This document shows, in pieces, positions 1 to 64,000 of a stretch of DNA of 64,000 nucleotides (position 1 is its first letter; the number at the start of each line of letters is the position of its first letter). The translations under genes and the position numbers were made by a program. The notes under the pieces are model-generated. The model had not been told where the DNA came from and did not search any database. It saw only the letters and a program-made list of their open reading frames with translations. Source of the stretch: Leptolyngbya sp. NIES-3755 (GTDB taxonomy: Bacteria; Cyanobacteriota; Cyanobacteriia; Leptolyngbyales; Leptolyngbyaceae); NCBI GenBank assembly GCA_001548435.1, contig AP017308.1, positions 3,233,030-3,297,029 on the forward strand, written 5' to 3'.

Positions 1-1437
1 CATCAATTCCCGCTGAGACAAGCCCCGCAATACGAGATCCTGACCTTGCCAGCGAGCTTCGATCAGTCCCGTATCAGCGAGCGATCGCCATCTTGGATCA
101 TGCGTAATTGCATCCGGTAATGTAATCGTGACAACCGTTCCAAACTCGGTTAATTCCCCTTCGTAAGTGGTATCTGGGGGTGCAGGTTGCAGGAATGTTT
201 CCCCGATCGGTAATTCAACTAAGCTTCCCGATGCGGGTGAATGCAGATGATAGCGATTGTGCAATTCATCTAATCCGGTCAAGTCTGCGAGATAGTTCGG
301 ATCGCCGTGAACAAAGATGACGTGCTGTGGACGTAAATTGTGAATGAATTGCGTTGTACTGGCTCCATCACAATGCTGAGCTAATACATACGTTTCGATA
401 TCGTACTCTGGTGCAATCTCGATCAAGCCTTCTTCTAAATGATGCGGGAGTAGAATCAGCCAGGGTTCTGGGCTATCTTCGCAAAATTCTTGCCAATCGA
501 TCGAGAAATCCGTCAGCACTACACAAGGTGATTCACTTACGAGCGATCGCTGTTCTGGATGCAATCTTCGGACTCTTGGACGCACTCGATCGTCCCAAAA
601 TAACGATTGATGTTTCGCAAAATTCTGAACTGAAGCGGGTAGATGCGGTAATAGTTCCAAATACGCATCACAACCAGAGGCGACTGTTCCATCAACCCAA
701 ATATCAAGATCCCGTCCAGTGAATAAATGGTGACTTCGGAGCAACATTAAGAGTTCTTGTCCGAGTCCGACCATTGGAAGCGGGAGGAGAATGGATTGTC
801 GATCGCTGAGTGCTCGACTAATTCTTTCCGCAATCTGATTTTCTTGCTGTCTTCGATGTGGAAATCTCGCGGTTCCGTAAGTTCCTTCCACAATTACGAC
901 ATCTGGACGCAATCCGCGCAATTCTTCTAATCGCAAGCCTTCAACTAATCGCGAATTGGATAAAAAGAAATCTCCGGTGTAAAGAATCGAATACGATCGA
1001 CCTTCTCGCGGTGTGTAAGTTAAAAGAATTGCAGCCGCACCTGGAAGATGACCTGCGGGAAACAGTTCAGCCGTCAGACCATCCTGAAACTCAACAGGCG
1101 ATCGCCACGGAAGCGCATGAACAAACTGAGGAATCCGTCCCGGTTCATCAAGCCAATTCAGCGGTAAAAGCTGCGTTGTTACTTCACTCGCATAAATCGG
1201 CAACTGCGGAAATGTGCGATGCAAACTGAGCAATCCTTGAGCATGATCCGAATGGGCATGACTGCACAGCACAACATCTGCGGGCGCAGACAGTTCTGAA
1301 CCTTCATCACCTGAAAGCGCAGACAAATCCGACAGCCCACAATCCAGCAGGATTCGGTAAGGACCCATCCGAACCAGAAGGCAAACTCCTTCATCGCTGT
1401 GTCCTGAACCGTAAGGGAAACACTCCAATTGCGTCAC
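1..1437 (-). CDS. Beta-CASP metallo-beta-lactamase RNA-processing nuclease, cut off at window edge
   Basis: 479 residues are visible and the stop lies beyond base 1. The metal-binding motif HAHSDH is at residues 60-65, followed by a GHLPGA histidine block, a YTGDF aspartate segment and, late in the protein, a histidine in IFVHGDP. This arrangement is that of beta-CASP/CPSF-type metallo-beta-lactamases, which cleave RNA with two zinc ions. The start is GTG: an in-frame TAG lies 12 bases upstream of it and AGGGTGGA serves as ribosome-binding site. The upstream neighbour on this strand is the small NdhP-like gene. The family is clear; the exact RNA target cannot be told. Confidence 0.88.
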   Translation of the reverse strand, partial: MTQLECFPYGSGHSDEGVCLLVRMGPYRILLDCGLSDLSALSGDEGSELSAPADVVLCSHAHSDHAQGLLSLHRTFPQLPIYASEVTTQLLPLNWLDEPGRIPQFVHALPWRSPVEFQDGLTAELFPAGHLPGAAAILLTYTPREGRSYSILYTGDFFLSNSRLVEGLRLEELRGLRPDVVIVEGTYGTARFPHRRQQENQIAERISRALSDRQSILLPLPMVGLGQELLMLLRSHHLFTGRDLDIWVDGTVASGCDAYLELLPHLPASVQNFAKHQSLFWDDRVRPRVRRLHPEQRSLVSESPCVVLTDFSIDWQEFCEDSPEPWLILLPHHLEEGLIEIAPEYDIETYVLAQHCDGASTTQFIHNLRPQHVIFVHGDPNYLADLTGLDELHNRYHLHSPASGSLVELPIGETFLQPAPPDTTYEGELTEFGTVVTITLPDAITHDPRWRSLADTGLIEARWQGQDLVLRGLSQRELM

Positions 1438-1536
1438 GAATCCACCCTAGTGAAACTCAGAATTCATCCAAACCGAATTCGGATTTCGAGGATGGGGAAT
1501 TCAGTCTACCTCGATTTCCGCATTCGAGGGTCTATT

Positions 1537-1659
1537 TTAGTGCGCGGAACCGTTGCCATGATAGTTATCGGTATCATAAAAACCATTGCGCGTTCCGAAG
1601 AATAAACAAGCGACGGTGAAAACGCCAGACAGTACGAGAAGAACGAGTTTTACATCCAT
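1537..1659 (-). CDS. ndhP: 40-residue single-pass membrane peptide, probable NDH-1 subunit NdhP
   Basis: The peptide starts MDVKLVLLVLSGVFTVACLF, one hydrophobic helix, and ends in a polar tail GTRNGFYDTDNYHGNGSAH. This length, single N-terminal helix and RNGFYDTD...GNGSAH tail fit my recollection of cyanobacterial NdhP, a small subunit that stabilises the large photosynthetic NDH-1 complex in the thylakoid membrane. An AAAAAGG stretch about 10 bases upstream of the ATG can act as ribosome-binding site. It stands alone, 99 bases upstream of the beta-CASP gene. The assignment is from memory of the family, not from an alignment; another small photosynthetic membrane subunit is the alternative. 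Confidence 0.6.
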   Translation of the reverse strand: MDVKLVLLVLSGVFTVACLFFGTRNGFYDTDNYHGNGSAH

Positions 1660-1867
1660 AACTGACTACCTTTTTGATTCCAGTGTACAAGCGCGACAAT
1701 ACGAACTGATGCTACAAATCTTGAACAATCCTAAAGCCGGATTGCTATTAGGTTAAAAAATCACAGATTGATCTTAGATTCTCCCAAGGGTAGAAGTAAC
1801 AGTGCTTTTGCTTTGTCAAAAGTTAGATAAAGATTCGCGATCGTGCTGTCAAAGCGATCGCACTACT

Positions 1868-2353
1868 TCATTGAGGTTTGATGAGTTGACCTCGATCGGT
1901 AAATCTCACAGATTTAATTCTCAGTGCTGGATTCTGCGTCAAGGTTCGACGCACACTGCCAAACAATGCTAACTGTTCGCAATTTGCTAAAGAAGTCAGC
2001 GATCGACGTGCATTCGGAATCGGACGAAAATCAACGGTTGCGACTCCTGATTTCACTCGCACTCGATAGCCCGCCACATCTAGACTTTCGCTATTGGCTT
2101 TCTCTAACGTTTTCGCGATCGCTTGTGTCACAGGTTGATTTGCTGGAACCGCTGCTTTGGTTGCCACAAATCGATTGCACTGATTATCTAGCTGAAAAAC
2201 ATTAACCGCGATCGTCTTTCCTTTAGGTTTAGGAGACGGAGTTGGAGACGCTGCCATCGGAGAAGGAGACACTTCGATCCGAATCGGTTCGGGAGAGCGA
2301 CAGCCGCTCAGTATAAAAAAGACCAAATTGAAAATGAGAAACCCTCGAAGCAT
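1868..2353 (-). CDS. GerMN-domain lipoprotein
   Basis: 161 residues. The N-terminus is a lipoprotein signal (hydrophobic stretch, then the lipobox LSGC at about residues 15-18), followed by a Pro/Ser-rich linker to about residue 45. The rest matches the GerMN (sporulation and germination) fold: a beta strand after the linker, the helix VTQAIAKTLEKAN, the pattern GVATVDF, and a final strand IKSVRFTDRGQ. In cyanobacteria these are envelope-anchored proteins of unsettled function. It is flanked by non-coding DNA on both sides and divergent from mgtE. Placement in the family is fairly safe; no specific role can be given. Confidence 0.75.
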   Translation of the reverse strand: MLRGFLIFNLVFFILSGCRSPEPIRIEVSPSPMAASPTPSPKPKGKTIAVNVFQLDNQCNRFVATKAAVPANQPVTQAIAKTLEKANSESLDVAGYRVRVKSGVATVDFRPIPNARRSLTSLANCEQLALFGSVRRTLTQNPALRIKSVRFTDRGQLIKPQ

Positions 2354-2653
2354 TTGAGTTGAAACTTTTCCTGTTTTTGAATTACGTACTCGAAAGAGGA
2401 ACTATACCAACTAGGGTAGACCATCGATCGAGTTCGCTTACGCCAAAAGACGGGATTTTCCGCTCTGTGTTCTCGGAAACATTGTGAAAATTCAGTTTCA
2501 GGAGTAGCATGGAACCAGCGATGCCCACTAGGGGTATTGATGTTGCGTTCTTACACATTCATGGACGAAGTCCATTTATCCAATACAGCAAACCTTTCCT
2601 AGCGCGGATGCCTCTGGTCTTCTGGCGCGAGGAAGATCGAGGAGGAAAGTTAA
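2354..2653. other. Divergent intergenic region upstream of mgtE
   Basis: 300 bases between the GerMN lipoprotein gene and mgtE. It holds a perfect 6-bp hairpin with a GAA loop (2561-2575, ATGGAC/GTCCAT) about 80 bases before mgtE, and the strong Shine-Dalgarno GAGGAGGAAAG just before the mgtE ATG. I see no clear sigma-70 promoter and cannot match the M-box magnesium riboswitch. Confidence 0.5.
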
Positions 2654-4006
2654 ATGCTGACTCAAGATAGTCGAGCAACGCTCGCGGGTGTCTCGGATTT
2701 AAACCGTTTAAAGCTGGAACTCAATGAACTGCCTGCGATCGATGTGGGCGATTACATTACAGAACTCGAACCCGAACAGCGGGCGATTACCTTTCGCTTG
2801 TTAAATAAAACTCAAGCGACGGATGTGTTTGAGTATTTGCCGCCTGAAGTGCGAGAATCGCTCATTGGCTCACTGCAAAATATTCAAGTGCGTCATATTG
2901 TTGAATCGATGCGCCCGGACGATCGAGCCGAATTGTTCGATGAGTTGCCCGCTGGAATCGTTAAGCGTCTAGTTCAACAACTCAGCCCCGAAGAACGGCA
3001 AGCAACTGCAACGATTCTAGGGTATGCCGAAGGAACCGCTGGTCGGGTAATGACCACGGAATATGTACGATTGCGGGAAGGTTTGACTGTTGGCGAAGCC
3101 CTGAACAAGATTCGATTGGCTGACCGAGATAAGGAGACCATTTACTACGCTTATGTGACCGACAATAATCGGAAACTCAAGCAGGTTGTCTCTTTGCGGC
3201 AGTTGGTCTTCTCGATTCCGGATACGAAGATCGAGAATATTGGTAGCGATCGCGTCATTCGAGCGCGGACTGATATGCAGCAAGAAGAAGTGGCGCAACT
3301 GATGAAGCGCTATGATTTGCTGGCAGTTCCGGTGGTCGATCGAGAAGATCGCTTGGTCGGAATCATCACCGTCGATGATGTGGTCGATATTCTGGAACAA
3401 GAAGCGACCGAAGATATTCAAAAACTTGCGGGTGGTGGTGGAGATGAATCTTCGCTTTCAACCCCATTGGAAAAGCTCCGAAATCGTGTGCCGTGGCTAC
3501 TTGGAATCATGGGACTTTACATCGGAGCTTCTAGCGCAATTTCGCCATTTCAATCCACGATCGCAGCAGTTCCGGTGTTAGCTGTGATCATGCCATTGTT
3601 CTCGAATACGGGTGGGACAGTGGGAATTCAAGCTCTGACTGTGACCATTCGATCGCTCGGTGTCGGAGAAGTGACCTCAAAAGACACGATGAGAATTCTC
3701 AGAAAGGAACTGCTCGCAGGACTGGGAACGGCTCTGGCGCTAGGAATTACGATGTTTATCTTGTCGCTGATTTGGACAAAGCCAGAGGAAAGATGGGTTG
3801 GAGTGGTTGCCGCGATCGTCATGGCAACGAATAGCTTAGTTGCAGTGACATTAGGAACTTTACTACCGATGGGATTGAAGCAATTGAAGCTCGATCCGGC
3901 TTTGGTGAGTGGTCCTTTAGTCACGACTTTGCTCGATTCGATCGGCTTTATCACGTTCTTGACGCTGATTACATTTAGCATCAATGTGTTGAAACTTGCA
4001 ACTTAG
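2654..4006 (+). CDS. mgtE: Magnesium transporter MgtE
   Basis: 450 residues, the usual MgtE length. The order is an N-terminal alpha-helical superhelical domain (about 1-130, with LLNKTQATDVFEYL and MRPDDRAELFDELP repeats), two CBS domains (about 135-255, including MKRYDLLAVPVVDREDRLVG), then five membrane segments from about residue 278 to the end. The conserved NTGGTVGIQ and ATNSLVAV segments of the pore-lining helices are present. MgtE is a homodimeric Mg2+ channel of the plasma membrane, gated by Mg2+ bound to the cytosolic domains. A very strong ribosome-binding site precedes the ATG. NurA and kinase genes follow with 33-34 base gaps. Confidence 0.95.
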   Translation: MLTQDSRATLAGVSDLNRLKLELNELPAIDVGDYITELEPEQRAITFRLLNKTQATDVFEYLPPEVRESLIGSLQNIQVRHIVESMRPDDRAELFDELPAGIVKRLVQQLSPEERQATATILGYAEGTAGRVMTTEYVRLREGLTVGEALNKIRLADRDKETIYYAYVTDNNRKLKQVVSLRQLVFSIPDTKIENIGSDRVIRARTDMQQEEVAQLMKRYDLLAVPVVDREDRLVGIITVDDVVDILEQEATEDIQKLAGGGGDESSLSTPLEKLRNRVPWLLGIMGLYIGASSAISPFQSTIAAVPVLAVIMPLFSNTGGTVGIQALTVTIRSLGVGEVTSKDTMRILRKELLAGLGTALALGITMFILSLIWTKPEERWVGVVAAIVMATNSLVAVTLGTLLPMGLKQLKLDPALVSGPLVTTLLDSIGFITFLTLITFSINVLKLAT

Positions 4007-4040
4007 GCTCTAGGATTAAGGGTAGTTCATCCGCTCTCTT

Positions 4041-5222
4041 ATGTTAGATCTGACAAAGCTTGCTCAACAGATGCAGGGAATTAGCCAACAGTTGACGCTA
4101 GAGGCAACCGCGACTCGGCAAAGACTCGATCGAGCAAGATTGCTCATGGCACAAGCGCACGATCGACAATCCGAATTGGTTCAAGCTCACGAACTTTGGC
4201 GCGATCGATTAAGCTTCACTGCTGCAATCCCGATCGAACCTTTGGACACTCGAATCGAGATTGATTCGGCTCCCGCTGCTCATACGGTGATTGCAACGGA
4301 TGGTTCTCAAATTGCACCGAGCCATCACGAAATTGCATATTGCTATTTGATCAATGTGGGACGGATCATTCTGCATTACGGACAGAGTAAATTACCGTTG
4401 TTGGATAGCTTGCCGGAAGTGTTCTATCGTCCTGAAGACCTCTATGTTTCGCGGCAATGGGGCATTCGGACTGAGGAATGGATGGGCTATCAGCGAACCG
4501 CATTAGAGGCGCAAATTCTGGCAGAACTGGGACAAGCTTTGAGCGATGAAATGACTGCGCCCACAATTTCATTAGTTGATGGATCTTTGATTTACTGGTT
4601 TTTGGAACAGATGCCAGCGGAAGGACGCGATCGCATTCTCACCCCAATTTTGGCAGCATGGGATCAATTAAGAGCGATCGACATTCCGCTAGTCGGTTAC
4701 ATTAGTGCTTCTAGAAGCGGTGAAGCGATGAACTTTTTACGGCTTCAAAGCTGTGCTTATCTGGCTCCCGATTGTGTGAGCCACTGTAGTGAAGTTCGCG
4801 ATCGAGCACCTTGCCAAGTGTTAGACCCGCTCAAAGATGCTGCGATCTGGGGAATGTTGCTACAGCCTGGAGAGCGAAGCCCTTTGTGGAAAAGCTCGGC
4901 GCGGATTCAGGAATTCTATGGCGATCATGCAGTTCATTTTTGCTATGTGAATGTAGGAAGTGAAATTGCACGGGTGGAAGTTCCAGCTTGGGTCGCGAAA
5001 GATTCAGTGATGTTGAATTCTGCATTGAGTTTAGTACTGGCTCAGGTGCAGAAAGGCTATGGATATCCAGTAGCATTGGCGGAAGCGCATAATCAGGCTG
5101 TGGTTAGAGGAGGCGATCGTGCTCGATTTTTTGGCTTGCTTGAACAACAGATGATCAAAGCAGGCTTACGAAATGTGGGAACTTCTTACAAAGAAGCCCG
5201 GAAACGCGGCAGCATTGCTTGA
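4041..5222 (+). CDS. nurA: NurA-domain DNA repair nuclease
   Basis: 393 residues. A helical N-terminus (1-60) leads to the NurA nuclease fold: VIATDGSQIAPSHHEIAY gives the first metal-binding aspartate (D87), and a second LVDGSLIYWFLEQ segment sits near residue 180. NurA proteins are 5'-3' exo/endonucleases that in archaea act with the HerA helicase in end resection. No herA is nearby, which is common in cyanobacteria where NurA stands alone. The gene begins 34 bases after mgtE and is followed after 33 bases by the kinase, so the three may be co-transcribed although their functions do not obviously connect. Confidence 0.85.
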   Translation: MLDLTKLAQQMQGISQQLTLEATATRQRLDRARLLMAQAHDRQSELVQAHELWRDRLSFTAAIPIEPLDTRIEIDSAPAAHTVIATDGSQIAPSHHEIAYCYLINVGRIILHYGQSKLPLLDSLPEVFYRPEDLYVSRQWGIRTEEWMGYQRTALEAQILAELGQALSDEMTAPTISLVDGSLIYWFLEQMPAEGRDRILTPILAAWDQLRAIDIPLVGYISASRSGEAMNFLRLQSCAYLAPDCVSHCSEVRDRAPCQVLDPLKDAAIWGMLLQPGERSPLWKSSARIQEFYGDHAVHFCYVNVGSEIARVEVPAWVAKDSVMLNSALSLVLAQVQKGYGYPVALAEAHNQAVVRGGDRARFFGLLEQQMIKAGLRNVGTSYKEARKRGSIA

Positions 5223-5255
5223 TGTCTGATTCAGACGATTCTCGGAGAGCTAAAG

Positions 5256-7082
5256 ATGATCGGACAGATTCTTGGCGATCGCTATGAGTTGCAGACACAA
5301 TTGGGAAAAAGAGCAGGTCGCCAGACTTTTCTAGCCTGCGATCGCGACATTCAATCTCTTGTAGTCGTCAAACTTGTAAGCTTCAGTTCAGACTTTACTT
5401 GGGATGATCTGAAGTTGTTCGAGCGTGAGGCAGAAACACTAAAGTCGCTGAATCATCCTGCGATTCCTTGTTATCTCGACTTTTTTGAAGTTCCAGAACA
5501 TCAAGGGTTTGCACTGATACAAAGTTATGTCGAGGGACGATCGCTGCAAGACCATCTGCAATCGGGTCGATCGTTTTCTGAAGACGATCATCCTGCGATT
5601 CCTTGTTATCTCGACTTTTTTGAAGTTCCAGAACATCAAGGGTTTGCACTGATACAAAGTTATGTCGAGGGACGATCGCTGCAAGACCATCTGCAATCGG
5701 GTCGATCGTTTTCTGAAGACGAGTTGCGAGAACTGGCGGAATCTCTTTTGGAAGTGCTGTGTTATTTGCACGATCGCAATCCCAGTGTCATTCATCGCGA
5801 TATCAAACCGAGTAACATCCTTTTGGCAGATCGTTCTGGTCATTCAGTTGGACAGCCTTATCTCGTGGATTTTGGTTCTGTTCAGACTTTGGCAGCGCAT
5901 GATAGTGGAACGATTACGATCGTTGGGACTTACGGCTACATGGCTCCCGAACAGTTTGGGGGACGGGCGACTCCAGCAGCAGATTTATATGGATTGGGAG
6001 CGACACTAATTTATCTCGCGACTGGGCATCATCCGGCTGACATTCCTCAAATCGCACTCCGACTACAGTTCCAATCGCTAACAACTTTAAGCCCAGAATT
6101 TAGCGCATGGCTGGCTCGAATGGTTGAACCAGGACTAAATGAGCGCTTCCCGTCCGCAGAAGTGGCATTACGATCGCTGCGTTGTCCCGAAAAAATTCTA
6201 GCTCCCACTCCCAAACCAAATGAAACTCAAATCAGATTGCATGTTACGCCAACCCGCTTAAAGATTGAGCTTCCAAGAAGAGAGAAGTTTCCCGCCTTTG
6301 CGATGGGACTGCTTTTGGGGATTGGAGCGATGTTTGCTTCGACTCAACCGATCATTACGGGAGTCTGTTTTGGGCTGGTTAGTGCGATCGTGGCATTGCA
6401 CCTAACCTCAAGAAAGCGACTTCTCCTGACTAGAGAGCAAATCTCGCTTCAGATTCCCGGATTCCTGAGCTTTCCGATTCAGCCAATCCCGTCAAGTCCA
6501 ACGCACAAAATTACCGGTCTTGAATGCTATGTCAACGGATCGGCGGGTTCGCTCAGAATTTGGGCAGGAACTTGGGGCTATGAACTGGGCAAACACGAAT
6601 GGCTATCGATCGAGGAAGCAAAATGGCTCTCAGATGCGGTGGGACAATGGCTAGAGCGACCGATCCGATTTCTGTCACCTGCGTCTGAGGTTGATCGAAG
6701 CTCGATCGAGTTACCAATTCTGAAGCGACAGAGCACAGTCCCAAAGCCTTCCGAAACTCGAATTATTCTGATGAAGCGCCCAAATTGGCTAGATGTCGTG
6801 ATTCCAAATCGCTTAGAAGATCATACGCGCCTTTACATTGATCACGAGCAGATCACGTTCGCTTCTGCATCACAGCAAGATCCACCGCCTAGTATGCGGC
6901 AAGCCATTACTTATCTAGAATTGGTCGAAGAGGAATCTTACTCGCTTCTGAAAGTGTGGACGGACAGAAGGTGTTATGAGTTGGGAACAGAGGCTTCACT
7001 TTCGTTAGAAGAAGGGCGATGGCTTGCAGCGGAACTGAGTGAATGGTTGAAAGTGCCGATTCGATCGACAACTGAACAGTAG
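5256..7082 (+). CDS. Serine/threonine protein kinase with an internal 45-residue duplication
   Basis: 608 residues. The kinase domain shows the beta-3 lysine in VVVKL (K39), HRDIKPSN (H180-R181-D182), DFG (205-207) and APEQF. A cytoplasmic tail follows, then two hydrophobic segments at about 347-386 and a C-terminal part with two similar blocks (ITGLECYVN...YELGKHEWLS and ITYLELVEE...YELGTEASLS). The odd point is an exact tandem copy of residues 67-111 between the alphaC helix and the alphaD region, so strands beta-4 and beta-5 and the hinge occur twice. Without it the protein would be 563 residues. The catalytic residues remain in frame, but activity is uncertain. The ATG follows CGGAGAGC. 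Confidence 0.92.
   Translation: MIGQILGDRYELQTQLGKRAGRQTFLACDRDIQSLVVVKLVSFSSDFTWDDLKLFEREAETLKSLNHPAIPCYLDFFEVPEHQGFALIQSYVEGRSLQDHLQSGRSFSEDDHPAIPCYLDFFEVPEHQGFALIQSYVEGRSLQDHLQSGRSFSEDELRELAESLLEVLCYLHDRNPSVIHRDIKPSNILLADRSGHSVGQPYLVDFGSVQTLAAHDSGTITIVGTYGYMAPEQFGGRATPAADLYGLGATLIYLATGHHPADIPQIALRLQFQSLTTLSPEFSAWLARMVEPGLNERFPSAEVALRSLRCPEKILAPTPKPNETQIRLHVTPTRLKIELPRREKFPAFAMGLLLGIGAMFASTQPIITGVCFGLVSAIVALHLTSRKRLLLTREQISLQIPGFLSFPIQPIPSSPTHKITGLECYVNGSAGSLRIWAGTWGYELGKHEWLSIEEAKWLSDAVGQWLERPIRFLSPASEVDRSSIELPILKRQSTVPKPSETRIILMKRPNWLDVVIPNRLEDHTRLYIDHEQITFASASQQDPPPSMRQAITYLELVEEESYSLLKVWTDRRCYELGTEASLSLEEGRWLAAELSEWLKVPIRSTTEQ
5452..5722 (+). repeat. Exact 135-bp tandem duplication inside the kinase gene
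   Basis: Bases 5452-5587 and 5587-5722 are identical at an offset of 135 bases, with mismatches at once on both sides (5451 versus 5586, 5588 versus 5723). 135 is 45 codons, so the frame is kept. The unit covers the kinase segment from HPAIPCYLDFFEV to GRSFSED. Zero divergence points to a very recent event or an assembly artefact. Confidence 0.97.
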
Positions 7083-7091
7083 CATTCTCAC

Positions 7092-7487
7092 TCAGTCATT
7101 AGATCCGAATTCCTCTAACAATTCAATTGCTCGATCTGCCTGTGCAGTCGGAACAAAAAGATGATCATGGTAGTAAGCTGAAATCGCATTCACACTCATT
7201 CCATGTTCAGCCAGTTTTTGAGAGATTGCTGCTAGAAATCCAACGGCATCTAGGCTGGAATGAACAGATAGTGTGATCATGCGAAACACAGAAGCATAAG
7301 GAATGTTTTCTCGATCGGCAATTTCTCGATCGAGGATCAAGGTCAGCCCTTCCTCTTCTCGAAACATCCCGATCGGATTGAGTCTGAACCAATCCTCAGA
7401 ACTAACGCTGCAAAAAACAAACTCACCCTGTTGCAACACAGGATTCATCGATTGCAGCAGCGTTGTTAAATCGGTTTCTCCACTCAC
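7092..7487 (-). CDS. ACT-domain protein
   Basis: 131 residues. The N-terminal half has the pattern PVLQQGEFVFCSV...EEEGLTLILDREIAD, the C-terminal half MITLSVHSSLDAVGFLAAI...LAEHGMSVNAISAYYHDHLFVP, the usual ACT-type ligand-binding layout. Such short ACT proteins are thought to bind amino acids, but none has a settled role in cyanobacteria. Its ATG overlaps the wecB stop codon by four bases (ATGA), so translation is coupled to wecB. It is convergent with the kinase gene with a 9-base gap and no obvious terminator between. Confidence 0.8.
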   Translation of the reverse strand: MSGETDLTTLLQSMNPVLQQGEFVFCSVSSEDWFRLNPIGMFREEEGLTLILDREIADRENIPYASVFRMITLSVHSSLDAVGFLAAISQKLAEHGMSVNAISAYYHDHLFVPTAQADRAIELLEEFGSND

Positions 7488-8599
7488 TTGGATAGATACT
7501 GTTCGACGATTTGAACAATTCGCTCAGAAGCTAAGCCATCTCCGAAGGGACTGACAGCATTTGCCATTGTTTGATAAGCGATCGGACTACTCAACAATTC
7601 ACCCGCTTCTTTCAAGATATTGTCCGAGTTCGTTCCAATCAATTTCGCAGTTCCCGCCATCACTGCTTCCGGTCGCTCGGTCGTTTCTCGCAGTACCAAT
7701 ACAGGTTTACCCAAGCTCGGTGCTTCTTCTTGAATACCACCTGAATCGGTTAACAATAGATAGCAGCGCTTCATTGCTCCCACTAAATCGGTGTAGTCCA
7801 ATGGTTCCGTTAAGAACACTCTTGGATGATCACCAAGAATTGCAGTTAATGGCTCTCGAACAGTTGGATTTCGATGCAGGGGAAGTAGTAAAGCTGTATC
7901 TTCAAACTGAGTTAGAACTTTGAGAAATCCTTGAGCAATATCTTCGAGCGGTTGCCCCCAGTTTTCGCGGCGATGAACTGTTGCCAAAATGGTGCGGTAC
8001 TTTGACCAATCGAGACCGGGAATTTCGCAGGGTGGATTACGATCGGCAACGGTCAAAAGCGCATCGATCACGGTATTTCCAGTTTGATGAATCTCACCTA
8101 ACACGCCCGATCGCTCTAAATTTTGAACGGATAACGCAGTGGGCGCAAAATGAAGCTGCGTAATCTGCGAAACTAACCGCCGATTCGCCTCTTCAGGATA
8201 AGGATTGAACACATTCTCAGTTCGCAATCCCCCTTCAACGTGACCGACTGGAATCTTTTGATAGAACGCAGCCAGAGCCGCAGCAAAAGCCGTCGTCGTG
8301 TCTCCTTGAACTAGAACCATTCGCGGCTGGAGTTGTTGAAAGAGTTCCTCTAATCCGCGCAGTGCCCAGCAGGTGATATCTGTCAGCGTTTGCTTCGGTT
8401 GCATAATCGCCAAATCATGCTGCGTTGACAGATCAAACAGTTGCATCACTTGATCCACCATTTCGCGGTGTTGACCGGTTAGAACAATTTGAGTGTCGAA
8501 AATCGGCGATCGCTGAAACGCCTGAATCACCGGAGCCATCTTAATCGCTTCGGGGCGGGTTCCTACAATCAGACAAACGGGAATCGGCAACTTTAGCAT
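7484..8599 (-). CDS. wecB: UDP-N-acetylglucosamine 2-epimerase (non-hydrolysing)
   Basis: 371 residues, the usual length. It interconverts UDP-GlcNAc and UDP-ManNAc, feeding polysaccharide synthesis. Family motifs are in place: GTRPEAIKMAPV (13-24), HVEGGLRT (120-127), PEEANRR (135-141), TVHRREN (207-213) and DSGGIQEE (285-292), covering the catalytic acidic residues and the histidine of the UDP site. The stop overlaps the start of the ACT-protein gene by four bases. The start is ATG and the next gene upstream is separated from it by a strong terminator, so wecB has its own promoter within about 130 bases. Confidence 0.95.
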   Translation of the reverse strand: MLKLPIPVCLIVGTRPEAIKMAPVIQAFQRSPIFDTQIVLTGQHREMVDQVMQLFDLSTQHDLAIMQPKQTLTDITCWALRGLEELFQQLQPRMVLVQGDTTTAFAAALAAFYQKIPVGHVEGGLRTENVFNPYPEEANRRLVSQITQLHFAPTALSVQNLERSGVLGEIHQTGNTVIDALLTVADRNPPCEIPGLDWSKYRTILATVHRRENWGQPLEDIAQGFLKVLTQFEDTALLLPLHRNPTVREPLTAILGDHPRVFLTEPLDYTDLVGAMKRCYLLLTDSGGIQEEAPSLGKPVLVLRETTERPEAVMAGTAKLIGTNSDNILKEAGELLSSPIAYQTMANAVSPFGDGLASERIVQIVEQYLSK

Positions 8600-8730
8600 C
8601 GGAACTCACCAAACAACAAGGAACAATCCAGTTTTCTATTTTGACCGTAAAAATCCGGAGCATCGCTCACTCATCATAATTCGGGATTTCGCGTAGAAAT
8701 AGAGTTAAGAAATGTGAAGTTGATTCTCAT

Positions 8731-8755
8731 AAAAAAGCCCGACCGAAGCCGGGGG
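8731..8755 (-). terminator. Rho-independent terminator with a UUCG loop
   Basis: On the minus strand CCCGGC-TTCG-GTCGGG forms a six-pair stem (one G-U pair) followed by CTTTTTT. It lies just downstream of the membrane-protein gene at 8786 and before the wecB start, so it ends the former transcript. Confidence 0.9.
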
Positions 8756-8785
8756 AGTCAGACCAGTTCACCGAATGACAAATTT

Positions 8786-9160
8786 TTATTCGCTAAGTTC
8801 GCAGGTCAGCGGGCAGGACGCATACACCGAGGTGTGCAGCGGATTTTCTTTGCCACCTAACCAGCGCAGGAACTCAACTTCTTGAGGATGGATACCTTTG
8901 GAAGTTAACCAAGCCGAGGCAAACATAATGCCGAACGCATGGACACCAATCACAAAAGCAGAAACGAATAAAATCGAGCTAAAGGGCAAGATTGCGTTTA
9001 GAACAAATGCCGCGAAAGCACTCAGCGAGACAACCAAAATAAACATTGGAAATCCGACCACAATCATGCAGACAGTCAACGTAAATACCCAGACCGAGAA
9101 GCTTTTAAAGTTAAATAAGATAGCGGAACTTTCCAGGCTTTGACTGTTTGCCAAGGTCAT
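8786..9160 (-). CDS. Small membrane protein of unknown function
   Basis: 124 residues. Two long hydrophobic stretches (about 22-56, VWVFTLTVCMIVVGFPMFIL onward, and about 59-85, LPFSSILFVSAFVIGVHAFG) are followed by a polar tail with the motif GIHPQEVEFLRWLGGKENP and two cysteines near the end. I do not recognise the family. The ATG at 9160 is preferred because AGGAG stands seven bases before it; a GTG directly upstream is the alternative. It has its own terminator at 8731-8755, so it is probably monocistronic and well expressed. Confidence 0.75.
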   Translation of the reverse strand: MTLANSQSLESSAILFNFKSFSVWVFTLTVCMIVVGFPMFILVVSLSAFAAFVLNAILPFSSILFVSAFVIGVHAFGIMFASAWLTSKGIHPQEVEFLRWLGGKENPLHTSVYASCPLTCELSE

Positions 9161-9568
9161 CACTTTACTCCTAGTAATTACGGTTTATTTGGTAGTACGA
9201 AAGCTTTTTCGTTGGCGGCTTAGTGACCGCTCTCATGAAAGTTAGTATAGGGAAATGATTAGAAAAGGTGAATAGTAGTTAAAGAAAGTTTAAACTGCGA
9301 AACTAATCTATGCAAATGATTGAGTGAAATCACTGAATAAGTCTTGAGAATAAATACTTAGCTGGGGTGAAACTCGATCGAAGACTGTGAAAGGTTGAAT
9401 ATTGAGAGCGTTATTTGGTCGATCGCTGTGGGAACTATTACGCAGTCAGGGTTGCATCGATTTTGAAGAACTGGAATTTTACGGAGTGGTTTTTCGTAAA
9501 GTTCATTCGCATCCAAATCCGAATGTCAGCCCTGCGATCGATATCCCTATCGTTTGCAGGCTTTTCTC
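9161..9568. other. Intergenic region upstream of the STAND gene
   Basis: About 400 bases between divergent genes. A 75-codon reading frame (9402-9629, TTG start) overlaps the next gene in another frame, lacks a ribosome-binding site and looks like no family I know. GCAGG at about 9556-9560 is the likely Shine-Dalgarno for the ATG at 9569. The rest is AT-rich with no clear promoter. Confidence 0.4.
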
Positions 9569-12500
9569 ATGGCATCGCGTACTCATAAGATTTTCTCCTT
9601 CACGAGCCAGATCACGTTGCTCTGTTTGACCATTGCGTTTAGCCCGATCGCGGTTTCCGCTCAGACCAGTCCCGCAGAAATCCGCAAGTTGGCAACCGGA
9701 GAAGAATCTCAATCCGCGATCGCGACTTTGAAAAAACGCGGCAAACCTGCGATCGATGCCCTGATTAGTCTTGCTAAGAATCCGAAAGAGCCACAGCGAT
9801 CGAGACTTTTTGCGATCGTTGCTTTGGGTGAATTAAATGCGAAATCTGCAACTCCAGTACTAACAGATGCGATTCGTAGCAACTCGAAGGAGATTCGCCT
9901 TGCCGCATTAGCAGCATTATCGAAGATTGAAGAGCCTGGGAAAGAAGCCATTCCGTTCTTGATGATTGTGTTGCGCGATCGAGATGCTGATATCCGAATC
10001 GGAGCGGCTCAGGCATTAGGAAACTATGGGAGTGCAGCAAAAGAAGCAGTACCGGAACTGATCAATCGGCTCAGTGATCAAAATCGACTGGTGCAAGTTA
10101 AAGCAATTAATGCGATCGGGGCAATTCGATCGGATGCTCAATTGGCGATCCCACCTTTGACTGATGCGTTGAATGCACCAGAGCGAGAGATTCGATTAGC
10201 TGCGATCGTGGCATTGAGTAAGTTAGGTGCAGACGCGAAACCCGCAGTACCAATCTTGGCGCAATTGTTAAGTGATGCTGATTCTGAGATTCGGATCAAG
10301 ACAGCATCAACACTAGGAACCTTTGAGAAAGATGCAAGTGAAGCAGTTCCACAACTGAGACAAGCTTTGCAACATCCCGATCGTATGACTCGATCATTTG
10401 CAGCGCGGGCACTGGGGCGAATCGGAGCAGAAGCAAAATTAGCAGTTCCAGAACTAACAAATGCACTCAAAGATCTGGATAAAGATGTGCGGCTGAATGC
10501 TGCTACTGCATTGGGGTGGATTGGATTAGAAGCACGATCGTCGTTACCAGAATTAGTCAATCTATTGAAAGATCAAAACTCTGGAGTGCGATTTAGTGTT
10601 GCAACAGCAGTAGGAAGAGTTGCAGGCACATTACAAGATAAAGCTGCAACATTGGGAGCAAATGATATCTCCACGGCGTACAGCACCCTAGAGACTGCAT
10701 TACCACTTTTAGAAGATCCGAAAGCAGAATTTAATCAGGAAGTCACAGTAACAGTTCGTCGATCGCTGAATGTGCTCAAGAACGAAAAGGATTCTCGGCT
10801 ATTTGAGCGAGTTTTGGAATGGTCACAGGCAAATCCAGCGATTGCATCGATCGCACTCTACATGTTAGCGATGCCATCATTGTGGTTAACGGTATTACTC
10901 ATTCGTCCGCTTTGGTTGCTCAAACTCAATAACGCATTACAACCTTACACAGACTTTGAGATTCCTAGTCCTTTAGGTGGAAGTATCAAAATCCCGTTGC
11001 GGTTTGTATTGTTTATTGGTTGGCTGCACTATCATCCGAGAGTGTTAGATTCTTGGGTGAAAAAGCAGATTGAAGTCGCACGAGAAGCTTTTGCACATAA
11101 GAATACGGTCAGCGATCGACGAGTTTATATTCCAATTCCGGTCGTAATGGATGGAAGTGCGATCGCGGAACTATGCAGCGAAGATTTGCATACGACTTTT
11201 TGGGATGGGCGGCAGTGTTTACTAATTTGGGGCGAAGGTGGAATCGGAAAAACCAGTCTTGCCTGTCAGTTAGCAAAGTGGGCAATGTCCGATAACAAAA
11301 TGGAGCGCTTAAGCCGTCATCGAATGCTGCCTGTGTTGATCGAGCAGGAACTAGACTTCAAATTGCCAGAAGAGAAGAGTCCGTTCCGTGAAGCGATTCG
11401 AGGACAGTTGCAAGCTTTGATTGATGCCGCAGAACCTCTTAGCGATGAATTTTTAGAGAAACTGCTGAGACAAAGACGGATTTTAGTGATTGTCGATCGC
11501 TTATCCGAACTGAGCGAAGAAACTCGCCAAGAAATTCGCCCTGGACATCCTGATTTTCCTGCTAATGCGCTGATTGTGACTTCGCGGGTAGAAGAAGTTT
11601 TAGACGAAGTTCCGAAAACAACCGTGAAGCCGCTCCGAATCGAAGGAAATCGCTTATCTTCGTTCCTGGAAGCTTATCTGAATCAACGCAACAAGCGCGA
11701 ACTATTCAACGATCCAGAATACTTCGATGCTTGCGGACAGTTATCAAGAATGGTCGGACAGCGGAACATTACCGTTCTGTTAGCAAAGCTTTACGCGGAA
11801 CAAATGATCGCGAAAAAAGAAGGCAGTGAAGGAATCTTGCCCGACAACATTCCCGATCTAATGTTGAGCTATCTGAATGAATTAAATCGCGACACCGCAG
11901 AAGATGAACCGGATAACTTAGCAGTGCATGAAGATGCCAAAATCATTGCTTGGGAATGTCTGAAACACTATTACCGTCCGGCTCCTGCAAAACGAGAAGC
12001 AATTCTAGATGCACTGCAAACTCAGACCGAAGCAGACGAAGAAACCGTAAAAATCCGACTAAAGCACTTAGAAAAACGACTGCGGATTGTTCAAGCGATC
12101 GGTCCTGCACAAGATCAAATCTGTTTCGCACTTGATCCGTTAGCTGAATGTTTAGCCGCACTGCACTTAGTTGAACAATATCAAAACGATCGAGAATCTT
12201 GGAGTCGCTGGCTGATAGAAGCCGACACGATGCCTGGAGCACCCGATACCATCCAAGGATTTCTCCTAGCGATGCGGGATTGTTGCTTGACTCGCAGTGC
12301 TGAGATTGATGTCCCTGACTTCGTAATGGAAGAATTGGGGCAGCGAGTGGGGCTGAGTGCAGAAGTCTTACGCAAATCGCAGATTGATCAACGGTTAAGA
12401 CGATTAACTCCGATGCTCTCGAATGGAGATACGATCGCTCGTTTAGAAGCCATTCGAGAACTGGGTGAATTGGGTTCGGCTTCCAAAGATGTCTTACCTG

Positions 12501-13024
12501 CCTTGATTCGAGAATTTCAGGATCGGGACTGGTGCATTCGTCGGGAAGTGGCAAAAGCGATCGGGAATATTGGTCCTGAAGCTCGAACTGCGATTCCTGC
12601 TTTGATGGAACGGCTGCGCGATGACGATCGACGAGTGACGGGAGAAGCGATCGCAACGCTCGGTAAATTAGGGGTGAGTTCGATTCCTGCTTTGGTGAGT
12701 GCATTAGAAGCAAAAACACCTTATGTTCGGAGTAGTGCGGCTTGGGTGTTGGCGACCTTTAATGCGGCGGCGAAACCTGCGATTCCTGCTTTGATTGAGG
12801 CGCTCAAAGATGATGATTGGCAGGTTCGTTGGGTGGCGGCTTATGCGCTGGGTTGTATTGGTCCTGAAGCGAAAGCGGCGATTCCTGCTTTGATTGAGGC
12901 GTTTCGGGGCGAGTATGAACTGGTGAGCAAGGAAGCAAGTCGGACGTTGTGGCGGATTAGCGGAGAAGCAGAAACGATCGTGGCGGCGTTGGGTGAGTTG
13001 ACTCACGCGAACAGTCGAAATTAA
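9569..13024 (+). CDS. Membrane-spanning HEAT-NACHT-HEAT STAND-type NTPase
   Basis: 1151 residues from the ATG, which follows GCAGG at eight bases; a TTG five codons upstream is less likely. A signal peptide ends near AVSA-QTSP (about 31). Then come about nine HEAT repeats (40-360, units like AVPELINRLSD...VQVKAINAIGAI), a hydrophobic segment at about 422-450, and a NACHT-like P-loop domain with Walker A GEGGIGKTS (555-563) and a Walker-B-like LVIVDR (D643). At least five more HEAT repeats (about 955-1140) form the C-terminus. The layout suggests an extracytoplasmic sensor array and a cytoplasmic switch. STAND proteins with such repeats are often antiphage sensors; that role is inferred from the neighbouring TIR, PIN and HNH genes. 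Confidence 0.88.
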   Translation: MASRTHKIFSFTSQITLLCLTIAFSPIAVSAQTSPAEIRKLATGEESQSAIATLKKRGKPAIDALISLAKNPKEPQRSRLFAIVALGELNAKSATPVLTDAIRSNSKEIRLAALAALSKIEEPGKEAIPFLMIVLRDRDADIRIGAAQALGNYGSAAKEAVPELINRLSDQNRLVQVKAINAIGAIRSDAQLAIPPLTDALNAPEREIRLAAIVALSKLGADAKPAVPILAQLLSDADSEIRIKTASTLGTFEKDASEAVPQLRQALQHPDRMTRSFAARALGRIGAEAKLAVPELTNALKDLDKDVRLNAATALGWIGLEARSSLPELVNLLKDQNSGVRFSVATAVGRVAGTLQDKAATLGANDISTAYSTLETALPLLEDPKAEFNQEVTVTVRRSLNVLKNEKDSRLFERVLEWSQANPAIASIALYMLAMPSLWLTVLLIRPLWLLKLNNALQPYTDFEIPSPLGGSIKIPLRFVLFIGWLHYHPRVLDSWVKKQIEVAREAFAHKNTVSDRRVYIPIPVVMDGSAIAELCSEDLHTTFWDGRQCLLIWGEGGIGKTSLACQLAKWAMSDNKMERLSRHRMLPVLIEQELDFKLPEEKSPFREAIRGQLQALIDAAEPLSDEFLEKLLRQRRILVIVDRLSELSEETRQEIRPGHPDFPANALIVTSRVEEVLDEVPKTTVKPLRIEGNRLSSFLEAYLNQRNKRELFNDPEYFDACGQLSRMVGQRNITVLLAKLYAEQMIAKKEGSEGILPDNIPDLMLSYLNELNRDTAEDEPDNLAVHEDAKIIAWECLKHYYRPAPAKREAILDALQTQTEADEETVKIRLKHLEKRLRIVQAIGPAQDQICFALDPLAECLAALHLVEQYQNDRESWSRWLIEADTMPGAPDTIQGFLLAMRDCCLTRSAEIDVPDFVMEELGQRVGLSAEVLRKSQIDQRLRRLTPMLSNGDTIARLEAIRELGELGSASKDVLPALIREFQDRDWCIRREVAKAIGNIGPEARTAIPALMERLRDDDRRVTGEAIATLGKLGVSSIPALVSALEAKTPYVRSSAAWVLATFNAAAKPAIPALIEALKDDDWQVRWVAAYALGCIGPEAKAAIPALIEAFRGEYELVSKEASRTLWRISGEAETIVAALGELTHANSRN

Positions 13025-13081
13025 GCGGCTCTTTGAGCGATCGCTAAAATAAAGAGACCCAAAGCACTAGGAGATTTGCCA

Positions 13082-13492
13082 ATGCTGCGAATTCTAGGAT
13101 TGAGCTTGCTGTATTTCACGATCGTCTTTGGAGCAGGTTTTCTACTCGGACCGATTCGCGTTCTGTTGCTAGAACCGCAACTTGGAACCCGGACATCAGA
13201 ACTGCTAGAAATGCCGATTATGTTGTTCGTCATCTGGATCGCGGCAGGTTGGATCGCTCAACGATTTGCACAAGCAATGCAGCCGATCGAGCAATTGTGT
13301 ATTGGTATCCTAGCTGTGACGGGCGTACTCTTCGCTGATCTCGCGGTGGGTGTATTTCTACGATCGATGACCGTCACCGAAGTCTTCTTTCGCCGCGATC
13401 TGGTTTCTGGCACAGCTTACTACAGTCTTCTCGTGCTCTGTGCGCTGATGATCTGGCTGCAAGCGAGACAGAGAAAACAGCAGACCAGTTAG
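13082..13492 (+). CDS. Four-helix membrane protein, unknown function
   Basis: 136 residues, almost entirely hydrophobic: segments at about 3-30, 45-62, 73-95 and 110-128, with polar joints such as EPQLGTRTSELLEMP and TVTEVFFRRDLVSG. A basic tail RQRKQQTS suggests a cytoplasmic C-terminus. AGGAG stands eight bases before the ATG at 13082, which decides against the TTG two codons earlier. It follows the STAND gene in the same direction after 57 bases and could be co-transcribed. I know of no function for this family; it could be a partner of the membrane STAND protein or simply a neighbour. Confidence 0.75.
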   Translation: MLRILGLSLLYFTIVFGAGFLLGPIRVLLLEPQLGTRTSELLEMPIMLFVIWIAAGWIAQRFAQAMQPIEQLCIGILAVTGVLFADLAVGVFLRSMTVTEVFFRRDLVSGTAYYSLLVLCALMIWLQARQRKQQTS

Positions 13493-13567
13493 CTGGATGC
13501 GATCGTGAACGATTCCGTCACGAGAATAGATAAGATTAAAATGAACATGATGAATTGAGCAACCCCA

Positions 13568-13786
13568 ATGAATCATCCTGCAAACTTATCGATCGAAGAA
13601 AGAGTCGCAGCGTTAGAAGCAGCAGTCGCACAACTTCAACAACCCTCCTCAACTCCGAATTTCAATTGGGTTGAGCAGTTTTCAGGGTCTTTCAAAGATG
13701 AACCTGAATTTGAAGCGGTTCTGGCTTATGGTCGTGCCATTCGTCAGGGCGATGATTCGCTGCTTGGCTTGGTTGATGAATCGTGA
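13568..13786 (+). CDS. Putative antitoxin of a PIN-domain toxin-antitoxin pair
   Basis: 72 residues. The N-terminus is a helix IEERVAALEAAVAQLQQ with coiled-coil character, followed by a serine/proline linker and a second helical part FEAVLAYGRAIRQGDD. It has no standard DNA-binding motif that I can see. Its stop overlaps the start of the PIN gene (GTGA), the coupling typical of toxin-antitoxin operons where the antitoxin is made first. Similar short leucine/alanine-rich proteins precede PIN genes in many cyanobacteria. The antitoxin role is inferred from position and size. Confidence 0.7.
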   Translation: MNHPANLSIEERVAALEAAVAQLQQPSSTPNFNWVEQFSGSFKDEPEFEAVLAYGRAIRQGDDSLLGLVDES

Positions 13787-14220
13787 AATATCTCCTAGAT
13801 ACAGATCACTTCAGCATCTTTCAACGACAGAGCGGAGAAGCATTTCTGAATCTTAAGGCTCGAATGGAAACACACTCGATCGCTGATTTTGCGATTTCAG
13901 TGATTACGCTGCAAGAACAAATACTCGGTTCCTATGCCTACATTCGACAGGCGAAACGGGCTGAAGGCGTAGTCAAGGGTTACGGTATGATGTCGCAAGC
14001 GTTCAGAGATTTAATGATTTTTGAAATGCTTGATTTTGATGACAATGCCGCTCAAGCTTTTGTAGAGATCAATCCAGGTCAGTTGCGACTAGGTGTGATG
14101 GATGCCAGAATCGCTGCAATTGCAATTTCTCGCAATCTCGTTCTACTGACCCGTAATCAGCGAGATTTTGATAAAGTGCCAAATCTAATTACGCAAGATT
14201 GGACAACAGCGATCGTTTGA
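13783..14220 (+). CDS. PIN-domain ribonuclease toxin (VapC-like)
   Basis: 145 residues. It starts MKYLLDTDHFSIF, giving the first PIN acidic residues D6 and D8. TLQE supplies E45, GVMDARIAAIA supplies D107, and LLTRNQRDFDKV supplies N125 and D128. These are the four acidic positions that bind Mg2+/Mn2+ in PIN ribonucleases, which usually cut tRNA or rRNA. The start is GTG, overlapping the antitoxin stop by four bases. The pair stands alone between the small membrane protein and the TIR gene. The fold assignment is firm; the RNA target is unknown. Confidence 0.88.
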   Translation: MKYLLDTDHFSIFQRQSGEAFLNLKARMETHSIADFAISVITLQEQILGSYAYIRQAKRAEGVVKGYGMMSQAFRDLMIFEMLDFDDNAAQAFVEINPGQLRLGVMDARIAAIAISRNLVLLTRNQRDFDKVPNLITQDWTTAIV

Positions 14221-14341
14221 GTGCTCCTCCCAAGCGTGATTAGTAAGGGCATTTCTTCTGTAGGGTGTGATCGATAACCATAATTTCCTTATGAAGTGAT
14301 CGCTTTCTTACAATTGCGTAATTCTACTAGCCATTCATTGG

Positions 14342-14378
14342 TAGGGCTTGTATTCTGATGGGGAAATGAAAAGCCCTA
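14342..14378 (+). promoter_or_regulatory. Inverted repeat in the leader of the TIR gene
   Basis: TAGGGCTT (14342-14349) and AAGCCCTA (14371-14378) pair perfectly over eight bases around a 21-base loop, ending seven bases before the TIR ATG. It leaves little room for a ribosome-binding site, so it may control translation, or it may be a remnant. Confidence 0.45.
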
Positions 14379-14385
14379 TCCCTCT

Positions 14386-14793
14386 ATGAGTGACGTTTTT
14401 ATCTCCTACTCCCGCAAGGATAAAGCGTTCGTCGAACGGTTGCATCAGGCGTTGAAACAGCAGAATCGTGAGACTTGGGTGGACTGGGAAGATATTCCTC
14501 TGAGCGCGGATTGGTGGCAGGAAATTGAGCGCGGCATTGAGGGGACAAATACATTTGTCTTTGTGATTAGCCCGGATTCTGTTGCGTCTGAGGTGTGCGA
14601 TCGCGAAATTAATCACGCGGTGAAACACAATAAGCGACTCGTGCCGATCGTGTATCGCGAAGGATTTAAACAGACGCATCCAGCACTCGCGAAACACAAT
14701 TGGATCTTTTTGCGAGAGACGGATGAGTTCGATCGCGGATTTGCCAATTTGCCTAGACAACTTGCAACAGCGCGGTTGTCAATGGCTCGATGA
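14386..14793 (+). CDS. TIR-domain protein, truncated by an internal deletion
   Basis: 135 residues. SDVFISYSRKDKAFVERLHQ opens a TIR domain, with WVDWEDIP, the NTFVFVISPDS strand, SEVCDREINHA (the Cys...Glu region that carries the NADase glutamate in active TIRs) and LVPIVYREG. The domain is complete to LRETDEFDRGFANL, where full-length cyanobacterial relatives continue into a STAND NTPase and WD40 repeats. Here the frame runs into PRQLATARLSMAR and stops. The tail of such a large protein follows in another frame (14753-14908), so this is the 5' end of a collapsed gene. The TIR fold could still be made as a free domain. Confidence 0.82.
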   Translation: MSDVFISYSRKDKAFVERLHQALKQQNRETWVDWEDIPLSADWWQEIERGIEGTNTFVFVISPDSVASEVCDREINHAVKHNKRLVPIVYREGFKQTHPALAKHNWIFLRETDEFDRGFANLPRQLATARLSMAR

Positions 14794-14908
14794 TTATCTC
14801 AAGCACAATCCTAACGGCAAGCAGTATCAATCTCTTTGCACCGCGACTGCTACGGTTAGCCCTTGGGAGCAAGCAATCGGATCGGTGAAGGGACTGTTTA
14901 AGCTGTAG
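14753..14908 (+). pseudogene. C-terminal remnant of a TIR-STAND-WD40-type protein
   Basis: In the frame starting at 14753 the DNA reads LDNLQQRGCQWLDDYLKHNP and then QYQSLC before a stop at 14908. As I recall, this RGC-W-L-DYL-NP block is the signature end of large cyanobacterial STAND-WD40 proteins. It lies directly against the TIR domain, frame-shifted by one, as if the several kilobases between had been deleted. Confidence 0.6.
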
Positions 14909-15014
14909 CAATTTTGGATCGAAAGCGATCGCATCAATCGGTTTTGAATCGCGCTCGCATTCCCAAGCGCCCACTCCTCTAATCAATGAAGCAAACTCTG
15001 CGATCGTAGTTCAC

Positions 15015-15434
15015 TCACATAAGTAATTCTGGTGTGATCGCGAATATCCTTTCTCGCTCTACAATTCGTTCCTCGTGATTCAATTGAAGAAGTTCGATCG
15101 TCGTTCTACCTTCTGGAGTGAGTCCGAGCAATTGCACCAGATTGAAGCTGAAGTGATCCGTCCATGTCTGAGTACGGGGATTGAACAAAAAAGAAAACTC
15201 GCCTGTTTGCGGATCGAATGAGCCTAAATCTGATCCTTTGCGACGGTTGCAACGCCAACAGGTTAACGCCAAATTTTCTGCGATCGTTTCACCCTTGTGC
15301 TTCTCAGCAATGACATGATCAATTTCATGCGAATAGAAGGCAACTCCCGCAGGCAAACGACAATATTCGCACTTAAAATTAGCTCTCTCTTCAACTTGGC
15401 GACGGAGCGCAACCGGAATATACGTTGTACTCAC
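15015..15434 (-). CDS. HNH endonuclease
   Basis: 139 residues. The N-terminus has a zinc-knuckle pair CEYC (23-26) and CWRC further on, around the HNH core SHEIDHVIAEKHKGE...NLALTCWRCNRRKGSD: the catalytic histidine is in IDHV and the asparagine in ENLAL. The C-terminal half (FLFNPRTQTWTDHF...LLGLTPEGRTTIELLQLN) is shared by a widespread cyanobacterial group of stand-alone HNH proteins. Its start overlaps the stop of the upstream small gene by four bases (ATGA). It faces the TIR remnant tail to tail. Nuclease activity is well supported; whether it acts in defence, as a toxin or in a mobile element is open. Confidence 0.85.
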   Translation of the reverse strand: MSTTYIPVALRRQVEERANFKCEYCRLPAGVAFYSHEIDHVIAEKHKGETIAENLALTCWRCNRRKGSDLGSFDPQTGEFSFLFNPRTQTWTDHFSFNLVQLLGLTPEGRTTIELLQLNHEERIVERERIFAITPELLM

Positions 15435-15778
15435 GAGGCATTCAGCAAATTTTTCAAATTATTGGTCTTGAGCAGAACAATCAAATGCTCGATATGTTCA
15501 TATTCGTCGAGTTCAGCTTGCTCGATCGTAGTTAAAGTTCCCGCCTTACTTCGGGATAGAAGCAATTGAAGCCGTTCCTGCATTTCAGTAGTCGGTCTGA
15601 AATCAGCGATTTGTTCTGGCGTGGGATTATGGCTAATAAAATCGAGAATGTATCGGTAGAAATGAGCCGGGACTGCGGGTTGGCGCAAGCTCAAGGCGAT
15701 GAGTTCGGGTAAACGATCGCTAATTGCTGCAAGTTGTTCAGATAGTTCGTCTGGAACTTCTAAGGTAATCTTTGCCAT
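15431..15778 (-). CDS. Small partner protein of the HNH nuclease, possible antitoxin
   Basis: 115 residues. It begins MAKITLEVPDELSEQLAAI, a ribbon-helix-like opening (strand, then VPDELSEQL helix) seen in small DNA-binding antitoxins. Later parts are helical: FRPTTEMQERLQLLLSRSKAG, then TTIEQAELDEYEHIEHLIVLLK. The stop overlaps the HNH start by four bases, so the two are translated together, with this protein first. Such pairs recur in cyanobacteria. A role as regulator or antitoxin of the nuclease is an inference from the opening motif and the coupling. Confidence 0.7.
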   Translation of the reverse strand: MAKITLEVPDELSEQLAAISDRLPELIALSLRQPAVPAHFYRYILDFISHNPTPEQIADFRPTTEMQERLQLLLSRSKAGTLTTIEQAELDEYEHIEHLIVLLKTNNLKNLLNAS

Positions 15779-15835
15779 CGCTGAAACCGCTAAATCTTGT
15801 CTTTATCCTATTGCATTTTTCGCTGCAATCATGAC

Positions 15836-15873
15836 AAAGACCCAGAGAGATGACTTCACTCTCCAGGTCTTTT
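15836..15873 (-). terminator. Terminator downstream of psb27
   Basis: AAAGACC/GGTCTTT (7 pairs), a CA/CA internal loop and GAGAG/CTCTC (5 pairs) around a nine-base loop. T-rich ends on both strands make it potentially bidirectional; it sits 16 bases after the psb27 stop. Confidence 0.7.
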
Positions 15874-15888
15874 CGATCGAACTTTTAA

Positions 15889-16287
15889 TTAGTTGCCGCG
15901 TTTGAGCGAGGCTTCGACTTGGTTGAACTCGATATTTAATCGATCGACCATTTTCTGAGGAACCGGACGATTTGGATACGAGCTATAGTGTCCAGCAAGC
16001 GAATTGAGAGCCGTTCGCATCGTCGTGAAAGAACTCAGCTTTGCCAGGGACGTATCGCGACGATAGCGGGCAGCAAAATCATTAATTAGTTTGCGAGCTT
16101 CGCCTTGAATCGCCGCCTTGTCTGGTGTATCAGCGGGGAGCGTCATCGCAGTTTTGAGGGTGTTGATCACCGTGAGCGTGTCATCACGGTAGTTGCCTGT
16201 CAGACCACCCGGTGCATTCGTACACCCGACAAGCCCGATCGCGACAACGACCACCAAAGCCAGCAGGCGAGACAATAAGCGCTTCAT
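15889..16287 (-). CDS. psb27: Photosystem II assembly lipoprotein Psb27
   Basis: 132 residues from the ATG. A lipoprotein signal (MKRLLSRLLALVVVVAIGLVGC, modified cysteine C22) precedes a four-helix domain with LTGNYRDDTLTVINTLK, ARKLINDFAARYRRD, the SSFTTMRTALNSLAGHYSSY block and a final NIEFNQVEASLKRG, all Psb27 hallmarks. Psb27 binds the lumenal side of CP43 during assembly and repair of photosystem II, before the manganese cluster is built. A TTG two codons upstream is a less likely start. Terminators lie on both sides, so it is a single-gene transcript. Confidence 0.93.
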   Translation of the reverse strand: MKRLLSRLLALVVVVAIGLVGCTNAPGGLTGNYRDDTLTVINTLKTAMTLPADTPDKAAIQGEARKLINDFAARYRRDTSLAKLSSFTTMRTALNSLAGHYSSYPNRPVPQKMVDRLNIEFNQVEASLKRGN

Positions 16288-16392
16288 AAGCAAATTCGCG
16301 TTAGATGAACAAAAGTAACAGTCTTCTCATCGTATCGTGATTGGGAACGGCGGGATCATGAAGAAGCAGATTCCTGCGATCGCATCAGAGAT

Positions 16393-16418
16393 AAAAAAAG
16401 CCAAGGGTAATCCTTGGC
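16393..16418 (-). terminator. Strong rho-independent terminator
   Basis: On the minus strand GCCAAGG-ATTAC-CCTTGGC is a perfect seven-pair stem followed by seven T residues. It ends the transcript of the two exported-protein genes at 16454 and 17078 and insulates psb27. Confidence 0.93.
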
Positions 16419-16453
16419 GCGTCACTTGAGGGTAACTAGAGGAGAACTGAAAA

Positions 16454-17038
16454 TTAGTCGATCGCGTCTTTCACGGCTTTTTTGGTTTGGTTGCGGGTTT
16501 CTGTGCCTGCACCTACTACACTGTTGCCGACGCTATCTGCCACATCTTCAGCCCCTTTACCGAGTCGCTGACCGAGTTCTTTCGTTTTCTCAGCCGCACG
16601 ATCACCAGTATTGCTCAGACGATCTCCAACTTTCTGAGCTTCTTCTTTGACGTTGTTGGCACGAGAAGTCACAGCGTTCCCGATCGTATCTTTAGTGCGC
16701 TCAGCCGCGTAACCTGGATTTTTGTAAAGTTTGGCGTTACGAGGCTCCGCTTTGGTCGGATCATCGCTCGTGATGTTGCGCTCAGCGTTATCTACAAGTG
16801 CTTTCGCCTTGTTAGAAGGAATTTGTCCAGGGGGCGTATCGCTAAAATTATTCATGCCACCTTCGTAAGGTTGGGTCTGTCCTACCGGATGCGGACCGCC
16901 ATCATCGGCTTGAGGAGGCATTTTAGCTTGAGCGGCATTGCTGCAAGCGGTATTCAATAACAGCATTACACCTGCGAAAAAGGCGATCGCAATCTGCTTT
17001 AAGCGCAAGGATTTGATAAAAGATGCAAGTTTGCTCAT
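16454..17038 (-). CDS. Exported lipoprotein with LEA/apolipoprotein-like helical repeats
   Basis: 194 residues. A signal peptide ends at a lipobox-like LLNTAC (cysteine C32). A glycine/proline-rich part follows (about 40-75, PPQADDGGPHPVGQTQPYEGG), then from about residue 80 a highly charged helical region of 11-residue-like repeats: NNVKEEAQKVGDRLSNTGDR, AAEKTKELGQRLGKGAEDVA. Repeats of this kind occur in late-embryogenesis-abundant stress proteins. I cannot name a function. The gene is downstream of another exported protein with a similar composition and shares its terminator, so the two form one transcript. Confidence 0.75.
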   Translation of the reverse strand: MSKLASFIKSLRLKQIAIAFFAGVMLLLNTACSNAAQAKMPPQADDGGPHPVGQTQPYEGGMNNFSDTPPGQIPSNKAKALVDNAERNITSDDPTKAEPRNAKLYKNPGYAAERTKDTIGNAVTSRANNVKEEAQKVGDRLSNTGDRAAEKTKELGQRLGKGAEDVADSVGNSVVGAGTETRNQTKKAVKDAID

Positions 17039-17077
17039 AAGAATCTCCGTTGAAGTTAAATCATGAAAGTTGAAATA

Positions 17078-17452
17078 CTACTTTTCGATCGCTGGATTCA
17101 TTTTGGCTTCGGGACGCTCATTCGCACCTTCTACGGTGTCTTTGAGGAATGCCGAAGCGTCTTGAATCGACTGACCTGCTCGCTCGAAAACTTTCGAGTT
17201 GGGATCAGCACGATCGATCATCGGTTGTTTTGCGTTGGGTAAAGGGGGCAAAGATTTTTGCTGAATCGTACCCACGTCCGGATTGCCAGAATTGGACACA
17301 TCAGACCCCGCATAGTTCAGATCTGAGGCATTGGTTTTAACACCGAGATCGGCAATTAGAGCATTCGGCGCGATCGAGTTGATGTTGGTAAAAAAGACAA
17401 CGACTGCGATCGCGATCGAGGCGAAAAGCTGTTTAAGGTTGAATCGTTTCAT
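17078..17452 (-). CDS. Small exported protein of unknown function
   Basis: 124 residues starting MKRFNLKQLFASIAIAVVVF, a signal or anchor segment. The mature part is polar and low in complexity: DLNYAGSDVSNSGNPDVG, then PPLPNAKQPMIDRADPNSKV, then a helix FERAGQSIQDASAFLKDTVE. The start is set by AAGGAG, six bases before the ATG at 17452; a reading frame 13 codons longer has no such site. It precedes the lipoprotein gene at 16454 by about 40 bases. The two share helical segments that end in an acid-basic mix, and may be stress-related envelope proteins. Confidence 0.72.
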   Translation of the reverse strand: MKRFNLKQLFASIAIAVVVFFTNINSIAPNALIADLGVKTNASDLNYAGSDVSNSGNPDVGTIQQKSLPPLPNAKQPMIDRADPNSKVFERAGQSIQDASAFLKDTVEGANERPEAKMNPAIEK

Positions 17453-17636
17453 GCTGCGCTCCTTGTAGGGGATAGAGAAATTCCCGCCCAAATTTGGCTA
17501 GGATTTGACTGATCCCTGATGCGTTTCAACCATACATATCTGTTCAGAATTTCTTCCTCTAGCGCAAGTCACATTCCTGCAAGTCCGGAGGCGGAATGTG
17601 TTTCTGCCCTGAGAAGGATTACGCTGGAAAGATGAA

Positions 17637-18512
17637 TTGATCGAGAATTTCATGCAGCGTTTTCGCCTCAAATCTTTGCTCCGCTGGCTGATTCTGGCAG
17701 CCGTAGTTTTCTTTTTGTTTCAATCTCTTCAGAAACATTGGCAGGAGGTGACTCAACTGCGGATTACTCCGGCGGGTGTGGCTTGTCTTGCGATCGCGCT
17801 TGGAGTGACGTTATTTGCCCATATTTTTGCGGGCGTTGTTTGGAGTTGGATTTTGCGATTTTTGTCGTATCCGGTTTCTAGAGCTTGGGGCGCAGAAACT
17901 TATCTGAAAACAAATATTGCCAAGTATTTGCCGGGGAACGTGTGGCATTTTTACGGACGAATTAATGCTGCAAAACAGAAAGGAATCCCGATCGCACCTG
18001 CCACACTCAGTGTTGTGCTCGAATCTCTGTTGATGTTGGCGGCAGCTTGTTTTCTTGCAATTGTCGGGTTTCGGTCTTGGGTGCAGTTTGGCATTGCGAT
18101 CGTCATTCTGATCGGGGTTCATCCGATTTTTCTCAATTTCGTGCTCAAACGATTACAGAAATCGAATCCGGTTCAGATTGAACGATATCCGTTCTTGCCG
18201 CTATTGGGTGAGTTGGGATTTTTGGGATTGAGAGCGATCGGGTTTGTGCTGACTTTTCTCGCATTGCGTCCGATCACGGGTTCAGACTTACCGCTTTTGA
18301 TTAGTGGATTTGCTTGGTCTTGGTTGTTGGGATTTGTGATTCCGGGATTACCGGGAGGAGTGGGCGTATTTGAAGCGGTCGCGATCGCGGTTTTGAGTCA
18401 AGGATTTCCCAGTGGACAGGTATTAGGAGCGGTTGCCTTGTATCGATTTATTAACACGCTGGCTGAAGGAATGGGTGCGGGACTTGCGACCCTCGATCGT
18501 TCAAGTGGGTGA
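17637..18512 (+). CDS. Lysylphosphatidylglycerol-synthase-TM/UPF0104 family membrane protein
   Basis: 291 residues with about eight membrane segments. The pattern LKTNIAKYLPGNVWHFYGRI at about 95-115, followed by ATLSVVLESLLML, and the late motif GFVIPGLPGGVGVFEAVAI (about 228-246) define the flippase-like fold shared by the integral domain of MprF/LPG synthases and YbhN/AglD. Such proteins are thought to translocate lipids or act beside glycosyltransferases. The start is uncertain: TTG at 17637 follows GGAAAG, while ATG five codons later follows GAG. The 3' end overlaps the convergent gene at 18501 by 12 bases. Confidence 0.82.
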   Translation: MIENFMQRFRLKSLLRWLILAAVVFFLFQSLQKHWQEVTQLRITPAGVACLAIALGVTLFAHIFAGVVWSWILRFLSYPVSRAWGAETYLKTNIAKYLPGNVWHFYGRINAAKQKGIPIAPATLSVVLESLLMLAAACFLAIVGFRSWVQFGIAIVILIGVHPIFLNFVLKRLQKSNPVQIERYPFLPLLGELGFLGLRAIGFVLTFLALRPITGSDLPLLISGFAWSWLLGFVIPGLPGGVGVFEAVAIAVLSQGFPSGQVLGAVALYRFINTLAEGMGAGLATLDRSSG

Positions 18513-19907
18513 TTCGGGTTCTGCTTTCGGACGAATAATCGGCTTCATTTGCGAAAAAATTCGATAATGGTCGAGGTTGATTTTGGCTTGAGGTGCAGCT
18601 TCTTGAGCTTGCTGCATTTTCACCAGGTTGTATTGCACGTTTTCCGCATGAATGGCAAACGTAACATTGAAGATTTCTAGGAAGTTAATTACCCAGCCAC
18701 AATTTTGTTCCGAAAGCTGTTCGTAATGCCGAATCAAGACAGCGATTTGGGCTTCTAAATGCGATCGAGAAGCATTGCAAATTAGAACGATTTTCAGCAG
18801 CACAATCACTAATGTCATCGGATTGCCTTGTGACAATAACAAAACAAAAAGCTGAGAAGGTTCTTTACGATTCTCTGTGGTCAAAGTTTCGATAATGCGA
18901 TTACACGTTCTGAGAATCAGCGCATCACTGAGTGGAGAAGAATCGTAATCTAGGTAGAGCGATGCTAGTTTTTCTGCCAGTTTTGATTGAAGTGCGATCG
19001 CATAATCACTGTGATGATCGACCGAGAAAATCAGGTATTTCTGAAGACTTTGCTTGAACTCTTTGTAGTTCAGATTTTGGATTTGATTGATGAAAATATT
19101 GGCTAAATTTGCATAGCTGTATTGTCCGCGTTTTGCCACGATCGCTTTAATCAGCATCAGAACATTATCACCCAAAGCCGTTGGATTTTTCGGCATTTTC
19201 TCTGGTGAGGTTGCGGATTGAGATTTAGCAATATACATCGCCAGATCGAATTTGAATCGATCTTTTAGCTGTCTTGAAAGAGCGCGGGCTGCCTCTCTTT
19301 GTTCGATCGGATTGCGAATATCAACATATTGTGGAACCAGTAAATAAGACGTATAGCGACTGATCCATTTCTCTTTTGCCTGAGTTTCGTATCGAGCCGT
19401 AAATAGTTTTAGCTCTTCGTAATCTTGACTGTGTTTAAAGTTCTCGATCCAAGTTTTTAATCGTTTGATGCTTGGAGAGATGGTTTGAGACTCGATCGTA
19501 GACTCTTGAAACGCTTGGAGCAAAGCTTGAATCGCTTTATATTGCCGTGCTGCATCCCAGTTATTTACCAAAATGTAACAGCACCGCTTTAATGTATTTC
19601 TAAATTCAATTTCATCATTTTGTAAAATCAGTTGATGAACCGCTTGAACGGCTCCCGAACTTGCCAAATCAATCTGATAGAAAAAGAGCCGCTTGAATTC
19701 TAATAAAACTTCTTCAGGAGGCCACTGTCTGACCACTTCTAGAAGGAACTGATAAAGCGTTTCTTGTGCCTGGTAGATCTCTGGAGATCCAGCCGTTGAG
19801 CGCTGCAAATCGATCTCCTCAGACCCTTCATTGAGTGAAGCGATCGATTCCGCATCTAAATCTTGCGACTGTCTACCTGACTGCATACTCATAATTTCCA
19901 GCACCAT
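18501..19907 (-). CDS. Large helical cytosolic protein of unknown function
   Basis: 468 residues from the ATG at 19907; frames up to 23 codons longer or a few codons shorter are possible, as no clear ribosome-binding site decides. After an acidic N-terminus the protein is almost all helix: LYQFLLEVVRQWPPEEVLLE, FRNTLKRCCYILVNNWDAAR, YKAIQALLQAFQES, FLEIFNVTFAIHAENVQYNL. There is no signal peptide or known catalytic motif. The regularity resembles HEAT/ARM-type scaffolds. I recall homologues as conserved cyanobacterial hypotheticals. It is convergent with, and overlaps, the flippase-like gene. Confidence 0.72.
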   Translation of the reverse strand: MVLEIMSMQSGRQSQDLDAESIASLNEGSEEIDLQRSTAGSPEIYQAQETLYQFLLEVVRQWPPEEVLLEFKRLFFYQIDLASSGAVQAVHQLILQNDEIEFRNTLKRCCYILVNNWDAARQYKAIQALLQAFQESTIESQTISPSIKRLKTWIENFKHSQDYEELKLFTARYETQAKEKWISRYTSYLLVPQYVDIRNPIEQREAARALSRQLKDRFKFDLAMYIAKSQSATSPEKMPKNPTALGDNVLMLIKAIVAKRGQYSYANLANIFINQIQNLNYKEFKQSLQKYLIFSVDHHSDYAIALQSKLAEKLASLYLDYDSSPLSDALILRTCNRIIETLTTENRKEPSQLFVLLLSQGNPMTLVIVLLKIVLICNASRSHLEAQIAVLIRHYEQLSEQNCGWVINFLEIFNVTFAIHAENVQYNLVKMQQAQEAAPQAKINLDHYRIFSQMKPIIRPKAEPESPT

Positions 19908-19976
19908 AACGAACGAGGCGGATTCGCGTGAACTTCGGAAAGAATCGAAGCTCAGTGATACCACGGACGTAACCAC

Positions 19977-20381
19977 TCTGATTCAGTGTGCCCACTCCCC
20001 ATCTTTGAACAAACAGAGTCAAAACGGCTCAATTTCGACTTAAGTATTAAACCTGACTGATTAAATTCTGTTCCAGTTAAATACTGTTAGTCAGAGCACA
20101 AATTTGATAGAAACCAATAATTTGTTTCAGCGTCATGCGATCGCAACTCGAATGTTACGACCGTGCAAAACGATGCTAATATTTCCGAGAATTGTTTAAT
20201 AAATCGTTCAAAAGAGTAAACATCTGATACGACTCACGATTTGGAAACTAATTCCGATCCGTTCAGGTCAGATGAATCAACAAAACCGATTCGATGCAGC
20301 GACTGATTCGTTTGCTGCCGTATCGAATGGGACAGTAAACGCCTCGGATTTCGGTCATCGTTTTTGAAGCCAGGAGCAAAC
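19977..20381. other. Intergenic region upstream of tic22
   Basis: About 400 bases between divergent genes. I see no gene. An AGGAG about seven bases before the tic22 ATG is the only clear signal. Confidence 0.5.
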
Positions 20382-21209
20382 ATGAAATCATTGGTTCGTT
20401 GGAGTACAACCGCTGCAATGGTAGGGGGAACGCTCTTCGCTGGGTTGCAAGCACTCGCACTCACCCCAGAGCAAATCACCCAGAAGTTACGGGCTGTCCC
20501 CGTTTTTACGATCGCCAATAACCAAGGTGCGCCGCTGGTCGCTCAACCGCCAAACGGTCAGAAAGGAAATCCAGTGGCAGGCGTGTTTATTAGTCAAAGA
20601 GATGCGAATGCATTTTTAGAAAATTTACGATCGAGAAATCCCGCACTGGCAAAAGATGTGCGAGTTGTGCCGGTGTCGCTGGCAGAAGTGTTTCAACTGA
20701 ATCAAGGCGCTCAAGGCGCTCAAGGTAGACAAGAGAAGCTTGATTTTGCGTATGTGCCCGCGAAACAGCAACTCGATGCCGCGCTCGCAATTCTCAAAGC
20801 AAACGGTCAGCAAGCAACGCAGTTTAACGGAACGCCTTTGTTTGTCGCACGTGCAGGCAAGGACAAAGGATTTTTGACGATTCAAGAAGGCAACCAATCG
20901 GTGATTCCCATGTTCTTCAATAAAGAAGACTTGCAGCCGTTGGTCGATCGCTTTAAGCAACAAAAGCCGGACCTTGCCGCAACGGTTGATATTCAGGTCT
21001 TCCCGCTCGAAGGGGTGATGCAGGCGATGCAGCGCGAGAAAGATCCGCAGCTTGACAAGATTGTGTTGATTCCGCCGAGAGAAACGCTAGAGTTCGTTCA
21101 ACGTCAACAACAGCAGCAACCTCAGCAACAAAGATCTCAACCACAACAAAGACCCCAACAACAAACGCAGCCCCAAAGACCTCAACAGCCTGCGGCTCCA
21201 AAACGCTAA
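20382..21209 (+). CDS. tic22: Tic22-like periplasmic protein
   Basis: 275 residues. A signal peptide (to about LQALA, residue 25) precedes a Tic22 domain: ITQKLRAVPVFTIANNQGAP, GVFISQRDANAFLENL, VRVVPVSLAEVFQL, then a second half PLFVARAGKDKGFLTIQEG and PMFFNKEDLQPLVDRFKQ, giving the pseudo-twofold structure of the family. The last 40 residues are glutamine/proline-rich (QQQQPQQQ, QPQQRPQQQ), an unusual tail. In cyanobacteria Tic22 is a periplasmic/thylakoid chaperone-like protein needed for outer-membrane biogenesis. AGGAG before the ATG sets the start. prmC follows after six bases. Confidence 0.88.
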   Translation: MKSLVRWSTTAAMVGGTLFAGLQALALTPEQITQKLRAVPVFTIANNQGAPLVAQPPNGQKGNPVAGVFISQRDANAFLENLRSRNPALAKDVRVVPVSLAEVFQLNQGAQGAQGRQEKLDFAYVPAKQQLDAALAILKANGQQATQFNGTPLFVARAGKDKGFLTIQEGNQSVIPMFFNKEDLQPLVDRFKQQKPDLAATVDIQVFPLEGVMQAMQREKDPQLDKIVLIPPRETLEFVQRQQQQQPQQQRSQPQQRPQQQTQPQRPQQPAAPKR

Positions 21210-21215
21210 CACCGA

Positions 21216-22085
21216 ATGAGTGTTCTGATTCCTGGAAGTCAGCTTTGGAAGTGGCGATCGACCGCGAAACATCTGTCGATCGCTCATGGCATTTCCCCAA
21301 ACGAAGTCGATTGGCTCTTGCAAGAATTTGCAGGAATCGATCGACTTTTTTTACGGTTACAACCCGATCACGCGATCGAATCGAAGGTGTCGCTTTCTGA
21401 TCTCGATCAAGCTTGGCAAAACCGAATTGAACAACGAACTCCGATTCAGTATTTGGCGGGCATTGCTCCTTGGCGAAATTTTGAATTAAAAGTGGCTCCT
21501 GGAGTTTTGATTCCGCGACCAGAAACAGAATTATTGATTGATTTCGCGATCGCTCAAGATCCGATTCTGAAGTCCGGACATTGGGTCGATTTGGGCACAG
21601 GAAGTGGCGCGATCGCGATCGGAGTTGCGCTATCTTTGCCAAATGCGATCGTTCATGCTGTCGATCAAAGTGAAGATGCTTTGAAAATTGCCCGATCGAA
21701 TGCTGAATTGCTCAATGCCAAGGTTCAGTTTTATCAAGGAAATTGGTTTGAACCGATCGGACATTTAAAGCGATCGCTGAGCGGTGTGGTTTCCAATCCG
21801 CCTTATATCCCGTCTCAAACGGTTTTAGAACTTGATCCTGAAGTGAGACTGCACGAGCCACATTTAGCTCTAGATGGCGGTTCAGATGGATTAGACAGCA
21901 TTCGCCATTTAGTTGAAACTGCTCCAGACTATCTAATTTCAGGTGGCGTTTGGATGGTGGAAATGATGATGGGACAAGCAGAAGAAGTTGCCGCATTACT
22001 TTCGGCTCAGGGAAGCTACGATCGAATTACAATCCAAAAAGACCTCGCTGGCATTGAACGATTCGCGATCGCGTACCGAAAATAA
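21216..22085 (+). CDS. prmC: Peptide-chain release factor glutamine methyltransferase
   Basis: 289 residues. It methylates the GGQ glutamine of release factors RF1/RF2 with S-adenosylmethionine. An N-terminal helical domain (1-85) precedes the Rossmann methyltransferase: VDLGTGSGAIAIG (SAM site, about 125-137), AVDQSEDALKIA, and the catalytic SNPPYIPS. LIPRPETELLIDFA is the typical link. The length is standard. It is six bases after tic22 and five bases before a DUF427 gene, so the three are probably one operon although only the layout supports that. Confidence 0.95.
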   Translation: MSVLIPGSQLWKWRSTAKHLSIAHGISPNEVDWLLQEFAGIDRLFLRLQPDHAIESKVSLSDLDQAWQNRIEQRTPIQYLAGIAPWRNFELKVAPGVLIPRPETELLIDFAIAQDPILKSGHWVDLGTGSGAIAIGVALSLPNAIVHAVDQSEDALKIARSNAELLNAKVQFYQGNWFEPIGHLKRSLSGVVSNPPYIPSQTVLELDPEVRLHEPHLALDGGSDGLDSIRHLVETAPDYLISGGVWMVEMMMGQAEEVAALLSAQGSYDRITIQKDLAGIERFAIAYRK

Positions 22086-22089
22086 TTTT

Positions 22090-22584
22090 ATGCGTCCTAC
22101 TCCTATCCCGCCTCAACCCGGACAAGAATCCGTCTGGGATTATCCGCGCCCTCCTCGCTTGGAACCTGTGAATCAGCGAATTCAGATTATTTTTAATGAA
22201 GTGACGATCGTAGATACTGAAAAAGCGATGCGGGTTCTCGAAACGAGTCATCCACCGACTTATTACATTCCGCCTGAAGATATCAAGCAAGAGTATTTGA
22301 TTCCCTCTAGTCGATCGACTTTTTGCGAATGGAAAGGTCAGGGAAGTTATTACAGCGTAAAAGTCGGGGAGAAAATTGCGACCGATGTGGGTTGGTACTA
22401 TAGCAATCCGACTCCGGACTTTAGGGCGATGCAAAATTATGTCGCGTTTTATGCGGCTCCAATGGATGCTTGTTATGTGGATGGCGAAAAGGTGATACCG
22501 CAGCCTGGACAGTTCTATGGCGGTTGGATTACCAGCGATGTGGTTGGTCCATTTAAGGGTGAAGTTGGCTCTTGGGGGTGGTGA
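22090..22584 (+). CDS. DUF427-domain protein
   Basis: 164 residues from the ATG at 22090, five bases after prmC. It shows the DUF427 layout: FNEVTIVDTEKAMRVLETSH, PPTYYIPPEDIKQEYL, then FCEWKGQGSYYSVKVG with the conserved tryptophan, VAFYAAPMDACYVDGEKV, and a glycine/tryptophan-rich end GQFYGGWITSD...GSWGW. These small beta-barrel proteins are widespread and uncharacterised. A longer frame reaching back into prmC exists but has no reason to be used. A large perfect palindrome lies 34 bases past the stop and may help end transcription. Confidence 0.85.
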   Translation: MRPTPIPPQPGQESVWDYPRPPRLEPVNQRIQIIFNEVTIVDTEKAMRVLETSHPPTYYIPPEDIKQEYLIPSSRSTFCEWKGQGSYYSVKVGEKIATDVGWYYSNPTPDFRAMQNYVAFYAAPMDACYVDGEKVIPQPGQFYGGWITSDVVGPFKGEVGSWGW

Positions 22585-22617
22585 TTAGGTGTGATTCGCT
22601 GCGTTTTGGGTGGGTTC

Positions 22618-22655
22618 GCCCCCTAAATCCCCCAAATTTGGGGGATTTAGGGGGC
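22618..22655. repeat. 38-bp perfect palindromic repeat of the CCCCCTAAATCCCCC type
   Basis: Two 19-base arms, starting GCCCCCTAAATCCCCC and ending GGGGGATTTAGGGGGC, meet without a spacer. It lies between the DUF427 gene and the convergent ABC permease gene, where it could stop transcription from both sides. The same unit, in degenerate form, occurs twice inside egtB (25880-25914 and 26185-26220). Confidence 0.95.
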
Positions 22656-22697
22656 ATTAGCCGATTTAATCGAAGCTAATTTTTCATGGAACTAACG

Positions 22698-23594
22698 TTA
22701 AATTAAATCTTCTCCGGTCGATCGTTGAACCGCTAACCGCACGATCGACAACATCAAAATGATCAAAAACATCACTAGCCCGATCGTACAGGCATAGCTA
22801 ATTTCCAATTTCGTAAATGCTTGCTCATACACATAAAACACGATCGTTTTCGAGCTATTCAACGGACCGCCCTGAGTCATAATGAAAATCTCTTCAAACA
22901 CTTTGGTGGCTGAAATCGCAGAAATCACAGCAACCAAAAATAGATAAGGCTTCATTAGCGGAATCGTAATATCCAAGTGCTTGCGGAGTCCGTCAGAACC
23001 ATCGATCGAGGCAGCTTCATACAAATCGGCTGGAATCGATTGCAATCCCGCCAGATAAATCACCATGTAGTAGCCCAACCCTTTCCAAATCGTCACGACC
23101 ATGACGCTAAAGAGAGCAAGATTTGGATCAGTCAGCCACGGAACACCCTCAAAGCCGATCGCTCTTAAAAATTGATTCAGCAATCCGTTATCCGAGTACA
23201 GCCATTTCCAGGCAATTCCCGCCACGACCATCGAAATAATCACAGGCGTATAGTATGCCACCCGAAACCAGCGAATTCCACGCAACTTCTGATTGACGAG
23301 AATTGCTAAGGCAAGGGGCGCGATCGCTAAAACCGGAACGACGCACACCAAATAAAGCAGCGTATTTCGTAATGTTTGCCAAAAGACTGGATCGCGACTC
23401 AACCGCTGAAAATTCTGCCAACCGATCCACTCCGGTTCACCGATCAAGTCGTAACGAGTGAAGCTCAGATAAAACGCTTGCAGGGCTGGATAAAATACGG
23501 TGAGTCCCAACACGATCAAAGCGGGCAACAGAAACAGATAAGGCGTAAGCTGCCGCTGGATCGGATACCCGCTTTTCAGGATTGACTTATACAT
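22698..23594 (-). CDS. Sugar ABC transporter permease (MalF/UgpA type)
   Basis: 298 residues, six membrane helices. It begins with a short basic tail and the helix LTPYLFLLPALIVLGLTVFY, and contains the cytoplasmic EAA loop EAASIDGSDGLRKHLDITIP (about 205-225), where the nucleotide-binding subunit docks. The family imports sugars, polyols or glucosylglycerol-like solutes. No binding protein, second permease or ATPase lies nearby, so its partners must be elsewhere on the chromosome, which is common for cyanobacterial sugar uptake systems. A substrate cannot be read from the sequence. Confidence 0.9.
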   Translation of the reverse strand: MYKSILKSGYPIQRQLTPYLFLLPALIVLGLTVFYPALQAFYLSFTRYDLIGEPEWIGWQNFQRLSRDPVFWQTLRNTLLYLVCVVPVLAIAPLALAILVNQKLRGIRWFRVAYYTPVIISMVVAGIAWKWLYSDNGLLNQFLRAIGFEGVPWLTDPNLALFSVMVVTIWKGLGYYMVIYLAGLQSIPADLYEAASIDGSDGLRKHLDITIPLMKPYLFLVAVISAISATKVFEEIFIMTQGGPLNSSKTIVFYVYEQAFTKLEISYACTIGLVMFLIILMLSIVRLAVQRSTGEDLI

Positions 23595-23630
23595 CGGAAG
23601 TGTCGTTGAAAATCACTTCACACTGTACTA

Positions 23631-24233
23631 CTAATCGATTTCCTCTGCTTCAACTCGACGAATCGATCGACGAGCGGGCAACATCTGAGATCGGCGACGA
23701 TTCGATAAGTACCCCGGATATTCATCGTGAACAACCTCGATCGTGCGGGAGGGTCGCTGCTGTTTCGCAAAAAGCACAAACATGCCAACGAGCGCAATTC
23801 CGCCACCAAAAGTCAGAATCACACCGCCCAACATCCAGAGCAGATTCGAGAAAACGGGATTATTCTCGATCGAGGAATTCGCGGGCTTCTGTGGATTCGC
23901 TAATGCAGCCTTGTTCTGAGCATTCAGCGTTTCGATCAGGGCTTGCTGACTTTGAAGCTGAGTTTTAAGCTGCTCGGTTTGAATGCGCTGCTGTTCGACC
24001 AATGCTCTCAATTGCTCGGTTTCAGCGCGTTGCTTATCAGTATCGATTCCGGTCGTCGTGGGGGCAGCCGTAGGAACAGGCACACCCGGTTGGACAGAAT
24101 AGCCGTAGTTGGGAAGAGGTTGAGCGGGAGAAAGCATGGGGGTATTCGTACCGCCGACTCCTCCTCTGAGCAAAATCACAGCCGCTAGTCCTGCGAGTGC
24201 TGCTCCTCCTAAAAATGACGTTGTTTCACTCAT
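23631..24233 (-). CDS. Membrane protein with two helices and a coiled coil
   Basis: 200 residues. A short N-terminal hydrophobic segment GGAALAGLAAVILLRGG is followed by a proline/threonine linker, then a glutamine-rich coiled coil (about 65-115: QRAETEQLRALVEQQRIQTE, QLKTQLQSQQALIETLNAQN). A second, longer membrane helix LLWMLGGVILTFGGGIALVG is at about 130-155, and the tail is strongly basic (SNRRRSQMLPARRSIRR). I know no function. It stands between the permease and the egt operon terminator, 36 bases upstream of the permease, and may be transcribed with it. Confidence 0.72.
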   Translation of the reverse strand: MSETTSFLGGAALAGLAAVILLRGGVGGTNTPMLSPAQPLPNYGYSVQPGVPVPTAAPTTTGIDTDKQRAETEQLRALVEQQRIQTEQLKTQLQSQQALIETLNAQNKAALANPQKPANSSIENNPVFSNLLWMLGGVILTFGGGIALVGMFVLFAKQQRPSRTIEVVHDEYPGYLSNRRRSQMLPARRSIRRVEAEEID

Positions 24234-24393
24234 CTCCCCTTCACCTTCATGCTGGATTGCAACGCGAATGTTCTCCTAAACCGTATTCAGGCAATTGTGA
24301 CTCAATCCAGGACTTTCCGATCGTTTCAGTGATTCCACTAATATTCAAGATCAGATCTTCCGGTTTGTCCATATCAGTTTATATAGTTTTTTC

Positions 24394-24437
24394 AAAAAAA
24401 GGGCAGTTTCTAACAAATTTAAGGATTAGAAATGCCC
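24394..24437 (-). terminator. Terminator of the egtCBD operon
   Basis: On the minus strand GGGCA-TTTCTAA pairs with TTAGAAA-C-TGCCC (12 pairs, one bulge), followed by seven T residues. It lies about 65 bases after the egtD stop. Confidence 0.88.
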
Positions 24438-24503
24438 TGTTTTGCAAAGCGCTGGACGCAATTTAGAGTGCCCAAGGTTGAATCAAACTCGACTTTTTCA
24501 ATT

Positions 24504-25505
24504 TTAGGCACGTTGACAAAGTAAAACGGCAAAGGCGGATTGCGAATCTGTCCAAACCTGAATGCAGTTGAGTTGTTTTTCTGTCAACAGCTTTTTCATT
24601 TGATCGAGGTCAAATTTCCGCGAGATTTCACTTAGGATCGTTTCTCCTTCGGCAAATTCGACGGTTAAATTTAATGCTTGGAGATGCACAATTTGCGATC
24701 GCAAACTCCGCAGGTGCATTTCAATTTGTCGCTCAGTTTCGTTGTAAATTGCAATGTGCTGAAACTGCGTTAAATCAAAATCTCCCTGAAATCGCTGGTT
24801 CAAATGACGCAACATATTTAAGTTAAATTCAGCCGTGATTCCTCGTCGATCGTTATATGCCGCTTCGAGTTGTTCCGTCGATTTGTGCAAATCAATTCCG
24901 AGTAGAAAATATTCTTTCGATCTCAGTGCATGGGTGATTCGATCGAGAAAAATATCGCATTCTTCCGGGTTCAAATTCCCCAACGTACTGCCGATAAAGC
25001 CAATCATGCGGCTCGAAAGATGCGTTTTCGGTAATTTCTCTAGTGCGAGTTCATAAGTTCCCACGAGTCCGTATACTTCAAGTTCCGGGTAATCACGCAA
25101 GAGACTGTGAGCACTACTTTCGAGAATTCCAGCACTGACATCGATCGGGCAATAGACGAGCGGATAACCAGACGATCGATACGCATCCAATAAAATCCGC
25201 GTCTTGGTCGAGTTGCCGCTCCCCAGTTCAACCAGTTCACAAGCTCCGGTGATTTGAGCAATTTCAGGCGCACAGGATCTGAGAATTTCGGTCTCAGTGC
25301 GAGTGAGATAGTACTCCGGAAGCTCGGTGATTTGTTCAAACAATTGGGAACCTCGATCGTCATAAAAATATCGAGGCGGTAGGGTTTTCGGGGTTTGGCT
25401 CAATCCGAGAACCACATCACTACCGGGATGCAATTCATCTTCGGATGGAGTTGAACGATCGATTAAATAAGTCAAATGAACACGGTCTTGAATCCTTTGA
25501 ACCAC
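24504..25505 (-). CDS. egtD: L-histidine N-alpha-methyltransferase EgtD
   Basis: 333 residues from a GTG. It trimethylates histidine to hercynine with three SAM, the first step of ergothioneine synthesis. LPPRYFYDDRGSQLFEQITE and LPEYYLTRTETEIL form the conserved N-terminal region, ELVELGSGNSTKTR is the SAM loop, and FIGSTLGNLNPEE carries the asparagine of the histidine site. The GTG start is favoured by GAGGAA six bases upstream and by the two-base gap to the egtB stop; a longer frame would run 94 bases into egtB. It is the last gene of the egtC-egtB-egtD operon. Confidence 0.93.
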   Translation of the reverse strand: MVQRIQDRVHLTYLIDRSTPSEDELHPGSDVVLGLSQTPKTLPPRYFYDDRGSQLFEQITELPEYYLTRTETEILRSCAPEIAQITGACELVELGSGNSTKTRILLDAYRSSGYPLVYCPIDVSAGILESSAHSLLRDYPELEVYGLVGTYELALEKLPKTHLSSRMIGFIGSTLGNLNPEECDIFLDRITHALRSKEYFLLGIDLHKSTEQLEAAYNDRRGITAEFNLNMLRHLNQRFQGDFDLTQFQHIAIYNETERQIEMHLRSLRSQIVHLQALNLTVEFAEGETILSEISRKFDLDQMKKLLTEKQLNCIQVWTDSQSAFAVLLCQRA

Positions 25506-25507
25506 AG

Positions 25508-26680
25508 CTAATTCCTCACACCAGAAACACAGCGAAACCCTGAAAAGATTTCTCGGACGTGCGGATAATACCAGTTTCGGAAGGTGTTTCGCATCGCCCA
25601 AGGAAAAGTGACGGAGCTGCCCCCTTTGAGAACTCGATGAGCACGATCGAAGTAAGTTTGGGAATAGCCTGGATAGGGATAGCTTTCAAAGTTGGGATAA
25701 GCTTCAAACCAAGTCGTTGTCCATTGCCAAACTTCACCGAGCATATTTTGGAATTGGGCGGCTTTTTCCCATTCGGCTTCGGTTGGTAGTCGTTTTCCTA
25801 CAAATTTTGTGTAAGCATCCGCCTCATACCAACTCACACCACAAACGGGAGAATCTTCGCTGCGGTGGGGATGGGTTGTGCCCCCTAAATCCCCCATTCT
25901 GGGAGACTTTGAAGAGTGGGGATAGTATAGAGGATGTTGGATTGCGTTTTCTTGAACCCAGTTCCATCCTGCATCTGACCACCATTGCGGGTTTTGGTAG
26001 CCTCCCGCCTCAATGAACGATCGATAGTCTGCATTTGTCACAGGATATCGATCGATCCAATACTCTTCTAAATAAACTTCATGCGGCGGACGCTCATTAT
26101 CCTGAGCCTCGATCGCATCGCTTCCCTGAACAGACGAACCCGCCGGAATCAAAACCATTTCCCCCCGATCCTGAAACTCTCTCGCTTCAAAGTCCCCCAC
26201 TCGTGGGGGATTTAGGGGGCTTCCACCCGCCCCCCGCAACTCCAATAACGCAAGCACGATCGACAGGGTTTCCGCATGTTGGCATTCATGTTGCAGCAAC
26301 CATTTCCACAATCGTTCCTGCTGATCTAAAGGCGCGATCGCTAAATAATCAAAGACTTTCGATCGCACTGTTTCCAAATAGTCCAACACAACCGGAATCT
26401 CAGGCAATCGAACGCGATCGCACTTCGGCATTCCATCCTGAGCAAACAAGCGATGATACTCAGGAAATACAGGCGGATACCCTGCACATCGCTGCAAAAT
26501 CCAGAGCGCTTCAGTATAAGCAATATGTCCCACATGCCACCCGATCGGACTGAAATCAGGGTGGGCTTGAGTGCAAAACGCTTCATAATCCAGCGATTGA
26601 ATCAGAGAGAGCGTTTTCGATCGACACTGCTGCATTGAGTGTCGCACCTCAGATCGGAGTGATATCTGGCTCAAAGTCAT
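25508..26680 (-). CDS. egtB: Sulfoxide synthase EgtB with two repeat-derived inserts
   Basis: 390 residues. The N-terminal DinB-type domain has the iron-binding GWHVGH (48-53) and the HECQHAE motif (131-137); the C-terminal formylglycine-generating-enzyme fold has GEMVLIPAGSS, YWIDRYPVTN, VCGVSWYEADAY, RLPTEAEWEKAA, GEVWQWTTTW and SGFRCV. The non-haem iron enzyme joins hercynine to a cysteine-derived thiol and oxidises it. Two inserts, about residues 154-166 (SPLNPPRVGDFEA) and 256-267 (SKSPRMGDLGG), are translated dispersed repeats. The ATG at 26680 lies inside egtC; an ATG at 26635 has a better ribosome-binding site (GAGGTG) but drops conserved helix. Confidence 0.92.
   Translation of the reverse strand: MTLSQISLRSEVRHSMQQCRSKTLSLIQSLDYEAFCTQAHPDFSPIGWHVGHIAYTEALWILQRCAGYPPVFPEYHRLFAQDGMPKCDRVRLPEIPVVLDYLETVRSKVFDYLAIAPLDQQERLWKWLLQHECQHAETLSIVLALLELRGAGGSPLNPPRVGDFEAREFQDRGEMVLIPAGSSVQGSDAIEAQDNERPPHEVYLEEYWIDRYPVTNADYRSFIEAGGYQNPQWWSDAGWNWVQENAIQHPLYYPHSSKSPRMGDLGGTTHPHRSEDSPVCGVSWYEADAYTKFVGKRLPTEAEWEKAAQFQNMLGEVWQWTTTWFEAYPNFESYPYPGYSQTYFDRAHRVLKGGSSVTFPWAMRNTFRNWYYPHVREIFSGFRCVSGVRN
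25880..25914 (-). repeat. Degenerate CCCCCTAAATCCCCC palindrome translated within egtB
   Basis: The first 17 bases equal the arm of the perfect palindrome at 22618; the other half has decayed to TGGGAGACTTTGAAG. Read in the coding direction it starts CTTCAAAGTC and ends GATTTAGGGGGC. It contributes the peptide KSPRMGDLGG in frame. Confidence 0.9.
26185..26220 (+). repeat. Second CCCCCTAAATCCCCC-type repeat within egtB, opposite orientation
   Basis: On the plus strand it starts CTTCAAAGTCCCCCACTCG and ends TGGGGGATTTAGGGGGC, nearly identical to the minus strand of the copy at 25880-25914, so the two copies are inverted relative to each other. It encodes SPLNPPRVGDFEA in the linker between the two EgtB domains. 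Confidence 0.92.
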
Positions 26681-27431
26681 GATCAACGGTCAACAAACAG
26701 CGATCGGGCAATGCTTTCCACTTTCCCTCAAAGATCGGTTCTGAGGCAATCAGTACAGAGTCAGGAAAATTTGGATCATTCTGCAAATAATAAAGTGTTG
26801 GAGTCTGAACGCCTTGAGCATACCGAGAAGCGACCAATTGATAGCCATCACTCAAAATCAGATTTGCAGAAAACGGAACTTGATGTTTTTCAGCCAATTC
26901 CGTCAGCACCTTTAAAGTTCGGTGCAACGCATCGGTGAGACTAGCACTAGATTCCAATTCATCAATCACAGTCGCAAAGATATGTTCCGAATCGGTCAAT
27001 CCTTGCACTAATTGATACGCCAGATCACTCAAGCGATCGCGCATCGGACGATACAACGTTTGGCGAAAGTCTTTAATAAATCCGTTGTGCAATCCCATAA
27101 TCGACGCATATTGAAACGGCTGAGTGTTGCTTAAATCCGTTGCCAATCCTGCTGTTGCACTCCGAACATTTGCCAACACACAGCCCGATTCGACATACCG
27201 ACTCAAACTCTGCAAATTCACATCGTTCCAAATCGGTAAAGTGCTGCGATAGGTAAACGGTTCAGCTTCACGAGTGGCATGATACCAACCGACTCCAAAG
27301 CCATCCGCATTCATCGTACCTGCCGTCATTTCTTTAGGCTCATAGCTTTGCACGACGAGAGAATGATCCGATTGAGAAGTTAAGCGATCGAGCAACACAG
27401 GTCGCCCTAGATAACCAAGCAAACGACACAT
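26649..27431 (-). CDS. egtC: Ergothioneine biosynthesis glutamine-amidohydrolase EgtC
   Basis: 260 residues. A class-II glutamine amidotransferase fold begins with the nucleophile Cys2 (MCRLLGYLGRP), then GTMNADGFGVGWY, LANVRSATAG and MGLHNGFIKDF. EgtC removes the gamma-glutamyl group from gamma-glutamyl-hercynylcysteine sulfoxide. Its presence implies that EgtB here uses gamma-glutamylcysteine, as in mycobacteria, although genes for EgtA and the lyase EgtE are not in the window. It is the first gene of the operon, and its 3' end overlaps egtB by 32 bases if egtB starts at 26680. Confidence 0.93.
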   Translation of the reverse strand: MCRLLGYLGRPVLLDRLTSQSDHSLVVQSYEPKEMTAGTMNADGFGVGWYHATREAEPFTYRSTLPIWNDVNLQSLSRYVESGCVLANVRSATAGLATDLSNTQPFQYASIMGLHNGFIKDFRQTLYRPMRDRLSDLAYQLVQGLTDSEHIFATVIDELESSASLTDALHRTLKVLTELAEKHQVPFSANLILSDGYQLVASRYAQGVQTPTLYYLQNDPNFPDSVLIASEPIFEGKWKALPDRCLLTVDHDFEPDITPI

Positions 27432-27480
27432 AGATAATAGTAAGGAAGCGAACTGATCAAATGTGACACAAATTCTCAGG

Positions 27481-27861
27481 TTATGGTTTCAACCGCCAAG
27501 CAGAGATCGCTAAACAAGCCCAACCGACCATAAATGCCGTTCCACCGATCGGAGCGACTGCACCCAGAATCTTTACACCAGAAAGTGAAAGTGCATAGAG
27601 ACTGCCTGAAAACAACACAATTCCTATGATGAATGCAATTCCTGAAGCGGTTAATAGTGGATTTGCAAAATTAGTTTGGGTGATGAAAAAAGCAACTAAG
27701 ATTAATGCGATCGCGTGATACATCTGATACCGCGCTCCCGTCTCAAAAATTTCTAAAGCTCGATCGTCTAATTTTGCTCTCAAGGCATGAGTCGCGAATG
27801 CACCCCCCGCAACTGAAATTCCCGCCAGAATTGCGCCTGCTGATAAGAAGAATTGCGCCAT
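27481..27861 (-). CDS. DUF423 membrane protein
   Basis: 126 residues from the ATG at 27861. Four hydrophobic segments make up nearly the whole protein: FFLSAGAILAGISVAGGAFA, YHAIALILVAFFITQ, ASGIAFIIGIVLFSGSLYAL and IGGTAFMVGWACLAISAW. The motif GAFATHALRAKLDDRALEIF and FETGARYQMYHAIAL is typical of DUF423 (YgdD). The function is unknown. A frame 28 codons longer exists, but its N-terminus is charged and unlike the family, and TTGGAAA stands before the chosen ATG. It is 49 bases upstream of egtC and could be the first gene of that operon. Confidence 0.85.
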   Translation of the reverse strand: MAQFFLSAGAILAGISVAGGAFATHALRAKLDDRALEIFETGARYQMYHAIALILVAFFITQTNFANPLLTASGIAFIIGIVLFSGSLYALSLSGVKILGAVAPIGGTAFMVGWACLAISAWRLKP

Positions 27862-28597
27862 TTTCCAATGATTTCGATTTGTTCTACTCGATGATTCTAG
27901 ATCTAGAGACAAAGCTCGATCGTTAACGTGAAGTTTCGTAAACAAAAATAAATCGATTCTGATCTATCAACAGAATCAAATTGAGCATGAATTCGATTAA
28001 TTCTGGTTACTTAAAAAGCAAATATCAACTCGAATCCAAACCACAGAGAATAGAGCAAACCTAATCCGAATAAAAGCTTAGCTTCGATAAACACAAGAGA
28101 TTCAATCCCGCATCTCATCGAGATTTCAAGCATTTTCAGACTTCATATAGTTTGCAATCAATTCTGATGATTAGCTAATACAAGTGAGAAGAATTACCTA
28201 AGAAAATAGTCAATAAAACAATCACAACAAAAACTTATCGAATCAATTGGATATTACTCTTATTGTTTTATTCCTACCCTCTTCAAGTTCACCATAAAAG
28301 GTTATAAACTGATTCTCATCGAAAGAAGAAACCTCGAATTTCTTCAAAACTTATTCCTCAATTGAATACTTGAACGCAGATACAAATGTCGTTCGGTTGC
28401 AGCTTCTACCCGTTTGTCCAAGCGCTAGAAAATGCGAGAAACTGTGCGGCTTTGCGTCCATCCGGTCGCGGAATTTGTGTTGGTAATTCAATCAATTCGT
28501 ACTCAGCTTAACTTTTCAAAGGCTGTCACTTTGGGATCGCTCCTGACGGCTTCCCATGTCAAAAAATAGCGATTTTGTTTGTTAGGAGATTCGTGTT
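27862..28597. other. AT-rich intergenic region upstream of the cmpA-like gene
   Basis: About 735 bases without a gene. The stretch 27950-28340 is markedly more AT-rich than its surroundings. 28390-28480 returns to normal composition and, on the minus strand, contains GGACGCAAAGCC and GGTAG...ACCGA, pieces resembling the c-di-GMP-I riboswitch (see findings). GTTAGGAGATTCGTGTT with TAGGAG is the ribosome-binding site of the cmpA-like gene. No NtcA or CmpR box could be made out with confidence. Confidence 0.5.
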
Positions 28598-29959
28598 ATG
28601 AGTCAGTATTCTCGCCGCCGATTCTTATTTACCGCAACTGCAACCGGATTTGGTGCAGTCTTGCTCAAAAGCTGCGTCGGCAATCCTCCAAGCTCCGGTG
28701 GTGGCAATGCCTCTGCTCCCGCCTCCCCTGGTGCTGTACCTGCGGTAAATCCAGGTAGCGGTGATGCTCCAGAAGTCACGACTGCACGTCTTGGCTATCT
28801 GCCGATTTTTGAAGCTGCACCCTTTATCGTTGCTGTTGAAAAGCAAATGTTTGCTAAATACGGCATGACCGATGTGCAAGTTCTCAAGCAATCTTCTTGG
28901 GGTGCATTGCGCGATAACATCGTCATCGGTGCAGGTGGCGGTGGAATTGATGGCGCACAATTCCAAATGCCCATGCCTTACGCGATCGCAGACGGCAGAA
29001 TCACCGATAACCGGAAAGTTCCGATGTACGTGCTGCTACAAACCTCGACGCAAGGAAACGGAATTGCGATCGCGAACAAGCACCTCGGCAAAAATCTTCA
29101 TGCTGACCTTTCCAAAGGCGGCGCGAACTACCTGAAAGAGCTTGCCGCGAAAGGCACTCCATTCACCGCAGCCTATACCTTCCCTGGTGCAAACCAAGAG
29201 CTATGGATTCGCTACTGGTTGGGAGCAGGCGGAATAAATCCTGATACCGATGTCAAACTGATCGTCGTTCCTCCCGCTCAAACGGTAGCGAACATGAAGA
29301 CCGGAACAATGGACGGATTCAGCACAGGCGACCCTTGGCCCTTCCGCATCTTGGCAGACAACATCGGCTTTATGGGCGCTCTAACCGCTCAAATGTGGAA
29401 AGACCACCCCGAAGAATACTTTGGCATGAGAGCCGATTGGGTAGACAAGCACCCGAAAGCTGCTAAAGCAATCATGAAGGGCTTAATGGAAGCACAACAA
29501 TGGTGCGACAAGCAAGAAAACCGCAAAGAACTCGCTCAAATTTTGGGCGGACGGCAGTACTTTAACCTGCCTGTGAACGTTCTCGAACCGCCGCTTGCAG
29601 GTCGGTACAACATGGGCGACGGTCAGCCTGAAATTAACGACACTGCAATGGGTCCGCTCTATTGGAAGGACAGCAAAGGCAGCGTGTCTTATCCCTATAA
29701 GAGCCACGATACCTGGTTCCTGACCGAGAACATTCGTTGGGGAATGATTCCAGCAGAAACCAATGTCAAAGAATTGGTGGACAAAACCAACCGGGAAGAT
29801 CTTTGGAAAGAAGCGGCAAAAGAAGCGGGAATCGCTGATGCAGACATTCCAAAAGAAACCACCCGTGGTGTTGAAACCTTCTTCGATGGCGTTAAGTTCG
29901 ATGCTGCCAATCCGACCGAATATCTCAAGAGCCTGAAAGTGAAGAAAGTCAACGTCTAG
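28598..29959 (+). CDS. CmpA/NrtA-family bicarbonate or nitrate binding lipoprotein
   Basis: 453 residues. The N-terminus has a Tat-like SRRRFLF and a lipobox ending at C26 (LLKSC), then a glycine/proline linker to about 60. The binding domain shows LGYLPIFEAAPFIVAVEKQM, DGAQFQMPMPYAIADG, TQGNGIAIANKHLG, FPGANQELWIRYWLGAGGI, DGFSTGDPWPFRI and PYKSHDTWFLTENIRWG, all shared by CmpA and NrtA. The carbonic anhydrase gene next to it favours bicarbonate (CmpA), but I cannot separate the two by sequence alone. No permease or ATPase genes follow, unlike the usual cmpABCD or nrtABCD operon. Confidence 0.9.
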   Translation: MSQYSRRRFLFTATATGFGAVLLKSCVGNPPSSGGGNASAPASPGAVPAVNPGSGDAPEVTTARLGYLPIFEAAPFIVAVEKQMFAKYGMTDVQVLKQSSWGALRDNIVIGAGGGGIDGAQFQMPMPYAIADGRITDNRKVPMYVLLQTSTQGNGIAIANKHLGKNLHADLSKGGANYLKELAAKGTPFTAAYTFPGANQELWIRYWLGAGGINPDTDVKLIVVPPAQTVANMKTGTMDGFSTGDPWPFRILADNIGFMGALTAQMWKDHPEEYFGMRADWVDKHPKAAKAIMKGLMEAQQWCDKQENRKELAQILGGRQYFNLPVNVLEPPLAGRYNMGDGQPEINDTAMGPLYWKDSKGSVSYPYKSHDTWFLTENIRWGMIPAETNVKELVDKTNREDLWKEAAKEAGIADADIPKETTRGVETFFDGVKFDAANPTEYLKSLKVKKVNV

Positions 29960-29968
29960 TCAAAGAAT

Positions 29969-30003
29969 GCGATCGCCCAATTTTCCCAGAGTTGTGCGAT
30001 CGC
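29969..30003. promoter_or_regulatory. HIP1-pair hairpin between the cmpA-like and carbonic anhydrase genes
   Basis: Two GCGATCGC octamers, each self-complementary, lie 19 bases apart right after the cmpA-like stop and can form an eight-pair stem. There is no T run, so it may stabilise the upstream message or attenuate read-through rather than terminate. Confidence 0.4.
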
Positions 30004-30056
30004 TCGTTCCAACCTGAGTCAAACCAGTCTTTCACCTGAACTAGGAGAAACCCCAG

Positions 30057-30848
30057 ATGAGTCGCATTAATGGTTTTGTGGGTCGTCGTAACTTGGTCAA
30101 ACTGATGGGATTAGCGGGAGCCAGTGCGGTGGTTGCAACTGCTTGTAACCAATCTCCGCAAGCTGGGCAACCTCAAGCTCAAACTCAAGCGCCTACTGCT
30201 CAACCTGTTGTCGATCCAGCAGAAGTGCAGAAAGTTGAGAAGCGCCCATTCGCGGACAACATGACACCGGATCAAGCGTTGGAACTGTTGCTGGCAGGCA
30301 ATAAGCGCTTTACCGAACAGAAGTCAGTTCATCCGCGTCAAAGCTTTGCACGGTTAACGGAAACCGGAGCCGATCAGTTCCCATTTGCATCGTTCCTCAG
30401 TTGTGCAGACTCACGGGTTCCAGTTGAAATCTTGTTTGATCAAGGGGTCGGTGACTGTTTTGTTGTCCGGGTGGCTGGAAACATTGCAACTCCTGAAGGC
30501 GTTGGAAGCTTAGAATTTGGCTCAGCCGTTCTTGGCTCCAGAGTCATTTTGGTGATGGGTCATGAAGGGTGTGGAGCGGTGAATGCGGTTTTGAGACAAC
30601 AGAAGCTCCCCGCAGAAAGTAAGATCGGATCGCTTGTGCCTTACATTCAGCCTGGAGTCGAAAAGGCGAAGGGTCAACAGGGGAATGATTTGGTCAATGC
30701 GATTAAGGATACGACGCTGGTGCAGGTTGAGACGTTGAAGAAGTCTCCGATTCTTGCAGGCTTGGTCAAGGAGAACAAGCTGAAGATCGTGGGCGCGTAC
30801 TACGACCTGGATACCGGAAGAGTCGAAATTCTTAAAGAGAAAGCTTAG
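30057..30848 (+). CDS. Tat-exported beta-carbonic anhydrase lipoprotein
   Basis: 263 residues. GRRNLVKLMGLAGAS gives a twin-arginine signal (R10-R11), with a lipobox VATAC ending at C30. After a Pro/Gln linker the beta-class core shows LSCADSRVP (C116, D118, R120), VVRVAGNIATPEGVGSLEF and VMGHEGCGAV (H169, C172): the zinc ligands and the Asp/Arg dyad are intact. It interconverts CO2 and bicarbonate on the outer face of the plasma membrane, like EcaB. It follows the cmpA-like gene by 97 bases in the same direction. GGAG about seven bases upstream supports the ATG. Confidence 0.92.
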   Translation: MSRINGFVGRRNLVKLMGLAGASAVVATACNQSPQAGQPQAQTQAPTAQPVVDPAEVQKVEKRPFADNMTPDQALELLLAGNKRFTEQKSVHPRQSFARLTETGADQFPFASFLSCADSRVPVEILFDQGVGDCFVVRVAGNIATPEGVGSLEFGSAVLGSRVILVMGHEGCGAVNAVLRQQKLPAESKIGSLVPYIQPGVEKAKGQQGNDLVNAIKDTTLVQVETLKKSPILAGLVKENKLKIVGAYYDLDTGRVEILKEKA

Positions 30849-30919
30849 AAAGTTTTAGCAGTTTGGAGTGTCGATACAAGTTCCTCCAAAGTGCGATCGA
30901 GTGTCCCAAAGGATAGCAT

Positions 30920-30968
30920 CAAGAGTGTGGAACGTCGAAAGACGGACTGTGCTCTTGTTTTCTTTTTT
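30920..30968 (+). terminator. Terminator after the carbonic anhydrase gene
   Basis: CAAGAG pairs with CTCTTG, enclosing a second stem CGTC-GAAA-GACG, and is followed by TTTTCTTTTTT. It closes the cmpA-like/carbonic anhydrase transcript. Confidence 0.8.
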
Positions 30969-31006
30969 GGGTGCGAGGTTAAATTTGTATCTGTCTCGTA
31001 CCCCTC

Positions 31007-32245
31007 TCATCGTCCCAATCTATTCGGTATCCCTTCACATCCGCCTGGAATTGTCCCACGAGTTTTTGCACCGCCCCAAGCGCAGCAATAATAGCGCTGA
31101 TCTTCCGTCATATCTTCCGCACCTGTGAAGTCTGCATTCTCAACCACTGCACCCGTATATGCTCCTGTTTTGAAATTCGGGGGTTCAGTACGGCTTCGAG
31201 GAGTAGCAGTTTCCGCTTTGCCATAGAAGAATCGAGTGCCACTTAAATCGGCTCCCCGCAAACTTGCACCACATAAAACCGTGCGAGAAAAATTCGTTTT
31301 GACTAAATCGCAATTCGTTAAATTCGCCCGAATCAAATTGGCTTCACTCAAATCTGTCCAGCGTAAATCGGTTCCCGAAAGATCCGCTGCGGCTAACATA
31401 ATGCCTAAATCAATCACGCGAATTCCATGTAAGCGATCTTCAGCATATCCACCCGTTCCATTCAGAATCGCCCGTCCTAACCGTGAATCTCGTTTGAGTG
31501 GAGACAGTAACTTGGCACGAGACAGAAATCGAATGATTTTTGCTTTTCCTGCTCCATCGACGCTGCTGAGAATTGCTGCCGTTCGTCCTTCTGCGATCGC
31601 TCTTTCTTGGGGCCAATCTTCCAGCAATCCCTCTTCATCCAAAACGAGATCCGAAATACCTTGGAAATACGTATCGATCGTTTGTTGCTGCGTAATCGTA
31701 TTTTGCTGAACGGTCAGCTCGATCGAGATAATGTACTGCCGCCACGCAATATAAACCGCCAAAACCGCAATTAAAATCTGCCCTAACGCCCCAAAGACTT
31801 CACCCAGCGCACCGATCGCGTCCCATTGCAAAGTATTGTACAACTCTCCTGCTGCTCGATCTGCGCCCGCCAGTTTCAGCAATCCGATCGCACCCACAAA
31901 CGCCCCGATCGACCCCAAAACAATCCCTTGATCTTGTTCAGTGAGAATTTCGATCACGATCGGCTTCACAGTCGGGTAGAGGATTTGAGCCGATAAAAGC
32001 AGCGTCACGATCGACCCTGCCAAAATAATCCAAAACTGATTGAGAACTAACCCGATCGACACCACCACCAACGCCACGATCAAAATTAGCGATCGAGACA
32101 GATTTGGAGAAGATCCAAATTGGGGCGGAGATTGATGGGCAGCCGTGCGTTCTCTAGAGATTTCGGCACGAGTGGGAACCGGGGAAATATCGGGCGCTGA
32201 ACCGTTCGTGGTGTGCGATGAAGTCAAGTTTGGATCGACAGACAT
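31007..32245 (-). CDS. Membrane-anchored pentapeptide-repeat protein
   Basis: 412 residues from the ATG at 32245. After a polar N-terminus (1-50) come hydrophobic segments (about 52-90 and 107-125, then GQILIAVLAVYIAWRQ at about 155-170), a soluble helical part (AILSSVDGAGKAKIIRFLSR), and from about residue 285 pentapeptide repeats of the A(D/N)LXX type: AADLSGTDLRWTDLSEANLI, RANLTNCDLVKTNFSRTVLC. The C-terminus has EDMTEDQRYYCCAWGG. Such right-handed beta-helix proteins with a membrane anchor are common in cyanobacteria; their function is not known. It is convergent with the carbonic anhydrase gene. Confidence 0.85.
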   Translation of the reverse strand: MSVDPNLTSSHTTNGSAPDISPVPTRAEISRERTAAHQSPPQFGSSPNLSRSLILIVALVVVSIGLVLNQFWIILAGSIVTLLLSAQILYPTVKPIVIEILTEQDQGIVLGSIGAFVGAIGLLKLAGADRAAGELYNTLQWDAIGALGEVFGALGQILIAVLAVYIAWRQYIISIELTVQQNTITQQQTIDTYFQGISDLVLDEEGLLEDWPQERAIAEGRTAAILSSVDGAGKAKIIRFLSRAKLLSPLKRDSRLGRAILNGTGGYAEDRLHGIRVIDLGIMLAAADLSGTDLRWTDLSEANLIRANLTNCDLVKTNFSRTVLCGASLRGADLSGTRFFYGKAETATPRSRTEPPNFKTGAYTGAVVENADFTGAEDMTEDQRYYCCAWGGAKTRGTIPGGCEGIPNRLGR

Positions 32246-32473
32246 GGGCAATGATGGATTCAGTTCATTATGCTTATCCTACTCGCTTCCCAGAAAGGCG
32301 ATCGGGGTCTTCTGGGTCAGCCCTTCGAGTATTGATCAAAATATTGCGTCATCATGCAAAAAATATTTCCGTAATGTGACAAAAATCGGCTGTTATGCCA
32401 TAAAATTCGTTCAACTTCTCAGAATTGCAGTATTACTAATTTTGTGTGATTGTGCGTGTGGAGTCTAAACAGT

Positions 32474-34537
32474 ATGGGTTACGCAACTGAATCTAGTCCG
32501 CCTTCAGTTGAGGACAGAGCGCGATCGGGTGATCTCGAAGCGATCGCGTATTGGCTGAATGTGTTTCTGCTTCCCCATAATCTGTTTGCTCAAACTGAAG
32601 ATGCCCCCCAACCGGGCTGTATTCGTGTGTTTGTCGAGTTCCATCCGTCACCAGAAGTCGATGCTACTTCGCCCGAATTTCAACAGAGTCTAGTCCGCTT
32701 CATTTGTCATCACATCTGGAAATTAAATTCGGATGCGATCGAAGGGGTTCAAGTCGTGGCTCAATACATCGGCAAGCCGCAACTTCTCTGGCGCAAAACG
32801 GTGAAAGTGATTTCTCCCGCCCGTCGCGCAAAATTGGCAGAACGTTCAGAGCCGCAACCTTCACCGGATGTCATCAAGACCCGAATTCGGCAAGTCACGC
32901 GGCAGAAAGTTCAGTTTCGGGCATTACGATCGCTGCTATTAACCGGAACGACTGCGGCTGCGTTTATTTTCGGATGCTGGCTCGGTTATGCAGATTCCCC
33001 TACAGAGCAACAGACCGCGACTGCTGCAAATTCGGAAACGGTTCGATCAAATACGGTGACAACTGCATTAGAACCCGTTCAAGTCGAGACAGCGGGCAGT
33101 TCACAGGATGGAACAGCGACACTGTTATTTGGGGGCGATGTGTCGCTGACGCATACCTACACCGATCTGGTGAAAGATGATAAGCATTGGGCGTTTGCGG
33201 CACTTCAGGAGACTAAACTGGCGGATGTCTCGATCGTCAATCTTGAAGCGCCCTTTACAACTTCAACCGATTCGACTAAAAGCGATCCATTCAAAGTTGA
33301 TCCCGCTCAGGTGGAAGTGCTCAAAAATGGCGGAATTGGGCTGGTGAATCTTGCCAATAATCGCATTATGGATTACCAGGGTGCAGGATTAGAGGAAACG
33401 CTCAAAACCCTGGATCAAGCCGGAATTCGGCACTTTGGAGCGGGACGAGATGCGAAAGAAGCACGTCGCCCAGAAATTCTTGATGTCGATGGGCAACGAG
33501 TGGCATATCTTGGCTACTACGGCACAGCAGATCAAGCCGCAGGAGATTCCAAGCCCGGAACCAATCTGAAACAAAACGATCGCATTGCCGCAGATATTCA
33601 AGCGATTCGGAGTCAAGTCGATTGGGTGATCGTCAACTTCCACTGGGGCGAAGATATTTCTAAGTATCCGAATGATGCTCAGATGGCGTTAGCACGATTC
33701 TCGATCGATCAAGGAGCCGATCTAGTCATCGGTCATCATTCCAATATTTTGCAAGGTGCAGAAGTTTACAAAGGTCGCCCGATCGTTTACTCGCTTGGCA
33801 ACTTCATTTTCGGAGGTAAGACCGAGAGTGATTATGACACTGCAATGCTGCGAGTTGCTCTCAAAGATCGGCAAATGAGAGTTGAGTTGTTACCTGTCGA
33901 AGTGCAAGGATTTCAGCCGCATGTCGCGACAGGCGATCGTGGAAAAGAAATCTTGCATCAAATCGAATCTGTGTCCGATGTGTTCCAACAGCCGTTGAAG
34001 TCGCCCACTGTGATCGATGCTCGATCGAATACGGTGACTCACTCAGAAGAGTCGATCGTCAAACCAGATTCGCCGATCGATCAAACGACTCCATCCCCTG
34101 ATTTGCAGACAGAACCAGAATCGTCCCCTGATTCCCACACGGCTCCATCTCCTGATTTGCAAACAGCCCCGTCTTCTGACCCCCAGACGGCTCCAGAATC
34201 ATCTCCCGATTCGCAGATTGCTCCATCCCCAGAAGCCCCGCCTGAGGCGAGTCCGGATGCTTCGAGCGATCCTCACTCAACGCCCGATCCCGCTGCTCAA
34301 CCCACCCCAGATCAACCGTGGAATAACAATTCATTTACCAATCCAACGCAATCTCCGGCTCCGATGGTTCCGCAAACTGTGTCACCCAGTCCGCAAGCAA
34401 CCGATCCATCGAGCGATCGACAGACTGATTCCAGCAGCGATCTCAGTCGTTCCACACCGATCAACAGTCTCGAACCTGTGCATCGTCGGTATGCAGACCG
34501 TTCTTCTGAGACGACGACTGCTAATCTCCATCCTTAA
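32474..34537 (+). CDS. CapA-family (poly-gamma-glutamate synthesis-like) protein
   Basis: 687 residues from the ATG at 32474. An N-terminal cyanobacterial domain (1-120, LEAIAYWLNVFLLPHNLFAQ) precedes a membrane anchor ALRSLLLTGTTAAAFIFGC (about 150-172) and the CapA metallophosphatase-like domain: LFGGDVSLTHTY, VNLEAPFTTS, NLANNRIMDYQGAG, NFHWGEDISKYPN, GHHSNILQGAEVYKGRPIVY, SLGNFIFGG. The usual ANNH histidine is an arginine here. The last 150 residues are low-complexity Ser/Pro/Asp repeats (SSPDSQ, APSPDLQTAPSS), probably a cell-wall-spanning tail. Function in polymer synthesis is inferred from the family only. Confidence 0.85.
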   Translation: MGYATESSPPSVEDRARSGDLEAIAYWLNVFLLPHNLFAQTEDAPQPGCIRVFVEFHPSPEVDATSPEFQQSLVRFICHHIWKLNSDAIEGVQVVAQYIGKPQLLWRKTVKVISPARRAKLAERSEPQPSPDVIKTRIRQVTRQKVQFRALRSLLLTGTTAAAFIFGCWLGYADSPTEQQTATAANSETVRSNTVTTALEPVQVETAGSSQDGTATLLFGGDVSLTHTYTDLVKDDKHWAFAALQETKLADVSIVNLEAPFTTSTDSTKSDPFKVDPAQVEVLKNGGIGLVNLANNRIMDYQGAGLEETLKTLDQAGIRHFGAGRDAKEARRPEILDVDGQRVAYLGYYGTADQAAGDSKPGTNLKQNDRIAADIQAIRSQVDWVIVNFHWGEDISKYPNDAQMALARFSIDQGADLVIGHHSNILQGAEVYKGRPIVYSLGNFIFGGKTESDYDTAMLRVALKDRQMRVELLPVEVQGFQPHVATGDRGKEILHQIESVSDVFQQPLKSPTVIDARSNTVTHSEESIVKPDSPIDQTTPSPDLQTEPESSPDSHTAPSPDLQTAPSSDPQTAPESSPDSQIAPSPEAPPEASPDASSDPHSTPDPAAQPTPDQPWNNNSFTNPTQSPAPMVPQTVSPSPQATDPSSDRQTDSSSDLSRSTPINSLEPVHRRYADRSSETTTANLHP

Positions 34538-34557
34538 CACCATTTATTCACCTGCCT

Positions 34558-35427
34558 GTGTTTTCTATTGAACGTCGTCGCCTCCAATTTGATACTTACG
34601 TGCTTGCCGATCGAGCTTCTAATTCTAAGCTCGAAATCGTTCCCGATCGCGGCGGCATTATTACCAGTTGGCAAGTTCAGGGGCGCGAACTCCTTTATAT
34701 GGATACCGCTCGATTCGCTGATCCCACTCTTTCTGTAAGAGGTGGTATTCCAATTCTGTTTCCAATCTGCGGAAATCTACCGAATAATACATATACGTAT
34801 AAGGATCAGCCTTACACCCTGAAACAGCACGGGTTCGCACGGGATCTCCCTTGGGAAGTCGTGGGACAGAAAACCGATGGAGAATTGAGTTTTACGATCG
34901 CGCTTTCCAGTAATGCCCAAACCCTCGAAAAGTATCCGTTTCAGTTCCGATTGGAATTTACGTACACTTTGAAGGGTCAGACTTTAGAAATCGATCAAAA
35001 AATCACGAACCTTTCTGATGAAGCAATGCCGTTCTCGATCGGGTTTCATCCGTACTTTCTGGCATTAGAAAAGCACCAACTTCGATTTGAAATTCCCGCA
35101 ACCGAAGCACTTGATCAACGCACTCAAGACCGTTATCCGTTTTTCAACACGTTCGATTTTGCTCAAGATGAAATCGATTGGGCATTTCTAGAAGTCAGCC
35201 GCCAAGTCTCGAATGTCACGGATTTGAGCCGCCATACTCGAATTACGCTAACTGCCGCGAATGAATTCCCGATCCTTGTATTCTGGACGGTGAAAGGGAA
35301 GGATTTCTACTGTCTCGAACCTTGGAGTGCGCCTCGGAATGCTTTGAATACGGGAGATCGAATCTTGTCGATCGAGCCTGGAACGACGCTGAATACAACA
35401 GTGAGTTTGTCGGTGGAATTCTCATGA
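34558..35427 (+). CDS. Aldose 1-epimerase-family mutarotase
   Basis: 289 residues. Key segments are VPDRGGIITSWQVQGRELLY, VRGGIPILFPICGNLP, QHGFARDLPWEV (the catalytic-type histidine), SIGFHPYFL (second histidine) and CLEPWSAPRNALNTGDRILS with the glutamate near the end. The arrangement is that of the YeaD/galactose mutarotase-like group acting on hexoses or hexose-6-phosphates. GTG is the only sensible start, 20 bases after the CapA stop. The stop TGA is directly followed by the A-run of the terminator belonging to the convergent PEP-CTERM gene. Confidence 0.88.
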   Translation: MFSIERRRLQFDTYVLADRASNSKLEIVPDRGGIITSWQVQGRELLYMDTARFADPTLSVRGGIPILFPICGNLPNNTYTYKDQPYTLKQHGFARDLPWEVVGQKTDGELSFTIALSSNAQTLEKYPFQFRLEFTYTLKGQTLEIDQKITNLSDEAMPFSIGFHPYFLALEKHQLRFEIPATEALDQRTQDRYPFFNTFDFAQDEIDWAFLEVSRQVSNVTDLSRHTRITLTAANEFPILVFWTVKGKDFYCLEPWSAPRNALNTGDRILSIEPGTTLNTTVSLSVEFS

Positions 35428-35458
35428 AAAAAGCGATCGCCCCGTGAAGAGCGATCGC
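35427..35458 (-). terminator. Terminator made of two HIP1 octamers
   Basis: GCGATCGC at 35433-35440 and at 35451-35458 form a stem around a ten-base loop; on the minus strand six T residues follow. It ends the PEP-CTERM transcript and begins at the mutarotase stop codon. Confidence 0.75.
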
Positions 35459-35483
35459 GCTAGAGTTAGCTGCATTCGATCGT

Positions 35484-36350
35484 TTATTCTGCTTTTACGG
35501 TCCGACGACGGGTGAAGGCTGCAAGACCCACAACACCAAGCCCCAGTAAAGTTGCAGGTTCAGGAACTTTGGTCACTTCGACGCTCGACAGCGTGAAATC
35601 AGAATTTTTGTAGGATTGAGGGTAATACGGATTGCCCTTTTTATCTTTTAGAAGATTGCCATTCTTGTCTTTGGCAAACTGTCGAACTGCGGTCAAGCTG
35701 AATCCTGTCACCTTCAAATCGCCAAACGGATTGAGGATTTGATAAGCTCCACCGCTCCCTTGCGAGGAAGGCGATAGATTGATGACTGTACCGCCTAAGC
35801 TCCAAACCGCAGAGGATTGACCCGTGACGGTGAGTGTTCCTTGCTTGGTTCCGCCATCTGCGGTCGCCAGTGCCACTTCAAACACTTCATCTGCGTACAC
35901 GCCCGGACGATAGAGCAAATTCAGGTCTAGCTTGCTGACGACTCCCAACTTTTTGAAGCCCACGTGGAGCAATTCATCGAAATCGATTTCACCCTGTGAT
36001 CCAGTCGCTTCACCGTTTTGAGGATTGCTGCTGTCGACACCAATCCCCAGCGCGAATACTTCAGTGTTTTTCTTAACCACTTTGGTCAATTCTTTGACCG
36101 TGAGGGCAGGATTCGCACCATTACGGCTGGTCGATGCGGTCAGCGTGAAGAAGTCGTTCACAGTGCAGGATGAGCCACCGTAGAACTGTTTCACGTTATT
36201 GAATGTCCGTGAGTTCGGGGTGCAGCCGCCATCCAGGACATCTTGAGCATCGAAAGAGAAAGAAGCAGCGTGGGCAGCGGGTTGAATGGCAACGATCGCG
36301 CCACTTGCAATCACACTGGCGAGTAGAGAAAGAGAGAGAGGCTTATTCAT
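35484..36350 (-). CDS. PEP-CTERM sorted exported protein
   Basis: 288 residues. The signal peptide MNKPLSLSLLASVIASGAIV ends near HAAS. The mature part is rich in beta strands with two cysteines near the start (DGGCTPNS, GSSCTVND). The C-terminus VPEPATLLGLGVVGLAAFTR and a basic end RRTVKAE are the PEP-CTERM signal, which is cut by an exosortase after transport. The central region has no domain I can name. Such proteins are usually tied to extracellular polysaccharide in biofilm-forming bacteria. A structured leader precedes the gene. Confidence 0.9.
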   Translation of the reverse strand: MNKPLSLSLLASVIASGAIVAIQPAAHAASFSFDAQDVLDGGCTPNSRTFNNVKQFYGGSSCTVNDFFTLTASTSRNGANPALTVKELTKVVKKNTEVFALGIGVDSSNPQNGEATGSQGEIDFDELLHVGFKKLGVVSKLDLNLLYRPGVYADEVFEVALATADGGTKQGTLTVTGQSSAVWSLGGTVINLSPSSQGSGGAYQILNPFGDLKVTGFSLTAVRQFAKDKNGNLLKDKKGNPYYPQSYKNSDFTLSSVEVTKVPEPATLLGLGVVGLAAFTRRRTVKAE

Positions 36351-36730
36351 GATTAATTTCCAATCTGAGAAGAAGTTTTATGAGTAGAAATGCACAAGTT
36401 CACGATGCGTAAAACTTAGGAGGAGAGCGAAGGAACTCGGTATTTCTGAGGGCGGCTTGCGGTTCCTGTCTTCGATATATACAGGTTATTACGGATACTG
36501 CGTGGATGCCCTATCCGTATCTATTTATTTATCCAAGCTTTAAGCACTCTACGGAAATCACGAGTTTTCTATGAGGATATTGTCAGCATGAGAAGTCACA
36601 TGTTACTGAGGCATCATTGTTTAATTTGTTACTTCATACGCAAAATGCCCATACCTCTGCGGGAGAGATACGGGCAAAAGCTGGGGAATTTAACTAATTT
36701 TCCGCTAAGCGCGATCGAGAATCCGGATGA
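36351..36730. other. Leader of the PEP-CTERM gene and tail of the NblB-like gene
   Basis: 380 bases. Two hairpins on the minus strand lie about 85-135 bases before the PEP-CTERM start: CCTGT/ACAGG (36465-36485) and GGAAC/GTTCC (36432-36466) with an inner CTC...GAG. At 36649-36680 a stem of about 13 pairs (TGCCCGTATCTCT with AGAGGTATGGGCA on the minus strand) followed by TTTT is a likely terminator for the NblB-like gene. Confidence 0.55.
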
Positions 36731-37387
36731 TTACGCAGCGAGGATTTGTTGAGCGTGTTTTGCAACCTGTTCTGTTTCATCGTGGGCGAGGGTTTCGATC
36801 GTGGCTCTTGCCTCCGGAGTATTCAATCGTCCCAGGGCTTGCACCACTCGATCGCGGACTTGCCAATCCGGATCAGTCGCATACGGAGACAGTATTTCTA
36901 CTGCACGAGGATCGCCTAATTCTCCGAGTGATCCGATCGCTGCGGTTTTCACCAAGTCGCTATCTGAATTTAAGGCTTCTCTTAATAAATCAAACGATCG
37001 AGGATCGCCCAATTCTCCCAGTGCCGCGATCACACTGAAGCTCACCAGCCACTCCGGAGTTCTCCGATAAAGCGCTTCAAGCTCGTCATAAGCTTCTGTA
37101 AGTTGCAGTGCTCCAACGGAATCCGCCGCCGCTGCTTGCACATCGGGTTCAATATCTGCCAGCGCTACTTTTAACAAAGACAGAGCCGCAGAGCGATCTT
37201 GGCTCCCCAGAGAAGCGAGTTGACTGACGGCAGCATATCGCACCCGAACATTACTATCTGTCACGGGAGTTTGAATCAGTTCAAACGCGATCGCAGGATC
37301 AATGTCACGTAATTGATTAATCCCACGTAAGCGATCGCCAAAATCTTGGGATTGTAATAAGTCTCGAATCGAATCCGGTGTATTCAT
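36731..37387 (-). CDS. nblB: NblB-like HEAT-repeat protein
   Basis: 218 residues from the ATG at 37387. About six HEAT repeats run through the whole protein: RLRGINQLRDIDPAIAFEL, VRVRYAAVSQLASLG, VQAAAADSVGALQLTEAYDE, SFSVIAALGELGDPRSFDLL, VKTAAIGSLGELGDPRAVEI, VRDRVVQALGRLNTPEARA. The size and repeat pattern match NblB, a protein needed for phycobilisome degradation in nutrient starvation, and also the CpcE-type bilin lyases, which is why the name is tentative. A CBS-domain gene ends 19 bases upstream of it, so the two are probably co-transcribed. Confidence 0.72.
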   Translation of the reverse strand: MNTPDSIRDLLQSQDFGDRLRGINQLRDIDPAIAFELIQTPVTDSNVRVRYAAVSQLASLGSQDRSAALSLLKVALADIEPDVQAAAADSVGALQLTEAYDELEALYRRTPEWLVSFSVIAALGELGDPRSFDLLREALNSDSDLVKTAAIGSLGELGDPRAVEILSPYATDPDWQVRDRVVQALGRLNTPEARATIETLAHDETEQVAKHAQQILAA

Positions 37388-37406
37388 TTGCAAATCTCGT
37401 TATAAA

Positions 37407-37871
37407 TCAAGCTTGATCGGCTGCCATTGTGCGGATAATGTCGCCACGGGTGAGAATCCCGACGACTTGACCAGCAGGATCTAAGACAGGCAAGCGATGA
37501 ACTTTGCGATCGTGCATCACTTTGGCAGCTTTGGAAAGAGGCGTATCTGGAGTGGTTGTCACAGGGGCGGGACTCATTACTTCCCCGACCGTTTGCCCTA
37601 GCGCTTTATGGAGTTCTTTCTCGTAGCGTCCTGGATTTTCCAGATAGATGACACTATCGAGCAGCATGATATAGGCGGGAGGGGTGACATCGGTTTCGCG
37701 CCACATGAGATCGGTTTCGGAAATAATGCCGACTAAGTGTTGATTCGCATCAAGAACGGGTAAACCGCTGATGTGACGGTCAGCCAGAATTTTGATGACA
37801 TCGTTAATCGGAGTTTCAGGATGAACCGTGATCGGATTTTGGCTCATCGCGTCTGCAACAGTTTTTGCCAT
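37407..37871 (-). CDS. Tandem CBS-domain protein
   Basis: 154 residues consisting of two CBS domains. The first: VADAMSQNPITVHPETPIND ... ISGLPVLDANQHLVGIISETDL. The second: VGEVMSPAPVTTTPDTPLSK ... VHRLPVLDPAGQVVGILTRG. The linker (WRETDVTPPAYIMLLDSVIY) is of the kind found in stand-alone two-CBS regulators that bind adenosine nucleotides and modulate partner proteins. No catalytic domain is attached. It lies 19 bases upstream of the NblB-like gene, suggesting a joint role in energy-dependent control, which is inference. Confidence 0.9.
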   Translation of the reverse strand: MAKTVADAMSQNPITVHPETPINDVIKILADRHISGLPVLDANQHLVGIISETDLMWRETDVTPPAYIMLLDSVIYLENPGRYEKELHKALGQTVGEVMSPAPVTTTPDTPLSKAAKVMHDRKVHRLPVLDPAGQVVGILTRGDIIRTMAADQA

Positions 37872-38063
37872 GAAGATTGTCGATCGCGTTTATCAAAGGT
37901 CTTATGATCAATTATTCAAGAATTCCTGACCGTGACTCAGCCTGATTCACCGGATGTAACAAACGGATGATTGATGTCATATTCGTTACCGTTGCCGAGC
38001 GTACAAACTGAATCCTGAGAAATCTGCGATGATGAAGTCATTTCGTCACAACATCCGCGATCG

Positions 38064-39128
38064 ATGCAATCTTCACTCAGGCGAATTCTTACTGGAGTCG
38101 TCTTCTTTCTAATTACCGTTTTCCTGGCAACATTAGGCTATATTGTCGCGGGTTGGGCACCACTCGATGCGTTTTACATGGTGGTGATTACAGTGTTCGG
38201 GGTGGGGTTTGGAGAAGTTCGCCCTGTGAATACGCCGGAACTGAAAGTTTTTACAATGCTCGTGATCATCAGCGGGACATCGTCTGCGGTCTATGCTGTG
38301 GGCGGATTTGTGCAGATGGTGACTGAAGGCGAAATCAAGCAGATTTTACAAAGAAAACGTATGTCTGAAACGATCAAGGCGCTCGAAGATCATGTGATTA
38401 TCTGTGGATTTGGACGAATGGGACAGATTTTGGCAAAGAAACTGACCGATGCTCAAGTCACATTTGTGGTGATTGATAATGATGTCGATCGCATTGAGCA
38501 AGCCGAATCTCAAGGCTATCTGGTGCGGACGGGAAATGCGACCGATGATGCAGTGCTGTACAAGGCGGGAATTGATAGCGCGAAAGCTTTAGCGACAGTG
38601 CTTCCAGATGATGCGGCGAATGTATTTATCACGTTAACGGCTCGCGAATTGAATCCGAAGCTGATGATTCTCTCGCGGGGGGAACTGCCTTCGACTGAGA
38701 AAAAACTTCGACTCGCAGGCGCGGATCAAGTGGTGTTACCTGCCTCGATCAGTGCTTTGCGAATGGCGCACATGATTACGCATCCAGCGACCTTGGATTT
38801 CTTTAGCAAGGGTGACGATCGCAATACGCTGAATGAATTGCTTGGACAGATGGATATCCAGGTTGATGAGCTTGCGATTACCCAGAAGTCGGGCATGATC
38901 GGAGCCACGATCGGAGATATTGAAGTTCGAGGAAAAGGGACGCTGATTATCGTGGCGCTGCGACGGGCAGATGGAACGGTGATGACGCATCCGGGACAAA
39001 TGACCGTGTTGGGAGAAGGCGACGCGGTGATTGTGATGGGGCATCGGCAGGATATTCCAGCAATTATGCGAAGTTTAGTGGTGCGGAAGAGAATGCGATA
39101 TCGCGGATCGTCTCGGATTTGGAATTAA
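38064..39128 (+). CDS. Two-helix potassium channel with TrkA-N and TrkA-C domains
   Basis: 354 residues. Two membrane helices (about 7-30 and 60-83) flank the pore loop, whose filter TVFGVGFGE (43-51) is a variant of the canonical TxGYGD. The cytosolic RCK part starts with IICGFGRMGQILAKKL (Rossmann GFGRMG, 115-120), has DNDVDRIEQAE and the NATDDAVLYKAGID segment, and ends with a TrkA-C domain (GATIGDIEVRGKGTLIIVAL). This is the MthK/GsuK type, opened by ligand binding to the RCK ring. The start is ATG with no clear ribosome-binding site. Confidence 0.9.
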   Translation: MQSSLRRILTGVVFFLITVFLATLGYIVAGWAPLDAFYMVVITVFGVGFGEVRPVNTPELKVFTMLVIISGTSSAVYAVGGFVQMVTEGEIKQILQRKRMSETIKALEDHVIICGFGRMGQILAKKLTDAQVTFVVIDNDVDRIEQAESQGYLVRTGNATDDAVLYKAGIDSAKALATVLPDDAANVFITLTARELNPKLMILSRGELPSTEKKLRLAGADQVVLPASISALRMAHMITHPATLDFFSKGDDRNTLNELLGQMDIQVDELAITQKSGMIGATIGDIEVRGKGTLIIVALRRADGTVMTHPGQMTVLGEGDAVIVMGHRQDIPAIMRSLVVRKRMRYRGSSRIWN

Positions 39129-39171
39129 GTCACGGTACTGTGGAATTGTTTTGAGCGATCGGAGTTTTTCG

Positions 39172-40158
39172 ATGCGTTGTCCCCGTTTGTCAGATTTGCC
39201 CGCACCCCCTCCAGGCAAAATAGGATTTCCTTGGACAGAAGAGTGCGAACCGATTCCAGACACGCTTCCGAATGGTCAAGCTTGGGACAAAATTAGTATC
39301 GTGACACCGTCTTATCAGCAGGGCGAATTTATCGAAGAAACGATTCGATCGATATTACTGCAAGGCCATCCGAATCTGGAGTACATCATCATTGATGGCG
39401 GTAGCACAGATGGAACGGTTGAGATGATTCGGAAATATGAGCCGTTTTTAACTGATTGGGTCAGTGAACGCGATCGAGGACAGTCTCACGCGATTAATAA
39501 AGGCTGGGAACGGGCAACTGGGGAGATCTTGCACTTTCTCAATTCGGATGATCTCTTGCTGCCTGGAGCATTAGGAACGATCGCTCAGGTATTTTCTGAG
39601 AATCCAGCAATTCAAGTCGTTTCAGGGGTTTGTCCGGTGAAAGATGTGGAGCTAAAAGAAGAACTGCGGACAAAGCGACCGAGAGCCTTTGATTTGGCGT
39701 ATTTTTTGCTCGATCGAGAAGGCATCGGACAGCCTGCAACGTTTATCCGACGAGAAGTTTACGAAAAAACAGGCGGCATGGATGAACGCTTGCATTACAC
39801 GCTCGATCGCGAATATTGGATGCGGGTGTGTTTGCGCTGTCCAGGCGTTCAGGTTGCACAATTAAATCAGCCTTTAGCAATTTTTCGGTGGCAATCGGAC
39901 TGCAAGTCGGCTCAAAGTGAAGCATCGTACTGCGAACGCGAACAATTGCTAGATATCTATTTTTCGGAATTCGAGTTACCAGATGATTTACGATCGCTAA
40001 AACGAGAAGCTTACCTAACGTTCTATTCAACTGCGACGGACTTGTGCCAGCGAACTCAGGCAAAACGCAAAGCGATCGAATACTTCTTCAAAGCGATGTA
40101 CTGGAATCCTCGTTTAATTCGATCGACTCCCAGATTTTTGCTCAAGTTGTTGAAGTAA
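39172..40158 (+). CDS. Family 2 glycosyltransferase
   Basis: 328 residues from the ATG at 39172 (GGAG eight bases upstream), favoured over a TTG seven codons earlier. The GT-A fold opens with ISIVTPSYQQGEFIEETIRS, then YIIIDGGSTDGTVEMI, the sugar-nucleotide site SERDRGQSHAINKG and the metal-binding FLNSDDLLLPGAL. TFIRREVYEKTGGMDERLHY is typical. It transfers a sugar from a nucleotide donor, acceptor unknown. No polysaccharide cluster surrounds it. Its 3' end overlaps the convergent EAL gene by 17 bases. Confidence 0.9.
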   Translation: MRCPRLSDLPAPPPGKIGFPWTEECEPIPDTLPNGQAWDKISIVTPSYQQGEFIEETIRSILLQGHPNLEYIIIDGGSTDGTVEMIRKYEPFLTDWVSERDRGQSHAINKGWERATGEILHFLNSDDLLLPGALGTIAQVFSENPAIQVVSGVCPVKDVELKEELRTKRPRAFDLAYFLLDREGIGQPATFIRREVYEKTGGMDERLHYTLDREYWMRVCLRCPGVQVAQLNQPLAIFRWQSDCKSAQSEASYCEREQLLDIYFSEFELPDDLRSLKREAYLTFYSTATDLCQRTQAKRKAIEYFFKAMYWNPRLIRSTPRFLLKLLK

Positions 40159-41233
40159 CCGAAGCTCGATCGCGGGATCTGAATAGAGACGGCTTTCGGA
40201 TAATCCCAAGAGGTTTACGACTCGGCATTCCCAAACCAAATCCCTGTCCTAGATTCACCCCAATCGATCGACAAAATTCGATATCTTCTGAAGCTTCCAA
40301 TCCTTCTGCAAGTACCGTAATTCCAAGTTCTTGCGCCACACGAACTAAGCTTTTCACCATCACTTGTTTCAGGTCATAGCGACTACAGCCATCGATCAAA
40401 CGTCGATCGAGCTTAATCACATCCGGGCGCAATTCCGTACAGTAATGGTCGATCGCGACATTGCTTCCCAAATCATCCAACGCGAGTCCGAATCCCCCAG
40501 CTCGAATTTGCTCGATCACTTTCGACAGATTCGGATGATTGTTCAAAGCTTCCACTTCAGTCAGTTCAAACACAATCTGATTCGGGTGCAATCCTAGATC
40601 GAGAACCTGCTGAAAGTTATGTTCTAACGATTCGGGATGATGTGCGATCGCGTTCGGCAACACATTGATAAAAAAGATCGGACGATCCGAATGACTCCAC
40701 TGTGCCAAAGCACTAAAACACTTTGATCGAGCTAAGTTATCAAACTCACGAGTCAGATTCATCGTCAGTGCAGCATCGATCAATTGCTGTCCATTAAATA
40801 GCTGTCCTTGATCATTCTGAGCACGTGCCAAACATTCATGCGCCACCACTTGACCCGAATTCAGATCAAAGATCGGCTGATAGTTAAAAAAGAGTTGCTG
40901 TTGAGCTAACACTTGAAAGAACCAAGCATGTTTTACCAGCATTGTCATTTGACTCAGCGGTTGAGCATTCAGGAATTCACTGAGTAACGGAGCAGCATCG
41001 AGCGGCGATCGCGTCACAATATAACGAGAAAGCGCCTGTCCCTGATCCGAAATCCGCTGACAGAGCAAGATAAACAGATTAGACAATTCAAATTCGTTCA
41101 CCGTCCGGTAAAGTAGTTGCGGCACGATCGCGATTTTTTGAAAGCCCAATTGATACAGCACCAAATAGGTTTCTCGATCGCTCGGCTGTACGATGAGCTT
41201 TAGCGAGTAACTGAACTGAGGAGTGATTTGCAC
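40142..41233 (-). CDS. EAL-domain c-di-GMP phosphodiesterase
   Basis: 363 residues. An N-terminal domain of about 110 residues (DICT-like or unassigned: RETYLVLYQLGFQKIAIVPQ) precedes the EAL domain. The first motif is HECLAR rather than EAL, but its glutamate is present (E133), as are N190, E223 in ELTE, D253-D254 in DDLG, K274, E310 in EGLE and Q330. All residues needed for metal binding and hydrolysis appear to be present, so an active c-di-GMP phosphodiesterase is expected. The start is GTG, with no obvious ribosome-binding site. The tail overlaps the glycosyltransferase gene. Confidence 0.88.
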   Translation of the reverse strand: MQITPQFSYSLKLIVQPSDRETYLVLYQLGFQKIAIVPQLLYRTVNEFELSNLFILLCQRISDQGQALSRYIVTRSPLDAAPLLSEFLNAQPLSQMTMLVKHAWFFQVLAQQQLFFNYQPIFDLNSGQVVAHECLARAQNDQGQLFNGQQLIDAALTMNLTREFDNLARSKCFSALAQWSHSDRPIFFINVLPNAIAHHPESLEHNFQQVLDLGLHPNQIVFELTEVEALNNHPNLSKVIEQIRAGGFGLALDDLGSNVAIDHYCTELRPDVIKLDRRLIDGCSRYDLKQVMVKSLVRVAQELGITVLAEGLEASEDIEFCRSIGVNLGQGFGLGMPSRKPLGIIRKPSLFRSRDRASVTSTT

Positions 41234-41474
41234 AAAAGAAAACCCTTCGCGTGAGACAGATGCGATGGTAATGCCCTGATCCTAAAGAGACGATCGCGCT
41301 TGATTAATCCGCCGAGCGTCTAAAATAATTCCGCACTTATACGGTATCAAATACAGCTTCAATCTTGCCATTTCCACGACTCGCTTTATGTAATTTCCAT
41401 AATTTGGGCGAAAAATCCGCAAGAAATCGATTGCATGAGATCATTTCTTAAGTGTTATTTTCTTGCCCCGACCT

Positions 41475-42512
41475 ATGACTTCTCTGGCTGTAGACACCGC
41501 TCAATGGTCTGAATTGCTCCAGCAGTTGCTCGATCGCGATTCTTTATCGATGGAACAAGCCTCAACAGTGATGCAGGGTTGGCTCAAGGATGAGATTCCA
41601 CCTGTGATTTCGGGTGGGATTCTGATGGCGTTGCAGATGAAAGGAATTTCAGCCTCAGAACTGGCAGGCATGGCGAAAGTTTTACAATCTCAGGCGCAAT
41701 TTGTCGATCGACCAGAATTCCCCCTAATCGATACCTGTGGCACTGGAGGCGATGGCTCTTCGACGTTTAATATTTCGACTGCGGTGGCATTTGTGGCTTC
41801 AGCAGCAGGATTGAGAGTCGCGAAACATGGAAATCGATCGGCTTCCAGTTTGGTCGGTTCAGCGGATGTCCTCGAAGCATTAGGCGTGAATTTGGGGGCA
41901 TCACCGGAACGGATTCAAGCCGCAGTACAAGAAGTTGGAGTCACGTTTTTGTTTGCTCCCGGTTGGCATCCAGCGCTGAAAGTCGTTGCCCCGATGCGGA
42001 AAACTCTGAAAGTTCGCACCGTGTTTAATTTATTGGGTCCATTAGTCAATCCGTTGCAGCCGACGGGACAAGTAATCGGGGTGTATAACTCTCCATTGTT
42101 GGAACCAATGGCGGAAGCGTTGAAACTCTTGGGGAAAGAAAGCGCGATCGTACTTCACGGACGAGAAAGACTCGATGAAGCAGGTTTGGGAGATTTAACC
42201 GATATTGCGGTATTGAACAATCAAACTGTTGAAGTAACCACGATCGATCCTCAAGCCTTGGGATTACAAAAAGCGCCGATCGATGCTTTACGCGGGGGTG
42301 ACATTTCTGTGAATACGGAAATTCTGCGATCGGTGTTGCAAGGAAAAGGAACTCAGGCGCAACAAGATGCCGTCACATTGAATGCGGCTTTAGCATTACG
42401 AGTTGGACAAGCGGTAGACTCGTATGACCAAGGTATCGATCGAGCCAGAGAAGTGCTGAAATCTGGCGCAGCCTGGGAGAAATTGAATCAACTGGTTGAG
42501 TTTTTGAAATAG
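41475..42512 (+). CDS. trpD: Anthranilate phosphoribosyltransferase
   Basis: 345 residues from the ATG at 41475; a TTG four codons upstream is the alternative, neither with a good ribosome-binding site. It joins anthranilate and PRPP in tryptophan synthesis. [20 protein letters not shown] is the PRPP loop, [21 protein letters not shown] and [20 protein letters not shown] are the anthranilate and phosphate sites, and [16 protein letters not shown] is the hinge signature. The length is normal. No other trp gene is in the window, as usual for scattered cyanobacterial trp genes. xisH follows after three bases. Confidence 0.95.
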
Positions 42513-42515
42513 GAT

Positions 42516-42932
42516 ATGCCAGCCCTTGATCTCTATCACAACGCTGTGAAACAGTCATTAATTAAAGATGGCTGGAGTATCACTCATGATCCACTACATT
42601 TACGCTGGGGACGCAAAGATATGTATGTGGATCTGGGAGCAAAGCGGCTGATTGTCGCGGAACGATCTGAGGAAAAGATCGCAGTTGAAGTGAAAAGCTT
42701 TACTGGGGAATCTGAAATGCAGGCGTTTCGGGATGCGATCGGACAGTTTGCTATTTATCGATCGGTTCTTCGTCGCACCAATCCGGAGTACACACTCTAC
42801 CTTGCCGTTCGAGATGTTACCTATCGCTCTTTCTTTGAAGAACCGATCGGGCAACTTTTGATCGAAGATGAAGATCTGAAGCTAATCGTTTTTGATGCTG
42901 AGCAGGAGGTCATTCAACAATGGAGAAGTTAG
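42516..42932 (+). CDS. xisH: XisH-family protein
   Basis: 138 residues. It was named as a controlling factor in excision of the fdxN element in heterocyst formers, but the family is widespread without that element. YHNAVKQSLIKDGWSITHDP opens it; RKDMYVDLG (D39) and EEKIAVEVKSF (E58, K60) give a D...ExK pattern of PD-(D/E)XK nuclease-like folds. FRDAIGQFAIYRSVL follows. It starts three bases after trpD and overlaps xisI by 13 bases. Nuclease activity is an inference from the motif. Confidence 0.9.
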   Translation: MPALDLYHNAVKQSLIKDGWSITHDPLHLRWGRKDMYVDLGAKRLIVAERSEEKIAVEVKSFTGESEMQAFRDAIGQFAIYRSVLRRTNPEYTLYLAVRDVTYRSFFEEPIGQLLIEDEDLKLIVFDAEQEVIQQWRS

Positions 42933-43255
42933 CTGAGTATCGTCGAATTATTCAAGCTGTTCTGATTCCCTACACCGAAATTCCTTACTCACATGGCGAT
43001 TTGATTTGCAAACCGATTTTCGATGAAAGTCGCGATAGTTATCTATTAATGACCTTGGGATGGGATCGAAAAACAAGGGTTCATGGCTGTCTCGTCCATC
43101 TGGATATTATCAACGGTAAGATTTGGGTGCAGCGAGACGAAACAGAAGATGGGGTCACACACGAATTAGTGGCGGCGGGCGTTCCAAAGCAAGATATTGT
43201 GCTGGCTTTTCATCCAATCGATGTGCGATCGCACACCGGATATGCGATCGCTTAA
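42920..43255 (+). CDS. xisI: XisI-family protein
   Basis: 111 residues. It has the XisI pattern: LAEYRRIIQAVLIPYTEIPY, then DSYLLMTLGWDRKTRVHGCL, HLDIINGKIWVQRDETEDGV and a conserved LVAAGVPKQDIVLAFHPIDV with the end RSHTGYAIA. XisI is nearly always paired with XisH, here with a 13-base overlap that couples their translation. The nuclease-like XisH and the small XisI suggest an enzyme and its modulator, but what they do outside fdxN excision is not known. It is followed after six bases by the convergent aldo/keto reductase gene. Confidence 0.9.
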   Translation: MEKLAEYRRIIQAVLIPYTEIPYSHGDLICKPIFDESRDSYLLMTLGWDRKTRVHGCLVHLDIINGKIWVQRDETEDGVTHELVAAGVPKQDIVLAFHPIDVRSHTGYAIA

Positions 43256-43261
43256 ATTTCC

Positions 43262-44251
43262 TTAACGATTCACGGTGTGCATAATCGCTTCCGGGTAGCG
43301 AGTTCCAGCCGTCACCCCGATCGGGACAATTTCCTCAATCTGTTGCAGTTCTTCAGCGGTTAGCTCAATGTCAACTGCACCGACATTTTCATCTAATCGA
43401 GTTTGAGATTTTGTCCCTGGAATCGGGATAATGTCTTCGCCTTTTGCCAGTAACCAAGCGAGTGCCAGTTGAGCTGGAGTGCATTGTTTTCGGGTGGCAA
43501 TCTCTTTCACTTTTTCGACCAGTTCCAGATTGCGGTAAAAGTTTTCACCCTGAAATCGGGGACTATGGCGGCGAAAATCATCCAGTGGGAAATGATCAGG
43601 AGATTGAAATGCTCCGGTTAAAAAGCCTCGTCCCAGCGGCGAATACGCGACTAAATTCGTTCCCAATTCTCGACAGACAGGCAATACATCGGTTTCAGGT
43701 TCGCGAGTCCACAAACTGTATTCGGTTTGCAACATTGCGATCGGGTGAACCGCTGCGGCACGTCGAAGGGTATCAACTCCCGCTTCGGACAGTCCAGCAT
43801 ATCGAACTTTGCCCTCTTGGATCAAATCCGCGATCGCGCCCACGGTTTCTTCAATGGGCACATTCGGATCAACTCGTGCTGGATAGTACAAATCAATGTA
43901 ATCGACTCCTAACCGCTGCAAGCTGTAAGCCAGAAAGTTCCGCACTGCAACGGGGCGATTGTCTGCACCAATAAAATTACCTTTATGATCTCGAAGCTGT
44001 CCGAACTTGACTGCAATGAAAACGCGATCGCGGGGAATCTCTTTGATCGCTTCACGGATCAGCAGTTCATTGTGTCCCATTCCGTAGAAATCACCCGTAT
44101 CGAGAAAGTTGATACCAATGTCGATCGCGTGTCGAATAGTCGCAATACTTTCTGCATCATTGCTTTGTCGTCCGCTGTAGAAGTCGGACATTCCCATACA
44201 GCCAAGTCCTAAGGCTGAAACTTGAGTATTGCCGAGTTGACGATATTTCAT
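43262..44251 (-). CDS. Aldo/keto reductase
   Basis: 329 residues. [20 protein letters not shown] and [20 protein letters not shown] give the catalytic Asp and Tyr; [11 protein letters not shown] gives the Lys. The fourth tetrad residue is unusual: the common [13 protein letters not shown] reads [14 protein letters not shown], so the histidine is missing, as in a known subgroup of these enzymes. [12 protein letters not shown] and the NADP-site [15 protein letters not shown] are standard. It probably reduces a sugar or aldehyde; the substrate is unknown. It is a single gene with its own start region. Confidence 0.9.
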
Positions 44252-44346
44252 GATGTGCCTCTCAAAGTTGAGTGAGTTGCGTTGATTTCATTAATTCAAG
44301 ATCAATCGGTGAAGAACATGAAATTTTCTAGATAGGCTTGTTCATG

Positions 44347-45231
44347 TTACCTCAACAGAATTCGGCTACTGGGTCCAACCTGCGTTGGTGTCGATGTCGA
44401 GCCTTCTAGTACAACTCGGCTCACCTGTTGGAGTTGATTGTTGCTCAGAATGCCGCTGAGATTTGGATCAATCCCGATTGGGGGCGCAATCGGGGTCGGA
44501 GGTGCGATCGGTGCTGGATTAGGTGAACCGCTTGGTGGCGTGGGAGGCGCTTGGATTGGTGCTAAACCTGCTGGAATCGTGACGCGCAATTGAACGGGCA
44601 TCGCATCGATTCGGAAGGAGTTCACCGTGGGACGGGGTGGCAGTTGCGGATTGGTGTTGAAATTGTAGTGCGATCGAAAATCGAACACAGTCGGACTCGT
44701 GCCTCCGGTGCGATCGCTGTATCTCGGTCCTTGTCCATTGATGTCAAATGTGCCTTGATACTGGAGTCCGGTGCTTGGATCGGTTGCAGTTCCGGTATAT
44801 CTACCTCGGACTACTAATTCATCTTGAATCGTGCCGTGGAATCGAGTTGGGGCATTGTGATTGCGGCGAATCGGTTCGAGTTGACCGTTTGATAGTACGG
44901 GAGAGGTTAGAGTGCCGTCTGTGGACACGATCGGGATTCCACGAAAATCAACCCAGAATCGTCCTTGTCCATCGGTTTGAACGAGATTGGGGTTAAAATC
45001 TTGAGCCGAGTAGACGAGTTGACCGTTTCTAAAGAAGCGTCCTTGTGAATCGGTATCGACTCTAGTTGTGCCTTGGTTGAAGTTCGGATTTTGGCTCGGA
45101 GGAACGACTGTACCCGTAATGACACCTGTGCTGCGGATGACGATTTGAGCCGAGGCAGACTGGACTCCGATCGTACCGAGAGAAAGAGCGAACCCTATGG
45201 GAAGCGAAGCTGCCGCAAAAACTGTTTTCAT
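44347..45231 (-). CDS. Exported protein of unknown function next to a porin
   Basis: 294 residues from the ATG at 45231. A signal peptide (MKTVFAAASLPIGFALSLGT, ending near SASA) precedes a beta-rich region with the repeated pattern DSQGRFFRNGQLVYS and DGQGRFWVDFRGIPI, then IQDELVVRGRYTGTATDPST. From about 220 it is proline-rich (QAPPTPPSGSPNPAPIAPP). I recognise no domain. The gene starts four bases after the porin stop, so both are one transcript, and it may be a periplasmic or outer-membrane partner of that porin. Confidence 0.75.
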   Translation of the reverse strand: MKTVFAAASLPIGFALSLGTIGVQSASAQIVIRSTGVITGTVVPPSQNPNFNQGTTRVDTDSQGRFFRNGQLVYSAQDFNPNLVQTDGQGRFWVDFRGIPIVSTDGTLTSPVLSNGQLEPIRRNHNAPTRFHGTIQDELVVRGRYTGTATDPSTGLQYQGTFDINGQGPRYSDRTGGTSPTVFDFRSHYNFNTNPQLPPRPTVNSFRIDAMPVQLRVTIPAGLAPIQAPPTPPSGSPNPAPIAPPTPIAPPIGIDPNLSGILSNNQLQQVSRVVLEGSTSTPTQVGPSSRILLR

Positions 45232-45235
45232 AAAT

Positions 45236-47008
45236 TTAGAACCGGAAAGTAGCTCGAACTGCACCGACCACGATCGGATCGTTGGCGGCGTTGTGGTTGG
45301 AATTGAAGATTACGAAGATGCCAGGAGTGAGGTCGAGAAACGAGTTCAATCTGGCGCGGTAGAATGCTTCTAAATGCAGTGCGGTGTCAGGTTGTCCGCC
45401 TCTGCTCCCTGTATCACTGAACCGAGGAAAATTATAACCATCCGGTAAGGTACTGTTTGTGATCTTAGGCGGTTGCCCAAAGAGAATTCCTCCGAGATTT
45501 CCGGGTACGAATAGATCAGGAAACGCGGAAAAGACCATCCAGTTTGTGGTTTGGACAGAACCAGAGATGTCGATCGCTTTCGAGCTTGTCCATCCACCCC
45601 AACCGCCGATCGTGAATTTCGGATTTAATCGCCAAGCGAGTGTTCCCCCGATCGCATGAGTGGTAAATGCAGAATTCGTCGGCGCAAAAGGTGAGAGCAG
45701 TTGCGAATCTCCGATACCCGTTCCAAGGAAGCCATCCGGCGATCGAGAAAATAAATAGTGAATGCCAATGTCGATCGTATTCGTGGGCGCGATCGTCAAT
45801 TGTGCTCCTGCGACATATCGACCTCCGACCAATCCACCTGCATTAGAATTCCCTGCAAACGAAGGCAGTTCGGCGCTGTAAAGTCCTTGCAAGCTAAGAC
45901 GTGGATTGATTTGCCAATCGAAACCGACTCCACCGATTCCATTCCCGATCGCTAAGATTGGATTGCGCTGACCGAGTAACGAAAGCGTTCCTTCCCCTGC
46001 ACCTTCTAAGGGATTGATGCCTCGGAAAACATTAGAAGGATTCACGCCAGATGCACCAATCAGAACCCCAAAATTATTTGCAACTGGGAATCGATAGGAT
46101 AAGTCACTGATGAAAACCTGATTCTCTAGATCGGATTCATAAGAAAGCCGCCCCATGTTGGTGAATAGGTTGGGAGCATTCGATCGAACATTTCCTGTTT
46201 GCAGCGTTGTTAAGAGCAAATCCCGTCCACTAAACGAAGTCGCCAGTGAAATCTGCACATTATTCGTTAAAGTTGGCTTCGTTTCTGCTTGACGCTCTGG
46301 AGTGCCATCTCTTGGGAAAAGATCAATATCCGCTTTGTTGCTGAATTGAGTCGATACGATCGCTTGTCCAACTAATCGAGTTGTCGTTGAAAACTGATTC
46401 TTTTCTAAAGTCGCAGTTCGAGCTTCTAAGTTATCAACTCGTCCTTTCACTTCTGCAAGCTCAGTCGAGAATTCAGCCTGTAGTTTTTGCAGTGCATCCA
46501 AATCTTGGCGAGTTACAGCATTCGATCGCTGAGCGTTAATCAATTCTTGAACTCGATCGAGACAAGCATTCAATCCTGCTGCAAATTCGTATCGAGTCAA
46601 TGCTCGATTTCCTCGAAAGGTTTGGTCTGGATAACCTGCAATACAGCCATACCGTTCTACTAAACTTTGAAGTGCCTGAAATGCCCAATCGGTCGGATGC
46701 ACATCTGACAATTGAGAAACAGAAGTGACCTGTTCCATTCCGTCTGAGCTAAATTCTGGAACGGCTGAGGGCAGAGGTTCTATAGTGAGTCGATCGAGAT
46801 CGGGTTGAACTTCTTTAGTGTCAGATTTTACAGTGCTAAATTCTGGCGATCGCTCAGTTTCTGGAGCGGTCACGGTGGTGCTAATTGGAGGAGCGACGGA
46901 CTGAACGGAGTTCTGAAGCGTCTTCTTTTGGGCAATTAACGGGGGCTGTTGGGGGGGAAGCGCGGTGCCTTCGGCTAAGCGAAAGCTTTCCGCTCCAATG
47001 TCGGTCAT
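45236..47008 (-). CDS. SLH-OprB outer-membrane porin, no visible signal peptide
   Basis: 590 residues. A long N-terminal stretch to about 95 leads to an SLH domain (VTSVSQLSDVHPTDWAFQAL, YGCIAGYPDQTFRGNRALTR), a coiled coil (about 155-190, LQAEFSTELAEVKGRVDNLE) and the OprB beta barrel to the end (final AVRATFRF). This is the cyanobacterial porin used for ions, including iron. The odd point is the start MTDIGAESFRLAEGTALPPQ, which has no hydrophobic signal; an in-frame stop lies a few codons upstream. A frameshift, sequencing error or a start in another frame may hide it. Confidence 0.85.
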   Translation of the reverse strand: MTDIGAESFRLAEGTALPPQQPPLIAQKKTLQNSVQSVAPPISTTVTAPETERSPEFSTVKSDTKEVQPDLDRLTIEPLPSAVPEFSSDGMEQVTSVSQLSDVHPTDWAFQALQSLVERYGCIAGYPDQTFRGNRALTRYEFAAGLNACLDRVQELINAQRSNAVTRQDLDALQKLQAEFSTELAEVKGRVDNLEARTATLEKNQFSTTTRLVGQAIVSTQFSNKADIDLFPRDGTPERQAETKPTLTNNVQISLATSFSGRDLLLTTLQTGNVRSNAPNLFTNMGRLSYESDLENQVFISDLSYRFPVANNFGVLIGASGVNPSNVFRGINPLEGAGEGTLSLLGQRNPILAIGNGIGGVGFDWQINPRLSLQGLYSAELPSFAGNSNAGGLVGGRYVAGAQLTIAPTNTIDIGIHYLFSRSPDGFLGTGIGDSQLLSPFAPTNSAFTTHAIGGTLAWRLNPKFTIGGWGGWTSSKAIDISGSVQTTNWMVFSAFPDLFVPGNLGGILFGQPPKITNSTLPDGYNFPRFSDTGSRGGQPDTALHLEAFYRARLNSFLDLTPGIFVIFNSNHNAANDPIVVGAVRATFRF

Positions 47009-47133
47009 CGTCAATTTATATTAAGTGTTGGCATTTCCCTTATACCCAAACACTTGTATAAAATCTCACTTTACATAATGATCCACTCGTTGAATACTCA
47101 AAATAGTGAAGCGGCTGGATTGGATCACGATCG

Positions 47134-47433
47134 CTAATTTGTTGTGAGTGCAGTGATTAATTGAGCGATCGCAGGACTAAGATTTGACAGCACAACCACC
47201 GAAGCCGCAGCAATAATAATTGTGGTTGCCATCCGTACCATCGCATCTGTGCCTTTTTGATAGACATCAAATTTGTAATCAATTCGATCGACTTTCTCTT
47301 CTAATTGGCTAAATTTTCCTTCCAACTTGCCAAATCTTTCGTCAACTTTCTCTTCAAGCTGTACTACTGTTGCATTGAGTTGTAGCAAAGCATCACGAAT
47401 ATCAGTATTGGTTGGATTTTCTGGAATGTTCAT
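47134..47433 (-). CDS. Small coiled-coil protein with a C-terminal membrane helix
   Basis: 99 residues from the ATG at 47433. The N-terminal two thirds is a heptad coiled coil (DALLQLNATVVQLEEKVDER, FGKLEGKFSQLEEKVDRIDY) and the C-terminus a membrane segment MATTIIIAAASVVVLSNLSP. It resembles many small cyanobacterial tail-anchored coiled-coil proteins of unknown function. A frame 15 codons longer is possible but its N-terminus is charged and lacks a ribosome-binding site. It stands alone upstream of the porin gene with a gap of about 125 bases. Confidence 0.7.
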   Translation of the reverse strand: MNIPENPTNTDIRDALLQLNATVVQLEEKVDERFGKLEGKFSQLEEKVDRIDYKFDVYQKGTDAMVRMATTIIIAAASVVVLSNLSPAIAQLITALTTN

Positions 47434-47840
47434 TTTGGAGTTCGGACAAGATGAGTCTATTTTATCTCGATCGACCAATCACCCTTCTCTAAATTGTCTC
47501 ATCTAAGACAGAATCAGTGGGTCGATCGCACTTTTCTCGATCAACTCTCGATCGCTGATGAATATTGCCAAATCGTTAAAAATCTTCCATCTTTGATCAG
47601 GAAAACTGATTTTTTGAGTACAAATACTTATAAAAAACGCAGATTTTCAAAAAATAATTCTGAAATCCATATAACTTAAAGCTTTCAGACGTTCACATTT
47701 TGGAAACAGCCTATAGAATGAGCAATTGAAATTTCGAGGGAATCGGACTTTCAGACGATCTGAATTTCCCACCTTGGCGTTTCACAAACCCGTCTCATTT
47801 GAGACACGAAAACCCTGATTACTTCTCTTAGGAGATTCTT
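47434..47840. other. Intergenic region upstream of hup
   Basis: About 400 AT-rich bases. A small hairpin ATCAG-GAAAA-CTGAT with six T residues lies near 47595-47617 and may be a weak terminator. GTCTCA-TT-TGAGAC (47792-47805) is a perfect hairpin in the leader of hup, and TTAGGAGATTCTT carries the ribosome-binding site of hup. TATAGAAT near 47712 could be a -10 box. Confidence 0.45.
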
Positions 47841-48122
47841 ATGAACAAAGGTGAACTCGTTGATGCAGTGGCAGAAAAGGCAAGTGTCACGAAAAAACAA
47901 GCCGATGCAGTCCTGTCCGCCGCGATCGAAACGATCGTCGAAGCGGTTTCCTCTGGTGACAAAGTGACCTTGGTAGGTTTCGGATCGTTTGAATCGCGTG
48001 AACGCAAAGCGCGGGAAGGACGCAACCCCAAAACTGGCGATAAAATGGAAATTCCTGCAACTCGCGTTCCTGCATTTTCGGCAGGAAAACTCTTCAAAGA
48101 GAAGGTTGCACCCGAAGATTAA
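47841..48122 (+). CDS. hup: HU family DNA-binding protein
   Basis: 93 residues, the standard size. MNKGELVDAVAEKASVTKKQ and VTLVGFGSFESRERKAREGR match the HU core, and RNPKTGDKMEIPATRVPAFS is the DNA-binding arm with the conserved proline that intercalates. It is a homodimeric, abundant nucleoid protein which bends DNA and aids replication and recombination. TAGGAG seven bases before the ATG gives strong translation, and the leader carries a small perfect hairpin. The CobD-like gene follows after 31 bases. Confidence 0.96.
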   Translation: MNKGELVDAVAEKASVTKKQADAVLSAAIETIVEAVSSGDKVTLVGFGSFESRERKAREGRNPKTGDKMEIPATRVPAFSAGKLFKEKVAPED

Positions 48123-48153
48123 GCCCACCGTTGTAAGCAGGCAGGAAAACATT

Positions 48154-49194
48154 TTGGTTCGTCCAACGCATGGGGGAAACGTATCTTGGGCAGCAAGTCT
48201 CGCTGGCTGTTCCCCCAGTGCAATTCTTGATTTTTCTGCCAGTATCAACCCACTCGGAACTCCGAAATCGGCAATTGAAGCGATTCAAGCCCATTTGCCG
48301 TTACTGCGAGATTATCCTGATCCGAACTATCAGCAGGTGCGATCGATGCTAGCTCAGATCCACCAGCTTTCTCCGGACTGGATTTTGCCCGGTAATGGGT
48401 CGGCGGAGTTGCTGACTTGGGCGTGTTGGGATTTGGCGGAATTGGAGCAAACTGCGCTGTTTGTGCCTGCATTTGGCGACTATTTTCGAGCGCTAGATGC
48501 GTTTGGGGCAAAGATTCAGCGGGTTCCAATCGAGTCGAATCTGAAAGGTTCTCGATCGACTGGGTTGCTGTTGAATAATCCGCACAATCCAACAGGAAAA
48601 TTGTTCGATCGTGCTTGGATTCAACAACAGTTGGATCAGTTTGCGCTGGTCGTGGTGGATGAGGCGTTTATGGACTTCTTGCCACCAGAACAAAGTTTGA
48701 TTTCGGAAATTGAGAAGTATCCGAATTTGGTGATTTTACGATCGCTGACGAAGTTCTATGCGCTGCCAGGATTGCGGTTTGGATATGCGATCGCTCATCC
48801 CGATCGGATTAAATCTTGGCAAGAACGGCGCGATCCGTGGTCGGTAAATACTTTGGCAACAGTGGCGGCTGAAGCAGTTTTACAAGATCACGAATTTCAG
48901 AAACAGACATTCGACTGGTTGGAAGTAGCTCGTCCACAGCTTTTTAATGGATTAAAAGCGATCCCAGGACTATCTCCGCTTCCAGGTGTCGCAAATTATT
49001 TTCTGGTTAAATCTGAACGTTCCGTCTCGCAATTACAGAAACAATTACTAGAACACGATAAGATTCTTATTCGAGATTGCTTGAGTTTTGCGGAATTGGG
49101 CGATCGCTATTTTCGAGTGGCGGTTCGCTTACCTGCGGAAAATCAGCGTTTAATTGATGGGCTAACTTCATGCCTGCTGACTACGATTTCGTAA
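48154..49194 (+). CDS. cobD: Threonine-phosphate decarboxylase-like aminotransferase
   Basis: 346 residues from a TTG. RPTHGGNVSWAASLAGCSPS and LDFSASINPLGTPKSAIEAI are the hallmark start of the CobD group; GNGSAELLTWACW, LNNPHNPTGKLF, VVDEAFMDFLPPE and the PLP lysine in LRSLTKFYALPGLRFGY follow. CobD makes aminopropanol phosphate for the cobamide lower ligand loop; histidinol-phosphate aminotransferase is the other possibility. AGGA seven bases before the TTG supports this start; longer frames run into hup. It overlaps the next gene by 25 bases. Confidence 0.85.
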   Translation: MVRPTHGGNVSWAASLAGCSPSAILDFSASINPLGTPKSAIEAIQAHLPLLRDYPDPNYQQVRSMLAQIHQLSPDWILPGNGSAELLTWACWDLAELEQTALFVPAFGDYFRALDAFGAKIQRVPIESNLKGSRSTGLLLNNPHNPTGKLFDRAWIQQQLDQFALVVVDEAFMDFLPPEQSLISEIEKYPNLVILRSLTKFYALPGLRFGYAIAHPDRIKSWQERRDPWSVNTLATVAAEAVLQDHEFQKQTFDWLEVARPQLFNGLKAIPGLSPLPGVANYFLVKSERSVSQLQKQLLEHDKILIRDCLSFAELGDRYFRVAVRLPAENQRLIDGLTSCLLTTIS

Positions 49195-50555
49195 TTATCG
49201 GATACTCAGAAACGGGAATTTATGCGGCAATCGAAGCGGCTCGAAAACGGGCAAGGGTCGCTCTGGTAGAGCAAGATTGTCAGCCGAAAATTTCACGCGG
49301 AACTGTCCTTTCTCAGTTTGCAAAAATAATTCATCAAAGTTCTCGATCGCTCTTCGATTCGGATGTAAAACTTCAGTTTGATTCGATCAATCGATATACA
49401 GATGCGATCGCTCAATCTCATCAGGAATATTACGATCGAGCCAGATTAGAAGCGTTAGGAATTGAGTTCATTTCCGGTGCAGGTGAATTCTGTCGCAAGC
49501 CCCAGACTGGATTTACGGTAAAAGGTCGAATTCTGCGATCGCGTTCTTATCTAATCGCAACCGATTACACGCCGATCGTTTCCGAAATGGTGAGCGCTTC
49601 AGGCGTTGAATTTCTCACTCCGAATTCTGTGATTACGAAGATTCCAGAATCGATCGTGATGATTGGCGATGATGCGATCGGGGTTGAGTTTGCTCAGTTG
49701 TATTCCCGATTGGGCGCACAAGTGACAATGTTAATTCGACAGCCGCACTTGTTATCGATCGCTGATTTGGAAACGGCTTTCTTGGTTCAATCTGCGCTCG
49801 AAGCTGAGGGAATCCGAATCATTAATGCGCTACATATTCGAGATGTGCGGCAAAACGGGAATCGAAAAATAATCGATATTGAGAATTATACGATCGAAGC
49901 CGATGAGCTTTTTATCGCAGCAGGATGGCAGCAAAACGTTTCTAATTTGAATCTGCAAGCATTAGAAATTGATTCACCGATCCAACTCAACGATCGATTA
50001 CAGACGAATCATCCTCGCGTTTATTGGATTACTCATCCGATTCAATCGATCGCCCGTTATCAAACCGATATTGTTCTAAAGAATCTATCATCTCTGCCCA
50101 TTTATAAAGTCGATTACGATCGTGTTGTTCAATCTGTTGCAACTGATCCAGAATTTGCTTGGATTGGAATGACTGAAACTCAAGCGATTCGCCGTTATCG
50201 TCGTGATGTGATGATTTTACGTTTGCCGTTTAATACTTTAATGCAGGCACAAATCACCGGAGCAACTACCGGACTGTTTAAACTGATCGTGCGGCGCAAT
50301 GGTCAAATTTTAGGAGCGCATATTGTTGGAGAAAGAGCGACAGAATTGATTCATTTGATGTCGATCGCAATCTCTGAAAATTTGAAAGTGCAATACTTCG
50401 ATCGTTTTTCTTATGCGTCTCCAGCATTCTCAGAAATATTCAGAACTGCGGCTCACGAATATCGCAAGTTACGACGAAATTATTTTCTGCAAGATTTACA
50501 AGAGAGCTACTTTGCTTGGCAGCGAAATCGGACTAATTTGGACGGGCGACGATAA
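49170..50555 (+). CDS. Pyridine nucleotide-disulfide oxidoreductase-like flavoprotein without redox cysteines
   Basis: 461 residues in the layout of mercuric reductase/dihydrolipoamide dehydrogenase: FAD-binding start, central NAD domain (IVMIGDDAIGVEFAQLYSRL) and a C-terminal dimerisation domain (QITGATTGLFKLIVRRNGQI, LGAHIVGERATELIHLMSIA). Three features are lost. The first Rossmann loop reads IIGYSETGIYAA, not GxGxxG. The redox motif GGTCxxxxC is replaced by SRGTVLSQFAKI. The NAD loop GGGxIG reads GDDAIG. It probably cannot do disulfide chemistry. It overlaps cobD by 25 bases and the convergent DUF1460 gene by 23. Confidence 0.85.
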   Translation: MPADYDFVIIGYSETGIYAAIEAARKRARVALVEQDCQPKISRGTVLSQFAKIIHQSSRSLFDSDVKLQFDSINRYTDAIAQSHQEYYDRARLEALGIEFISGAGEFCRKPQTGFTVKGRILRSRSYLIATDYTPIVSEMVSASGVEFLTPNSVITKIPESIVMIGDDAIGVEFAQLYSRLGAQVTMLIRQPHLLSIADLETAFLVQSALEAEGIRIINALHIRDVRQNGNRKIIDIENYTIEADELFIAAGWQQNVSNLNLQALEIDSPIQLNDRLQTNHPRVYWITHPIQSIARYQTDIVLKNLSSLPIYKVDYDRVVQSVATDPEFAWIGMTETQAIRRYRRDVMILRLPFNTLMQAQITGATTGLFKLIVRRNGQILGAHIVGERATELIHLMSIAISENLKVQYFDRFSYASPAFSEIFRTAAHEYRKLRRNYFLQDLQESYFAWQRNRTNLDGRR

Positions 50556-51441
50556 CCCCGATCGCATCTTCCACCCGGTTCAAATAAGTCTCTAAGTCTG
50601 AAGAAATCTTCACGCCTCGTCCCGGAGCCGCGTGAATAATGCCAACTTCACCATTTGGACTGCGATAGACGAATCCGGTATGAGTCACATCTAAACCAGG
50701 AACACGAGTCGCGATCGCTAAAATATCCCCAGATTTCAGTTCACTATACCGACTCCGAATCTGATTCGTCGGAATGTAATTTACCGTTGTCGCATTCAAT
50801 CGCGCTTCCATTTGCTCAATACACTGATGCTCTTTCTCACTAGCGACTAATTTCGGATATTTCTTCCAATTCGTACTCATGAAATTGAGCGGTTTACCGA
50901 GCGATATTCCACCCAACTCTTTCGTGATATCAGTGACAATCCCGCGACGTTGATTATCTTCGATCCAGTACGAGAAGTAATGTAATCGACTACAGTAGCC
51001 GTTAATTTCTCCGTTCTCGTATCGCTGTTGTTGTAGATGTTGCGTGAAACGATTCGATGAATAATCTTGATTAACAATTCCACGTGCCATTGCAAGAACA
51101 GTTTCTACAAACAATACACAATCGAATTCTCGTAGCGATGTAAAAAGTGTTTCATTTTTTGATCGATCGAGCAATCCTTCTGCGTAAGGTGTTTCTAGAA
51201 ACTGTTCCGAAACGGCTTGAGTAATTTCTCCAAGCGATCGACGATGCCAATGTTGCTCGATCGCTAATTCCGTAATCTTTTGAAAAACTTTCTGATCCGG
51301 TTTCGCTAAGGGTTCTGGAGGCACAAGTGAGATCGAAGAAACAGGCTGTAAAGCGATTTTGGGGGCTTCCGGTTGAATTTCCAGACTTGTCCCGCATCCG
51401 AGTAGGAACGCGATCGTTGTCAAAGCATACAATTTTCTCAT
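50533..51441 (-). CDS. DUF1460 lipoprotein, probable cell-wall amidase-like enzyme
   Basis: 302 residues from the ATG at 51441, which follows AGGAA. The lipobox is LLGC (C16). The DUF1460 domain is of the NlpC/P60-like cysteine type: SLREFDCVLFVETVLAMA carries the nucleophile (about residue 107), and GLDVTHTGFVYRS the histidine. LHYFSYWIEDNQRRGIVTDI and HAAPGRGVKISSDLETYL are also family features. Relatives are described as N-acetylmuramoyl-L-alanine amidase-like. It probably acts on peptidoglycan at the inner face of the envelope. Its 3' end overlaps the flavoprotein gene. Confidence 0.85.
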   Translation of the reverse strand: MRKLYALTTIAFLLGCGTSLEIQPEAPKIALQPVSSISLVPPEPLAKPDQKVFQKITELAIEQHWHRRSLGEITQAVSEQFLETPYAEGLLDRSKNETLFTSLREFDCVLFVETVLAMARGIVNQDYSSNRFTQHLQQQRYENGEINGYCSRLHYFSYWIEDNQRRGIVTDITKELGGISLGKPLNFMSTNWKKYPKLVASEKEHQCIEQMEARLNATTVNYIPTNQIRSRYSELKSGDILAIATRVPGLDVTHTGFVYRSPNGEVGIIHAAPGRGVKISSDLETYLNRVEDAIGVIVARPN

Positions 51442-51505
51442 CGCGTTCCTGCTCAAATCGCCGTCACGATTCTACTGGAAAAACACAGAATGTTCCTACG
51501 AATCG

Positions 51506-52006
51506 TTACTTAGCATCCTTACAGCTAATTTCGCCTAACTGAAGACGACGCGCTTCTTGGGCGACCCGTTCGCACATTTGCCGACTGCCGACTTGACTTT
51601 GGAACGAATTAAATTCGTCGATCGACAAAGCTGGCTTCTGATCCGCCAAGATTTGGTAGAAGCTTTGACGAAACTGCTGACACAAATTCCGCACTTGATC
51701 GCGTGAACTTGAATCAACCTGACCGATATTCTGACAAACGCCGCTCGGAACATTACCGCCTGTCGCTTGTTGGAGTTGCCCTTGAAGGGTCTGACGACGT
51801 TGTTCTAAGGCGACTGCTGCTCGAACATAGCGAGTGAAGGCGGACTCTTGGGCGAACGCGGAAGAATTGAAGGCTTGGGACACGGTTGGGGCAGAAAAAT
51901 CAGGTGCCCAGCCTGCTAAGACCGCGATCGAAGAAAATGCACCTAACACGATCGAGCGTTTAACGAGCCAACGAGAGAGAGAAGAAAAATCACGGTTCAT
52001 CATCAT
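51506..52006 (-). CDS. DUF4168-like exported protein
   Basis: 166 residues if started at the first of three ATGs at 52006 (the best start is uncertain; 15 more codons are open upstream). A signal-like hydrophobic segment RSIVLGAFSSIAVLAGWAP ends near AFAQE. The mature part is helical: FTRYVRAAVALEQRRQTLQG, QVRNLCQQFRQSFYQILADQ, then ISIDEFNS-like FNSFQSQVGSRQMCERVAQE. The order of helices matches DUF4168, a cyanobacterial and proteobacterial family of exported proteins without a known role. Four cysteines may form disulfides. Confidence 0.72.
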   Translation of the reverse strand: MMMNRDFSSLSRWLVKRSIVLGAFSSIAVLAGWAPDFSAPTVSQAFNSSAFAQESAFTRYVRAAVALEQRRQTLQGQLQQATGGNVPSGVCQNIGQVDSSSRDQVRNLCQQFRQSFYQILADQKPALSIDEFNSFQSQVGSRQMCERVAQEARRLQLGEISCKDAK

Positions 52007-52174
52007 AAGGCGGTGTGACATTCCGAAAACTAGCACACAAGAGAGGTACAAATAATCTGAATTATTTTACTCGCAAGAAGTTCCAGGACACGGAAAAAAC
52101 TTTGAAAGATTTCGGTTCAGAACGATGAAGCAATGATTTCGATAATAATAAAGTAACGAGTTTGATGACTGCCG

Positions 52175-52993
52175 ATGACTGGTCAACTGCTGAATTCAGA
52201 AGAAATCGTCACGGAGCTAGACATTAGCCATTTGACGATCGAGGACGATACGCCCGTGGACAATATCCAATCTGAAAAGCAACAACGGCTCCTCGTTGAA
52301 CCGCTTTACAGTGCCAAAGTACTCTCATCCCTGTTTCTGGTGGCGGCAAATGTTGGGCTGTTCTATAAGCTGAAGAGCGATCCGGTCGTTCCTGATGTCA
52401 TGCTCAGTTTGGGTATTCAGTGTGCCGAAGACTTTTCTCAAAAAGCGAATCGTTCTTACTTTGTGTGGGAATTTGGCAAGCTTCCAGAAGTTTGTATCGA
52501 AATTGTCTCGAATGCGGAAGGCGATGAACTGATTTTGAGCCGAAAATCGCAGCAGAAGGGAAAGTCGATCGCTAAAAAAGAACTCTATTCCCAAATTGGC
52601 ATTCCTTACTACGTCGTGTTCGACCCATTGCAACGAATCCAGGGTGAGAACGAGATGAATGGCGCAATGTTACGAGTCTGGTCGAATTTTGCGGGTCGAT
52701 GTACCGAGTTAACTGCACGGCAAGGCATCACAGAGGTCGGACAGTGGATTTGGCTAGAGGAAGTGGGATTGGGACTCACGCTCTGGTCAGGACAGTTTGA
52801 AGATGACGTGATGCGGCTCTGGTTGCGGTGGTGCGATCGAACCGGACAAGTCGTTCCCACAGGTGCAGAACTGGCAGAAATTGAGCGGCAACGAGCAGAA
52901 ACCGAACGGCAACGGGCAGAGGAAGCCGAGGCGAAAGCGCAACGATTGGCGGAACGATTACGATCGATGGGAATTGATCCAGACGAAGTTTAA
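52175..52993 (+). CDS. Uma2 family (DUF820) putative endonuclease
   Basis: 272 residues. The PD-(D/E)XK fold shows VVPDVMLSLGI (Asp), LPEVCIEIVSNAEGDEL (Glu), and KSIAKKELYSQIGIPYYVVF (Lys and the conserved tyrosine). The C-terminus is a charged coiled coil (EIERQRAETERQRAEEAEAK) ending AERLRSMGIDPDEV. Uma2 proteins are abundant in cyanobacteria, often as many paralogues, and their role is not known. A second, related one lies at 54922 and shares the last 15 residues in pattern. The tail overlaps the holA stop by four bases. Confidence 0.88.
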   Translation: MTGQLLNSEEIVTELDISHLTIEDDTPVDNIQSEKQQRLLVEPLYSAKVLSSLFLVAANVGLFYKLKSDPVVPDVMLSLGIQCAEDFSQKANRSYFVWEFGKLPEVCIEIVSNAEGDELILSRKSQQKGKSIAKKELYSQIGIPYYVVFDPLQRIQGENEMNGAMLRVWSNFAGRCTELTARQGITEVGQWIWLEEVGLGLTLWSGQFEDDVMRLWLRWCDRTGQVVPTGAELAEIERQRAETERQRAEEAEAKAQRLAERLRSMGIDPDEV

Positions 52994-53976
52994 CGCCGTT
53001 GGAAAATCTGACAGAGTTCGATCGTTTTAGTTTGAAGCGCGATCGTTTCGTCACTTCCTCGCTTCAGACTGAATTCCAAATCGAGCAAAATTGGTAAAAC
53101 TCTTTGCAACTGTGCCACTGAAGTCGAGAAAAGCTCTTGTTTAAGAAAGTAAAGCTGTTTCGGATTGTTCAATTCCGCAGCTTTGGCAATTTCTCGATCG
53201 TCGCGTTCTCCTGATTCGAGCATTAATTTAATCCACAAGCGCAACCGAAACTGCCCGACTAATGTGCTGACAATTCGCAATGCGGGTTCGTTCTGACGGA
53301 GAAGATCCGCCACTAATTCCAGAGATTCAGCGGTTTTACCTTGACGAATTGCGGCAAGTAATTTCAGCGAACTTTGGGTGCTGGCAGTGACCAGCGGCGC
53401 GATCGCATTCTCATCCAGCGGCTTTTTCGTTTCCCCTGCAAACACTTTCAGCTTTTCGAGTTCGCTATAAAGCTGGCGGGTATCATTTCCGACCGCTTCG
53501 GTGACGTAATCGATCGCTTTCGAGGTCAATTTCAAATCCAATTCCTGAGCCACTTGCTGCACTTGTTTCGCAATCAGTTCCGTTTTCCAGGGCGGAATCA
53601 GCGAAAATTCCTGGATCGTGGCGTGAGTTTGTAGCAGTTTCGTTGATTTCAAGCGCCCGTCCGGTTTCGTTGAACTGGTGAGCAAAAGAGTCGTACTTTC
53701 AGGCAAAGCGGAAATTGTTCGATCGAGTTCGCTCAAAACTTCTTCTGGACAGCGTTGTGCCAAAGTCGTATCCGCTAGCCAAACTAAGCGATTCCCCGAT
53801 CCAAACGGTGGAGTCATCGCTTGATTGAGCGCCTGCACCACGGCATCACTTTGATCTGACGAAAATTTATCAAAATTAAAACTTTCCCACATTGGGTCAA
53901 GCGTCTTCTGCTTCAAGACTTTCACCGCTTGGGAAATCGCAAAACTATCCTCGCCCCAATAAAAGTAAATCCCCAT
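52990..53976 (-). CDS. holA: DNA polymerase III delta subunit
   Basis: 328 residues. It is the clamp-loader subunit that opens the beta sliding clamp. MGIYFYWGEDSFAISQAVKV is the typical start of cyanobacterial HolA, NRLVWLADTTLAQRC and LLLTSSTKPDGRLKSTKLL the mid domain, and IDYVTEAVGNDTRQLYSELE and ALRIVSTLVGQFRLRLWIKL the C-terminal helical domain. No P-loop is present, as expected for delta. The length is normal. It starts with ATG and is convergent with the Uma2 gene with a four-base overlap. Confidence 0.93.
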   Translation of the reverse strand: MGIYFYWGEDSFAISQAVKVLKQKTLDPMWESFNFDKFSSDQSDAVVQALNQAMTPPFGSGNRLVWLADTTLAQRCPEEVLSELDRTISALPESTTLLLTSSTKPDGRLKSTKLLQTHATIQEFSLIPPWKTELIAKQVQQVAQELDLKLTSKAIDYVTEAVGNDTRQLYSELEKLKVFAGETKKPLDENAIAPLVTASTQSSLKLLAAIRQGKTAESLELVADLLRQNEPALRIVSTLVGQFRLRLWIKLMLESGERDDREIAKAAELNNPKQLYFLKQELFSTSVAQLQRVLPILLDLEFSLKRGSDETIALQTKTIELCQIFQRR

Positions 53977-54107
53977 ACCGAACTCCGCTTTCCCCTAGCT
54001 TAGAGTAATCATTCATCGTTAAATCTCTCGGAGTAGGATGTCACTTTACCGTTAGATTTAAGAATGGATTTCTAATTTATCGATTTACGGCGCGAGGCGA
54101 TCGCACA

Positions 54108-54890
54108 TTGGACGAGAATTATCAAACTTTCCTCAATCGGGTGATGCGGCTGACGCTTCCAGACACTTACAAGTCTCAGGTGCAGCACATCCAGGAGTCC
54201 CCGAAGTTCCAGCGCTTAAACGGCGAATGGATTCCGACTCCGTTTCCAGGCTACACGGTGATTACGCCGCCAGGGTCAGAAGACGGCAAAAATCTGGGCA
54301 TCTACGAATCTCTACATCGTTATCAGGAAAAGATCGCGGAAACGTTAGGGGATGAGATGTTCGCGCCGATTCCACCTGAGAGTTTTCATGTGACGATCGC
54401 AGATCTCATCTGGAATGGGGCTTATCTCCACGCAGCGGAATCTCCAGGGTTCGATGACCGATTGCGCGATCGTGTAGCGAGTAGCTTGCGTCAGAGTCAA
54501 CCGATGAGTACTGGACAGTCCATTCGCTTCCAGGTGGTTGGATTAATGGTGATGGCACGTGCGATCTCAGTCTGTCTTGCCACGACCGATGACATGGGAT
54601 ACGAACGGATTTTGAAATTGCGTCGATCGATTTACCAAAATCCCGATTTGATCGAGATTGGCATCGAGCAGCAATATTACTTTACGCCGCATATCACGCT
54701 CGGATATTTCGGCAAGCTGTCTCCAGAGTTGGATCGCGATCGATTGAGCCAAACGTTCGATGAATTGCATCAAGACTGGCTAGAAAACTATCCCGATAAC
54801 GAGTTCTGGATTCATCAAGCCGAATTCCGGCGGTTTAATAACATGGCGGAATATGTCCGAAATCCGGATTGGGCGACGTTTCAGTTTTGA
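54108..54890 (+). CDS. DUF1868 protein with two HxT motifs (2H phosphoesterase-like)
   Basis: 260 residues from a TTG. It has two motifs of the 2H phosphoesterase superfamily: FHVTIADL (H94, T96) and PHITLGYF (H195, T197), separated by about 100 residues as in RNA ligase/cyclic phosphodiesterase-type enzymes. GYTVITPPGSEDGKNLGIYE and FEIHQ-like EFWIHQAEFRRFNNMAEYVR are DUF1868 features. The likely chemistry is on 2',3'-cyclic or related phosphates; the substrate is not known. A strong terminator follows directly. Confidence 0.85.
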   Translation: MDENYQTFLNRVMRLTLPDTYKSQVQHIQESPKFQRLNGEWIPTPFPGYTVITPPGSEDGKNLGIYESLHRYQEKIAETLGDEMFAPIPPESFHVTIADLIWNGAYLHAAESPGFDDRLRDRVASSLRQSQPMSTGQSIRFQVVGLMVMARAISVCLATTDDMGYERILKLRRSIYQNPDLIEIGIEQQYYFTPHITLGYFGKLSPELDRDRLSQTFDELHQDWLENYPDNEFWIHQAEFRRFNNMAEYVRNPDWATFQF

Positions 54891-54894
54891 TTAG

Positions 54895-54922
54895 AAAGGT
54901 CGATCGTTCGATCGACCTTTTT
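54895..54922. terminator. Bidirectional terminator built from GATCG palindromes
   Basis: AAAGGTCGATCG and CGATCGACCTTT form a perfect twelve-pair stem with a TT loop, with A- and T-rich ends on both sides. It lies between the convergent DUF1868 and Uma2 genes and can serve both. Confidence 0.88.
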
Positions 54923-55608
54923 CAAATTTGAGCTGGATCAATTCCCATTTGCCTCAATCGTTCTGCTAATTCATTTGCCCGCTGTTCTGCCAGATCTGCC
55001 CGTTCTCGTGCTTGCTGGAGTCGTTGATCTAACTCGTCATAGCTCAAAAACTTCTCACCATTCGGGCGATAAATTTGCATCGGGTTCAGTTGCACATCGA
55101 ATCGAATCCCCAATCGAGGACTGGTATAGATGGAAAAATCTTGGATCTCTTCGAGAAAGACATCGTTTCGGAGCCAACCGCGCAATCGATTGGTATCCGG
55201 ATCGTAGAGATAATATTCTTCAACTCCGTAGCGATCGTAAAACAATAATTTTTGATCCATCTCCTGCTGCGTATTGCCGGGAGACAAAATCTCAAAAACA
55301 ACTTGAGGCGGAATGTTTCCCTCTCGGTGTTGAATGTAAGATCCTCGTGCTGCACCATTTACACCGAGCGGATCACCTTTTGGTCTGCCAAAAACAACCA
55401 TCGCATCCGGCGCGACTCGAAGATTGACTTTCCCTTCAACAGGATACCAGAGCAAATCGCCTGCAACAAAGACATTTGGATTATCTTGAAACAAGAGGTC
55501 TAGATTTTTCTTGATCAACACAATCCATTCAAACTGCTTGGTATTATCCGCCATCGGCTTGCCGTCGCTTTCTGGATAGATAATATCCGATTTAATTTCA
55601 GCAACCAT
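54922..55608 (-). CDS. Uma2 family (DUF820) putative endonuclease, second copy
   Basis: 228 residues. VNLRVAPDAMVVFGRPKGDP gives the aspartate, PPQVVFEILSPGNTQQEMDQ the glutamate and KLLFYDRYGVEEYYLYDPDT the lysine and tyrosines of the PD-(D/E)XK core. A coiled coil (LQQARERADLAEQRANELAE) ends RLRQMGIDPAQI, close to the tail of the first Uma2 protein. The DUF6930-type gene upstream ends three bases before its ATG, so they are one operon. The stop is directly followed by the bidirectional terminator. Confidence 0.9.
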   Translation of the reverse strand: MVAEIKSDIIYPESDGKPMADNTKQFEWIVLIKKNLDLLFQDNPNVFVAGDLLWYPVEGKVNLRVAPDAMVVFGRPKGDPLGVNGAARGSYIQHREGNIPPQVVFEILSPGNTQQEMDQKLLFYDRYGVEEYYLYDPDTNRLRGWLRNDVFLEEIQDFSIYTSPRLGIRFDVQLNPMQIYRPNGEKFLSYDELDQRLQQARERADLAEQRANELAERLRQMGIDPAQI

Positions 55609-55611
55609 AAG

Positions 55612-57225
55612 CTACATCCAATCCACAGCAAATTTTCTTTCCAACAAGCCCAAACCGAGATCGTCTGAAGAGAGCGATCGTACTTCATACAATGCCATCA
55701 TATCTTTCAAGCTCGGATTGCCGCGACTCGCTCCTGTCAAACCTTTCGCGATCAGTAAGCCACAGATTCCTTTGGTTTTCTTACACCGCTGATCCCATTT
55801 TTTCCGCGCTTGAACATGCGTCGGATCGTCTTCGTCAAACTCACCGAAGAGATGCAAGTCGCCGTTCTGAGTTTGAAGCAAGCCCAAATCATAGCGGCTA
55901 CCCACAAACGGATCAGATCCAGGATTAAAGCAAATTCCGCCCAGTCCTCCAGAGGCTTCGATCTCATCAATCATTTGTTTGGCTTTTGGGCGAGAAGTTT
56001 GGATCAGAATGATGGGTAAACCGTCGCCTGCTTGGGTTGGGACATCAAGTTGGGAATGCTCAGCCGTCGATCGTAGTTGTTCGACAATTTCCCAAGGCAC
56101 GACTCCGAGACTCAGAAAGGAATTTTCGGGGACCAAATCATCCCGAATCATCGGCATATCCCCAAGTTCCGGTTCATCGTCATCCACCATCGCATACAGT
56201 TCCTCTGCGACTTCAGGCAAGGTTGTGACTTTGACGGAAATCGTATCGCCTTCGGGAGAAGAAATCTTGAATTTGCTACTAAGAGCAGGAAAAGCATCGT
56301 TCATCAGTTTGCGGCGATGCGTTTTAATGAATCGATGGAATGCTTCGAGGGCAACAATAAACGCCATCGCTTCTTCGTCGTAGAGAAACGATCGAATTCC
56401 TTCTAACGGATGCAAGTTGCCGAATACAGGTTTGAGAACAGGCTCGATCGACATCATTTCCAAGTCGTCCTCGAATTCGTCCTCATCGTCTTCGGTTTCA
56501 TACGTGAGAAACAAACAGTCCTGAGCTAAAAACGCCTCTTCCATCCGATCCATCGAATCATTAGAAAGAACGCGCTGACGGAATTGTTTGAGCGAATCGA
56601 GCGATCGATACAGTAAAATTCCAAATTCCATGCCCAACATCCCCATCACCGAGGCGTAGACCGTTCCTAAATCCCAACGATTTAATTCAATTTCTAAAAT
56701 TTTGTGATCCGGCAACAGCGACCAAGGCGCATCTTCCCAAAGCAAATCCGCTTTTGCTAACAATTCTTCAGCGAACTGGGGCGGTAATGCAGGGGGACGA
56801 GAATTCGTCGCATCTTGAAAGCCTCGGAAAATCTCATCAATCAGCGGCAATTCTGGAACGTAATCGAGAGTTATGTCTAAATCTTGGAGAACTCCTCTTA
56901 AATAAAAGAGTGTTTCACGATCGCGCACGACAATTTTCTGCGGTCGAGCAGGTTTCCCTGGATTATGCGGATGTTCCATCGCCCTCAAGAGCGTTCTGAC
57001 GATCGCTTCATGTCCTGTCTCGATCGGCACAACATCCATCGCTCTCACCATGCCCTGAGAGCCATCCACCCAGAGAATACATTCTCCTTCAGGCGTGGGC
57101 GATTCAGACCAGGCAGGGTCGATCGGCGCTCCAGAAGTTAAAACACGTCGATCGCCTTCCCAAACTGAGGGGATTTGCGGCAACTCCAGTAATCGACGAA
57201 GAGTAGAGGGGTTGATACCAGTCAT
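55612..57225 (-). CDS. Large cyanobacterial protein of unknown function (DUF6930-like)
   Basis: 537 residues. The first half has WVDGSQGMVRAMDVVPIETG, then RPQKIVVRDRETLFYLRGVL; the centre is acidic (YETEDDEDEFEDDLEMMSIE); the second half has SLRVPWEIVE-like FLSLGVVPWEIVEQLRSTAE and the end GLLIAKGLTGASRGNPSLKD with MMALYEVRSLSSDDLGLGLL. No catalytic motif is evident to me. I recall it as a conserved cyanobacterial hypothetical, perhaps annotated DUF6930. It starts with ATG and is followed after three bases by the Uma2 gene. Confidence 0.75.
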   Translation of the reverse strand: MTGINPSTLRRLLELPQIPSVWEGDRRVLTSGAPIDPAWSESPTPEGECILWVDGSQGMVRAMDVVPIETGHEAIVRTLLRAMEHPHNPGKPARPQKIVVRDRETLFYLRGVLQDLDITLDYVPELPLIDEIFRGFQDATNSRPPALPPQFAEELLAKADLLWEDAPWSLLPDHKILEIELNRWDLGTVYASVMGMLGMEFGILLYRSLDSLKQFRQRVLSNDSMDRMEEAFLAQDCLFLTYETEDDEDEFEDDLEMMSIEPVLKPVFGNLHPLEGIRSFLYDEEAMAFIVALEAFHRFIKTHRRKLMNDAFPALSSKFKISSPEGDTISVKVTTLPEVAEELYAMVDDDEPELGDMPMIRDDLVPENSFLSLGVVPWEIVEQLRSTAEHSQLDVPTQAGDGLPIILIQTSRPKAKQMIDEIEASGGLGGICFNPGSDPFVGSRYDLGLLQTQNGDLHLFGEFDEDDPTHVQARKKWDQRCKKTKGICGLLIAKGLTGASRGNPSLKDMMALYEVRSLSSDDLGLGLLERKFAVDWM

Positions 57226-57350
57226 AAACGCGCCATGAACACAGTGGAACGATGCTGCATACGAAGCAGTAGCCTATATCTTAATCCGTTCATCTCAACT
57301 CAGCACCGAAACGCTTAAGCTTCTGAAATGTTTCTAAAAAGAGACAGGGT

Positions 57351-57995
57351 TCACGAAGAAGAGACAGATCGGACTCCCGCCAGCGTGAGCGCGATCGCTT
57401 CTTGCCTATGTTGCTCTAGCATCGTTTTGCTTAACAACCGTTTTCCTTGTGGAAACTGTTGAATATTTCCAGCACCAATGAAATAGAACAGGCAAGCTCC
57501 CATGATGTTAATTGCAGTCTGAAATGGATCAAGCGATCGGAATACTCCGGTCGTGACTCCCCGTTCCAAAATGGCGACCAAAATACGATCAATATTGACT
57601 GAATCACTGTTCTTGTAGTGCTTTCCCTGATTCTGTACTGCTTCGTGAAACATAATCGTCGGCAGCTTGGGATTGCGAGATACACACTCTAACAATGCTT
57701 TGAGAAATTGTTCTAATGCGACTTCAGGCGATAGTTTCTCCAAATCTAAAGCTTGAATCGTTTGTACAAGATCAGAATGCGATCGCTCTAAAACGGCTCG
57801 ATACAGTCCTTCTTTGTCTTTGAAATAGTAATAAATCATCGACTTTGCCACTCCGGTTTTTGCTGCGATCGCTTCCGTTCGTGCCGCTGTCAGTCCGTGC
57901 TGAGCAAATTCCGCTTCTGCCGCTGCTAAAATCACAGCTTTTGTCGCTTCCGCATCCCGAATTGGTTTTTCCGTTTTGCTTTTCTTAGCGTTCAT
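57351..57995 (-). CDS. TetR family transcriptional regulator
   Basis: 214 residues. The N-terminal helix-turn-helix reads ATKAVILAAAEAEFAQHGLT, ARTEAIAAKTGVAKSMIYYY and FKDKEGLYRAVLE, the standard TetR pattern. The rest (about 75-214) is a helical ligand-binding domain (VALEQFLKALLECVSRNPKL, MFHEAVQNQGKHYKN), of the AcrR/TetR-C type. The strong ribosome-binding site AAGGAGG lies 14-20 bases before the ATG. An operator-like palindrome overlaps its promoter, and the divergent flavin monooxygenase gene is the probable target. Confidence 0.92.
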   Translation of the reverse strand: MNAKKSKTEKPIRDAEATKAVILAAAEAEFAQHGLTAARTEAIAAKTGVAKSMIYYYFKDKEGLYRAVLERSHSDLVQTIQALDLEKLSPEVALEQFLKALLECVSRNPKLPTIMFHEAVQNQGKHYKNSDSVNIDRILVAILERGVTTGVFRSLDPFQTAINIMGACLFYFIGAGNIQQFPQGKRLLSKTMLEQHRQEAIALTLAGVRSVSSS

Positions 57996-58019
57996 TCGTC
58001 TCTAAAAACCTCCTTGGTT

Positions 58020-58106
58020 ATTATAATCCCGACTTGACTGAATAGTCAGTTGACAATCCATCTCAAATTTGATTCGATTGAATTAATCAACTGACAAGTC
58101 TGTCGA
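58020..58106. promoter_or_regulatory. Divergent promoter with TetR operator palindromes
   Basis: TGACT-GAAT-AGTCA (58035-58048) is a perfect inverted repeat; CTGACAAGTCTGTC (58091-58104) is a related, imperfect one just before the monooxygenase ATG. TATAAT for the TetR gene is at 58020-58025 on the minus strand, so the first palindrome lies in the -35/spacer region. This layout suits repression of both genes. Confidence 0.7.
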
Positions 58107-58111
58107 TAAAC

Positions 58112-59242
58112 ATGAAGAAAATCATTATTGTTGGGGGCGGAATCGGCGGGGCTGCGACCGCACTAGCGCTCAGTCGAGTTGGAATTGAACCGATTGTGTA
58201 TGAACGCACTCAAACCCTTCGAGAAGTTGGGGCTGGAATTGCACTTTGGGCAAATGCAACACACATTTTGAACCAGTTAGGACTGTTAAAAGCGGCGATT
58301 CAAGTCGGCTATCTGACTACAAACTATCAATTCAATTCACAACGCGGAAAAGAATTAGTCAATGTAGAGATCGATCAATTTGAGCTACCTGTCGTTGGAA
58401 TTCATCGGGCTGAATTGCATCAATTACTTTGGCGCAATGTTTCAAGCGATCGCTTTTTCTTGGGAGAGACTTTTGAACGATTCGATCGCCAGAACAATCA
58501 GGTTACAGCACAATTTACCTCTGGTTTATCGGTTGAAGGTGATGCGTTAATTGGTGCGGACGGATTGCGATCGCGGGTCAGAACTGCTCTTCTGGGCGAT
58601 ACTCCACCCACCTATCGAAACTTCAAAACATGGCGCGGACTAACAGATTACGTTCCAACTGCTTATCGTCCTGGCTACATCCATGAATTTTTAGGGAATG
58701 GAAAAGGATTCGGGTTTATGATGCTGGGCAAAGGGAAGCTGTATTGGTATGCCGCAGCACGTTCTCCAGAAGCTCAACCGGATGCCGCGATCGGGCGCAA
58801 GAAAGAGCTTGAAATGATGTACCAAGATTGGTTTCCCGCTATTCCAGAATTGATTGCAGCAACGCATGAGGCGGATATTTTAACTACAGATCTATACGAT
58901 CGACCTCCGATGCAACCTTGGAGTCAGCACAACATAACACTACTTGGGGACGCGGCTCACCCGATGTTACCAACATTAGGACAGGGAGCTTGTACCGCTT
59001 TAGAAGATGCTTATGTGATTGCTCAATGTTTACAATCTGAATCTGATCCAAGTCTTGCCTTTCAGCACTATGAGATGCTCCGGTTTCCAAGAACAAAAGC
59101 GATCGTAGAAGGATCTTTGCGCTCAGGCAAGATGGGAGAAGTTTCGCATCCTTTTGCGGTTGGATTACGCAATACCTTTATGAAAGTTATGGCTCCAGCA
59201 ATCCATAATAGTTTCAGAACACTTCATGCTTACCGAGCTTGA
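58112..59242 (+). CDS. FAD-dependent monooxygenase
   Basis: 376 residues of the UbiH/PHBH-type flavin hydroxylase fold. IIVGGGIGGAATALALSRVG is the FAD loop (about 4-23), GADGLRSRVRTALLG the DG motif (about 150), and LLGDAAHPMLPTLGQGACTA the GD motif (about 290). YERTQTLREVGAGIALWANA follows the FAD strand as in salicylate hydroxylase-like enzymes. It uses NAD(P)H and oxygen to hydroxylate an aromatic or similar substrate. The divergent TetR gene probably controls it. Its 3' end overlaps the MocR gene by 13 bases. Confidence 0.92.
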   Translation: MKKIIIVGGGIGGAATALALSRVGIEPIVYERTQTLREVGAGIALWANATHILNQLGLLKAAIQVGYLTTNYQFNSQRGKELVNVEIDQFELPVVGIHRAELHQLLWRNVSSDRFFLGETFERFDRQNNQVTAQFTSGLSVEGDALIGADGLRSRVRTALLGDTPPTYRNFKTWRGLTDYVPTAYRPGYIHEFLGNGKGFGFMMLGKGKLYWYAAARSPEAQPDAAIGRKKELEMMYQDWFPAIPELIAATHEADILTTDLYDRPPMQPWSQHNITLLGDAAHPMLPTLGQGACTALEDAYVIAQCLQSESDPSLAFQHYEMLRFPRTKAIVEGSLRSGKMGEVSHPFAVGLRNTFMKVMAPAIHNSFRTLHAYRA

Positions 59243-60612
59243 TTGAGTGCAATGTTTAATCGATCGACCCCTTGCTGGATGGTATCGATCGACAAATTGC
59301 CATACCCCAACATGATCTGATGTAATCGTGCTGAACTTGCATAGTTTGAAATCGGATACACACGAACTCGCTGTTGGTTTAACTGTTGAATGACTTTGGG
59401 AGTAAATTGAACTGATGCGAACTCTGCGACTAAATGTAATCCAGTAGAGTCTCCAAGAATTTGAACATTGTTGCCGAAACATTCAATCATGTACTGCCGC
59501 AAAAAGTTCCGACGCTGGCGATAGAGCTTTTTCATGCGTAAGATATGCCGTTCGAGATGTCCGTCTGCAATAAAGCAAGCTAAGGTCAGTTGATCAATGG
59601 TTGTCGTATGTAAATCACTGAATCGCTTTAGTTCTCGACCTCGATCGATGAGTGCTGGAGGCAGAATCAAATAGCCCAATCGCAAACCAGGAGCCAGAAT
59701 CTTGCTGAATGTTCCGACATAAATCACGCGATCCGGAGCTAATCCCTGTAGAGAACTAACTGGTGTTCCTTCATAGCGAAATTCACTATCATAATCATCT
59801 TCTAGCACAAAGCTATCTGTTGCTTGAGCATATTCGAGCAGAGCAATCCGACGCTGAATTGTTAATACACTTCCCAATGGAAATTGATGCGAAGGGGTGA
59901 TGTGAATGAAACAAAGGAATCGATCGCGTGGGAGCAGATCTGTTTGCAATCCATGTTTATCCACGGGAACTGAATAGAGATTGCTACAGGCTGAGTAAAT
60001 CGATCGTAGTTCTGGAGCAGTTGGATCTTCGATCGCAATCATACAACCGGGTTTTACTAATAGCTTTGCGATCAGATTAAACGCTTGAGTTGCTCCAGTT
60101 GTCACAATAATTTGATCCGGATGACACTGAACTCCCCGACTGCGCCATAGATACTGTGCAAGGACTTGTCGTAATTCTGCCAAACCTTCTGCGGAACTAT
60201 AGCTTAGTGTATGTTCGGACAATGTGGTGCAAGCTTGGCGAGTGAGTTGTCCCCATAGTTTTTGTGGGAAGTATTCTAATGCGGGAATGCCTGAGCGAAA
60301 ATCGATCCAATCTTCAGAGGGAGTTGGCTCGATCGACAAAATTGGCTGAACGGTTCCTATCTTCCAAGTTGCACCTTGAGCAATGTATGTTCCTGCACCC
60401 GGACGAGTTTCTAAGTAACCTTCTGCAATCAATTGATCATACGCTTCAACAATCACATTGCGCGATACGCCTAAATGCGCTGCCCATTCTCGCGAGGCGG
60501 GTAAGCGTTCACCTGCTGATAACTGTCCATTGAGAATACGATCGCGCAATTGCAGATAAATCTGTCGAATCAATGGGACATCAGAAGTTCGATCGAGCGT
60601 TACCCACAACAT
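59230..60612 (-). CDS. MocR-type regulator (GntR helix-turn-helix plus aminotransferase domain)
   Basis: 460 residues from the ATG at 60612. A GntR-type winged helix (about 10-75: PLIRQIYLQLRDRILNGQLS, LPASREWAAHLGVSRNVIVE) is joined to a class-I aminotransferase domain: IIVTTGATQAFNLIAKLLVK, FVLEDDYDSEFRYEGTPVSS, and the PLP lysine in YVGTFSKILAPGLRLGYL. MocR proteins use PLP as cofactor to sense vitamin B6 or amines. The divergent DUF3291 gene, 95 bases away, is a candidate target. Its tail overlaps the monooxygenase gene. Confidence 0.92.
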   Translation of the reverse strand: MLWVTLDRTSDVPLIRQIYLQLRDRILNGQLSAGERLPASREWAAHLGVSRNVIVEAYDQLIAEGYLETRPGAGTYIAQGATWKIGTVQPILSIEPTPSEDWIDFRSGIPALEYFPQKLWGQLTRQACTTLSEHTLSYSSAEGLAELRQVLAQYLWRSRGVQCHPDQIIVTTGATQAFNLIAKLLVKPGCMIAIEDPTAPELRSIYSACSNLYSVPVDKHGLQTDLLPRDRFLCFIHITPSHQFPLGSVLTIQRRIALLEYAQATDSFVLEDDYDSEFRYEGTPVSSLQGLAPDRVIYVGTFSKILAPGLRLGYLILPPALIDRGRELKRFSDLHTTTIDQLTLACFIADGHLERHILRMKKLYRQRRNFLRQYMIECFGNNVQILGDSTGLHLVAEFASVQFTPKVIQQLNQQRVRVYPISNYASSARLHQIMLGYGNLSIDTIQQGVDRLNIALNQAR

Positions 60613-60707
60613 TCCAAAATTGGTACTCCCAAACTGAGATAAAACTGGCCCTACCAAAAACCACTTTAGCGGCTTACGGTAAACACTGTCATTGTTCTAC
60701 GAAACCG

Positions 60708-61175
60708 ATGCAGTCTTATCATCTCGCTCAATTCAACATTGCTCGAATGCGAGCACCACTCCGCGATCCGATCATGGCGACCTTTGTTGAACAATTAGAA
60801 GAAATTAATGCGATCGCTGATCAAACTCCAGGGTTCATCTGGCGCTTAGTTGGCGATGATGCGATCGGAGCAACAAGTATTCGCCCGTATGAGGACGATC
60901 GATGGTTAATTAATCTATCAGTGTGGGAGTCGATCGAAGCCCTCTCGAACTATGTTTATCGCAGTCAGCATGGTCGTTCAATGCAAAATCGTCGCGATTG
61001 GTTTGAGAAATCGAATCAGGCAACCTTTGTTCTGTGGTGGATTGAATCTGGACACATTCCAACGGTTGAAGAAGCTCAAATCCGTTTGGAGCAGCTTCGG
61101 CAACATGGAACCACTCCCACTGCATTTACGTTTCGCCAACCTTTTCCGAGTCCAAACCAACGCTCTGAAGTGTAG
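60708..61175 (+). CDS. DUF3291 protein
   Basis: 155 residues from the ATG at 60708. HLAQFNIARMRAPLRDPIMA and FVEQLEEINAIADQTPGFIW open a ferredoxin-like alpha/beta-barrel monooxygenase-type fold; WLINLSVWESIEALSNYVYR and HGRSMQNRRDWFEKSNQATF are the DUF3291 core, ending VLWWIESGHIPTVEEAQIRL. The family resembles antibiotic-biosynthesis-monooxygenase-like proteins and has no established function. A longer frame reaching upstream would overlap the MocR start. It is divergent from the MocR gene and followed after 42 bases by the ChaC-like gene. Confidence 0.88.
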   Translation: MQSYHLAQFNIARMRAPLRDPIMATFVEQLEEINAIADQTPGFIWRLVGDDAIGATSIRPYEDDRWLINLSVWESIEALSNYVYRSQHGRSMQNRRDWFEKSNQATFVLWWIESGHIPTVEEAQIRLEQLRQHGTTPTAFTFRQPFPSPNQRSEV

Positions 61176-61217
61176 ACGCTACAATATTGCTCAAACTGTT
61201 CTTTAGAGATTGAAGGC

Positions 61218-61892
61218 ATGACACTCACTCGTGCAGCGCTGGTGACGGGAGCCTTGAAACAAATGATTCAAGCGTTTCCCGAATTAAAATCCTTTCTGCT
61301 CACTGAAGACGAGTTACAAGCCTCGATCGACCAAATTCTCCAGCAAAAACCGCCCCAATCCGAGGTTTGGATTTTTGCTTACGGATCATTAATTTGGAAT
61401 CCGATTATTGAATATTGCGATCGTATTCCTGGAAAAATCTACGGTTGGCATCGCAGCTTCTGTTTACGCACTCCAGTGGGACGCGGAACCCCTGATAATC
61501 CCGGATTAGTTCTTGCTCTAGAATCTGGCGGTAGCTGTCGTGGCATTGCCTATCAGATTCCACCCGAACAATTAGCAACAGAACTATTGCTACTATGGAG
61601 ACGAGAAATGGTCGCAGGTGCATACATTCCTCGCTGGGTGAAAGTTTGGACAGCAGGAACTTCTATTGATGCAATTACATTCACAATTAATTCAAAGCAT
61701 CCGATGTATGATCCTGATCTCTTAGTCGAGCAAGTTGCAACGACGATCGCAACCGCTGAAGGAATGTTAGGGTCTTGTTCAGATTATCTATTGCAAACGA
61801 TTCAAGGACTAGCAGAGCATCAGATTGTCGATCAAGCCTTACTCAACTTACAAAAACGAGTAACCGATATTAATTTCGATTTTCAAAGATAA
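61218..61892 (+). CDS. chaC: ChaC-like gamma-glutamylcyclotransferase
   Basis: 224 residues. VWIFAYGSLIWNPIIEYCDR is the substrate-binding YGSL loop; RTPVGRGTPDNPGLVLALES, SCRGIAYQIPP and LLLWRREMVAGAYIPRWVKV supply the catalytic glutamate (in REM). ChaC enzymes break glutathione to 5-oxoproline and Cys-Gly. LGSCSDYLLQTIQGLAEHQI is the usual C-terminal part. A helical N-terminal extension of about 45 residues precedes the domain. It may be co-transcribed with the DUF3291 gene, 42 bases upstream. Confidence 0.9.
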   Translation: MTLTRAALVTGALKQMIQAFPELKSFLLTEDELQASIDQILQQKPPQSEVWIFAYGSLIWNPIIEYCDRIPGKIYGWHRSFCLRTPVGRGTPDNPGLVLALESGGSCRGIAYQIPPEQLATELLLLWRREMVAGAYIPRWVKVWTAGTSIDAITFTINSKHPMYDPDLLVEQVATTIATAEGMLGSCSDYLLQTIQGLAEHQIVDQALLNLQKRVTDINFDFQR

Positions 61893-62221
61893 ATAGTATG
61901 TAAAGATACGCAGAAAATTCTTTCTAAATATACTGTGCTGATAAGATGAATGGTCAGGGTTGCTTAGTCATAAAAATTACTTATAAGTTCATGAGACAGA
62001 GCGGCGGTATACCCTGAGCGATAAAAATTTCTGCTTTCAATCTAACTAGCGGGCGCTTCTATTTCAGGGTTTGCTAATCTTAGTTGCGAGTTGGAGCAAA
62101 ACTCTCCGGATAAACCGTTGCCTCTTTGAAAGCTGAAGTAGTTGTTTTTACTGAACTTAGGGTTTAGCTGCTTGAGTGTATCTACCAGTCTGTAAACTTA
62201 CCCGATCTGGAGACGACTCCG
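61893..62221. other. Intergenic region upstream of the polysaccharide genes
   Basis: 330 bases with no gene that I can see. GGAG about 10 bases before the GTG at 62222 is the ribosome-binding site. I could not make out a reliable promoter, riboswitch or terminator. Confidence 0.45.
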
Positions 62222-63256
62222 GTGCTATCTTTACCTGAGCCAACGGTCTCTGTTGTGATCCCCGTACACAATGGAGGTGAGAATTTTCATCGCTGTTTAG
62301 CAGGAGTGTCCAACCTCTCTACAGCCCCTTTAGAAGTCATTGTTGTGATTGATGGAGAGAGCCAGAATTCATCAGATGCACAACAGGCAGAACGTCTAGG
62401 AGCCAGGATTGTACAATTACCGATCAATCGCGGTCCGGCTTGTGCGCGAAATGCAGGAGCCAAAATTGCTCAAGGCGATATTTTGTTCTTCATGGATGCT
62501 GATGTTGTGCCGCATCCGACGGTGATTGCTCAGGTTCAACAAGCCTTTCAGCATGATCCAAACCTTGCAGCTTTGATCGGATCTTATGATGATGCACCGG
62601 GACAAGAGAACTTTCTATCTCAGTATCGAAATCTCTTGCATCACTATGTCCATCAAACCGGGAGTGAGAATGCTTCAACGTTCTGGGGCGCATGTGGGGC
62701 AATTCGTCGATCGCTGTTTCTCACCATCGGTGGATTTGATGAGCGCTACCCGAAACCGTCGATCGAAGATATCGAACTCGGTTATCGGCTCAAACGAGCA
62801 GGCTATCGAATTCGACTGTGTAAACAGATTCAGGTCAAGCATTTAAAGCATTGGGGTGCAGAGTCGATTCTGAAGACGGATTTCTTCTGTCGGGCACTGC
62901 CTTGGACGGAGTTAATTTATCGCGATCGACAATTTGTCAACGATCTGAACTTACAAACCTCGAACCGAATCAGTGTGGTGCTGGTTTATGGATTGGTTTG
63001 TAGCTTGGTGCTGTCTTTGGTTTGGTCTACTGCTTGGATCGTGAGCGCGATCGCGGCAGTGTTTTTAACGTTGCTGAATTTATCTGTTTATCGGTTTTTT
63101 GCTCGAAAGCGGGGATGGAAATTTGCGATCGCAACCATTCCCTGGCACTGGTTGTATTACGGATACAGCGGATTAGCATTTGCGATCGGAACCATTCGGC
63201 ATCATTCACGCAATGTGATCAAAGCAGGCAAATCACGTCTGTCTCAAGCGTCTTAG
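62222..63256 (+). CDS. Family 2 glycosyltransferase with C-terminal membrane segments
   Basis: 344 residues from a GTG. VSVVIPVHNGGENFHRCLAG, VIVVIDGESQNSSDAQQAER and ILFFMDADVVPHPTVIAQVQ are the GT-A core with the metal-binding DAD; WGACGAIRRSLFLTIGGFDE and DIELGYRLKRAGYRIRLCKQ are typical. Two membrane helices near the end (about 260-300) and a basic tail anchor it. It probably adds a sugar to a lipid-linked or surface polysaccharide. A UDP-galactopyranose mutase-like gene follows after 30 bases. Confidence 0.9.
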   Translation: MLSLPEPTVSVVIPVHNGGENFHRCLAGVSNLSTAPLEVIVVIDGESQNSSDAQQAERLGARIVQLPINRGPACARNAGAKIAQGDILFFMDADVVPHPTVIAQVQQAFQHDPNLAALIGSYDDAPGQENFLSQYRNLLHHYVHQTGSENASTFWGACGAIRRSLFLTIGGFDERYPKPSIEDIELGYRLKRAGYRIRLCKQIQVKHLKHWGAESILKTDFFCRALPWTELIYRDRQFVNDLNLQTSNRISVVLVYGLVCSLVLSLVWSTAWIVSAIAAVFLTLLNLSVYRFFARKRGWKFAIATIPWHWLYYGYSGLAFAIGTIRHHSRNVIKAGKSRLSQAS

Positions 63257-63286
63257 TAGATTGAAAAACGGCTCGGAGATTCATCT

Positions 63287-64000
63287 GTGAAACATCATCC
63301 TGTGATTATTGTGGGCGCGGGTCCTGCTGGACTGACTGCGGCTTATGAACTGGTCAAGCGTGGAATTAAACCGCTCGTCCTAGAGAAAGCAGACAAAGTT
63401 GGCGGCATTTCGCGGACTGAAACCTACAAGGGCTATCGCTTTGATATCGGTGGACATCGATTTTTTACCAAAGTCGAGGAAGTGACACGCTTGTGGTACG
63501 AAGTGCTAGGCAACGATTTCATCAAAGTGCCGCGAATGTCACGAATCTACTATCAAGGCAAGTTCTTTAACTATCCGCTGGAAATCTTCGATACGCTATC
63601 GAATCTGGGGATCGTGACCAGTGCTTTGATGGTTTTGAGCTATCTCAAGATTAGAATTCGCCCGTTGCCTGTAGAAGAAACGTTGGAACAATGGGTCACA
63701 AATCGCTTTGGTGGGCGACTGTTTCAGGCATTTTTTAGAACTTACACTGAGAAAGTTTGGGGAATTCCTTGCGACCAAATTCAGGCAGATTGGGCAGCGC
63801 AGCGGATTAAAGGACTGTCGTTGAAAAAAGCGATCGTCAATGCTCTTTTTGGCAGTAACGACACGAAAACGTTGATCAAAGAGTTCGACTATCCGCGATT
63901 AGGTCCCGGCATGATGTGGGAAAATTTCCAAGCGCGAGTCGATGAGCAAGGGGGCGAGGTTCAGTTAAACACAGGTGTAGTTCAGTTCAAGCGCCAAGGT
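63287..64000 (+). CDS. NAD(P)/FAD oxidoreductase, UDP-galactopyranose mutase-like, cut off at window edge
   Basis: 238 residues are visible from a GTG preceded by GGAG at nine bases. [20 protein letters not shown] is the FAD loop, [20 protein letters not shown] and [20 protein letters not shown] the conserved flavin contacts, then [13 protein letters not shown] and [20 protein letters not shown]. These fit the amine-oxidase/UDP-galactopyranose mutase-like group found in polysaccharide clusters. The rest of the gene lies past base 64000. The neighbouring glycosyltransferase supports a role in surface sugar synthesis. Confidence 0.88.

Follow-up and report, generated by a model that had tools for sequence, protein, structure and literature searches.

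Palindromic repeats accepted in frame by proteins are best known from Rickettsia, where reduced genomes and a host-bound life offer a ready excuse for them. In cyanobacteria, the SDR of Nostoc (Elhai et al. 2008) are reportedly very small hairpin repeats of 21-27 nt, often located in minitransposons and nested in one another. The Rickettsia palindromic elements (RPEs) are mobile palindromic repeats that lie in frame in conserved genes, with a guanylate kinase case in which the protein is both made and active (PMC2229807, PMC10969869); PMC2229807 gives RPEs a length of 105-146 bp and terminal inverted repeats (TIRs). In REPINs, as described by Bertels and Rainey 2011 (PMC3116915), inverted pairs of short palindromes fold into one hairpin and single units are a minority. 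Finally, in PMC3733652, intragenic GTAG/CGTC REPs are recorded from many species, often contributing 20-30 aa and sometimes occurring twice per ORF, and cyanobacterial REP families exist.

Here the host is a cyanobacterium with a 6.8-Mb genome, Leptolyngbya sp. NIES-3755, and the enzymes that carry the inserts are under purifying selection. The analysis started from a 64-kb stretch of its DNA (hereafter the window), in which two repeat copies lie inside egtB. We consider it highly probable that the repeat represents a mobile element of the genus, palindromic, REPIN-like and non-autonomous, of which selection leaves in-frame copies in loops and linkers, and that egtB acquired its copies in a two-step history.

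Architecture and genomic distribution of the repeat

Exact copies of the 15-mer CCCCCTAAATCCCCC occur in the window at 22619 (+), 22640 (-), 25881 (+) and 26205 (-), with a further match at three mismatches at 46941; shuffled windows contained 0.58 matches on average, and none of 100 shuffles reached five. The complete genome holds 85 copies, all on one contig (C1), against an independent-base estimate of 0.009; the 15-mer is identical when read backwards, so that a backwards control of these genome counts is uninformative. Copy numbers per genome range from 4 to 328 within the genus and stand at 439 in another genus of the family, with at least one copy in 38 of 58 genomes.

The architecture of the element was read from the 85 exact 15-mers and their flanks. 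Its unit, GCCCCCTAAATCCCCCA-nnn-TGGGGGACTTTGA, is a hairpin of about 34 nt (stem AAA/TCCCCCA...TGGGGGA/TTT, the loop separating the C run from the G run usually having 5 or 6 nt) accompanied by an arm of about 25-40 nt. In the long form, two units face each other over about 35 nt to give an element of about 103 bp, and in the short form the two outer halves are joined into a palindrome of 37-38 bp. The arms outside the units are of several types and mutually inverted. Two copies of a 30-nt arm pattern, at genome positions 1130680 and 2202667, lie away from any census core and may be empty or decayed elements.

Scoring with a covariance model built from the unit yielded 104 unit matches at no fewer than 57 sites of the genome, a lower bound because 150 of the 3121 first-look candidates were scored. 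These comprise 38 long pairs (87-169 bp), all 38 facing inward, 7 short palindromes and 12 single units, some of the latter with a visible decayed partner (3905204 and 2696318). The two full pairs that were folded each give one long hairpin, at -76.9 kcal/mol (z -9.0) for the copy in cbiD and -73.3 kcal/mol (z -8.5) for that in the glycosyltransferase gene GT4. We propose that the units, mostly inward pairs, would form such a hairpin, and that the short palindromes and single units most likely arose from pairs by deletion.

One of the seven short forms is the perfect 38-bp intergenic palindrome that the sequence-only reading had reported at 22618, confirmed here at 22618..22655 (no strand assigned) between convergent genes. 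From the arm listing, its left arm (ATTCGCTGCGTTTTGGGTGGGTTC, 22594..22617, plus strand), of a type that by eye matches other sites, pairs in the fold with the inverted right arm (ATTAGCCGATTTAATCGAAGCTAAT, 22656..22680, minus strand), the palindrome and its arms together reaching -51.2 kcal/mol (z -6.2). Positions 22000-27500 of the window gave no Rfam match at the gathering threshold.

Most sites (52 of the 57) are intergenic. Where scored ORFs are present on both sides (n=51), the flanking genes are convergent in 23 cases, co-directional in 25 and divergent in 3. The genome-wide count thus leaves five sites inside reading frames, 'in frame' partly by construction, since gene-breaking copies are invisible to the open-frame test, and these fall in four genes: egtB (twice), cbiD (TIGR00312, a full pair), the GT4 glycosyltransferase gene and an ORF of 653 aa. 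ORFs of at least 250 aa cover 72% of the window, so that unselected insertion would place most copies in genes; taking this window value of 0.72 as the coding fraction, the probability of five or fewer intragenic sites is 1.5e-23. Selection would remove most genic copies, and the survivors would be those that keep an open frame and whose peptide falls in a tolerant loop or linker.

With the commonest loop (ATTCT) the unit is free of stops in four of the six frames, a count valid for that loop, since 6 nt in the loop displace the second half. Among the peptides encoded in frame are SPLNPP..GDFE, PPKSP..GDFE and KSP..GDLGG, and pair forms end in GGFRG. The repeat occurs as putative protein sequence in several frames; the sequence-only reading had supposed that it can be accepted in either orientation.

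The two inserts of egtB

The egtB gene (25508..26686, minus strand; 392 aa), characterized by its ORF, the TIGR03440 profile, its neighbours, domains and dN/dS, contains two in-frame repeat units in a frame that is open throughout, and is flanked by egtD and egtC. Both the in-frame position and the opposite orientation of the copies (25881, plus; 26205, minus), claimed from the window alone, hold. The description of the copies as degenerate palindromes does not: each is a normal single unit ending in GACTTTGA, unit 2 with one stem change. The element itself is larger, a REPIN-like pair with arms. The insert of a single unit measures about 60 nt. Unit 1 (26187..26220, minus strand, exact location) reads (S)PLNPPRVGDF(E) on the minus strand, matches the covariance model at genome position 3259216 with 55.9 bits and is situated between the DinB_2 (residues 19-140) and FGE-sulfatase (176-311) domains found by domain search, at a domain linker as predicted. 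Unit 2 (GCCCCCTAAATCCCCCATTCTGGGAGACTTTGA, 25880..25912, plus strand, exact location), read as SKSPRMGDLGG on the minus strand and matched at 3258909 with 55.1 bits, lies inside the FGE domain at a place of length variation among relatives; the alignment with PDB 4x8b has a gap of 5 residues there. As RNA, unit 1 surpasses its shuffles in folding (z -3.3), which the region of unit 2 does not (z -0.6; 53 of 200 shuffles as good).

The arm of unit 2 (25856..25879, plus strand; TTCGCTGCGG... type) encodes TTHPHRSE on the minus strand, is missing from empty alleles and probably belongs to insert 2. The orthologous arms of two congeners, G006 and G001, match arms of intergenic copies with scores of 33 and 38, a level that none of 200 shuffles attains. 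In the same arm comparison, the egtB arms of the own genome (G000) match themselves and the unit-1 arm of G006 matches a G000 egtB arm, so that the matches of these arms are not independent. The unit-1 arms of G007 and G001 are equalled in score by 2 of 200 shuffles, the right arm of the insert in G002 by 98 of 200.

An alignment of 30 EgtB sequences shows the inserts to be missing in most rows, and in none of the 30 are the same peptides seen where the DNA repeat is missing. Insert 2 is present in three (G000, G006 and G001), its site being filled in three of the seven genus genomes with the region, the own genome included, and empty in four. Insert 1, for which the SPLN columns are visible in all 30 rows, is present in four (G000, G006, G005 and G007), and decayed in a fifth (G001, where part of the hairpin is gone); a sixth, G002, has a different insert in the same linker, a full pair that is read in another frame and whose left arm belongs to the TTCGCTGCG type. 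In the egtB of G004 the core is missing, and no more than a remnant of an arm can be left (equalled in score by 2 of 200 shuffles). By the position of egtB, G001 corresponds to Phormidium tanganyikae FI6-MK23, G007 to Cyanobacteria bacterium FACHB-63 and G004 to Leptolyngbya sp. Prado105. The unit-1 hairpin of G007 (locus L064) in turn contains a nested in-frame stretch of about 45 bp, the ends of which (HLLQVGEPAQRSGS, also given as CCACGCCACTTGCTTCAAGTCGGGGAACCCGCCCAACGTAGTGGC) are inverted; it may represent another repeat family, and a 19-nt part of it has no occurrence in the window.

The genus tree, (((G000,(G006,G003)),G001),(G005,G007)),(G004,G002), was computed after removal of gap columns and has two inner nodes at 49% and 51% support. 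On this tree insert 1 appears as the older of the two. Because insert 1 occurs in five genus genomes (one copy decayed) and insert 2 in three of these, the distribution points to two separate events: unit 1 would have entered egtB in the ancestor of these five, and unit 2 later, in the ancestor of the three. It is extremely improbable that a single event instead placed both units, as the two termini of an element that spans or has captured part of egtB. Being oppositely oriented, they resemble the ends of a pair, inward as in 38 of 38 long pairs, and they measure 341 bp end to end; the longest other pair, however, is 169 bp, inward orientation arises by chance in 1 of 4 cases, and the sequence between the units is ordinary EgtB common to the outgroups. 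Capture of a segment in a single event is rejected on the alleles of G005 and G007, which have unit 1 without unit 2 and which it would explain through an exact loss of unit 2 in their line.

The sequence-only reading had named proof of a broken gene as one possible refutation of its claim, and it is very unlikely that egtB is a decaying gene from which the inserts have simply not been removed. Such decay would be in keeping with the TIGR03440 score of the product (335.5 bits against a curated cut-off of 360), with a segment of about 50 aa (the TTPV..YP..S..G..D region) that is missing in EgtB of the genus and present in most other aligned cyanobacterial EgtB, with a serine in G000 where aligned congeners and most others have tryptophan, and with a TGA listed inside the G006 match. 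The low score may, however, stem from the missing segment, the shorter form being common to the seven genomes of the genus read at egtB, and the TGA is the end of the match, the open frame reaching query residue 390. The frame is open in 7/7 of these genomes, the HxxxH motif and a large set of invariant residues are kept, egtD and egtC adjoin, and five within-genus pairs give dN/dS values of 0.12-0.16, indicating that purifying selection acts on EgtB; few sequences underlie these ratios, the trees and the AlphaFold model alike. The gene is not visibly broken. The AlphaFold2 model (13 sequences) has a mean pLDDT of 57.5 and places the insert regions in segments below 50; since residues 313-392 are likewise below 50, low pLDDT at the inserts is not counted as evidence. 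The insert peptides are presumably translated, and the inserts themselves are presumably neutral.

Occupancy of cbiD, GT4 and other genes

In cbiD, G000 and G001 have a full pair in the same loop, G005 has a single unit there and G004 an apparent remnant; in G006, G003, G007, G002 and 17 other aligned relatives the loop has no such insert. CbiD dN/dS values are 0.09 and 0.11. Occupancy does not follow the tree in a simple way, and one has to suppose that the element was either lost or inserted more than once. Alleles that carry an insert are not mutual closest relatives, which makes several rounds of filling or emptying of the loop probable. In the tree from cbiD alone, G003 groups with G000 instead of with G006. 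A single spreading cbiD allele was considered and rejected, a tree grouping the four insert-bearing alleles lying 236 log units below the free tree; transfer of short tracts is compatible with the data. The spacer between the cbiD units is the most diverged part, with 0 of 362 windows more diverged.

The GT4 insert is an 84-bp pair located between the two domains of the glycosyltransferase and bounded by the arms ACCTAATCGATCGG / CCGATCAATCAGGT. Arms included, it is confined to the own genome, one of eight in the genus, and the site is empty in 7/7 congeners and two further relatives, which we read as the clearest sign of recent movement and which bears out the claim that the repeat moves.

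The 653-aa ORF (L036; ORF 1-1959, minus strand) contains an in-frame single unit, is repetitive (SNSQLHKQFGE...) and has no Pfam or NCBIfam match at E 0.001.

ORF-spanning copies with coding signal on both sides number two in G006 (27 regions) and five in G001 (about 73-76 regions), the regions representing 27 of 28 grouped sites in G006 and 73 of 91 in G001, among 41 of 68 and 109 of 153 matches listed. The filter used, applied to 55 G000 sites, missed egtB unit 2 (one side at 0.09) and the cbiD copy of G001, and returned one antisense ORF over egtB. The genes concerned encode MenC o-succinylbenzoate synthase (G006 and G001, at the same place), a CheA-like kinase (G006) and, in G001, CobN, CobB/CbiA, an aldehyde dehydrogenase and EgtB, to which cbiD is added from outside the filter; comparison with repeat-free orthologues covers EgtB and cbiD among these congener cases. 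Three of the genes with in-frame copies, for CbiD, CobN and CobB/CbiA (L020, L242 and L291), are cobalamin genes, too few to speak of a preference.

Taken together, the congeners show the same protein loops empty, with one unit, with a pair, with a nested insert and with a decayed one, and this range makes the cost of an insert, and any use it may have, directly testable in EgtB and CbiD.

Loop inversion, mobilization and relation to known systems

Between copies with similar arms the loop is frequently found inverted. Among 90 unit pairs with at least 80% identical 40-nt arms, the loop is inverted in 18, the same in 32 and otherwise different in 40; near-identical copies of the own genome with reverse-complemented loops include 988427 versus 1568089 and 586111 versus 5840647. 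The same inversion is seen between species at EgtB site 2, where the loop (25896-25900) is AGAATG, encoding Arg-Met, in the own genome and ATTCTG, encoding Ile-Leu, in G006 and G001. The simplest reading of these comparisons is that the hairpin forms and may at times be re-copied or resolved in the opposite sense. In each of nine comparisons within the genus, the unit core differs at a lower rate per nucleotide than the remainder of its gene, the contrast being strong in some (windows equally conserved: 2/364, 6/340, 26/347 and 29/329) and weak in others (61/280, 90/328, 119/366, 131/339 and 165/349). A conserved core could reflect constraint on the hairpin instead of neutrality. It is conceivable, albeit unlikely, that the units, open in four of six frames, serve as a recurring source of linker peptides, in enzyme loops (the EgtB linker, the CbiD loop) that are filled, trimmed, nested and emptied across the one genus, and that hairpin flipping in vivo varies the protein. 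If so, the flip of a DNA hairpin would change two EgtB residues in one step and constitute a source of protein variation.

New copies would be inserted by an enzyme acting in trans. We regard it as doubtful that the element is a true REP/REPIN moved as single-stranded hairpin DNA by a RAYT (Y1 transposase) encoded elsewhere. The inward pairs that form one hairpin, the minority of single units, the mainly extragenic location and the few sites between divergent genes are all REP/REPIN traits, the loop flips between copies with near-identical arms suggest that hairpins form, and Y1_Tnp genes are present in seven of the eight genus genomes. Nevertheless, the repeat is found at none of the 23 Y1_Tnp loci of these eight genomes (short core patterns, within up to about 1.5 kb, four loci being shortened by contig ends), G005 has 174 copies of the 15-mer and no Y1_Tnp match, and the GTAG/CGTC tag is missing at the ends of the unit consensus GCCCCCTAAATCCCCCAnnnTGGGGGACTTTGA. 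With neither RAYT linkage nor the tag found, we do not file the element as REP/REPIN proper.

The arms make it a tentative possibility that the element is instead a MITE of an IS family with terminal inverted repeats, the palindromic core being a passenger on several MITE backbones. In the own genome, 27 of 29 matches to the 30-nt arm pattern (at most 3 mismatches) and 9 of 10 matches to a second arm type adjoin census sites, mostly as inverted pairs around the core; many paired sites thus have terminal inverted repeats, of more than one arm type, and the GT4 insert is bounded by its arms. On the other hand, single units, including those within genes such as egtB, are one-armed and have no such termini, searches with the two arm patterns found no IS-sized pair of arms in the own genome, and a comparison of a few flanks by eye brought no evident target-site duplication to light.

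Whichever enzyme would move it, the repeat we interpret as a REPIN-like non-autonomous element belongs to the short palindromic mobile repeats that proteins accept in frame. The resemblance to the Rickettsia palindromic elements, drawn already from the window alone, is upheld: the inserts of egtB, cbiD and GT4 are in frame in conserved genes and have empty orthologues, a likeness of behaviour. RPEs are longer and have TIRs, whereas egtB received single units of about 60 nt and the element at large forms REPIN-like pairs. With the SDR of Nostoc it shares the character of a small cyanobacterial hairpin repeat. In the literature searched, mostly without subscription papers, the motif (the 15-mer or its inner 13-mer, either strand) is printed in one paper, which deals with a human gene. 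With REPINs the element has in common the architecture of pairs with a minority of single units, and differs from them in having no RAYT at the 23 loci and several types of outer arm. Its intragenic position recalls the GTAG/CGTC REPs, although the unit here has neither end tag. The section of PMC3733652 on intragenic REPs mostly lists ORFs; here, orthologues date the insertions and separate the events. In-frame inserts are already known from other bacteria, and what the present element adds to them is a cyanobacterial case with a readable history and clear independent events.
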